A stretch of DNA of 32,927 bases, from the NCBI GenBank assembly GCA_947471365.1, contig CANIWQ010000022.1, positions 1 through 32,927 of the forward strand. Reading direction: 5' to 3'. Below the pieces are notes generated by a model. It was not told the DNA's origin. It did not search any database and worked only from the letters and a program-made list of their open reading frames with translations. Below, one piece after another: positions 1-32,927 of the stretch; positions within the stretch are counted from its first letter, which is position 1; each line of letters opens with the position of its first letter. The stretch is from Gemmatimonadota bacterium. Its GTDB lineage: Bacteria; Gemmatimonadota; Gemmatimonadetes; Gemmatimonadales; Gemmatimonadaceae. The position numbers were made by a program, and so were the translations under genes.

Positions 1-1
1 C

Positions 2-706
2 GCTGGCTTTGACGACCGCGCGCTGGTGTCGAGCGTCTGCAATCTCGGGATGGTTCCGGGAGAGCTCTCAGGGCAGGCCCCGCTCGGCTTGGCGGTGCCG
101 ATGGGGAATGATCTCGCCTGCGTGGTGGACCACGACCGGATCAACTGGCTGACGCCGGTGATCTCCCTCTTTCTCCATGGGAGTTGGGGGCACATCCTCG
201 GCAACGCGCTCTTTTTCTGGGTGTTCGGCAACAACATTGAGGATGTGATGGGGCGGGGACGGTTTTTGCTGTTCTACCTCGTGTGCGGGCTCGCCGCGGC
301 AGGTGCGCACGTGCTGGTAGGGCCTGCCTCTCCGGTGCCGACGGTGGGAGCGAGCGGTGCGATCTCCGGCGTGATGGGGGCGTACCTCATGCTCTTTCCA
401 CGGGTGCGCGTGCGGATGCTGTTCATTTTCATCATTTTTTGGAAAGTGATTCCGCTGCCGGCGTGGGCGGTGCTGCTCTGGTGGTTCGGGATGCAGGTAG
501 TAACCGGCTTACCTGAAGTGCTGCGTGCCAATCCCGAAGTGGCTGGCGGGGTGGCTGTCTGGGCGCACGTGGGTGGGTTTGTTGCTGGGGTGGTCCTCGT
601 GAAGCTGTTCGAGGATCCGTTACTGAAGGGCCGGAGGCGCGCGCTCGACGCTTTGCGAGGCGGGTCGGCGAGCATGGGAGAGCAGGGGCACCCAGGCGCT
701 GTGTAA
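2..706 (+). CDS. Rhomboid-family intramembrane serine protease, N-terminus missing
   Basis: The reading frame is open to the left edge, so the gene starts outside the window; a GTG at 26 is probably only an internal valine. Numbering from that GTG, the loop motif HGSWGHILGN lies at 51-60, the catalytic serine motif GASG puts the nucleophile at Ser110, and WAHVGG supplies the partner histidine at His181 in the last membrane segment. Several hydrophobic helices separate these motifs, as expected for a rhomboid that cleaves transmembrane substrates in the inner membrane. A basic, polar tail of about 30 residues follows. The stop codon overlaps the first half-site of a candidate Pho box for the next gene. 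The family is clear from the motifs; the substrate cannot be told. Confidence 0.9.
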   Translation, partial: AGFDDRALVSSVCNLGMVPGELSGQAPLGLAVPMGNDLACVVDHDRINWLTPVISLFLHGSWGHILGNALFFWVFGNNIEDVMGRGRFLLFYLVCGLAAAGAHVLVGPASPVPTVGASGAISGVMGAYLMLFPRVRVRMLFIFIIFWKVIPLPAWAVLLWWFGMQVVTGLPEVLRANPEVAGGVAVWAHVGGFVAGVVLVKLFEDPLLKGRRRALDALRGGSASMGEQGHPGAV

Positions 707-718
707 CGGTCTCGTTAC
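703..718 (+). promoter_or_regulatory. Candidate Pho box, distal, upstream of the DUF47-pit operon
   Basis: GTAAC (703-707) and GTTAC (714-718) are exactly 11 bp apart, the repeat period of PhoB sites in E. coli. The first half overlaps the rhomboid stop codon. The flanks TGTAAC/GTTACA also make it an inverted repeat. PhoB binding is inferred from this spacing and from the phosphate genes around it. Confidence 0.5.
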
Positions 719-755
719 ATACCCAAGAAAGGCAGAGTTCTGTTTGCGTCCAATT

Positions 756-793
756 GTAACGGCGCGGTAGCTTTCCCTCTCACGGTTTGTAAC
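756..793 (+). promoter_or_regulatory. Candidate Pho-box triad upstream of the DUF47-pit operon
   Basis: Half-sites GTAAC (756), GTAGC (767) and GTAAC (789) sit at offsets 0, +11 and +33 bp, all on the same face of the helix. The last one ends 30 bp before the DUF47 start. Two other triads with the same offsets lie upstream of pstS. No convincing -10 hexamer is visible. Confidence 0.55.
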
Positions 794-823
794 GGCTGGC
801 GCTTTCTCCGGAGACTGGACCCC

Positions 824-1435
824 GTGCGTCTCATTCCGAAAGACGAAGGCTTTTTTGAAATGTTCGACGGCTTAGCGGTTCTTATGACCCGCTCCGCTGC
901 TCTGCTCAATGCGCTCTTCACGGAGCCCACGCGCCTCGATCACTATGCGGCGCAAATCAAGGAGCTCGAACACCAAGCGGACGACATCACGCACGAGATC
1001 ATGAATCGCATCGACCGGAGCTTTGTCACGCCGCTCGATCGCGAGGACATCCATCTCCTGGCGTCGCGCCTCGACAACGTGGTGGATCTCATGGACGGCA
1101 CGGCACGTCGCGCGCAGATGTTCCACCTCGCCGACCGCAAGGAACCGGCGAAGGAACTTACCCGCGTCTTGCTGCAGGCCACTGAGGCCATCGCACAAGC
1201 GGTGACATCCGTTCGAGATTCACACAAGGTCGCGCTCATTGGGCGCGACGTGAAGAAGCTCGAGGAAGAAGCGGATGCCATCTACTCGGCGGCGGTCGGC
1301 GCACTGTTTGAGGGGAAGCCGGACGCGCTTGAGGTGATCAAGTGGAAGGAACTGTACGACAATATTGAGCACGCCATTGACGAAGCGGACGACGTGTTGA
1401 ACGTGCTCGAGAGCATTGCCCTCAAGAACAGCTGA
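824..1435 (+). CDS. DUF47-family PhoU-like regulator of phosphate transport
   Basis: A 203-residue, almost wholly helical, charged protein of the DUF47 (PhoU-like, TIGR00153) family. Such proteins are usually encoded next to PiT transporters and are thought to modulate them from the cytoplasm. The opening MRLIPKDEGFFEMFD and the regularly spaced acidic/His helices (LEHQADDITHEI, LDNVVDLMDG, YDNIEHAIDEADDVLNVLE) match the family, and the length is typical. The GTG start is chosen because GGAGA stands at 810-814, 9 nt upstream. The stop is 9 nt before the pit start, so the two genes form an operon. Candidate Pho boxes in the 117 bp upstream suggest control by phosphate starvation. Confidence 0.92.
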   Translation: MRLIPKDEGFFEMFDGLAVLMTRSAALLNALFTEPTRLDHYAAQIKELEHQADDITHEIMNRIDRSFVTPLDREDIHLLASRLDNVVDLMDGTARRAQMFHLADRKEPAKELTRVLLQATEAIAQAVTSVRDSHKVALIGRDVKKLEEEADAIYSAAVGALFEGKPDALEVIKWKELYDNIEHAIDEADDVLNVLESIALKNS

Positions 1436-1444
1436 GGGTCTCGG

Positions 1445-2482
1445 ATGACGTACGTTGTGATCATCATCCTGTTCGCGTTTGCCTTTGACTTCATCAACGG
1501 CTTTCACGATTCGGCCAACTCCATTGCCACGATCGTGGGCACGCGGGTCCTCTCACCGTTTGCTGCCGTGCTCTGGGCGGCAACGTTCAACTTCGCGGCG
1601 GTGTTCTTCGGCAGCTCGGCAGTGGCTAAGGCCGTGAGCGGAGGGTTCGTGGCGCAGGCGATCGTCACGCCCAACGTGATCTTTGCGGGTCTGCTCGGTG
1701 CGATTGTCTGGAACCTCATCACGTGGTGGTACGGCATTCCGTCGAGTTCGTCGCACGCGCTCATCGGCGGTTTCGCCGGCGCGGCGGTGGCCAAGGCGGG
1801 GATCGGCGGGCTGCTGTGGGGGCGCAAATGGATCGAGACGCTCTCTGCCATCGCGCTCTCGCCGCTGTTCGGGATGCTCATCGGTTTTGCGCTGATGGCG
1901 CTGGTGTTCAACCTGTTCCAGAAGGTGACGCCGCGACGCATCGATAAGCTGTTCCGTCCGGGGCAGTTGATCTCGTCGGCCTGGCTCTCGCTGGCCCACG
2001 GTACCAACGACGCGCAAAAGACGATGGGGATTATCGTCGGGTTGCTCGTCGCGTCCAAGGAAACGTTTCGGCACGAGACCGGCTGGGGGCGCTATCTGTT
2101 CGTCGAGACCTTCGACGCGATTCCGGTATGGGTGAAGCTCGCGGCCTATACCTGTATTTCGCTCGGCACGCTGTTCGGCGGCTGGCGCATTGTGCACACG
2201 ATGGGCTCGCGCATCACGCGGCTGCGGCCGGTGGGTGGGTTCTGCGCGGAGACGGGTGGGGCCATTGTGATCTTTACCGCGTCGCACTTCGGAATCCCCG
2301 TCAGCACCACGCACACGATTACCGGTGCGATCGTCGGCGTCGGTGCCACGAACCGACTGTCCGGCGTGCGCTGGGGACTGGCGCGGCGCATCCTGTGGGC
2401 GTGGGTGCTCACTATTCCGATGGCCGGGATGATCGCAGCCATCGCATTCCTGCTGCTGTCGGCGGCGTTGCCGGGATCATAG
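1445..2482 (+). CDS. pit: PiT-family inorganic phosphate transporter
   Basis: A 345-residue polytopic inner-membrane protein. It has the two inverted signature repeats of the PiT (PF01384) family: FINGFHDSANSIATIVGTR near the N-terminus and LAHGTNDAQKTMGII in the middle. A third conserved stretch, GIPVSTTHTITGAIVGVG, lies near the C-terminus. Members carry phosphate, or metal-phosphate, with H+ or Na+ as low-affinity, high-capacity transporters. A GAGGG ribosome site lies just upstream of the ATG, and the gene is 9 nt downstream of the DUF47 gene, the usual pairing. The Pho-box-like sites upstream suggest that this PiT is phosphate-regulated rather than constitutive. Sulfate or other anions are unlikely given the motifs and the neighbours. 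Confidence 0.95.
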   Translation: MTYVVIIILFAFAFDFINGFHDSANSIATIVGTRVLSPFAAVLWAATFNFAAVFFGSSAVAKAVSGGFVAQAIVTPNVIFAGLLGAIVWNLITWWYGIPSSSSHALIGGFAGAAVAKAGIGGLLWGRKWIETLSAIALSPLFGMLIGFALMALVFNLFQKVTPRRIDKLFRPGQLISSAWLSLAHGTNDAQKTMGIIVGLLVASKETFRHETGWGRYLFVETFDAIPVWVKLAAYTCISLGTLFGGWRIVHTMGSRITRLRPVGGFCAETGGAIVIFTASHFGIPVSTTHTITGAIVGVGATNRLSGVRWGLARRILWAWVLTIPMAGMIAAIAFLLLSAALPGS

Positions 2483-2513
2483 AGCCGGGGTCGACGCGCA
2501 CGATCGAACAAAA

Positions 2514-2547
2514 CGAGGGGGCCGCCGGATTTCCGGCGGCCCCCTCG
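2514..2547 (-). terminator. Strong intrinsic terminator between pit and a convergent lipoprotein gene
   Basis: A perfect 15-bp stem (CGAGGGGGCCGCCGG and its complement) has a 4-nt loop. On the minus strand it is followed by TTTTGTT, a classical terminator for the gene ending at 2572. The same stem can stop pit transcripts from the other side, where there is no T-run. Confidence 0.9.
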
Positions 2548-2571
2548 TGCTTCCGGAATGTGTTCGGTCGG

Positions 2572-3255
2572 TCAGAACTCGTTCTTGAACGAGATGATCT
2601 TGAAGCGGCCATTCCGTTCGAGAATCGTGCCGAAGAATCGGTGCGTCGTGGTGTCGCCTGCGGCGCCAACCAGCCGAAGCCGGCAGTTGGCCCACAGGCG
2701 GTTCTTCCCTTGCTGCGCTGCGGGATCGCAGGCGTAATCGGCCAGCGTCATGCGAATGCCGCCGGCCCGGCGCACGAGCCGCTTGAATCCGGAGACGCTC
2801 GGGTTCTGAATCGTGCGCCACACCAGTGCCGGATCCTGTTGGTATGGCGGGTGCGTGGCGGGTGATTCGGGATAGACGAGGTCAATGAACTCGCGCGCAG
2901 TGAGCGCCATCGCGAGCAGGTCGGCGGAATCGGCGGCCACCACGGCCTGAACGAAGCGCTTCACGAGGGCGTCGCGCGACTGGCTTGCCCCCTGCAGTTC
3001 AGCGACCGGCACCTCGCGAAGCTGCGCTGCGAACCGGCGCACCTGCTCCGCCACGGGGAGTATCGAGTCCACGACGTAGCCGGGCATGGTGCGGTTGAGA
3101 GAATCCTGCTGGGCGCGGGCGATGGAGTCTCGGCGCGCCGAATCCGCAGCCGGCAGCAATCCACGCGCGGCGCTGCGTTCCGCGGGGGTAGCGCATCCGT
3201 ACAGGAGGGCGGCCGTGACAAGGCAGAGGATCGGTCGAACGTTGCAACGAAGCAT
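2572..3255 (-). CDS. Lipoprotein of unknown function
   Basis: A 227-residue protein with a basic start, a hydrophobic segment and a lipobox LLYGC (Cys21), so it is predicted to be exported and lipid-anchored. The mature part is mixed alpha/beta in look, with a charged helical region (about 45-85), then alternating strands and a C-terminal FGTILERNGRFKIISFKNEF that could be a small beta-sheet edge. I recognise no family; the C-terminal pattern recalls small periplasmic NTF2- or cystatin-like folds only vaguely. The start ATG has no clear ribosome site and is preceded by a 10-bp tandem repeat. It is the third minus-strand envelope gene after the TonB receptor and the beta-helix lipoprotein, but a hairpin separates it from the latter, so it may have its own promoter. 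Confidence 0.8.
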   Translation of the reverse strand: MLRCNVRPILCLVTAALLYGCATPAERSAARGLLPAADSARRDSIARAQQDSLNRTMPGYVVDSILPVAEQVRRFAAQLREVPVAELQGASQSRDALVKRFVQAVVAADSADLLAMALTAREFIDLVYPESPATHPPYQQDPALVWRTIQNPSVSGFKRLVRRAGGIRMTLADYACDPAAQQGKNRLWANCRLRLVGAAGDTTTHRFFGTILERNGRFKIISFKNEF

Positions 3256-3260
3256 GCTGG

Positions 3261-3290
3261 GGCGGAGTGGGGCGGAGTGGGGAGGAATGG
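3261..3290. repeat. Short tandem repeat, 10-bp unit
   Basis: GGCGGAGTGG occurs twice exactly (3261-3280), followed by a degenerate copy GGAGGAATGG. It lies directly upstream of the minus-strand lipoprotein start at 3255, where a ribosome site or promoter would be expected. Confidence 0.7.
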
Positions 3291-3299
3291 GCAGGGTGC

Positions 3300-3337
3300 G
3301 GAAGCGGCCAGCGCCCGCGAGGACGCTGGCCGCTTCC
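3300..3337 (-). terminator. Hairpin after the beta-helix lipoprotein gene, probable terminator
   Basis: A perfect 14-bp stem (GGAAGCGGCCAGCG and its complement) with a 10-nt loop starts 16 nt after the stop at 3353. No T-run follows on the minus strand, so termination may be partial, or the stem may protect the 3' end. Confidence 0.6.
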
Positions 3338-3352
3338 CAAAGCTAGCGCCTA

Positions 3353-5095
3353 CTAGTTGCGGGTGTACGCCGTCCAACCCTGCCACCACTTTGTTCCGCC
3401 GGGAGCCACGGCACCCATGTACGCGGTCGGTACGACGAACGAGCCGGCCTTCGTCAGAATCTTGCCGGTGAACGTTGCCATGCCGCCCGTCGCGATCGGC
3501 GAGTTGGCAGCCGGAGAGAAGTCGAACGAGGACGTGCCGGTCGGCGCCACGCCGGTGGCCGGCAGCAGCGTGAAGAGCGACGCGGTCAGCGCCGAGCTGT
3601 TCACGAGGCTGTTGCCCGCGAGGTCGAACGCGTTCTGCGTGGCCGACGACGCTTGGAAGACACTGGGCACTTCGGAGAAGAGAATATTGCGCACGGCGAG
3701 ATCCGTCGTGGCGAGATCCGGGGTCGCTGCGGAACCGGCGCGCACGAACGTGAGGCTGTCACGCAGTGAGATACCGGCGCGCGCCCAGCGAGAGACGACG
3801 CCGTTCACGTAGAAGCCGCCCGTGCCGCGGCGGAGCATCAGGCCGTAGCCGCCGCCCGTGCCGGAGCAGGCCAAATCGCCGCAGCCGATCATCGTGAAGT
3901 TGGCGACCAGCGGAATGGTGAACGGCGCGGTGTTGAAGCCGAGGTCGCAACCGGTGCCGTTGCAGCCGTCATTTTCGATGCCTTCAATGTCCACCGAATA
4001 GAAGCCCGCGCCGGTGCGCGGCGTCAGCTGCACCGAGTTGTAGCCGATCAGAAACTGCATGCGCCCCGACCAGCCTTCGGACATGTCGAACATGTCGTCT
4101 GCCGTTTCGTAGGCGACGATGTGGTCGATATCAAAGCCGCCGCCGAAGAACTCGTACGAGTCATCGAGACCGGCCATCGCTTCCGTGTACGACACGCGCG
4201 TGCCCGAACCCACCGCCGCGAAGGTGAAGGCGTTGAACTCCTGGTCGATCAGCGTCGCGTAGCCGCCGAACTCGACGCGCACGTACTGCAGGGTGCCGGA
4301 GTTGTCGGTGGCGACCGTGCCGCCGTTGTACTGAATGAAGTAGTTCTTGCCGCCGGCGACCGTCGCGCCGTCTGTGCCGGTGCCTTCGATGTTCACGACA
4401 CCGCTACGGTTGTCGATGGCGTTGCCGATGATCAGCAGGCCGCCCCAGTCACCGGGCTGACGCTGGCCGGCGGCGCGCGACGACGTGAAGACAATCGGAG
4501 CGTCCGCCGTGCCCACGGCCTGAATCTTGGCGCCGCGCAGCACGAAGAGCGACGAGCCCACCGTGTTGAAGTCGCCCTTGATCGTGGTGCCGGGCTGGAT
4601 CGTCAGCGTGGCGCCATTGGCCACGTGGATGAATCCCTGCAGCGTGTAGGCGGTGTCGGCATAGAGCGTGCGGTTCGCCGTGATGTCGGTGTTGATCGTC
4701 GTGGCGGCGTTGCCGAACGCCAGCGTCGTCGCCGTGAACTCGCCCGACGCGATGCTCTTCAGGCCGTTCTTGTTCGCATACAGGCGGTACCTGTACAGCG
4801 TGCTCACCTTGAGGTTCGCGTCGGTGTAGTTCACCACACCGGCGGTGGCCGGCGCGGCGATGTTTGTCACAACGGCGAACGTGCCGGTGGAGCCCTCGGC
4901 GCGTTCGATGTCGTAGCTCACGTCACCGGCGACGCTGGAGAACGTCACCTGCACCGAACTGGCGCCCTTGGCTGACGCGGACGCGCCGAGAATTGGGTTC
5001 GGCGCCGAAGGAGCGGTAGTCTTGTCGCTGCTGCACGCGGCGACGAACGAAATGAATGCCAACGCGGTTGTCAGCGCTCGACGGGACACGGACAT
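3353..5095 (-). CDS. Lipoprotein with FN3-like and beta-helix-like domains, partner of the TonB receptor
   Basis: A 580-residue predicted surface or outer-membrane lipoprotein. The start at 5095 is chosen because it gives a clean lipoprotein signal (MSVSRRALTT..., lipobox FVAAC, Cys21) with GAGG upstream; the open frame reaches 5218 but that extension is not signal-like. After a Ser/Thr/Pro linker comes a fibronectin type III-like domain (about 33-125). A long beta-rich region follows with right-handed-helix style turns (GATLTIQPGTTIKGDF at 161-176) and the block PGDWGGLLIIGNA (214-226). An acidic stretch at 311-340 (DDSYEFFGGGFDIDH, then ETADDMFDMSE) could bind metal, and four cysteines (378, 383, 405, 410) could pair outside the cytoplasm. 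Genes of this look often follow TonB receptor genes in Bacteroidota-like genomes, from memory of the family. The ligand is unknown; a phosphorus compound is inferred from location. Confidence 0.8.
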   Translation of the reverse strand: MSVSRRALTTALAFISFVAACSSDKTTAPSAPNPILGASASAKGASSVQVTFSSVAGDVSYDIERAEGSTGTFAVVTNIAAPATAGVVNYTDANLKVSTLYRYRLYANKNGLKSIASGEFTATTLAFGNAATTINTDITANRTLYADTAYTLQGFIHVANGATLTIQPGTTIKGDFNTVGSSLFVLRGAKIQAVGTADAPIVFTSSRAAGQRQPGDWGGLLIIGNAIDNRSGVVNIEGTGTDGATVAGGKNYFIQYNGGTVATDNSGTLQYVRVEFGGYATLIDQEFNAFTFAAVGSGTRVSYTEAMAGLDDSYEFFGGGFDIDHIVAYETADDMFDMSEGWSGRMQFLIGYNSVQLTPRTGAGFYSVDIEGIENDGCNGTGCDLGFNTAPFTIPLVANFTMIGCGDLACSGTGGGYGLMLRRGTGGFYVNGVVSRWARAGISLRDSLTFVRAGSAATPDLATTDLAVRNILFSEVPSVFQASSATQNAFDLAGNSLVNSSALTASLFTLLPATGVAPTGTSSFDFSPAANSPIATGGMATFTGKILTKAGSFVVPTAYMGAVAPGGTKWWQGWTAYTRN

Positions 5096-5140
5096 GCGAA
5101 AACCTCGGTGTGATGGATGCGGTGGGTGTCGTATGAAACA

Positions 5141-5172
5141 GGGCGGAGCGGCGCACCAGCGCCGCTCCGCCC
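5141..5172 (-). terminator. Perfect hairpin between the TonB receptor and beta-helix lipoprotein genes
   Basis: A perfect 14-bp GC stem (GGGCGGAGCGGCGC and its complement) with an ACCA loop (TGGT on the minus strand), followed on the minus strand by TGTTT only. It is 69 nt after the receptor stop and 46 nt before the lipoprotein start. It could be a partial terminator that lowers expression of the second gene, or an mRNA-stabilising stem. Confidence 0.65.
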
Positions 5173-5213
5173 ATAAAACAAATCCTCGAGTGTATTCCTC
5201 CGGTCTCGTCAGC

Positions 5214-5229
5214 GTCACGACACCGTCAC
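5214..5229 (-). promoter_or_regulatory. Possible Pho-box-like pair before the beta-helix lipoprotein gene
   Basis: GTCAC at 5214-5218 and GTCAC at 5225-5229 are 11 bp apart, the same half-site and period as the boxes before pstS. On the minus strand a TACACT hexamer (5194-5189) follows at a plausible -10 distance. It overlies the spacer just after the receptor stop, so it could give the lipoprotein gene its own phosphate-responsive promoter. Confidence 0.35.
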
Positions 5230-5240
5230 GACCTCCGGTG

Positions 5241-8018
5241 CTACGGCCGGAACTGCACGCCCGCCTGAATGGTGCGGCCCGCCAGATACCGCTCGCGCGT
5301 TACCGTTCCCTGCATGGTCTCGTAGGGCGCGTCAAGCAGATTGCGCACGTCCGCGCGAATCGTCACCGCGGCGGTGACGCCGAGGCGGAGCGAGAGATCC
5401 ATGACGTTGCGCGGCTTGATCACCACGTCAGGCAACGGAGACTCGCCGGCCACGTCGATGCGTTCGCCGACCCGGTTGAACAGCAGCGTGGCCGTCGACG
5501 ATCCGCGGTTACTGGTGTATGTCAACCCGCCATTGATCACATAGGGAGCTTGCCCCACCATGCGGCGGCTCAGGTTCGTAAGGCTCGCGCCCGCGGCCGC
5601 CGAGAGGTGAATCTGGCTCGACATCACGGTGACGTTGCTGAACACAGCGAACGGCGCCAATGGGCGTCCGAGGAAGCCGAGCTCCTTGCGCGCTTCGAGT
5701 TCCACTCCGAAGTTGTCGGCGCGTTCGGCGTTCGCGTACAGCACCTGGCGCGCGCTCGACGACGCGCGGTAGACACGTTCGATCGGGTTCGTGAACTGCT
5801 TGCCGAAGACCGCGACGCTGATCAGTTCGCCGGCGTTCGGGTACCATTCCCAGCGCACGTCCACGTTCGTGACGTTGGTGCGCTGGAGATTTTCGTCGCC
5901 CTGCAGATCGTCACCGCCCACCACGTCGCGGCTGATGATGGGAGAGAGTTCACGGTACTCGGGGCGCGCCAACGTACGCGACGCGGCCAGGCGCAGCTGC
6001 TGCGTCTCGGTGAGCTTGTAGTTCACCGCGAGGGACGGCAGCACGTCGGCCCAGACTTTTCGTGTGCTCACCGAGCGGCCGAGCGTGGACGTCGCGTTCA
6101 CGCCAAGGTGGTCGAGTTCGTAGCGCGCCCCGCCGATCACGCGGAGCCGGGCACTGATCGGCACTTCGGCCATCGCAAACGTCGCCGACAGCTGGTCGTG
6201 GGCATCGTACGCACCGCCCTGTGATAGCGGGCCGATGTCGAACACCGCCGAGGTCGCCTGTGTGAAGCGACCGTCGAAGAGTTGTTCGGGCGACAGTTCG
6301 CGCGTGGCGTTGGACAGCCCGCGCCCATTGATATTGAAGGCGCGGTTGTCGGCGCTGCGATCCGTCGAGCGAAGCAGCGTGCCGATCTTGATGGTCGACT
6401 GCCGACCTGCGTCGCCGAATGCGAGCGTGTACTTGGCGCTGAGCTCCCGGCTGTTTTCCACGAGCTCCGAGAACGTCCGCACCGCGCCGCCGTTGCCGCT
6501 GCCGAACCAGCGCAGCACGTCCGGGCCGGCGGGCGTGTCCCGCTCGATCACCTGAACGAACTCCGACTTGTCCGGCTCGGAGCGGCGCACGCCGCTCACC
6601 GTGCCCGCCCACTCGACGTGATGCCGGTCGCCGAACTGATGGTCGCCGGCCAGCTGCAGAGAATGCACCGCACGCTCCACGTATTGCATGCGCGTAATCC
6701 TGGCGCGGTTGTCGTTGGCGCTCAGGTAGCCGGTTTCGATGCGCGCGGTGTTGTCGGCCGTGCGGTTGTATAAGGCATTAATGGAAAGGCGCGAACCGTT
6801 GCCGATCATCGTGCTCAGGTTGGCGAGCCCGCCCCACAGCACGCTCTGCTGCGCGCTCTCCCCGGTGAACTTGTCCAGTTCGATCGTTTCGCCGCGCACC
6901 GGGCCGCGGTCGGCGAGCGCGCGCACCTGGTTGTTCTTTCGGTCCGTCGACGAGCTGATCGTCGCCGAAACCAGATATCCGAGTCGGTGGCCGAACAGCA
7001 ACGGGTCGTTGCCGCCGAAGGAAAACGACCCGTTGACGAGCGGCGCGCCGGTCGCGGCCGTCGGCATCCACGAGTTGCGGAACTGACTCACGAGCAGGTT
7101 CTTGTCGCCCTGCGACAGCGTGCGTCCGGCGAAATTGCCCACCGACGCCACGAGTGACGGCAAGTCACGTCCATGGTTCACCATCGCCATGCCTTCTCCA
7201 CCGCTCGTGCCTGGGCTGAGAATGCTGGCGCCCGTCGCGTCGGATTCGTATCCGCTCCCGAGGTTCAGTGACCAGCTGCGCCGCGCCGGAAACTCGCGCG
7301 TCTTGATGTCCACCTGCGCACCGGAAAAGTCGCCCTGCTGGTCCGGCGTAAAGGTCTTGGAGGTCGTGATGGACTGCACGAGTCCGGCGGGGAAGAGATC
7401 CAGCGGCACCATGCGCTTTTCCGGTTCCGGGCTCGGTACGCGCGCGCCGTTCAGGGAACTCGTCGTGTACCGTTCGCCAAGCCCGCGCACGGCGATGTAA
7501 CGGCCGTCCGTCACCGTCACGCCACTCACGCGCTGCACGGCCTGCGCGGCATTGCCATCCGGGCTCTTGGCAATCTGCTCGGCGGTAATGGAGTTCACGA
7601 CGCCGGTGGCCGTGCGCTGCTGATCCACCGATTCATTGATAGTGCCGCGTTCTGCGCTCGCCGTGACGACGATTTCGGCCAGTGCCGCCGACGCGGGCGG
7701 AAGCGCAACATCCTGCTCGAGGTTCGAGCCGGGCGCGAGCATGAGCCCCGTGACCGTCTTTGCGGCATAGCCGATGCGGCGGAAATACAGCGTTACCGTG
7801 CCCGGCACGACCCCTTGCAGGCGATACCGCCCGTCGACGTTGGTGGCCCCTCCGAGCGTCGTGCCGACCACTTGAACGACCACATCGCGTAGCGCATGCC
7901 CCGTGGCCGCGTCGATGACGCGGCCCGTAATGCGGCCGCTGGGCGGCGCCTGCGCGGCCGAGCGGTGCGACACGACTGCAAGAAGAAGCAGGACGCCGAG
8001 GATCGTGCGATGAGTCAT
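5241..8018 (-). CDS. TonB-dependent outer-membrane receptor with carboxypeptidase-regulatory-like N-terminus
   Basis: A 925-residue outer-membrane receptor. The ATG at 8018 is chosen for its AGGAG site 6 nt upstream and its clean signal peptide (MTHRTILGVLLLLAVVSHRSAAQ, cleaved near residue 23). Residues 28-107 form a CarboxypepD_reg-like beta-sandwich (GRITGRVIDAATGHALRDVV), as in SusC-type receptors. EIVVTAS (115-121) is a candidate TonB box. The plug spans about 130-245 and includes VRGLGERYTTSSLNGARVPS (178-197) and the PLDLFPAGLVQSI strand. The rest is a beta-barrel ending in QFRP. It imports its substrate using proton-motive force through TonB/ExbBD, which are not encoded here. It is divergent from pstS across a 393-bp region full of Pho-box-like sites, so it is probably phosphate-regulated. 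Substrate unknown; organophosphates, polyphosphate-type or nucleic-acid-type ligands are guesses. Confidence 0.93.
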   Translation of the reverse strand: MTHRTILGVLLLLAVVSHRSAAQAPPSGRITGRVIDAATGHALRDVVVQVVGTTLGGATNVDGRYRLQGVVPGTVTLYFRRIGYAAKTVTGLMLAPGSNLEQDVALPPASAALAEIVVTASAERGTINESVDQQRTATGVVNSITAEQIAKSPDGNAAQAVQRVSGVTVTDGRYIAVRGLGERYTTSSLNGARVPSPEPEKRMVPLDLFPAGLVQSITTSKTFTPDQQGDFSGAQVDIKTREFPARRSWSLNLGSGYESDATGASILSPGTSGGEGMAMVNHGRDLPSLVASVGNFAGRTLSQGDKNLLVSQFRNSWMPTAATGAPLVNGSFSFGGNDPLLFGHRLGYLVSATISSSTDRKNNQVRALADRGPVRGETIELDKFTGESAQQSVLWGGLANLSTMIGNGSRLSINALYNRTADNTARIETGYLSANDNRARITRMQYVERAVHSLQLAGDHQFGDRHHVEWAGTVSGVRRSEPDKSEFVQVIERDTPAGPDVLRWFGSGNGGAVRTFSELVENSRELSAKYTLAFGDAGRQSTIKIGTLLRSTDRSADNRAFNINGRGLSNATRELSPEQLFDGRFTQATSAVFDIGPLSQGGAYDAHDQLSATFAMAEVPISARLRVIGGARYELDHLGVNATSTLGRSVSTRKVWADVLPSLAVNYKLTETQQLRLAASRTLARPEYRELSPIISRDVVGGDDLQGDENLQRTNVTNVDVRWEWYPNAGELISVAVFGKQFTNPIERVYRASSSARQVLYANAERADNFGVELEARKELGFLGRPLAPFAVFSNVTVMSSQIHLSAAAGASLTNLSRRMVGQAPYVINGGLTYTSNRGSSTATLLFNRVGERIDVAGESPLPDVVIKPRNVMDLSLRLGVTAAVTIRADVRNLLDAPYETMQGTVTRERYLAGRTIQAGVQFRP

Positions 8019-8107
8019 AGAGTTCTCCTGTAGGAGCGGCGCGAACACCGCGCGCGCTGGCAACGCAGAAGTTTCTCATCGCTTTGCGACAACGATGTGT
8101 CGGACGT

Positions 8108-8123
8108 GCAACGGCGACGTAAC
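8108..8123 (+). promoter_or_regulatory. Weak Pho-box-like pair, TonB-receptor side
   Basis: GCAAC (8108-8112) and GTAAC (8119-8123) are 11 bp apart, within the longer match GTGCAAC-N4-ACGTAAC. It lies about 90 bp upstream of the receptor start and is weaker than the triads downstream. Confidence 0.35.
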
Positions 8124-8154
8124 AGGGGCTGCAGTCACGGAGCGCGAGAGGCTT

Positions 8155-8192
8155 GTTACGTCCCCGTTACGGGCGCGAGGCTTCGCCGTGAC
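8155..8192 (+). promoter_or_regulatory. Candidate Pho-box triad in the receptor-pstS control region
   Basis: GTTAC (8155), GTTAC (8166) and GTGAC (8188) have offsets 0, +11 and +33, identical to the triads at 756 and 8324. The half-site is its own reverse complement, so direction is set only by the asymmetric offsets. It is 137 bp from the receptor start and about 220 bp from pstS, and could serve either. Confidence 0.5.
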
Positions 8193-8205
8193 AGTCGTTA
8201 CACAA
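8188..8205 (-). promoter_or_regulatory. Candidate minus-strand Pho box facing the TonB receptor gene
   Basis: Read on the minus strand this is TTGTGTAACGACTGTCAC, two CTGTCAC-like half-sites 11 bp apart and close to the E. coli Pho-box consensus. Its orientation suits activation of the receptor gene. It overlaps the last half-site of the plus-strand triad at 8155-8192. Confidence 0.4.
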
Positions 8206-8323
8206 CGTTCTCTTCGTGACATTCGGACTGGATTCGTACGGCGCAGGCCGGCGCTCCGAATGACACGGCCAGTAGCAGCGAAGCACCGACTGCGATGATG
8301 GGCGGCCTCGGCTTTCTCGGCGG

Positions 8324-8361
8324 GTTACGCGTCCGTTACCGCGAACTCGCAACACCGTGAC
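8324..8361 (+). promoter_or_regulatory. Candidate Pho-box triad upstream of pstS
   Basis: GTTAC (8324), GTTAC (8335) and GTGAC (8357) lie at offsets 0, +11 and +33. The last one ends 50 bp before the pstS start. pstS is the most typical PhoB target, which makes this the best-supported of the three triads. Confidence 0.6.
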
Positions 8362-8411
8362 GGAGCCAGAGCAACTTTCTGCCTCCCCCTCAACCGTAAG
8401 GAGCAGACACC

Positions 8412-9449
8412 GTGACTGTTCGTGCCTTCCGTTCCGCCGCGCTCGCCTTGCTGGGTATTGCAGGCGCCGTTCTTCCCGCCGCCGCGCAGGACCTCACCGG
8501 TGCCGGCGCCACGTTTCCGTATCCTGTGTATTCGAAGTGGTTCAACGATTACGCCGCGAAGAGCGGTGTGAAGATCAACTATCAGTCGATCGGCTCCGGC
8601 GGCGGTGTGCGCCAGATCTCCGAGCAGACGGTGGACTTTGGCGCGACCGACGGACCGATGAGCGATGACGAAATGGGGAAGGCCAAGGGCGGCCCGATCC
8701 TCCACATCCCGACCGTCATGGGCGGTGTGGTCGTCGTGTACAACGTGCCGGGAGCCAAGGGACAGCTCAAGTTCAGCGGCGATGTGATCGCCGACATCTT
8801 CCTCGGCAAAATCACTAAGTGGAACGACCCGCGCATCACCGCGATCAACAAGGGTGAGGCGCTTCCTGCGCAGGACATTCTCGTCGTGCACCGTTCCGAC
8901 GGTAGCGGCACCACCTACATCTGGACCGACTACCTGACCGCCGTGAGCCCCGAATGGGCGAAGGGGCCGGGCAAGGGCAAGGATGTGAAGTGGCCCGTTG
9001 GTTTGGGTGGTAAGGGCAACGAAGGCGTGGCCGGTCAGGTGCAGCAGCTTCCCGGCGCCATTGGGTATGTGGAACTGATCTACGCGCGTCAGAACAAGAT
9101 CTCGTTCGGCGCCGTCAAGAACGCTTCCGGCAACTTCGTGACGGCTTCCACTGAGACGATCACCGACGCCGCTGCGGGCGTGGCCAAGGGCTTGCCGAAG
9201 GACACCGACTTCCGCGTGTCGATCGTCAACGCGCCGGGCAAGAGCGCGTACCCGATTGCTTCGATGACATGGTTGCTGGTCTACCAGAAGCAGGCTGATG
9301 CCGCCAAGGGCAAGAAGTTGGTGGACTTCCTCAACTGGATGTTGGTCGATGGACAGGCGACGGCTGCTGGGCTCGACTATGCGCCGCTCCCCTCCGCCGT
9401 GGTGAAGCAGGTGAAGGCGCGTGTGGCATCCATCGCCGTCGCCAAGTAA
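8412..9449 (+). CDS. pstS: PstS, periplasmic phosphate-binding protein of the Pst ABC transporter
   Basis: A 345-residue secreted solute-binding protein that captures inorganic phosphate with high affinity and delivers it to PstCA. The signal peptide (MTVRAFRSAALALLGIAGAV...) ends near AAAQ at 23-26. Family motifs follow in order: GAGATFPYPVYSKWF, GSGGGVRQI, the ligand loop RSDGSGTT (Ser162) and GNEGVAGQVQQLPGAIGYVE. The GTG start is supported by AAGGAG at 8398-8403. Its length is usual for full-length PstS. The porin-like gene follows after 43 nt, so pstS is separated from pstCAB by that gene and by a terminator. Candidate Pho boxes lie upstream. Confidence 0.97.
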   Translation: MTVRAFRSAALALLGIAGAVLPAAAQDLTGAGATFPYPVYSKWFNDYAAKSGVKINYQSIGSGGGVRQISEQTVDFGATDGPMSDDEMGKAKGGPILHIPTVMGGVVVVYNVPGAKGQLKFSGDVIADIFLGKITKWNDPRITAINKGEALPAQDILVVHRSDGSGTTYIWTDYLTAVSPEWAKGPGKGKDVKWPVGLGGKGNEGVAGQVQQLPGAIGYVELIYARQNKISFGAVKNASGNFVTASTETITDAAAGVAKGLPKDTDFRVSIVNAPGKSAYPIASMTWLLVYQKQADAAKGKKLVDFLNWMLVDGQATAAGLDYAPLPSAVVKQVKARVASIAVAK

Positions 9450-9492
9450 CGGCCGCGTCGCTCGCTCAGTCCTCTCACGAACCACGAGACTC

Positions 9493-10698
9493 ATGACTTT
9501 CTCGACGACGCTGCGCCGCGGCTTGCTCGCCACGATTGCGGCAGTGACGCTCCTCTCCGGGCAGTCCGCCCTTGCGCAGGACGTCAAGCCGGTGACTCCG
9601 GCGCTCGACTTCTCCGGCGTCATTCTCGCCAATTATCGCTACGCATCGGACTCGGCGGCCAAAGCGGGCAACGCGGGCAACGCAGCGAATAAGTTCGACG
9701 TGGAACGCGTGTATTTGAACTTCCGCATGCCGGCCGGCGATGATGGCAGCATTCGCGTCTCGACGGACGTGTTCAACAACACGACCGCCGCTACGAACGG
9801 CTACTACCCGGGGTGGACCATTCGCCTCAAGTACGCCTACTTCCAGTACAACTTCCTGCACGACATCGGCGGCGAGAAAGGCTTCAACGCCACGGCGCGC
9901 ATCGGCATGTTGCACACCACGCTGATCGATCACGAAGAAGGATTTTGGCCGCGGTGGGTGTCGCAGGTGGCCGCTGAGCGCAACGGATTCTTCTCCTCGT
10001 CGGACGTCGGCGTCGCCGGCCTCGTGACGCTCCCGAACAAATGGGGCGAGATCTACGCCAGCATCGCTAACGGTCCGGGCTACGGCGCCGCTGAGACCGA
10101 CCGCTTCAAGGACATGTCGGCGCGCATCTCGCTGACGCCGTTCGGCGCCGAGAGCGGTTTCCTGAAGACCTTCACGATTTCGCCCTGGGCGTACCTCGGT
10201 TCCACCGCCTCGAAGTTCCAGAACGGCGGCACCGGACAGGTGGGTACGGTGAGCGACGCGCTCAACCGTAACCGCTATGGCGTGTTCGCGGGCATCAAGG
10301 ACCGCCGCTTTACGGCGGGCGCCGAGTTTGCGCAGCGCACCGAAACGATCGAGACCGGCGCGAACACCGCCGCCTCGGCCCGCGGCACCTACACCAACAG
10401 CGGTACCCTGACCTCGGCGTTTGTGCTCGTCCGGCCCTTTGAGATCGCCGAGCCCAAGGACAAGTCGCCGCTGCAGCTCTTTGCCCGTCTCGACAACTTC
10501 AAGCCGTACTCCGACCAGCGTTCGGCCACGGGGACCCAGACGACCTCTGCGGCCAACCAGCAGCTCGTCGCTGGCATCATCTGGGATCTGAACCAGAAGA
10601 CGTCGCTGTCGCTCGATATCCAGAACCTGGCCCGGGCCAGTGGCTCGCAGGTGGTCGAAACCAACGTGCTCTTCCTGCACCTTTCGGCGGCGTTCTAG
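9493..10698 (+). CDS. Porin-like outer-membrane beta-barrel, probable phosphate-regulated
   Basis: A 401-residue protein. The ATG at 9493 gives a normal signal peptide (MTFSTTLRRGLLATIAAVTL..., cleaved after ALA); an open frame from 9421 overlapping pstS adds a non-signal tail and is rejected. The mature protein shows alternating strands (FDVERVYLNFRMP, SIRVSTDVFNNT, LKYAYFQYNF, NRYGVFAGIKDRRFTAGAEF) and ends in LFLHLSAAF with a terminal Phe, the usual barrel-assembly signal. The arrangement loosely recalls OprO/OprP-type phosphate porins, but I cannot show their phosphate-binding residues. Placement between pstS and pstC suggests it passes phosphate or phosphate esters into the periplasm. 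It probably shares the pstS transcript and ends at the terminator at 10738. Confidence 0.8.
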   Translation: MTFSTTLRRGLLATIAAVTLLSGQSALAQDVKPVTPALDFSGVILANYRYASDSAAKAGNAGNAANKFDVERVYLNFRMPAGDDGSIRVSTDVFNNTTAATNGYYPGWTIRLKYAYFQYNFLHDIGGEKGFNATARIGMLHTTLIDHEEGFWPRWVSQVAAERNGFFSSSDVGVAGLVTLPNKWGEIYASIANGPGYGAAETDRFKDMSARISLTPFGAESGFLKTFTISPWAYLGSTASKFQNGGTGQVGTVSDALNRNRYGVFAGIKDRRFTAGAEFAQRTETIETGANTAASARGTYTNSGTLTSAFVLVRPFEIAEPKDKSPLQLFARLDNFKPYSDQRSATGTQTTSAANQQLVAGIIWDLNQKTSLSLDIQNLARASGSQVVETNVLFLHLSAAF

Positions 10699-10715
10699 CC
10701 CGTTAGATCGGCGCT

Positions 10716-10733
10716 CTGTCACGAGTCTGTACC
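10716..10733 (+). promoter_or_regulatory. Pho box upstream of pstC, E. coli-like
   Basis: CTGTCACGAGTCTGTACC consists of two CTGT(C/A) half-sites exactly 11 bp apart, close to the E. coli consensus CTGTCAT-N4-CTGTCAY. A -10-like TATCAA lies at 10750-10755, about where it is expected behind a Pho box that replaces the -35. It should drive the pstC-to-phoU (possibly ppk) operon. Confidence 0.65.
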
Positions 10734-10737
10734 GGGG

Positions 10738-10779
10738 AGCGGGGGGCCGTATCAAAGGCCCCCCGCTTCTTCTTTATTT
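10738..10779 (+). terminator. Intrinsic terminator of the pstS-porin unit
   Basis: An 11-bp stem (AGCGGGGGGCC with GGCCCCCCGCT) and an 8-nt loop are followed by TCTTCTTTATTT. It begins 39 nt after the porin stop and ends 9 nt before the pstC start. It uncouples pstS-porin from pstCAB and overlaps the predicted pstC promoter. Confidence 0.88.
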
Positions 10780-10788
10780 AAGGTCTCC

Positions 10789-11796
10789 ATGACGCCCTCG
10801 AACGCCGCCGCCCCATTGCCTGATTCCGGCCAGGGAACCCCGAATACTGCCATCGACGGGCAGGACCTGCAGGGCGGTGGGTGGTCGGATCGCGCCTACG
10901 ATGCGCTGTTGACGGCCTTCGCGCTGTGTGTGCCGCTGTTACTCGTGCTGCTCATCGTCGCACTCACCATGGCGGCATGGCCGGCTCTCAAGCAGTTCGG
11001 CTTCGGGTTTTTGACCTCAAGTGACTGGGACCCCGCCGCCGAGCATTTTGGCGCCGCGCCGGCCATTTACGGCACCATCGTGTCGTCGGTGATTGCGCTG
11101 GTGATCGCGACGCCGCTTGCGATTGGCGTCGCCATCTTCGTGGCCGAGTTTGCCCCGCGCTGGCTGCGTCAGCCGATTGGTTTTTTGATTGATCTGCTCG
11201 CGGCTATTCCCAGTGTGGTGTACGGACTGTGGGGAATTTTTGTACTGGTGCCCGCGCTGCGCGAAACGGTGATGCCCTTTCTGCGCGACACGCTGCACTT
11301 GGGGGCCACGCCGTTCTTCAGCGGCCCGGCGTACGGGCCGTCAATGCTCGCCGCCGGTGTCGTGCTGGCGATCATGATCCTGCCGTACATCTCTTCGGTT
11401 TCGCGCGAAGTGTTGCTGGCGGTGCCGCGCTCGCAGCGCGAAGCCGCGCTGGCGCTCGGTGCCACGCGCTGGGAAGCGATCGTCGGGGCGGTGTTGCCCT
11501 TTGCCCGCTCTGGAATCATTGGCGGCATCATCCTCGGCTTGGGACGCGCGCTTGGCGAGACGATGGCGGTGACGATGGTCATCGGCAACCGCCACGAGAT
11601 TGCGGCCTCGCTCTTCGCTCCCGGTTACACCATTGCCTCGCTCATCGCCAACGAGTTTGCCGAAGCCTCGGGTGATATGCATCTCTCGGCGTTGATGGCG
11701 GTGGGCTTTGTGCTCTTCGTGATCACGTTGCTGGTGAATTTTGTGGCCCGCTGGCTCGTGTGGCAGACGAGCGGCGGCACACGGAAGGTGGGATGA
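10789..11796 (+). CDS. pstC: PstC, phosphate ABC transporter permease
   Basis: A 335-residue inner-membrane permease, one of the two channel subunits of the PstSCAB importer. A polar tail of about 38 residues precedes the first membrane helix (ALLTAFALCVPLLLVLLIVA). The characteristic region FGFGFLTSSDWDPAAEHFGA follows, then further helices. The cytoplasmic EAA loop begins at Glu218 (EAALALGATRW), docks with the ATPase, and is followed by LGRALGETMAV. The ATG at 10789 follows directly after the terminator tail (weak AAGGTCT upstream). The stop overlaps the pstA start as ATGA, indicating translational coupling. Confidence 0.96.
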   Translation: MTPSNAAAPLPDSGQGTPNTAIDGQDLQGGGWSDRAYDALLTAFALCVPLLLVLLIVALTMAAWPALKQFGFGFLTSSDWDPAAEHFGAAPAIYGTIVSSVIALVIATPLAIGVAIFVAEFAPRWLRQPIGFLIDLLAAIPSVVYGLWGIFVLVPALRETVMPFLRDTLHLGATPFFSGPAYGPSMLAAGVVLAIMILPYISSVSREVLLAVPRSQREAALALGATRWEAIVGAVLPFARSGIIGGIILGLGRALGETMAVTMVIGNRHEIAASLFAPGYTIASLIANEFAEASGDMHLSALMAVGFVLFVITLLVNFVARWLVWQTSGGTRKVG

Positions 11797-12749
11797 GCCC
11801 GCTGCAGACGGTGCCCGCCGGCTCGCTGAACGCGCATGACGCGCGTGACGCGCGTGAGACGCGGCCGAGTGCGCGGCAACGAAACGCGGCAGCCCGCACG
11901 GCGCGTACCCTTCGTCGGCGTCGCGTGGTGAATGCGATTATGGTGTCGTTGCTCGCGCTGTCGGCGGTGATAGCCGTGATTCCGCTCGTGCTGATCGTGT
12001 ATCACCTCGGGCGTTCAGGGTTGTCGTCGCTCAACGTGGCGTTCTTCACGCAGGATCCAAAGTCCGTGGGCGAGGTCGGCGGTGGTATGGCGAATGCCAT
12101 CCTCGGCACGCTGATGGTGGTGGGTGTTGGCGCGGCCATCGGCATGCCGATTGGCATCGGGGCGGGCCTCTATGTCGCCGAGCGACGTGCCACCAAGCTC
12201 GCCACGGTGGTGCGCTTTTTGGCGGATGTGCTCAACGGCCTGCCGTCGATTGTGATGGGCATTTTTGCGTGGGAGTTCCTCGTGCGTCCGCTGGGGCACT
12301 TCTCGGCGTGGGCCGGTGCCGTCGCGTTGGCCGCGATGCTCGTGCCGATGGTGACGCGGACGACGGAAGAAATGGTTCGGCTCGTGCCGCAGTCGCTTCG
12401 TGAGGCCGCGCTCGCGCTCGGCTACTCGCGTTCGCGCACAGCACTCACCGTGGTGCTCCGCACGGCGACGGCGGGAATCGTGACCGGAGCGCTCGTGGCG
12501 ATTGCCCGCATTGCTGGCGAAACCGCACCGCTGCTGTTTACCGCGCTCGGCAATCAGTTTCGCTCGACCTCGCTCAACAAGCCGATTGCAGCGCTCCCGT
12601 TGCAGATCTTTCAATACGCGGTGAGTCCGTATGAAGACTGGCATCGCCAGGCCTGGGCAGGCGCCCTCGTCCTCATTGCCCTTGTGCTCACCATCAGCCT
12701 CGTCGCCCGTGCGGCCACGCAGTCACGTGTCGACGCCGGCAGTGAGTGA
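11793..12749 (+). CDS. pstA: PstA, phosphate ABC transporter permease
   Basis: A 318-residue second permease subunit of the Pst importer. The start at 11793 overlaps the pstC stop (ATGA) and has GGAAGGTGGG upstream; an upstream GTG at 11760 is possible but has no such site. The N-terminus carries an unusually Arg-rich cytoplasmic tail of about 45 residues, partly encoded by a 9-bp tandem repeat (GACGCGCGT). The first membrane helix then follows ([20 protein letters not shown]). The EAA loop starts at Glu204 ([15 protein letters not shown]), and [20 protein letters not shown] is the typical C-terminal block. It pairs with PstC, with PstB on the cytoplasmic side. Confidence 0.96.
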
Positions 12750-12756
12750 CGGGGCC

Positions 12757-13584
12757 ATGGCCACGATGAGCCGACCAATCACCACGCTCCGGCTTGAGCG
12801 CGGCGGTGCCGATGACGCGCCGGTCAGCGCGCGTGTTCGCATCGAAGCACTGTCCGCGTCGTTTAGCGGGAAGCCCGCGGTGAAAAATGTCTCGATGGAT
12901 GTGCTCGATCATCGCGTCACGGCGATCATCGGGCCGTCGGGCTGCGGCAAGTCTACCTTCTTGCGCTGCCTCAATCGGATGCACGAAACCGTGAGCGGCG
13001 CGACGGCCACTGGGCGCGTGCTGCTCGACGGCCACGACATCTTTGATCCACGCGTGAATCCCACCGCCATTCGGAAGCATGTCGGCATGGTGTTCCAAAA
13101 GCCGACGCCTTTTCCGACGATGTCGATTCGCGAGAACGTCGCTGCGGGGCTCAAGGTGCATCGCCCCAGTCCGACGGGGCGTGAACTTGAGGCGATTGTC
13201 GAACGTGCGCTCCGCCGCTCGGCGCTGTGGGACGAAGTGAAGGATCGGCTCGGTGCGCCGGCCACCGGTCTCTCCGGTGGGCAGCAACAGCGGCTGTGCA
13301 TTGCGCGCGCGCTTGCCACCGATCCCGAGGTCTTGCTGCTCGACGAGCCGACGGCCTCGCTCGACCCGATCAGCACGCAGAGTGTCGAGGAATTGGTGTA
13401 CGAGTTGCGGAAGGATGTGGCGGTCGTAATGGTGACACACAATATGCAGCAGGCGGCACGCGTGTCGGATGTCACGGCGTTCTTTCTGCATGGCGAAATG
13501 GTGGAGTGCGCCCCCACGGCCAAGATGTTCACGGCGCCTCAGGACGCGCGAACCGAAGCCTACATCACCGGCCGGTTCGGATGA
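12757..13584 (+). CDS. pstB: PstB, phosphate ABC transporter ATPase (first copy)
   Basis: A 275-residue ATPase that powers the Pst importer. The ATG at 12757, 7 nt after the pstA stop, is chosen; another ATG at 12766 is possible, and the frame open into pstA is an artefact. Walker [10 protein letters not shown] is at 59-67. The Q-loop [21 protein letters not shown], signature LSGGQQQR, Walker [13 protein letters not shown] and H-loop VTHNMQQA are all intact, so it should be active. The family tail [10 protein letters not shown] ends the protein. Its stop overlaps the start of a second, clearly different pstB copy (ATGA), an arrangement that allows hetero- as well as homodimers. Confidence 0.96.
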
Positions 13585-14414
13585 GCGGCGTCTCGTTGAC
13601 GGAGCAGGTGGTGCGCGAGCCGATCCCGGAGCGGCCGACCGGCGTTGGCGTGCCCGGCACGCCGGGGCTGATTGACGCGAGCGCCTTTTCGTTTTGGTAT
13701 GGCAAGAAACAGGCGCTGTACGAAATCACGATGGGCATTCAGGCGCGGTCGATCACGGCGTTCATCGGACCGTCGGGCTGCGGAAAGTCCACCTTCTTGC
13801 GCTCCATCAACCGGTTGAATGAGCTGATTCCCGGCACCCGGCACGAGGGAAAGATCTTTCTTGACGATGCCGACATCTATGCGCGCGGTACCGACGTGGT
13901 GGCGTTGCGTCAGCGTACGGGGATGGTGTTTCAGCGCTGGAACTGTTTTCCCAAGTCGATCTATGAAAACGTGGCGTTTGGTCCGCGCATCAACGGTGAA
14001 ACGGACCGTGCCAAGCTCGATGAAGTCGTCGAAGGGGCGCTGCGTCGCGCCGCCCTCTGGGACGAGGTTAAAGATCGCCTTCGAGAATCGGCCATCGGGC
14101 TCTCCGGCGGACAGCAACAGCGGTTGTGCATCGCGCGCGCGCTGGCGAACGACCCCGAAGTGCTGTTGATGGATGAGCCATGCTCGGCGCTCGATCCGAT
14201 TGCGACTCAGCGTATCGAAGAGCTCCTCGTGGAGCTGAAGCGTGAGCTGACGATCGTGATTGTCACGCACAACATGCAGCAAGCGGCCCGTGTGTCGGAC
14301 CGCACCGCGTTCTTTTTTATGGGACGCCTGATCGAAATCGGCAATACGGCGGAACTGTTTACGAGTCCGCGTGAAGCCCAGACGGAAGCCTATATCACCG
14401 GGAGGTTTGGATGA
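13581..14414 (+). CDS. pstB: PstB, phosphate ABC transporter ATPase (second, tandem copy)
   Basis: A 277-residue second PstB. The ATG at 13581 overlaps the stop of the first copy; a longer upstream frame is out-of-frame pstB and is not coding. Walker [10 protein letters not shown] is at 63-71. The Q-loop reads [20 protein letters not shown], closer to typical PstB than the first copy. The signature LSGGQQQR and Walker [13 protein letters not shown] are intact; Thr to Cys in the EPC triplet is a common PstB variant. The tail [10 protein letters not shown] is identical to that of copy one. The N-terminal 30 residues are unrelated between copies. Both copies are complete and diverged, so this is an old duplication rather than an assembly repeat. 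phoU follows with an ATGA overlap. Confidence 0.96.
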
Positions 14415-15133
14415 ACACGGACATCACGCGCGCGGCAGCCGAGGGCGAAATGCCGGCAGGGCCGCCGGCGTTTCGGCATTTTCACGAGCAGCTACGCGAC
14501 CTCAAGCAACTGCTCCTCGAGATGTCAGAGCGAGCGGAGTCGCTCGTCGAACTCGCGGTGGACGCGCTCCTGCATCGCGACGACGCAAAGGCGGAAGCGG
14601 TGATCATTGGCGACCATCGCATGGATCAGCTCGAAGTCGAGGTGGAGCAGCTGGCCATTTCGCTGCTCGCCCTGCAACAGCCGATGGCCCGCGACCTGCG
14701 CTTCATCGTGAGCACGATCAAGATTTCCAGCGATCTCGAGCGGGTCGGTGACCATGCGGTGAATATCGCACAGTCGGCGCTCCGGCTCTCGCAGCTGCGC
14801 GGCGACATTGTGCCGTCGCCGGAAATCGAAGATATGGCGCGCCGCGCGCGCCGGATGCTCAGCGACGCGCTCGATGCGTTCGTGCGCGCCGACGGCGTGC
14901 TCGGCCGTGCCGTCTGCGCCATGGACGACCAGGTGGATGCCCTGAATGACTCGGTGTTCCGCATCGTGATAACCCACGTACTGGAAGATCCGAAGGCCAT
15001 TACGGCGGCGCTCGAACTGTTCTTGGTAAGCCGTAACTTGGAGCGGGTAGCGGACTTAGCTACGAATGTGGGCGAAGACGCGGTATACCTCGCCGAAGGC
15101 AAGCAAATCAAGCATAATTTCGAGGAGCGCTAA
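14411..15133 (+). CDS. phoU: PhoU, negative regulator linking Pst to PhoR
   Basis: A 240-residue cytoplasmic, all-helical protein with two three-helix PhoU repeats. Both show the metal-cluster signature: [19 protein letters not shown] in the first half and [19 protein letters not shown] in the second. In the known pathway PhoU relays the transport state of Pst to PhoR, keeping the Pho regulon off when phosphate is plentiful. The ATG overlaps the second pstB stop (ATGA), so it is translationally coupled to the transporter whose activity it reports. Its length is standard. ppk1 starts 50 nt after the stop with no terminator between, so they may be co-transcribed. Confidence 0.97.
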
Positions 15134-15183
15134 CTCGGCGTGCTGATCGCATCCCCCCGCACGACCCTGAGCGAAATCTCACT

Positions 15184-17373
15184 ATGAGCACGTTGCAGGC
15201 CGCAGACCCGATGCTCCACACCCAACCCGCCCGCTTTCTCAATCGCGAGCTGTCGTGGCTGGAGTTCAATGCGCGAGTGCTCGCCGAAGCCTTCGACGAG
15301 CGCAATCCGCTCCTCGAGCGGCTGAAGTTTCTTGCGATCTTCAGCTCCAATCTCGACGAGTTCTACATGGTGCGAGTGGCTGGCCTGCGTCGTCAGGTGT
15401 CGGCGCGGGTGCAGCAAACGCCGCCGGATGGGCTCACGGCGCGCGAGCAGCTGGAGCGCGTGGAGCGGCGCGTGGCAGAGTTGCTGAGCCTCGCCGGCAC
15501 CTGCCTGCATGAGCAACTGTTGCCAGCGCTGGCAACGCACGGAGTTCGGCTCTTGGCGATTGCCGAGCTCTCGGCTCCCGAGCGCGAACAGTTGGATGCG
15601 TTCTTTGAGCGCAACGTGTACCCCGTGCTCACGCCGCTCGCCGTCGATCCTGGGCATCCGTTCCCGTACATCTCCAATCTCAGTATTTCACTCGCCGTAG
15701 AACTGCGCGACCCTGAGCGAGGGACCGATCATTTTGCGCGCGTGAAAGTGCCAAAGTCACTGCCGCGGTGGGTGCCGGTTGAGGGACGTCCGCATCAGTT
15801 CGTGCCGATGGAAGCGGTTATTGGGTCGCATCTCGGACGTCTCTTTCCGGGGATGCAGGTGGTGGGATGGCACACGTTCCGCATCACGCGCTATTCCGAT
15901 CTGGATGTCTCCAATACCGAGGAGCCTGAAGATCTCCTGGCGATGATCGAAGAGCAGGTCTTCCAGCGCCGCTTTGGAGAAGTCGTACGTCTCGAAGTGC
16001 AGACAGGGATGCCGAGCGAACTGCGCGCGCTGCTACTCGAGGAGTTGCGCGAGAGTGAGGATCCGGAGTTCGAGCAACTCGGTGAACGCGAAGTCTATGA
16101 GGCGGGGCCACTGCTCGATCTCGGCGAACTGCTCTCGCTCTCGTCGCGCGATCTCCCTGAACTCCGCGATCCGCCCTTTCAAGCGGCGGTGCCACAGGAA
16201 CTCCGCGACGCCGAACGATCTATCTTCGACGTCATCCGTGAGCGCGACCTGCTCGTGCACCACCCATTTGAGTCGTTTGGGGCCACGGTGGAGCAGTTCA
16301 TTGAGGCCGCCTCGCGCGATGACAACACGCTCGCCATCAAGATGACGCTCTACCGCACCTCCGCCGACGGTGCGATTGTCCGCGCCCTCACGCAAGCGGC
16401 GCAACGCGGCATTCAGGTGGCCGTGTTGGTGGAGCTGCAGGCACGGTTCGAGGAAACCAATAACATCAACTTTGCGCGCGAGTTGGAATCGTTTGGCGTG
16501 CACGTGGCGTATGGCGTGCCCGGGCTCAAGACGCACGCCAAGCTCGCGTTGGTCGTGCGCCGCGAGCCCGACGGCTTCCATCGCTACGTGCATTTGGGTA
16601 CTGGCAACTACAACTCCCGTACGGCGCGCGTCTACACGGACATGGGTTTGTTTACGTGCAGTGACGCGATTGGCGCCGATGTGAGCGACATCTTCAATAT
16701 GCTCACCGGCTTCTCGCGTCAGCGCGTGTATCGGAAGCTGGTGGTCGCGCCGAGTGGCCTGCGCAACCGGATGATCCAGCTGATTGACCGCGAAGCCGAA
16801 CACGCGCGCAGCGGGCAGCCGGCGCGTATCATCGCCAAGATGAATGCGCTGGTGGACGCCGACACCATCGACGCCTTGTACCGCGCCTCCGAGGCGGGGG
16901 TCGAGATCGATCTGATTGTTCGCGGTATTTGCTGCCTGCGTCCGCAGGTGCCGGGGCTTAGCGAGAATATTCGCGTGACCAGCGTGGTGGGGCGTTATCT
17001 CGAGCACTCGCGCATATGTTTCTTCGCGAATGACGGGGCAGGAGAGTACTATATGGGCAGCGCCGATTGGATGCCGCGCAACTTCGACCGGCGCGTGGAA
17101 GCGGTCGTGCCCATCGAAGATGTGCGCTGGCATGCGAAGTTGTCGGCCGTGCTGGAGACGTACCTCACCGACAACCGGAACGCGTGGGAACTCACCGCTG
17201 ACGGGCAATATGTGCAACGCACCCCTGAGGATGCGCGCGAACAGGCCGCGCACCGTGCATTTCAGCGTGACGCGTGGGCACAGCCGCGGGACGCCGCGGG
17301 ATTGCGCGATGGGATGATGGCGTCTCGCGAAATCGCCGTGCCGCGTGAACTGCGGGCCGAACTGTTCGGTTAA
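15184..17373 (+). CDS. ppk1: Polyphosphate kinase 1
   Basis: A 729-residue enzyme that polymerises the gamma-phosphate of ATP into polyphosphate, reversibly. The N-terminal domain opens with FLNRELSWLEFNARVL and NLDEFYMVRVAGL, both PPK1 hallmarks. The phosphorylated histidine is His451 in GLKTHAKLALVVRRE, and HLGTGNYNS forms part of the C-terminal phospholipase-D-like active site. RGICCLRPQVPGLSENIRV and the GSADWMPRNFDRRVE stretch complete the C2 domain. Length is normal. The ATG at 15184 has only a weak purine-rich site upstream; Met10 is an alternative. It lies downstream of phoU and convergent with ppx, so polyphosphate synthesis and degradation genes sit side by side. Confidence 0.97.
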   Translation: MSTLQAADPMLHTQPARFLNRELSWLEFNARVLAEAFDERNPLLERLKFLAIFSSNLDEFYMVRVAGLRRQVSARVQQTPPDGLTAREQLERVERRVAELLSLAGTCLHEQLLPALATHGVRLLAIAELSAPEREQLDAFFERNVYPVLTPLAVDPGHPFPYISNLSISLAVELRDPERGTDHFARVKVPKSLPRWVPVEGRPHQFVPMEAVIGSHLGRLFPGMQVVGWHTFRITRYSDLDVSNTEEPEDLLAMIEEQVFQRRFGEVVRLEVQTGMPSELRALLLEELRESEDPEFEQLGEREVYEAGPLLDLGELLSLSSRDLPELRDPPFQAAVPQELRDAERSIFDVIRERDLLVHHPFESFGATVEQFIEAASRDDNTLAIKMTLYRTSADGAIVRALTQAAQRGIQVAVLVELQARFEETNNINFARELESFGVHVAYGVPGLKTHAKLALVVRREPDGFHRYVHLGTGNYNSRTARVYTDMGLFTCSDAIGADVSDIFNMLTGFSRQRVYRKLVVAPSGLRNRMIQLIDREAEHARSGQPARIIAKMNALVDADTIDALYRASEAGVEIDLIVRGICCLRPQVPGLSENIRVTSVVGRYLEHSRICFFANDGAGEYYMGSADWMPRNFDRRVEAVVPIEDVRWHAKLSAVLETYLTDNRNAWELTADGQYVQRTPEDAREQAAHRAFQRDAWAQPRDAAGLRDGMMASREIAVPRELRAELFG

Positions 17374-17408
17374 CAATCGCGTCGACGCCCGCGTCGGAAC
17401 GGCGGACG

Positions 17409-19052
17409 CTACTCGACGACTTCGTCCATCTCCGCGGGACGTACGGGCACGCCATCGGGCCCGACGATGTCCACGGGTGTGCCAAGCAGTTCCGCGAGGA
17501 GCGTGCATTTGCGGGCGGCGCCCCACAACTCCAGTCGTAACGACTTGGCTTTGGGCACCGGCGTCGCGGTGATGCGGAGCGCGCGCGTGGTGCGTCGCGG
17601 GCGAAGCGTGTCCACCGCCGCGATGTGGCCACGGTCAAACCCGTCAGCCACGCGCAAGAGCGCGGCGAGACGGATGATGCGCTGACGCGTGGGTTTGTCG
17701 AGCCGGCCGAACGCCTCGTGTTTGCGCGCGTCCGGCTCCGACCCGCGGTGGTAGCGCGCCACATGCGCAATCATCACTTGTTCGTGCGGGGCAATCCCGA
17801 GAAGATCCGCGTGCAGAATCAGGTGTTGGGAATGTTTGTGGTGCCCCTGATAGTTGATGTGGTAGCCCACATCGTGCAGGAGCGCCGCATCGGAGAGAAT
17901 CTGTCGGTCTTCCGGCGCGCAGCCCAACCGCTTGGCCAGCGCGTCGAACAACTGCAGCGCCAGTCGTTGCACCTGTCGCGAGTGGAGTTCCTCGTAGTGG
18001 CACCGCTCCGCAAACTCCCGCACGGACCGCTGCCGCGCTTCGCCGGGGTCAGCAACGGTCGGCGTGACGCGAGCGACGTCGAGCAGGAGCCCTTCGCGAA
18101 TGCCGAACGCAGATGCGGTGAGGTCTCGCGGCTCCACCCGTGCCAGCACTTCGGCCACGACGGCGAGCCCGGCCACAATAATGTCCGCTCGGCCGCTGTT
18201 CAGTCCCGGTACCGCCAGCAACTCATCTGGCGACATCTCCGAGAGCAAGTCGAGCACATGCTCCACTTCGGCGCGCGGAATCTTCGTGCCATGCACAGTG
18301 CGCGCGGCCTGCATTCCCTGACGAGCCAGATAAATGCCCGCGAGGTTCGTAAAGGTGCCGCCGGAGCCGATGACCGTCGCGCCGCGCCAGTCGCGTGACG
18401 GGATCGCGTTGCGAATCTCCTCACGAATAAACTTGCGCAACTTTCGGATCGACTTGGTGCGCTTGCCACCCCGCAGGAACTGTTCGGTGAGGCGCAGCGC
18501 ACCAAAGGGAAGCGATGTCAGGTGCTCCACCAAACCTTCGGCTGCCAAGGCGAGTTCGAGCGAGCCGCCGCCAATGTCGATCACCACGGCGCGCCCCTTG
18601 CCCAGCTCAAAGTGGGCGAGCGCCGACCGGAATGCGAGGCGCGCTTCCTCCTCACCGACGAGAATGCGCACCTTAAGGCCCGTCTCCTGTCGAATGCGCT
18701 GGAGAAAGAGCGAGCCGTTGGTCGCATCGCGTACCGCGCTGGTGGCCACCGCCTCCACGCGACTCGCACCGAGTTGACGCGCGAGTGTCGCCATCCGCGC
18801 GAGGGACTCAAGCGCGAGGCGCATCGGTTCTGGGGCCAAGAGCTTGGAGGCGTGTAGCCCCGTCCCCAGTCGTGGTGCCGCTTTCATTTCATCCACGACG
18901 CGAATCGTGCCGCTCGCGCTGACGTCGGCCACAATCTGGCGAATCGAGTTGGATCCAATGTCGATCGCCGCAATGCGCTGCTCGCCCTCGGCGCGCGGGG
19001 TGCGCGACGAATGCTCTCCGAGTTGCAAGCGGGGGATCGGGAGGACGGTCAT
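17409..19052 (-). CDS. ppx: Exopolyphosphatase / guanosine pentaphosphatase (Ppx/GppA) with HD domain
   Basis: A 547-residue cytoplasmic phosphatase. The actin-like N-terminal part has IDIGSNSIRQIV (Asp31), the catalytic GEEEAR (133-138), IDIGGGSLE (159-167) and GSGGTFTNLAG (229-239). The C-terminal part is an HD-type domain with His357 and LLHDVGYH (His393/Asp394). These domains together define long Ppx/GppA proteins, which remove terminal phosphate from polyphosphate and/or convert pppGpp to ppGpp. I cannot tell which activity dominates. The start at 19052 is chosen because a TATTAT -10-like hexamer lies 7 nt before it, suggesting a leaderless message; the frame stays open to 19223 without a ribosome site. 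It is convergent with ppk1 and 98 nt downstream of phoR. Confidence 0.94.
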   Translation of the reverse strand: MTVLPIPRLQLGEHSSRTPRAEGEQRIAAIDIGSNSIRQIVADVSASGTIRVVDEMKAAPRLGTGLHASKLLAPEPMRLALESLARMATLARQLGASRVEAVATSAVRDATNGSLFLQRIRQETGLKVRILVGEEEARLAFRSALAHFELGKGRAVVIDIGGGSLELALAAEGLVEHLTSLPFGALRLTEQFLRGGKRTKSIRKLRKFIREEIRNAIPSRDWRGATVIGSGGTFTNLAGIYLARQGMQAARTVHGTKIPRAEVEHVLDLLSEMSPDELLAVPGLNSGRADIIVAGLAVVAEVLARVEPRDLTASAFGIREGLLLDVARVTPTVADPGEARQRSVREFAERCHYEELHSRQVQRLALQLFDALAKRLGCAPEDRQILSDAALLHDVGYHINYQGHHKHSQHLILHADLLGIAPHEQVMIAHVARYHRGSEPDARKHEAFGRLDKPTRQRIIRLAALLRVADGFDRGHIAAVDTLRPRRTTRALRITATPVPKAKSLRLELWGAARKCTLLAELLGTPVDIVGPDGVPVRPAEMDEVVE

Positions 19053-19150
19053 GGCTCCGATAATATGGTGCGTTCCGGCGCCTGGTGCTTGCTGCGCAGG
19101 AGCGGTCGTGGGATCGGGGGAGTGCGGGACATCAATAAAACGAGCGGACC

Positions 19151-20863
19151 CTACCCGCGGCGCGCCGCGTCGGGGAAGGTCGCGCGAATCGTGGTTCCGC
19201 GGCCTACGTCGCTCTCGGCCCACACGCGGCCGCCGTGCGCGTCCACGAGATGCTTCACAATGGCCAGTCCAAGCCCGGTGCCGCCCTCAGCGCGCGAGCG
19301 CGCAGGGTCCACCCGGTAGAACCGCTCAAAGATGCGCGGCAGGTGGTCGGCGCCAATCCCACTGCCCGTGTCGCGGACGCCAACGGTCACGCGTCCATCG
19401 GCGCGCGCCGCAAACACCGTCACGCTGCCTTTCGCCGTGTGGCGCACGGCGTTGTCCACCAAGTTGCCGAGGATCTGGCGTAGCGCGGTCGGGTCGGCAA
19501 AGGCCTGTGCGGTATCACGGTCAATGTCGACGTGCAACGTAATGCCTTTGGCATCTGCCGCCGGACGCGCCACGGCGAGGGCGTCGGCCACCGCGATGGC
19601 AATGTCCGCCTGCACTGGCTCCGGTACCCAACTGCCCGACTCAATGCGCGAGAGGTCGAGTAAGTCATCCACAATGCGCTGCATGCGGCGCGTGTTGTTG
19701 AGGATCGTGGTCGTGAACTGGCGACGCGTCTCGGCGTCCGGCTCATCCTGCGCCAGCGTCTCGGCAAAGCCGCGCACCACCGTCAGCGGTGTCTTGAGCT
19801 CGTGCGAGACATTGGCCACAAAGTCGCGCCGCACGGTCTCGAGTCGGCGCAACCGCGTGAGGTCGAGCAGTGCGACCACCGCGCCCCCTTGCTCCAGTGG
19901 GCGTGCGGTAATGGAAAAGGTGCGTCCACCAAACGACGCTTCCACTTCGCGCACCGTCTCCCCGGCGAGCGCAGACGCGAGCGCATCGCGGAGCGCGCGT
20001 TCGCGCGGCAGAATATCAAACGGAAAGGGCAACGGCTCGCGGCGGTCCAGCAGGGCGCGGCCGGTGTCGTTGATGCGCACCACCTGTTGGCGCTGATCCA
20101 CCGCAAAAATCCCTTCGTTCAGCGACTCGGCGAGTTCGCGCATCACATTTTCTTCGGCGCGGAGCGCCTCCACGCGAATCGCCAGTTGCTCGGCGAGTCG
20201 ATGCACGGCGTCGGCGAGCTCGCCCACTTCTCCCGGGGCGGCCAGCGCGGGGCGTCGCGAAAAATCACCGTCGGCGAGCGCGCGGGTCACGTCGCGCAAC
20301 TCACGGACCGGGCGCGACACACTGGTCGCGAAGAGCCAGGCCAGCACCAGCGCGCCGGCCATCGCGAGTCCGCTCGCCACCGCCACGTCGCGCCGCGCCG
20401 ATGCAATGATCGCGTCGAGGGTGACGGTCGCCAGCGACACACGCGCTGTGCCGAGTCGTGCGCGCACCGCGACGTATAACTCGGAGTCACCGGCCGACGG
20501 GCTTTGGCGGCGCGCCGAACCCTGGCCGGTCGCGCGGGCCTGCACCACTTCGGGGCGCGAGGCGTGATTTTCTAACTGTTGCAACAACGCACCGCGAAAT
20601 TCAGAGTCGCCAATCACCCGGCCCGTGGAATCGATGAGCGTCACGCGATGGCCGCTCGCGCGCGCGGCCTGTGCCGCCAACTCCTCGGCGTTCACATTCG
20701 GCGTCCATTCCGCCGCCACGAGCTGCGCTTCACGCGCCAACCCTTCGGTCGCCATCACCGAGAGCCGATCGTAGAACTTTTGATCCACAATGAGCGTGAG
20801 AAACAACGCGAGCACACCGACGATAGTCAGGGCGCCGAGCAGGAGCCGAGTGGGAAGTCGCAT
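19151..20863 (-). CDS. phoR: PhoR, sensor histidine kinase of the phosphate regulon
   Basis: A 570-residue membrane kinase. It has TM1 (about 5-26), a periplasmic region of roughly 130 residues, TM2 (about 160-182), HAMP (about 183-235), a PAS domain (about 240-335), HisKA with the phospho-accepting His354 in DFVANVSHELKTPLT, and HATPase_c with NLVDNAVRH (467-475), DTGSGIG and GGTGLGL. This is the PhoR/PhoP-R layout with an extracytoplasmic loop larger than in E. coli PhoR, which lacks one. The ATG at 20863 is 10 nt after the phoB stop; no ribosome site is visible, so translation is probably coupled to phoB. It phosphorylates PhoB when the Pst/PhoU complex signals phosphate shortage. Confidence 0.95.
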   Translation of the reverse strand: MRLPTRLLLGALTIVGVLALFLTLIVDQKFYDRLSVMATEGLAREAQLVAAEWTPNVNAEELAAQAARASGHRVTLIDSTGRVIGDSEFRGALLQQLENHASRPEVVQARATGQGSARRQSPSAGDSELYVAVRARLGTARVSLATVTLDAIIASARRDVAVASGLAMAGALVLAWLFATSVSRPVRELRDVTRALADGDFSRRPALAAPGEVGELADAVHRLAEQLAIRVEALRAEENVMRELAESLNEGIFAVDQRQQVVRINDTGRALLDRREPLPFPFDILPRERALRDALASALAGETVREVEASFGGRTFSITARPLEQGGAVVALLDLTRLRRLETVRRDFVANVSHELKTPLTVVRGFAETLAQDEPDAETRRQFTTTILNNTRRMQRIVDDLLDLSRIESGSWVPEPVQADIAIAVADALAVARPAADAKGITLHVDIDRDTAQAFADPTALRQILGNLVDNAVRHTAKGSVTVFAARADGRVTVGVRDTGSGIGADHLPRIFERFYRVDPARSRAEGGTGLGLAIVKHLVDAHGGRVWAESDVGRGTTIRATFPDAARRG

Positions 20864-20873
20864 TGGAGGAGCG

Positions 20874-21605
20874 CTACCGCGCGAGCTTGCTAGGGGGGGT
20901 GCCGTCCGGCGACCGCAGGCGGTACCCAAAGCCGCGCACCGTCTCAATCAGTTCGCCTTCGCCGCCCAGCTTGGTGCGGAGGCGCTGCACGTGCATGTCG
21001 ACGGTGCGCGTCTGAATGTCGGGGGCCGCTTCCCATACGGTTTCGAGCAAGTGCCCTCGTGACTGTACGCGCCCACGCCGCTCGGCGAGCGTCAGTAAGA
21101 GCTTGAACTCCGTGGGGGTCAGCTCAATCTCGGCGCCGTCGCGCGTGACGCGGTGCGCTGACCGATCAATGGCAATGGTGTCGATGGTGATCACATCGGC
21201 GGTGGGCATCCCGCCGGAGGTGCGGCGGAGAATGGCGCTAATCCGCAACACGAGTTCTTGCGGGCTGAACGGCTTGGTGAGGTAGTCGTCCGCGCCCAAG
21301 GTGAGACCGCGAATGCGATCGGGCTCTTCGCGCCGCGCCGTGAGCATAAGGACGGCGACGTGCTGTGTGGCGCGGTCGGCGCGCAGCTGCTCGAGGACTT
21401 CAAAACCCGAAAGGCCGGGGAGCATGAGGTCGAGAATCACCAGCGCCGGTCGCTCGCGTCGGGCGATGGCGAGCGCGTCAGGCCCCGTTTGTGCCGACGA
21501 AACTTTGTAGCCCGCCTTGGCCAGATGGTAGACCACGAGGGCGACGATGTCGGGCTCATCGTCCACCACGAGAATGCGGTCAGCGGCGGTGGCGTCGGCG
21601 TTCAT
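20874..21605 (-). CDS. phoB: PhoB/PhoP, OmpR-type response regulator of the phosphate regulon
   Basis: A 243-residue response regulator. The receiver domain (about 9-125) has the acidic pocket VVDDEPD, the phosphorylated Asp59 (VILDLMLPG), Thr/Ala switch MLTAR and Lys111 (LTKPF). The C-terminal winged-helix domain (about 140-235) has ELTPTEFKLLLTLAERRGR and the recognition stretch TRTVDMHVQRLRTKLG. It is expected to bind 11-bp direct repeats, which fits the candidate boxes elsewhere in this window. The ATG overlaps the udk stop (ATGA), so it depends on translation of udk. Assignment to PhoB rather than another OmpR-type regulator rests on phoR next door and the surrounding pho genes. Confidence 0.94.
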   Translation of the reverse strand: MNADATAADRILVVDDEPDIVALVVYHLAKAGYKVSSAQTGPDALAIARRERPALVILDLMLPGLSGFEVLEQLRADRATQHVAVLMLTARREEPDRIRGLTLGADDYLTKPFSPQELVLRISAILRRTSGGMPTADVITIDTIAIDRSAHRVTRDGAEIELTPTEFKLLLTLAERRGRVQSRGHLLETVWEAAPDIQTRTVDMHVQRLRTKLGGEGELIETVRGFGYRLRSPDGTPPSKLAR

Positions 21606-22228
21606 GAGGGTGCACTACCCATGCGTCGCAGGATGGTCGAAATGATCAAGTCGATGGCCACGGTATTGTGGCCGCCGCGCGGGACGATGATATCGGCGTA
21701 ACGCTTGCTCGGTTCTACGAACTGCAGGTGCATCGGTTGCACCGTCGTGAGGTACTGCTCGAGAATCTCCTCCAACGGACGGCCACGGTTCGCCATGTCG
21801 CGCCGAATGCGCCGGATGAGCCGCACGTCGGCATCGGTATCCACAAATACTTTCACGTCACAGCGTGCGCGCACCCGCTCATCTACAAAGAGCAGAATGC
21901 CGTCGAGTACAATCACATCCGCCGCCGCCACCCGTACCGTGCGCTCGTCGCGCAGGTGCGTCACAAAATCGTATACCGGCTTCTGAATCGGTTCGCCTCG
22001 CGCCAGGGCGTCGAGGTGCTGCGCCAACAAATCGAGGTCGAACGCGTCTGGGTGATCCCAGTTCAAGTGGCGTCGTTCGTCGAGCGTCAGTTCCACATGG
22101 TTGCGGTAATAGGCATCCATGTCGATAAACGCGACCGATGCCGGGGTGATCGAATCGGCAATCTTCCGCGCCACGGTGGACTTCCCCGATCCGGACCCGC
22201 CGGCGATGCCAATAATCAGAGGTTTCAT
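21602..22228 (-). CDS. udk: Uridine kinase
   Basis: A 208-residue cytoplasmic kinase of the P-loop uridine kinase/PRK family, phosphorylating uridine and cytidine with ATP or GTP. The P-loop GGSGSGKST is at 10-18. FIDMDAYYRNHVELTLDERR and NWDHPDAFDLDLL are the uridine-kinase substrate-site signatures, and RIRRDMANRGR is the lid region. Length is typical of Udk. The upstream sequence shows no ribosome site; a CATATT hexamer ends 6 nt before the ATG, so the message may be leaderless. Its stop overlaps the phoB start. It is divergent from the nucleotidase operon, and salvaging pyrimidine nucleosides fits that neighbour's production of nucleosides. Confidence 0.95.
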   Translation of the reverse strand: MKPLIIGIAGGSGSGKSTVARKIADSITPASVAFIDMDAYYRNHVELTLDERRHLNWDHPDAFDLDLLAQHLDALARGEPIQKPVYDFVTHLRDERTVRVAAADVIVLDGILLFVDERVRARCDVKVFVDTDADVRLIRRIRRDMANRGRPLEEILEQYLTTVQPMHLQFVEPSKRYADIIVPRGGHNTVAIDLIISTILRRMGSAPS

Positions 22229-22297
22229 ACTATAAATATGGCCTTCAACCCTTCGTTACAAATCTCAGGATTGCAAACGGTAAAGAGAAGGCAGGCG

Positions 22298-22315
22298 CTG
22301 TCACGGTTCTGTATC
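22298..22315 (+). promoter_or_regulatory. Pho box upstream of the nucleotide-salvage operon
   Basis: CTGTCACGGTTCTGTATC has two half-sites 11 bp apart and is almost the same as the box before pstC (CTGTCACGAGTCTGTACC). It lies 78 bp before the nucleotidase start, in the 165-bp divergent gap with udk. A lone GTTAC at 22255 is nearer udk. Confidence 0.6.
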
Positions 22316-22393
22316 GCACCCTAGCCGGCACGCGTGCCACCGGACACCCCCGGCACTCTCCCTCCAAACGGATGTCCAGCATAGATTTAGCCT

Positions 22394-24232
22394 ATGGAAC
22401 GCACACGTGCGGCGCTTAGCGCCCTTCTCTTGGTTTTCGCCGTTCAGCTGTCGGCGCAGGGGCTTCCGGTGGACATCGTGGTCGCCTCGACCACGGACGT
22501 CCACGGCCGGTTACGCGGCTGGGACTACTACGCCGATACCGCCGAAGCCGCCCGCGGGCTGACTCGCGCGGCGACGATCGTGGATTCGGTCCGTGCGGCG
22601 AACCCCGGTCGGGTTATTCTCGTGGACGCCGGCGACCTGCTGCAGGGCAATCCGCTCACCTACGCCGCTGCGCGCATCGATACCACGGGCGTGCATCCGG
22701 TGATCGCGGCGATGAACGCCATGCGCTACGACGCCGCGGCGGTAGGGAACCACGAGTTCAACTACGGGCTCACCACGCTCCGCCGCGCGATGGCCGGGGC
22801 AACGTTTCCGTTTCTGGCCGCCAATGTTCGTACGACTGACGGCAAGCGCGCCTGGTCGGCGTTCACGATCGTGGAACGTAGCGGACTCAAGATCGCGATT
22901 GTTGGCGCAACGACGCCCGGCGCGATGGTGTGGGACCGTGAGCAACTCGTTGGGCGGCTCACCATCGGCGACATCATCGCCGAGGTACGCCAGGCGGTGG
23001 ACGAAGCGCGGAGTGGGGGCGCGGATGTGGTGGTCGTGGTGGTGCACGCGGGGCTGTCTGGTGACACCGGGTACGACACCGTTTCTACTGGGCTCACGGC
23101 GGAGAATCCGGTAGCGCGGCTGGCGCAGGATGTGCCGGGCATCGACGCCATCGTGTACGGCCATTCGCACCGAGAGGTAGCCGACACCTCGATCAACGGC
23201 GTGTTGCTCACGCAGCCCCGCAACTGGGCCACGAGTGTGTCGGTGGCGCATCTGCAGTTTGAGATTCGCGGCGCCACATGGCATCCCATTGGCAAGCAGG
23301 CGTCGATGGTCCAGGCGGCCGGGCACGCGGAACAGCCGGCGCTCGTGGCCGTCGTCGCAAAGGCCCACGCCGCCGCCCGCCGCTACGCTGGCACGGTCGT
23401 CGGGCGCACGGCGGTCAGGTGGCGCACCGATTCTGCCCGCTTGGCCGACACGCCGATCATGGACTTTGTGCTCGAAACGATGCGCAAGGCCGCCGGCGCT
23501 GATCTCGCATCGGCCGCGGCATTCTCGCTCGACGTGACGATTGCCGCTGGAGCCATCACGGTCGCGCAGCTCGCACAGCTGTATCCCTACGACAACACGC
23601 TCACGTCGCGGCGCATTTCCGGCGCGCAGCTGCGCGCGTATCTCGAACACAGCGCGCGCTACTTCGAAGTCACGGGCTCCTTGGACGCCCTGCAGGTGCG
23701 GCCCAATCCCAAAATCCCTGGCTATAACTTTGAGATGGTTGCAGGCGCGGAGTATCAGATCGATCTCACCAGGCCCGCGGGCTCGCGCATTACGGGGCTC
23801 CGCGTGCGTGGCAAGCCGGTGCGTGACGTCGACGCATTTACCATTGCGCTCTCGAACTATCGTGCGGGTGGCGCGGGTGGGTACGTGATGCTCAATGGCG
23901 CGCCCGTGGTGCACGACAAACAACTCGAAATCCGCCAACTGCTCATCGAAGAAGTCACCCGCCGCGGTACACTGCGGCCGTCGGATTATTTCGTGCGCAA
24001 CTGGTCCGTCACCCCAGCGCCGCTCGCGGCGCAGGCGTTGCGTGCGATGGTCGGCGCGGGTGACTTTGAAGCGGTTCGTCCAGCAACGCCCGCGCCGATC
24101 GTCAAAGCGGCCCCCGCGGCCGAAACGCCTGGCGTGCACCATCTCGACGCACGCATGGCATTATTCTCTTCCCGTCTGGGCGGTACTGTGACCGTCGACG
24201 TTGCTCCGCGCCTCCTTTCCATTGCCCCATGA
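22394..24232 (+). CDS. Secreted 5'-nucleotidase / 2',3'-cyclic nucleotide phosphodiesterase family enzyme
   Basis: A 612-residue exported metallophosphoesterase. Signal peptide 1-22 (ends LSAQ). Metal ligands appear in order: TDVHGR (Asp35, His37), DAGDLLQGN (78-86), GNHEFNYG (118-125), VVVVVHAG and the closing GHSH. The C-terminal 5_nucleotid_C domain contains QVRPNPKIPGYNFEMVAG, EYQIDLTRPAGSRI and NYRAGGAGGY, which look closer to CpdB/YfkN-type 2',3'-cyclic phosphodiesterases/3'-nucleotidases than to UshA. Either activity releases phosphate and nucleosides from nucleotides in the periplasm or outside. It leads a four-gene operon, with a Pho box upstream. No ribosome site precedes the ATG; TAGATT ends 6 nt before it. 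The next start overlaps its stop. Confidence 0.92.
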   Translation: MERTRAALSALLLVFAVQLSAQGLPVDIVVASTTDVHGRLRGWDYYADTAEAARGLTRAATIVDSVRAANPGRVILVDAGDLLQGNPLTYAAARIDTTGVHPVIAAMNAMRYDAAAVGNHEFNYGLTTLRRAMAGATFPFLAANVRTTDGKRAWSAFTIVERSGLKIAIVGATTPGAMVWDREQLVGRLTIGDIIAEVRQAVDEARSGGADVVVVVVHAGLSGDTGYDTVSTGLTAENPVARLAQDVPGIDAIVYGHSHREVADTSINGVLLTQPRNWATSVSVAHLQFEIRGATWHPIGKQASMVQAAGHAEQPALVAVVAKAHAAARRYAGTVVGRTAVRWRTDSARLADTPIMDFVLETMRKAAGADLASAAAFSLDVTIAAGAITVAQLAQLYPYDNTLTSRRISGAQLRAYLEHSARYFEVTGSLDALQVRPNPKIPGYNFEMVAGAEYQIDLTRPAGSRITGLRVRGKPVRDVDAFTIALSNYRAGGAGGYVMLNGAPVVHDKQLEIRQLLIEEVTRRGTLRPSDYFVRNWSVTPAPLAAQALRAMVGAGDFEAVRPATPAPIVKAAPAAETPGVHHLDARMALFSSRLGGTVTVDVAPRLLSIAP

Positions 24233-24471
24233 CTGAGCCAGACCTGATGACCGCGTTCGTGAACGGCGCCACCGTGTCGATCGCGCGCGGCGCTTCTGCA
24301 CTCGACGCCGTGCGCGCGCACGATGCCGCCGTCGCCGACGCCGTGGTGGCCGGGGACCGCGCCGTGACCGACAGTCGTGGCCTGCCGGTCGCGGTCAACA
24401 GTCTCGCCACGGGCGGCGCGGTGTATCGCATTGTCTCCGCGCGGTCGCTCCGCGAGCAGGACGCCTCGTGA
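24229..24471 (+). CDS. Small protein of unknown function in the nucleotide-salvage operon
   Basis: An 80-residue protein whose ATG overlaps the nucleotidase stop (ATGA) and whose stop overlaps the adenosine deaminase GTG start (GTGA), so it is very likely translated. The N-terminal FVNGATVSIARGASALDAVR looks like the first beta-hairpin and helix of a ubiquitin-like beta-grasp (ThiS/MoaD/TGS) domain, and GDRAVTDSRGLP plus VYRIVSA could be the later strands. There is no C-terminal Gly-Gly, so it is not a sulfur-carrier ThiS/MoaD. There are no cysteines, no signal peptide and no membrane helix, so it is probably cytoplasmic. Function unknown; a regulator or partner of the neighbouring deaminase/phosphorylase is a guess from position only. 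Confidence 0.75.
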   Translation: MTEPDLMTAFVNGATVSIARGASALDAVRAHDAAVADAVVAGDRAVTDSRGLPVAVNSLATGGAVYRIVSARSLREQDAS

Positions 24472-25514
24472 CGGCACTCCCCCCGGAACTGCTGCGCCGT
24501 ATTCCCAAAGCCGAACTGCACTGTCACCTCGACGGTTCAGTTCGCGCCGCAACGTTGCTCGAACTCGCGCGCGAACATGACGTGCCGATGCCCGCCACCA
24601 CCCCTGAGGCGCTGGCGCATCATATGTACGTGCGCGACGCGCGGCACCTCGAGGACTACCTCACCCGCTTCGACACCACGCTCTCCGTGATGCAGAGTGC
24701 CGCATCGCTCGAGCGCATTACCTACGAACTCGCCGAAGATGCGGCGGCCGACGGCGTGCGCTATATCGAGATTCGCTACGCGCCGGTGCTGAATCAGCAG
24801 TGGGGACTCACGCTCGACGAAACGGTGGACGCCCCGCTCCGTGGCCTCGAGCGCGCGCGGAACGCGTACAACATTCAGGGGCGGCTCATTATTTGTTCGC
24901 TGCGCCACTTGTCCCCGAGTGTGTCGTTGGAGCTCGCACATTTGGCCGCGCGCTGGCGCGGGCAAGGCGTGGTGGGTTTTGATCTGGCCGGTGGCGAGGC
25001 GGGGCATCCAGCCGCGCTCCATCAGGCGGCATTCCGGCATGCGAGTGAGCACGGCATGTTCTGCACCTGTCACGCGGGCGAGGGTGCGGGCCCGGAATCG
25101 GTGCGCGAAGCAGTGCACGTGTGCGGCGCGCAGCGCATCGGGCACGGCACGCGGCTCATCGAAGATGAACGTCTCACCGACGAACTCGGCGAAAAAGGCA
25201 TTGTCATTGAGGCCTGCCTCACCAGCAACGTGCAGACGCGCGCCGCCAAGGACTACGCCTCGCATCCGCTGCGCGCGTATTTCGATCGCGGGCTCCAAGT
25301 CACCTTAAATACCGACAACCGGCTCATGAGCGGCGTCACGCTCACCGACGAGTACGCACATGCCGCGCAGGATCTGCATTTCAGTTTCGATGAGTTGTGC
25401 CGGCTGGCTCGTATGGGTTTCGACGCCGCCTTCCTGGAGCCCGACGAAAAACGTCAGCTGCTCGAACGCGTCGACCGCGAGTTCGCCGTTCTCCGTTCTG
25501 AGGTAGCACCATGA
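24468..25514 (+). CDS. add: Adenosine deaminase
   Basis: A 348-residue zinc hydrolase converting (deoxy)adenosine to (deoxy)inosine plus ammonia in the cytoplasm. PKAELHCHLDGS gives the first zinc ligands His18 and His20. CHAGEG holds His202 and the catalytic Glu205, RIGHGTRL provides the conserved His, and TSNVQT and TDNRLMSG (with the zinc-binding Asp) complete the site. Length is standard for Add; adenine deaminase is possible within the family, but the linked nucleoside phosphorylase favours adenosine. The GTG start overlaps the stop of the preceding small gene, and its own stop overlaps the PNP start. It processes the adenosine released by the secreted nucleotidase. Confidence 0.94.
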   Translation: MTALPPELLRRIPKAELHCHLDGSVRAATLLELAREHDVPMPATTPEALAHHMYVRDARHLEDYLTRFDTTLSVMQSAASLERITYELAEDAAADGVRYIEIRYAPVLNQQWGLTLDETVDAPLRGLERARNAYNIQGRLIICSLRHLSPSVSLELAHLAARWRGQGVVGFDLAGGEAGHPAALHQAAFRHASEHGMFCTCHAGEGAGPESVREAVHVCGAQRIGHGTRLIEDERLTDELGEKGIVIEACLTSNVQTRAAKDYASHPLRAYFDRGLQVTLNTDNRLMSGVTLTDEYAHAAQDLHFSFDELCRLARMGFDAAFLEPDEKRQLLERVDREFAVLRSEVAP

Positions 25515-26335
25515 ACTTGCATGGCAGTGCGGCGGCCAAGGCCGCGGCGCGGTCTGTGTCTGACCGACTTGGCGTGAAGGCACCGGTTGCCGCGATCATT
25601 CTCGGCTCGGGCCTGGGTGAGTTGGCCGATCGCATCGAGCAGCCCACGCGGGCGAACTATTCCGAAATCCCGGGGTTTTTCTCAACGCACGTTGAGGGGC
25701 ACAAGGGCGAACTCATTCGTGGCTTTCTCGGCGGCAAGGAAATCCTCGCACTCGCCGGACGCTTTCACATGTACGAAGGACACGAAGCGCGTGTCTCGGC
25801 CTTTCCCGTGCGGGTCGCCAGCGCGCTCGGCGCCAAAGTGCTCTTTGTGTCCAATGCGGCCGGCGGCGTGCGGCGCACCTTCAAGCCCGGCGACCTGATG
25901 TTGATCGAAGATCACATCAACCTGATGTTCCGCAATCCGCTCATTGGGCCAGTGGAAGCCGGCGACACGCGCTTCCCCGATATGTCTGCGTCGTACTCAC
26001 CGCGGTTGATTGCGTTGCTGCAAGCGAGCGCCAAGGAAACCGGCGTACCGCTCGCTGCGGGTGTCTATGCAGGTTTACTCGGCCCAACGTACGAGACGCC
26101 CGCGGAAGTGCGGATGCTCGAGAAGCTCGGCGCCGATGCTACGGGAATGTCCACCGTGCCAGAGGTGATTGTGGCCGCGGCACTCGGCATGGAAGTCGCC
26201 GGCGTAAGTCTCATCACCAATCTCGCGTCGGGGATCACCTCAGACGCGATTAGCCACGCCGATGTGGTGGAGGTCGGAAAGCAGGCCGCCGGTCGCTTCG
26301 CCAACCTCGTCACGGCGTTCATCGCCAAGCTCTAG
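25511..26335 (+). CDS. punA: Purine nucleoside phosphorylase (trimeric, family 2 type)
   Basis: A 274-residue enzyme that splits inosine or guanosine with phosphate into base and ribose-1-phosphate. The phosphate-binding ILGSGLGELADRIEQP opens the domain. IPGFFSTHVEGHKGELIRG, GRFHMYEGHE, SNAAGGVRRTFKPGDLMLIEDHINL and GPTYETPAEVRML are PNP/MTAP signatures. GADATGMSTVPEVIVA and SLITNLASG supply the purine pocket; Asn in ITN favours 6-oxopurines, hence inosine, which is the product of Add. MTA phosphorylase is the main alternative. The ATG overlaps the add stop. It closes the operon and is convergent with the M48 gene, only 16 bp away. Confidence 0.93.
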   Translation: MNLHGSAAAKAAARSVSDRLGVKAPVAAIILGSGLGELADRIEQPTRANYSEIPGFFSTHVEGHKGELIRGFLGGKEILALAGRFHMYEGHEARVSAFPVRVASALGAKVLFVSNAAGGVRRTFKPGDLMLIEDHINLMFRNPLIGPVEAGDTRFPDMSASYSPRLIALLQASAKETGVPLAAGVYAGLLGPTYETPAEVRMLEKLGADATGMSTVPEVIVAAALGMEVAGVSLITNLASGITSDAISHADVVEVGKQAAGRFANLVTAFIAKL

Positions 26336-26351
26336 CGCCGGTTCCCTCCGC

Positions 26352-27170
26352 TCAATTCTTTTTCTTGGGCGGAGGCGGGAGCGCCGAGAGTTTCTTCTTG
26401 AACGCCTGAAAGAACGGCGAGTCGGTCGCGAGCCCCTTGAGGTCGCCTGCCGGATAGGTGGCGATCAGCGCCGACGAGGCTGCGATGCGGTTTTCCTCGA
26501 GCGGGTGCGAGGCAAAAAACGACTCGGTCACGCCGGGCGTCTGCTTTCGCTCATCGAGCAGAATGCGGAACATCTCCGGAATGCCGTGCGGGTCAATGTG
26601 CGCGCGCACCATCAGCCGCACGCCCTCGGCGTCGGCTTCGGCTTCGTCATCGCGGCTGAACTTGGAGAACACCAGCCCGCCGCCCAGCTGAATGGCCGTC
26701 TGTCCCAGGCTGCCGTCGCAGACACGGCTCAGCAGGCAGCCCGCTGTCACCACGAGATTGGCGCCCTGCGCCTTTTGCATCTGCTTCACCGAATGGCGCC
26801 GTACCACGTGGCCAATCTCGTGGCCAATAACGCCGGCGACCTGCGCCATTGTTTTGGAGCGCTCGATGAGCCCGCGATTCACGTAGATGTAGCCCCCCGG
26901 CACGGCAAAGGCGTTGACGTCCACGTCGTCTACCACCTCAAAGTGCCATTCGAGGTCCCGGCGCTCGGTAAGGCGGGCCAGCGAGTCGCCCAGAAAGTTG
27001 ATATACGCCGTGATGTCCGGGTCCTGTACGAGCCGGAGTTGCTTGGCGATCTGGGTGGAATAGTTCTTTCCCATGTCCACTTCCTGCGCCTGATTGATGG
27101 CGCAACCGGAAAAGACGGCCGCCACCGCCGCCACGGCGAGAAACGTGAGGGCACTCCTGCGCGTCCTCAT
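26352..27170 (-). CDS. M48-family metalloprotease lipoprotein
   Basis: A 272-residue predicted periplasmic lipoprotein protease. The start at 27170 gives a signal with lipobox FSGC (Cys23), and AGG stands 9-11 nt upstream; the frame stays open further upstream but that part has no signal character. The zinc motif HEIGH is at 117-121 and the third ligand Glu176 lies in EAEAD (176-180), typical of M48B proteins such as the BepA/LoiP quality-control proteases. SHPLEENRI near 240 is the usual substrate-cleft His. It lacks BepA's long TPR tail, so it is closer to the short LoiP-like members. The C-terminus is a PPPPKKKN tail. Divergent from the RNA methyltransferase gene. Confidence 0.92.
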   Translation of the reverse strand: MRTRRSALTFLAVAAVAAVFSGCAINQAQEVDMGKNYSTQIAKQLRLVQDPDITAYINFLGDSLARLTERRDLEWHFEVVDDVDVNAFAVPGGYIYVNRGLIERSKTMAQVAGVIGHEIGHVVRRHSVKQMQKAQGANLVVTAGCLLSRVCDGSLGQTAIQLGGGLVFSKFSRDDEAEADAEGVRLMVRAHIDPHGIPEMFRILLDERKQTPGVTESFFASHPLEENRIAASSALIATYPAGDLKGLATDSPFFQAFKKKLSALPPPPKKKN

Positions 27171-27232
27171 ACGAATGGACCTCGGTGGGATCGACATCAA
27201 GAGCCTGGCCTGAGAAATACGGGGAGTCCGAC

Positions 27233-27991
27233 GTGCGTTTGTTGACCCTAGCGAGAGACTTGAAGCGTCGCAAGGCGAGGGAGCGTCAATCGCTCTTCGT
27301 CGCCGAAGGCGTGCGCACGGTCGAGGAGTTACTGCAGTCGTCGCTGGCGGTGCGGGGCGCTGTGGTCTCGGTGGCACTCGAACGCACGCCGCGCGGGTCC
27401 GCGCTGCGCGACGCCTGTGTGGCGCGTGGCCTAGAGCTGTTGGAGGTGACGGAGCAGGATTTCCTCACCGCTGCCGACACCGAACACCCGCAGGGGATCA
27501 TCGCGATCGCCGAGGCCCCGTCGCTCACGCTCGCCAATCTCGCCGTCCCGGCTACCGCCCGCGTTCTCGTGCTCGATGGCATTCAGGATCCTGGCAATGT
27601 CGGTACGCTGGTGCGCACCGCTGCCGCGATGGGCGCCTGCGCCGTAATCGCGCTTCCCGGCACCGCCGACCTGTGGAACGCCAAGGCTATCCGGAGCGCC
27701 GTTGGCGCACAGTTCCGGGTTCCCGCGCTTCACACCGAACGTGCGGACTTCTTGGCTTGGCTGAGCGCTGAGCACATGGAGTTGTGGGGCACCGCCGCCG
27801 AGGGCGGCGATGTGGGTGCCGCGCCAAAGTGTGCGCGCCTCGCGATTGCGGTTGGCAACGAAGGCGCTGGCCTCAGCGATGACGTGCGAGCGGCCTGTAC
27901 GCGTCTGGTCGCACTCCCGATGGCGGCTGGTGTGGAATCGCTCAACGTGGCGGTTGCCGCTGGCATCACCCTTTACGCCCTGCGCCCGTGA
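27233..27991 (+). CDS. SpoU/TrmH-family RNA 2'-O-methyltransferase
   Basis: A 252-residue SPOUT methyltransferase that uses SAM to methylate ribose 2'-OH in tRNA or rRNA. The N-terminal substrate-binding domain (RQSLFVAEGVRTVEELL) is followed by the knotted catalytic domain: VLDGIQDPGNVGTLVRTAAAMGA (motif 1), VAVGNEGAGLSDDV (motif 2) and LPMAAGVESLNVAVAAGI (motif 3). The GTG at 27233 is chosen because GGGGAG lies at 27221-27226; the frame open from 27185 has no such site. The exact target nucleoside (for example 23S rRNA G2251, as for RlmB) cannot be told. Its stop overlaps the prepilin peptidase start. Confidence 0.93.
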   Translation: MRLLTLARDLKRRKARERQSLFVAEGVRTVEELLQSSLAVRGAVVSVALERTPRGSALRDACVARGLELLEVTEQDFLTAADTEHPQGIIAIAEAPSLTLANLAVPATARVLVLDGIQDPGNVGTLVRTAAAMGACAVIALPGTADLWNAKAIRSAVGAQFRVPALHTERADFLAWLSAEHMELWGTAAEGGDVGAAPKCARLAIAVGNEGAGLSDDVRAACTRLVALPMAAGVESLNVAVAAGITLYALRP

Positions 27992-28809
27992 GCCCCTTCA
28001 TTGCCGTCTTCACCTTCGCGATCGGCTCCGCCGTGGGGTCGTTCTTGAACGTGTGCATTTCGCGCTGGCCCAACGACGAATCGGTCGTGCGCCCGCGCTC
28101 CCGCTGCCCCAAGTGCGGCGCTGGCATCGCCTGGTTCGACAACATTCCCATTGCATCGTGGCTCACGCTCCGCGGTCGCTGCCGTGGTTGCGGTGAACCC
28201 ATCTCCGCTCTCTACCCGACCGTCGAACTCACGGTCGCGCTTCTCTGGGTGACGAGCATCGCCGTGTTTGGCGCGAGCCTCACCGGCCTGCGCGTGGCGC
28301 TCCTTGCCACCATCCTCTTTGGCATCGCCGTCACCGACCTCAAGCACTATCTCATTCCCGACGGCTTCACCGTGAGTGGTCTCGTCCTCGCCGCACTCGG
28401 TGCCGTGGCGGGCGCGTGGATTGGTGAATCAGGCCCCTTTGCGGGCCCCGTGGACGCCATCCTCGGTGCCTGCGTGGGCGCGGGTGCCATCACCATCATC
28501 GGTTGGCTCGGCGAAGTCGCGCTCAAGCGCGAGGCCATGGGCTTTGGTGACTCCACCCTCATGGCGATGGCCGGTGCCTCGCTCGGTTCCGCGAGAGCAC
28601 TGCTCACGATTTTTGTGGCCGCGCTACTCGCCGCCGTCGTCTTCCTGCTGATCGTGTATCCCATAGGATCGTGGCGCGCACGGCGCCGCGGCGAGGCATT
28701 CGAAGCGCCTCTGGTACCGTTCGGGGTTTTTCTCGCGCCCGCCGCACTGATCACGCTTGTGGCCGGCTACCCAATGCTCAACTGGTACCTCGACCGGTTC
28801 CTCCGCTAA
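27988..28809 (+). CDS. pilD: Prepilin peptidase / N-methyltransferase (type IV, A24 family)
   Basis: A 273-residue inner-membrane aspartic protease that cleaves the leader of type IV prepilins and pseudopilins and methylates the new N-terminus. The zinc-binding cysteines are complete (Cys40, Cys43, Cys65, Cys68; CPKC and CRGC). The catalytic aspartates are Asp117 (AVTDLKHYLIPD) and Asp188 in the GxGD motif GFGDS. Several membrane helices surround them. The GTG start overlaps the methyltransferase stop. No pilin or secretion genes are in this window, so the substrates are elsewhere. The next gene starts at the final base of its stop (TAATG). Confidence 0.95.
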   Translation: MSPFIAVFTFAIGSAVGSFLNVCISRWPNDESVVRPRSRCPKCGAGIAWFDNIPIASWLTLRGRCRGCGEPISALYPTVELTVALLWVTSIAVFGASLTGLRVALLATILFGIAVTDLKHYLIPDGFTVSGLVLAALGAVAGAWIGESGPFAGPVDAILGACVGAGAITIIGWLGEVALKREAMGFGDSTLMAMAGASLGSARALLTIFVAALLAAVVFLLIVYPIGSWRARRRGEAFEAPLVPFGVFLAPAALITLVAGYPMLNWYLDRFLR

Positions 28810-30068
28810 TGCGCATCCTCTCCGTTCTGCTCGCCCTGCCACTCGCCGCCTGTCAGCAGGATGGCGCCGCGCCGTATGCGCGCGAAGTCGCCACCGCCAT
28901 TCCGGCCATCGAACGTTCGGTGGGGCTCAAGTTCAAGACGCCGCCCAAGGTGGAAACGCGCTCCAAGGACGACGTGCGCGCCTTTCTCCAAAAGAAATTC
29001 GACGAAGATCAACCGGTCCTCGAACTCGCCGGCGCGGAACGCGGCTACAAACTCCTCGGGCTTCTCCCCGACTCGCTCGATCTGCGCAAGTTCATGCTCG
29101 CCCTCCTCGCCGAGCAGGTGATCGGCTACTACGACCCCGCCACGAAGGTGCTCTACGTGGTGCATGGCGGCGGCACTGCCAAGGGCGCGCCGTCGGCGGA
29201 TATGCTGAATGTCACGCTCACGCACGAACTCGTGCACGCCTTGCAAGACCAGTACGTGAATCTCGACTCGCTCGCCAAGCTGCGAGGCGACAACGATCGC
29301 CAAGCCGCAGGGCAAGCCGTGATGGAAGGGCAAGCCACCTTCGAGCAACTGAGCGCCATGCTTGGCGGCGGCAACTTTGCCATGAATCTCCCCGGCGGCT
29401 GGGACAGAGTGCGCGAGACCATTCGCGAATCACAGCACTCCATGCCGGTGTTCGCCAACGCCCCCATGCTCATTCAGGAGACGCTGCTCTTTCCATACTT
29501 GAGCGGCGCCGAGTTTGTGCGGCGCTTCAAGGAAAAGCGCAACGGGGCCGCGCCATTTACGCACATGCCGCTCTCCACCGAGCAGGTGCTGCATCCAGAA
29601 AAGTTGCTCGACGCCGTCGACGCGCCCCTTCACGTGGAGCTGCCCAAGCCCATTGGTGCGTCGCTCACGTACTCCAATGGCCTCGGTGAATTCGAGACGC
29701 GGCTCTATCTCTTTCAGCACCTCGGCGATGTCAGCACCGCCGCACGCGGCGCGGCCGGCTGGGGCGGCGATCGGTTTGACGTGGTCAACACGCCGCAGGG
29801 CGCCGGCATCGCCTGGCTCACACTCTGGGATACGCCCCTCGACGCCGCTGACTTTCGAGATCTGATGGAGCAGAGCATCGAAAAACGGCTCGCCACCGCG
29901 CACGGCACCGGCGGCACCGGCGCTTCACGTCGCTTTGCCGGGAAGGGACGTCAGGTGGAGCTCACCGCGGCCACCGTCGGCGGTCACCCCGCCGTCCTTT
30001 TTGTTGACGTGCCCACTGGGGCATCCACCCGAATCATCGAACTCTCGCAGGTGAAGGTCAGTAAGTAG
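28809..30068 (+). CDS. HExxH-containing lipoprotein, probable metallopeptidase, function unknown
   Basis: A 419-residue predicted lipoprotein (lipobox LPLAAC, Cys15). The start overlaps the prepilin peptidase stop (TAATG); a longer frame open inside that gene is rejected. The mature part has a THELVHALQDQY zinc motif (His139, Glu140, His143) and 30 residues later EGQAT (Glu173), the spacing and setting of a gluzincin third ligand. VIGYYDPATKVLYVV just before the motif resembles the edge strand of such peptidases. I do not recognise the family beyond that. A substrate role in envelope turnover or pilus biogenesis is possible from context but unsupported. Very few other features help: no repeats, no later membrane helix. 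Confidence 0.8.
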   Translation: MRILSVLLALPLAACQQDGAAPYAREVATAIPAIERSVGLKFKTPPKVETRSKDDVRAFLQKKFDEDQPVLELAGAERGYKLLGLLPDSLDLRKFMLALLAEQVIGYYDPATKVLYVVHGGGTAKGAPSADMLNVTLTHELVHALQDQYVNLDSLAKLRGDNDRQAAGQAVMEGQATFEQLSAMLGGGNFAMNLPGGWDRVRETIRESQHSMPVFANAPMLIQETLLFPYLSGAEFVRRFKEKRNGAAPFTHMPLSTEQVLHPEKLLDAVDAPLHVELPKPIGASLTYSNGLGEFETRLYLFQHLGDVSTAARGAAGWGGDRFDVVNTPQGAGIAWLTLWDTPLDAADFRDLMEQSIEKRLATAHGTGGTGASRRFAGKGRQVELTAATVGGHPAVLFVDVPTGASTRIIELSQVKVSK

Positions 30069-30103
30069 CGATCGTGTACTCTGAACGTGTTGAGGGCCTC
30101 GCC

Positions 30104-31030
30104 ATGCACTCCCCCCGATTGCGCCATGTCGCCCATTGTTCCGCCGTCCTCGCACGCGCCGCCATCGCGCGTCGGTCACGACTCGCGCTGGTCGCGCTGT
30201 GCGCGCGGTGCGCGCCCTTCATCCTTGCAACGACCGCGTGTATTGAGTGGAAGCAGCCGACGGCCGCCGACGAACTCACCATCACGCGCTATGTCGCGGC
30301 GGTGCAGACACCCACCGGGAGCGCGGTCGCCGTGCTCCACCCCGGCACCCCCGCGCCGGGAAGTGGCCCTGTCGTCACGGCGCCCATTCCCGACATCGTC
30401 CTCCTGGGTGGCACCATTCAGGTAACGGCCACCTCACCGACGCCATTCACCAAAGTTGTCGTCGCGGTGCCGGGTGTCGCGGACTACTGGGAACTCACGC
30501 TTCCTGAAGCCACCACCAGCGCGCCGCTCTTGATTGTCTTTGCGCAGGACATTCCCAAGAACGCCTTTGAACTTCGCTTTGCCGGCTCCTCCGGTGGCGC
30601 GTACGGCGCGGTGCAGGCCACCGGCGTGAACGTGATCACCGTGGGTACCGGCGACGTGCAGGTGAACATCACGTGGGATTCCAAGGCCGACGTCGATCTG
30701 CACGTCCTCGATCCTTCGGGCGCGGAGATCTACTGGGCCGGGCGTTCGTCAGCCACCGGCGGCCAGCTCGACCTTGATTCCAACGCCGGCTGCGCCTCTG
30801 ACGGCCCACGCGCCGAGAATATTTTCTGGGCCACCGGTCTCGTCGCACCGCGCGGGGAGTACATCGTGCGCGTGGATTACTGGTCGAGTTGCACCAGTGT
30901 GGCCACAAACTACGTGGTGACGGTGAACGTGAAGGGTCGGCCGCCGCGCGTGTTCAGCGGCGTGCTCACCGGCACGGGCGACGGGGGCGGAAAAGGGAGC
31001 GGCTTCAACGTCACATCGTTCACGTACTGA
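30104..31030 (+). CDS. Probable lipoprotein with DUF2135-like C-terminal domain
   Basis: A 308-residue protein. The ATG at 30104 is chosen over a GTG at 30074 because GAGGG lies 7 nt upstream. The N-terminus is long and basic, then hydrophobic, with ATTAC (Cys46) as a possible lipobox, so lipidation is plausible but the signal is atypical. The C-terminal domain reads VNITWDSKADVDLHVLDPSG, then EIYWAGRSSATGGQLDLD and PRGEYIVRVDYWSSC, strongly like the DUF2135/YfaP type of beta-sandwich, with acidic residues that could bind calcium. A Gly-rich stretch precedes the end. Last gene of the methyltransferase-pilD run and convergent with the DUF445 gene 15 bp away. Function unknown. Confidence 0.8.
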   Translation: MHSPRLRHVAHCSAVLARAAIARRSRLALVALCARCAPFILATTACIEWKQPTAADELTITRYVAAVQTPTGSAVAVLHPGTPAPGSGPVVTAPIPDIVLLGGTIQVTATSPTPFTKVVVAVPGVADYWELTLPEATTSAPLLIVFAQDIPKNAFELRFAGSSGGAYGAVQATGVNVITVGTGDVQVNITWDSKADVDLHVLDPSGAEIYWAGRSSATGGQLDLDSNAGCASDGPRAENIFWATGLVAPRGEYIVRVDYWSSCTSVATNYVVTVNVKGRPPRVFSGVLTGTGDGGGKGSGFNVTSFTY

Positions 31031-31045
31031 CGCGCCGTCCCGACC

Positions 31046-32053
31046 TCACTTGGTAAACGCCAGCTCCACGGCAAACTGCACCGCGCCAATCAATCCGCCG
31101 AGCACGTAGCCGAGCTGCACAATCAAGTTGAGCTCGCGCTGCGTGACGCCGCGCACAATTTCTTCTACGCGCTGCGTGCTAAAGCCGAGCACTTTTCGCT
31201 CGACCATGCCGGGAATGTCCACCGTCTCGAGCAGAGCGGGGAGCTGCGCTTCAATTTGCTCCCACACCGCAGGCCCCGCGGCCTCAGCCAAACGCCGCGG
31301 CGCGTCGGCCGGTAGCCAGCGACTCAATCGCCCAAGCGGACGGTCGAGCAGTGCCGTCCCGCCCCCACGCACCGCTTCGGCCGCCATCGCCTGTGCGCGT
31401 TGTGAACGCGCCGCCTTCACCACCCAGCGTGCCAGCACGTCGTTCACAAAGCCGCTCGCCATCCCCGAGGCGCGCGCCGCGATGCCGGTGCGACGCTCCG
31501 CCGGAAGGTCGACCGCGTGACCAGCGGTCGGCGTACGGCTCAGCTCGTCGCGCGAGCGCGCCACGAACGCGCGCGCTATTGCCTCGAACTCCTCGCGCGC
31601 CACATACGCCGCGTAGGCTTCACCAGCCTCAGGCCCGGCCGTGCGTAACGCCTGCTCGAGCTCGCTCGCCATCGCGGGCGGCAAGAGTTCTCGCAGCGAT
31701 CCACGCTCGGTATCGAGCAACTCCACTGCCAGCTCGGCGAGTTTGCGTTCAATGGACTCGCGCAGCCCCGAGCGGCGAAGCTCGTCGAGAATGTCCTCGG
31801 TGGTAAGCAGTCGCTCACCAACGGTTTTGCCAATGGTTTTTGCGAGTCGCGCTTTATTTTTGGGAATCGCGCCGTGCAGGCCAAACATCCGCTCGTATGG
31901 CCGAAACATCAGCACCACCGCCACCCAGCTCGTGACGCCGCCCGCCACCGACCCCAGCACCACGTCGAGCCCCAGACGCGTCCAGTGCCCCGTCAGGTCA
32001 ATCACGTGCGCTGGGTGCGTCGTCGTCGCGTGGTCGGTCTGCCAGGGCGGCAT
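31046..32053 (-). CDS. DUF445-family membrane protein
   Basis: A 335-residue protein with a membrane helix at each end. The N-terminal block VAGGVTSWVAVVLMFRPYERMFGLHGAIPKNKARLAKTIG is the DUF445 signature (split here by a turn at RPYERM). A long, charged, helical cytoplasmic or periplasmic middle follows, and LIVQLGYVLGGLIGAVQFAV forms the C-terminal helix. The family (YheB/YjiN-like) has no firm function. The ATG at 32053 overlaps the lon stop by 56 nt; a GTG at 32005, overlapping the lon stop more tightly, would remove 16 poorly conserved-looking residues and is as likely. No clear ribosome site for either, so coupling to lon translation is inferred. Confidence 0.85.
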   Translation of the reverse strand: MPPWQTDHATTTHPAHVIDLTGHWTRLGLDVVLGSVAGGVTSWVAVVLMFRPYERMFGLHGAIPKNKARLAKTIGKTVGERLLTTEDILDELRRSGLRESIERKLAELAVELLDTERGSLRELLPPAMASELEQALRTAGPEAGEAYAAYVAREEFEAIARAFVARSRDELSRTPTAGHAVDLPAERRTGIAARASGMASGFVNDVLARWVVKAARSQRAQAMAAEAVRGGGTALLDRPLGRLSRWLPADAPRRLAEAAGPAVWEQIEAQLPALLETVDIPGMVERKVLGFSTQRVEEIVRGVTQRELNLIVQLGYVLGGLIGAVQFAVELAFTK

Positions 32054-32927
32054 CCGCCATCATCGGCGCCGCATCGGCCAGCCCCGCCGTGACGGCCGGC
32101 AGGAGCATCACGTCGAGCGCGTCGTCCATGGTCGCCACAAAGGAAAAGCGCACGCCCGCACGCACCGTCTCCGGCACCTCGCGCAAATCCTTCTCGTTGG
32201 CGGCGGGCAACATCACTTCCCGCAGGCCCGCCCTATACGCGGCGAGCACTTTTTCCTTCACCCCGCCAATCTCAAGCACGCGGCCGCGCAGCGTCACTTC
32301 GCCCGTGACCGCAATATCACGTCGTACCGCACGTCGGCTCATCACACTCGCAATCGCTAGCGTCACCGCCACTCCCGCGCTCGGTCCGTCCTTGGGTACG
32401 GCACCAGCGGGGAAGTGAATGTGCAAATCCGTCCCCCGCAGTTCCGCATCCGCCACGCGCAACGACTGTGCCCGTGATCGTACATACGAGACCGCCGCGT
32501 CCACAGATTCACGCATCACATCGCCCAGCTGCCCCGTCACCGTCAGTTTCCCCGAGCCTGGCATCCGCAGCGCTTCAATCGTCATCAGCTCGCCGCCCGT
32601 CGCCGTCCAGGCCAGCCCAGTGACCGTGCCAATCTCCGGCGCCACCTCGGCTTCCTCGGCGGCATAGCGCGGCGAACCCAGCGCTTCTTCAATGCGCGCA
32701 CCATCTACAATCCACGCCCCCAACTCGCCCTGCGCTTTGCGGCGCGCACGTTTGCGCATGAGTGCCGCAAGATTTCGCTCGAAGTTGCGCAGCCCAGCCT
32801 CGCGCGAGTAACGGCTCGAGATGGTGCCCAATGCTTCGTCGGTGAACTGCAAATCGAGATCCGTAATGCCATGCTCCGTAAAGAGCCGCGGCAGCAAATA
32901 GCGCCACGCGATCTCCACTTTCTCCTC
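31998..32927 (-). CDS. lon: Lon protease, C-terminal part (gene runs off the right edge)
   Basis: The last 309 residues of an ATP-dependent Lon protease; the frame is open to the window edge, so the ATPase core lies outside. The visible part starts in the small AAA+ alpha-domain (GITDLDLQFTDEALGTI, YSREAGLRNFERNLAALMRK). The proteolytic domain follows, with the catalytic serine in PKDGPSAGVAV (codon at 32379-32381) and the lysine motif GEVTLRGRVLEIGGVKEK then VLAAYRAGL. Lon degrades misfolded and short-lived regulatory proteins in the cytoplasm. An Ala/Asp-rich tail of about 30 residues ends the protein. The DUF445 gene overlaps its 3' end. Confidence 0.96.
   Translation of the reverse strand, partial: EEKVEIAWRYLLPRLFTEHGITDLDLQFTDEALGTISSRYSREAGLRNFERNLAALMRKRARRKAQGELGAWIVDGARIEEALGSPRYAAEEAEVAPEIGTVTGLAWTATGGELMTIEALRMPGSGKLTVTGQLGDVMRESVDAAVSYVRSRAQSLRVADAELRGTDLHIHFPAGAVPKDGPSAGVAVTLAIASVMSRRAVRRDIAVTGEVTLRGRVLEIGGVKEKVLAAYRAGLREVMLPAANEKDLREVPETVRAGVRFSFVATMDDALDVMLLPAVTAGLADAAPMMADAALADRPRDDDAPSARD

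Follow-up and report, generated by a model that had tools for sequence, protein, structure and literature searches.

Predicted divergent Pho-type promoter arrays between a TonB-dependent receptor gene and pstS in a Gemmatimonadota bacterium

The gap that separates a TonB-dependent receptor gene from the divergently oriented pstS in a Gemmatimonadota genome (assembly GCA_947471365.1) is crowded with the pentamer GTNAC, and the question raised by this locus is what such crowding stands for. The gap (8019-8411) lies in the window, by which we mean the whole stretch of 32,927 nt of contig CANIWQ010000022.1 that was analysed. A sequence-only reading had taken the density of these sites as a sign of PhoB acting on a divergent promoter pair, with part of the cluster serving the receptor gene. 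Gemmatimonadota are widespread, with six species in culture, and a survey of the phylum names both PhoR-PhoB and pstSCAB (PMC10581226). Subscription journals being mostly outside coverage, no paper linking Gemmatimonadota with the term "Pho box" was found in the literature.

The surroundings of the gap form a phosphate gene cluster. A DUF47-type protein and a Pit-like transporter (824-2482) are followed by a block on the minus strand (2572-8018), whose first gene encodes the TonB-dependent receptor (5241-8018, minus strand, ATG at 8018), with a carboxypeptidase-regulatory-like N-terminal domain (PF00593, PF07715, PF13620) and a score of 259.8 bits against TIGR01782, under the cut-off of 310. 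Downstream of it, on the same strand, a secreted lipoprotein-like protein of unassigned family was read from the translation (3353-5095); it gave no match in Pfam or NCBIfam and a single weak one, to an Fn3-like protein (E 0.004), in a PDB search. Judging from its translation, this gene likely starts at the ATG at 5095 and not at the listed GTG at 5218, which falls inside array D (see below). On the other side, pstS (8412-9449, plus strand; PF12849, 2e-42) has a GTG start with AAGGAG upstream, and its best matches are in Gemmatimonadetes MAGs. It precedes genes for a porin-like protein, two Pst permeases, two Pst ATPases and PhoU, beyond which come a polyphosphate-kinase-like protein, a Ppx/GppA phosphatase, a PhoR-like sensor kinase (19151-20947, minus strand; HATPase_c, HisKA, HAMP) and, adjoining it, a PhoB-like response regulator (20874-21605, minus strand), the presumed binder of the arrays described here. 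For the latter, TIGR02154 was the best of 104 matching NCBIfam models, yet its 248.7 bits remain under the curated cut-off of 296.2. Names backed by family matches when checked are those of PstS, the receptor, PhoU, Ppx/GppA, PhoR and PhoB, the others being read from translations.

All ten GTNAC sites listed in the sequence-only reading (8119, 8134, 8155, 8166, 8188, 8197, 8216, 8324, 8335 and 8357) were confirmed within these 393 bp, and an eleventh, at 8412, just beyond the region, is the pstS start codon itself (GTG AC). The whole window contains 128, and the background that had been estimated at about one per 300 bp was about right (one per 278 bp in the rest of the window). The Markov-background count proposed there as a check gave 1.2-1.4 sites expected in 393 bp versus the 10 found, using models of order 1-4 trained on the rest of the window with 40 simulated windows each, in which no 389-bp stretch held more than 8. 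A Poisson estimate (1.4 expected) gave P = 2e-6 for 10 or more, and when the models were trained on the region itself the expectation rose to 1.8 (order 1) and 2.6 (order 2), 10 being reached in none of the 2000 simulations run for each. GTNAC was also the most enriched of the 256 words of the form XXNXX in the region, the runner-up being AGNAG (P = 6e-4). Two triplets with identical spacing, GTTAC-11-GTTAC-22-GTGAC, stand at 8155/8166/8188 and 8324/8335/8357.

This spacing is part of a larger order, to which seven of the ten sites belong. Three arrays could be recognized in the gap, each made up of four half-sites that recur at 11-bp intervals and of a -10-like hexamer; counted from where the last half-site starts, the hexamer begins at 15 bp, and its A and T are found at +16 and +20. 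Array A (8070-8123, minus strand), a Pho-type promoter by its layout, faces the receptor gene; its half-sites, read 5' to 3' on that strand, are GTTAC (8123), GTTGC (8112), GACAC (8101) and GTCGC (8090), followed by GAAACT at 8075-8070. Array B (8155-8208, plus strand), a predicted additional, distal promoter facing pstS, consists of GTTAC (8155), GTTAC (8166), GAGGC (8177) and GTGAC (8188), with CAACGT at 8203-8208. Array C (8324-8377, plus strand), the predicted proximal promoter of pstS, has GTTAC (8324), GTTAC (8335), CTCGC (8346) and GTGAC (8357), with CAACTT at 8372-8377. Half-sites 3 and 4 are often weak. The three remaining GTNAC sites are out of phase and unexplained: GTCAC at 8134-8138, 15 bp from the first half-site of array A, GTTAC at 8197-8201, between the last half-site of array B and its -10, and GTGAC at 8216-8220, downstream of array B. 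The enrichment that had drawn attention to this gap, 10 sites versus 1.2-1.5 expected, is thus real, but the signal is not density as such; the unit is a set of four half-sites in 11-bp phase, followed at a constant distance by a -10-like hexamer. Likewise, the divergence of the arrays was correctly anticipated, although there are three promoter-like arrays and not two, and on the receptor side GTNAC picks out 8119, the only such site in array A, while missing the rest of it, since the second half-site is GTTGC.

A profile built from the receptor promoters of 16 relatives, anchored by eye and including no sequence from the window, exceeded 9 bits at four places in the 33 kb, all in gaps preceding genes of the phosphate cluster: A (25.5 bits), B (19.2), C (19.1) and a fourth, array D (14.2), on the minus strand at 5192-5229, before the lipoprotein-like gene. 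In 60 simulated windows the maxima averaged 4.9 bits and the best reached 14.8, which makes array D insecure by simulation alone. It gains support from the relatives, as a match above 10 bits was found just past the receptor gene in 13 of the 15 loci that cover its place, the two without it being L140 and L146. The half-sites of array D are GTGAC (5229), GTGAC (5218), GAGAC (5207) and AATAC (5196); a clear -10 is absent at the usual place, the A of the -10 being missing. In 7950-8450, no sigma-70 consensus promoter (TTGACA/TATAAT, 16-18 bp spacing) and no terminator-like site were found, and the window gave no Rfam match at gathering scores.

Orthologues of the receptor were present in 19 of the 61 genomes searched, 17 of them outside the clade of this bacterium. 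A pair of GTKRC half-sites at 11 bp, directed toward the receptor gene, preceded 16 of these 17, in agreement with the earlier suggestion that part of the cluster faces this gene; other spacings between 6 and 16 bp gave 0-1 pairs each toward the gene, and one pair at 11 bp pointed away from it. The only locus without the 11-bp pair, L146, belongs to a distant relative (38 percent identity). Once aligned by hand with the first half-site as anchor, the 16 promoters read CGTKAC, CGTTRC 11 bp further on, then a CGTG-like half-site, CGANAC and a -10-like SANNNT that starts 15 bp past the start of the fourth half-site, with the A (+16) in 15/16 and the T (+20) in 14/16. L140 fits this register poorly (10.7 bits), and its GTKRC pair is elsewhere, at -188. 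The receptor gene also keeps Pho company in these genomes: a homologue (at least 51 percent identity) of the PhoR, PhoB or PhoU encoded in the window lies upstream of it in 11 of the 17 loci (PhoR in eight, among them L139 at about 570 bp; PhoB in L144; PhoU in L133 and L136). In L130-L132, L135, L139 and L142 (genomes G013, G008, G003, G020, G051 and G010), a relative of pstS (36-58 percent identity) with the same orientation as the receptor gene is situated 2.3-2.9 kb beyond it, and in these genomes receptor and periplasmic binder may form a common operon. A pstS relative was also seen in G022, 4.0 kb past the receptor.

The same architecture is found before pstS. With the receptor-promoter profile, 26 of the 59 pstS upstream regions of relatives scored above 9 bits toward the gene (0.01 expected), corresponding to 23 distinct arrays after removing genomes present twice, while in the opposite direction there was one, L171, whose genome (G047) carries two divergent copies of pstS. 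The other 33 regions had no array above 9 bits; several of these pstS copies look like genes inside an operon. Without recourse to the profile, GTKRC pairs toward pstS were present at exactly 11 bp in 24/59 regions, as against one to five at any different spacing between 6 and 16 bp, and pairs away from pstS at 11 bp in 2/59. When all 39 promoters (the 16 of the receptor plus those of pstS) were considered together, the -10 A was present in 34/39 and the T in 37/39, figures to which the profile contributes, as the pstS rows were chosen with -10 columns included in it. Placement is similar too: the first half-site of array C is at -88 from the start codon, and that of the pstS array of G016 (L096) at -90 from the start of the match.

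Could the GTNAC cluster still be a chance accumulation in a G+C-rich gap? Palindromic 5-mers are short, and in the genome of this bacterium the bare pair GTKAC-N6-GTKAC was found 15 times versus 11 for the reversed control (13 versus 11 for GTYAC-N6-GTYAC), so that enrichment is not clear and GTNAC alone is a weak marker; with 8 of the 15 exact-pair sites inspected falling within predicted ORFs, such pairs offer no route to the regulon. The Poisson probability given above, and a phase, an orientation and a place that are conserved across genera, make chance hardly credible. We instead take 8019-8411 for a divergent Pho promoter region through which the receptor and the pst genes would be co-induced, presumably by PhoB, a reading to which we assign a probability of roughly 0.8.

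How far these arrays correspond to known Pho promoters can be judged by comparison. In the E. coli phoA promoter, the Pho box stands in place of the -35 element, 15 bp from the -10. The E. coli consensus is given as CTGTCAT-A(AT)A(TA)-CTGT(CA)A(CT) (PMC3465305), in units of 11 nt (PMC4415409). As in the E. coli pstS and phoA promoters, there are here a 7-bp unit repeated directly every 11 bp, a PhoB-PhoR pair and pstS as a target. The direct repeats in 11-bp phase are shared by A, B, C and D, and the -10 at a fixed distance by A, B and C but not D; phosphate-acquisition genes lie downstream and PhoBR is encoded. What is missing in the direction of the gene is the core TGT(C/A)A, the centre being occupied by T or G. 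Within 8019-8411, TGTCA does not occur on the plus strand, and TGACA, its minus-strand form, occurs three times, at 8189 in the fourth half-site of array B, at 8217 in the 8216 site and at 8261. Unlike the E. coli box, the arrays also have C and not T before GT, often GTTGC as second half-site, no A/T-rich spacer, and usually four half-sites.

The half-site in this phylum can be written YCGT[T/G][A/G]C, as opposed to the ordinary form YTGT[C/A]A[C/T]. Among 70 regions upstream of pstS in other phyla (Acidobacteriota, Geobacter and others), 11-bp pairs face the gene as they do here, with the ordinary core GTMAY (GT[C/A]A[C/T]) in 34/70 and GTKRC in 0/70, whereas the Gemmatimonadota pstS regions gave 2/59 and 24/59, respectively. 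The difference in code is not absolute, since the profile of the 39 promoters passed 9 bits in 9/70 of the regions from other phyla (5/8 of those of Geobacter type), and in 6/70 when reversed.

One way to account for the changed centre is that PhoB binds these arrays backwards with an unchanged base preference, GT[T/G]AC being on the other strand GT[C/A]AC, that is, the ordinary core. As GTNAC is palindromic except for its centre, a reversed box would account for the centre base as well; besides, in the Gemmatimonadota pstS regions 11-bp GTMAY pairs pointing away from the gene are present in 19/59, against 2/59 toward it, and the reversed reading keeps a pyrimidine at -1 in 31/39 (first half-site) and 34/39 (second). 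The flanking bases, however, mostly argue against it. In the 34 regions of other phyla, the half-site beside the -10 has a pyrimidine at -2 and -1 in 34/34 and A at +5 in 29/34, and the distal one a pyrimidine at -2 in 29/34 and at -1 in 31/34, with A at +5 in 13/34. Read directly, the first and second half-sites of the 39 promoters have a pyrimidine at -2 in 33 and 36 cases, at -1 in 37 and 39, and A at +5 in 21 and 21; read in reverse, with figures derived from the direct-reading counts, the pyrimidine at -2 is kept in only 16/39 and 14/39 and the A at +5 in only 5/39 and 2/39. In addition, the distance from the last half-site to the -10 equals that in other phyla, where A at +16 is found in 27/34 regions and T at +20 in 21/34. 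A reversed box is thus considered unlikely, and boxes read toward the gene, with a changed centre, are preferred.

The recognition helix of PhoB reads TRTVDMHVQRLR, a phylum-specific form, in all eight Gemmatimonadota loci located by tblastn. Its Met and Gln occupy the helix places that in E. coli PhoB belong to Val197 and Arg200. Matches, possibly to paralogues, were also obtained at 33 loci of other phyla; of these, only L071 has M and only L029 has Q at the respective place. It is a guess that the centre base of the half-site depends on these two residues. From this, a broader proposal can be put forward tentatively, and we would place it somewhat short of even odds: the entire Gemmatimonadota Pho regulon may have been recoded, the centre from C/A to T/G and the helix to TRTVDMHVQRLR, with box and regulator co-evolving to become orthogonal to those of other phyla, and in this particular clade a receptor block with its own promoter may have ended up between pit and pstS, giving rise to a divergent hub of three promoters.

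A different core, together with a PhoB candidate under its NCBIfam cut-off, might also mean that another regulator of the OmpR family occupies the arrays, the more so as the binding sites of such regulators are stated in PMC4832192 to be direct repeats in all known cases. We regard this as quite improbable: the arrays precede pstS, the receptor gene and other genes of a phosphate cluster that itself encodes PhoB-PhoR, in 9 of the 17 loci of relatives the receptor gene has upstream of it a gene for a homologue of PhoR or PhoB, and the PhoB helix is invariant in the eight Gemmatimonadota loci. PhoP boxes of Streptomyces (GTTCACC) and Mycobacterium tuberculosis (TCACAGC) are 11-bp direct repeats as well (PMC4832192, PMC4415409); they share with the arrays the periodicity and a binder of the OmpR/PhoB family, and differ in half-site sequence and targets. 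M. tuberculosis PhoP requires a strict 4-bp spacer, a change of 1 bp strongly reducing affinity, and binds cooperatively as tandem dimers that can extend to tetramers (PMC4832192). By analogy with that behaviour, and from the arrangement of the half-sites, cooperative binding of PhoB would be expected here.

Two arrays facing the same gene are an exception. Among 61 pstS regions, non-overlapping tandem arrays were found only in L094 and L095, which correspond to the present genome and to G006, its near twin. In L096, L097 and L106, the apparent end of pit lies upstream of the pstS array, while here the receptor block stands between pit and pstS. A tandem promoter pair for pstS, seen in this clade alone, is the best reading of array B, although there is an appreciable, if lesser, likelihood that array B is an inactive remnant or provides extra binding sites for the receptor side only. 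Its restriction to these two loci would fit such a role, and so would the leader of about 200 nt that would lie between array B and pstS, where no Rfam family was found. Its complete anatomy, with CAACGT at the correct place, speaks for a promoter, as does its identity in G006, which also retains all ten GTNAC sites, though G006 is nearly identical across the entire gap. An origin of array B as a duplicate of C was also considered and found no support: at unconserved columns the likeness of B and C is 0.42, no more than that of A to either (0.45 each; 0.31, sd 0.09, for pairs from relatives), which leaves no sign of recent copying.

A sequence-only model, R1, made from the 39 promoters of relatives (alignment A1), was used to search the 3.31-Mb genome of this bacterium. 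Scoring 150 of 1422 first-look candidates gave ten matches with E<=10, four of them in the window: C ranked first (E 2e-4), B second (0.003), A sixth (0.13; 14.8 bits) and D eighth (0.2; 14.1 bits), A and D being not significant genome-wide among the candidates scored. With the six matches outside the window, no further phosphate gene was established within the same 150 candidates. One of them, a two-half-site match (GTGACACGACCGTTGC, positions 1501-1526 of L176, C54 of this genome), is about 55-80 bp before a DUF1800 gene, which is possibly a further Pho-regulated gene; no known phosphate gene is there. Another (L180) is correctly oriented right before an ORF of 496 aa with no Pfam match, a third (L174) adjoins a type I phosphodiesterase gene on the opposite strand, and the remaining three (L175, L178, L181) are within ORFs.

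A cluster of GTNAC (703, 714, 756, 789) was seen again at 691-823, upstream of the DUF47-pit operon; array matches there are weak, at 10.9 and 8.1 bits, and lie on the strand that points away from pit. The motif TTTG-N17..21-TAnnTT, which we take to be a core promoter type like that of Bacteroidota, precedes DUF47-pit in 15 of 30 loci (L182-L211, including the window itself and its near twin; 0.12 expected), with the copy of the window at about 743-773, and Gemmatimonadota may share this -33/-7 promoter type. The site at 756 lies between the likely -33 and -7 elements, a position that would suit repression of pit by PhoB.

The arrays, each oriented toward a gene, have an 11-bp spacing, are conserved in relatives (B only in the near twin), in A, B and C end in a -10-like hexamer, and have Pho genes as neighbours; from the sequence we infer that PhoB is their binder and that low phosphate would induce the genes that they face. 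Under phosphate limitation, PhoR would phosphorylate PhoB, whose dimers would bind head to tail along each array, so that the last protomer would replace the -35 contact and recruit RNA polymerase to a weak -10. The receptor gene (and, with array D, also that of the partner protein) and the pst operon would then be induced jointly, pstS being transcribed from the two tandem promoters B and C. A related pairing, ElpS/CC0171, is known in Caulobacter crescentus, where a surface lipoprotein encoded beside a TonB-dependent receptor is produced on phosphate starvation, and where the receptor gene has been reported as constitutive (PMC2996285). The receptor and the 3353-5095 protein resemble this pair by neighbourhood and presumed regulation, and unlike in Caulobacter the receptor gene here carries a predicted Pho-type promoter.

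This analysis provides a testable definition of the phosphate-starvation promoter of Gemmatimonadota in terms of half-site, number, spacing and -10. Conserved promoters also link phosphate supply with a TonB-dependent receptor and its partner protein, and the phylum offers a natural case in which a regulatory box and the recognition helix of its regulator may have changed together.
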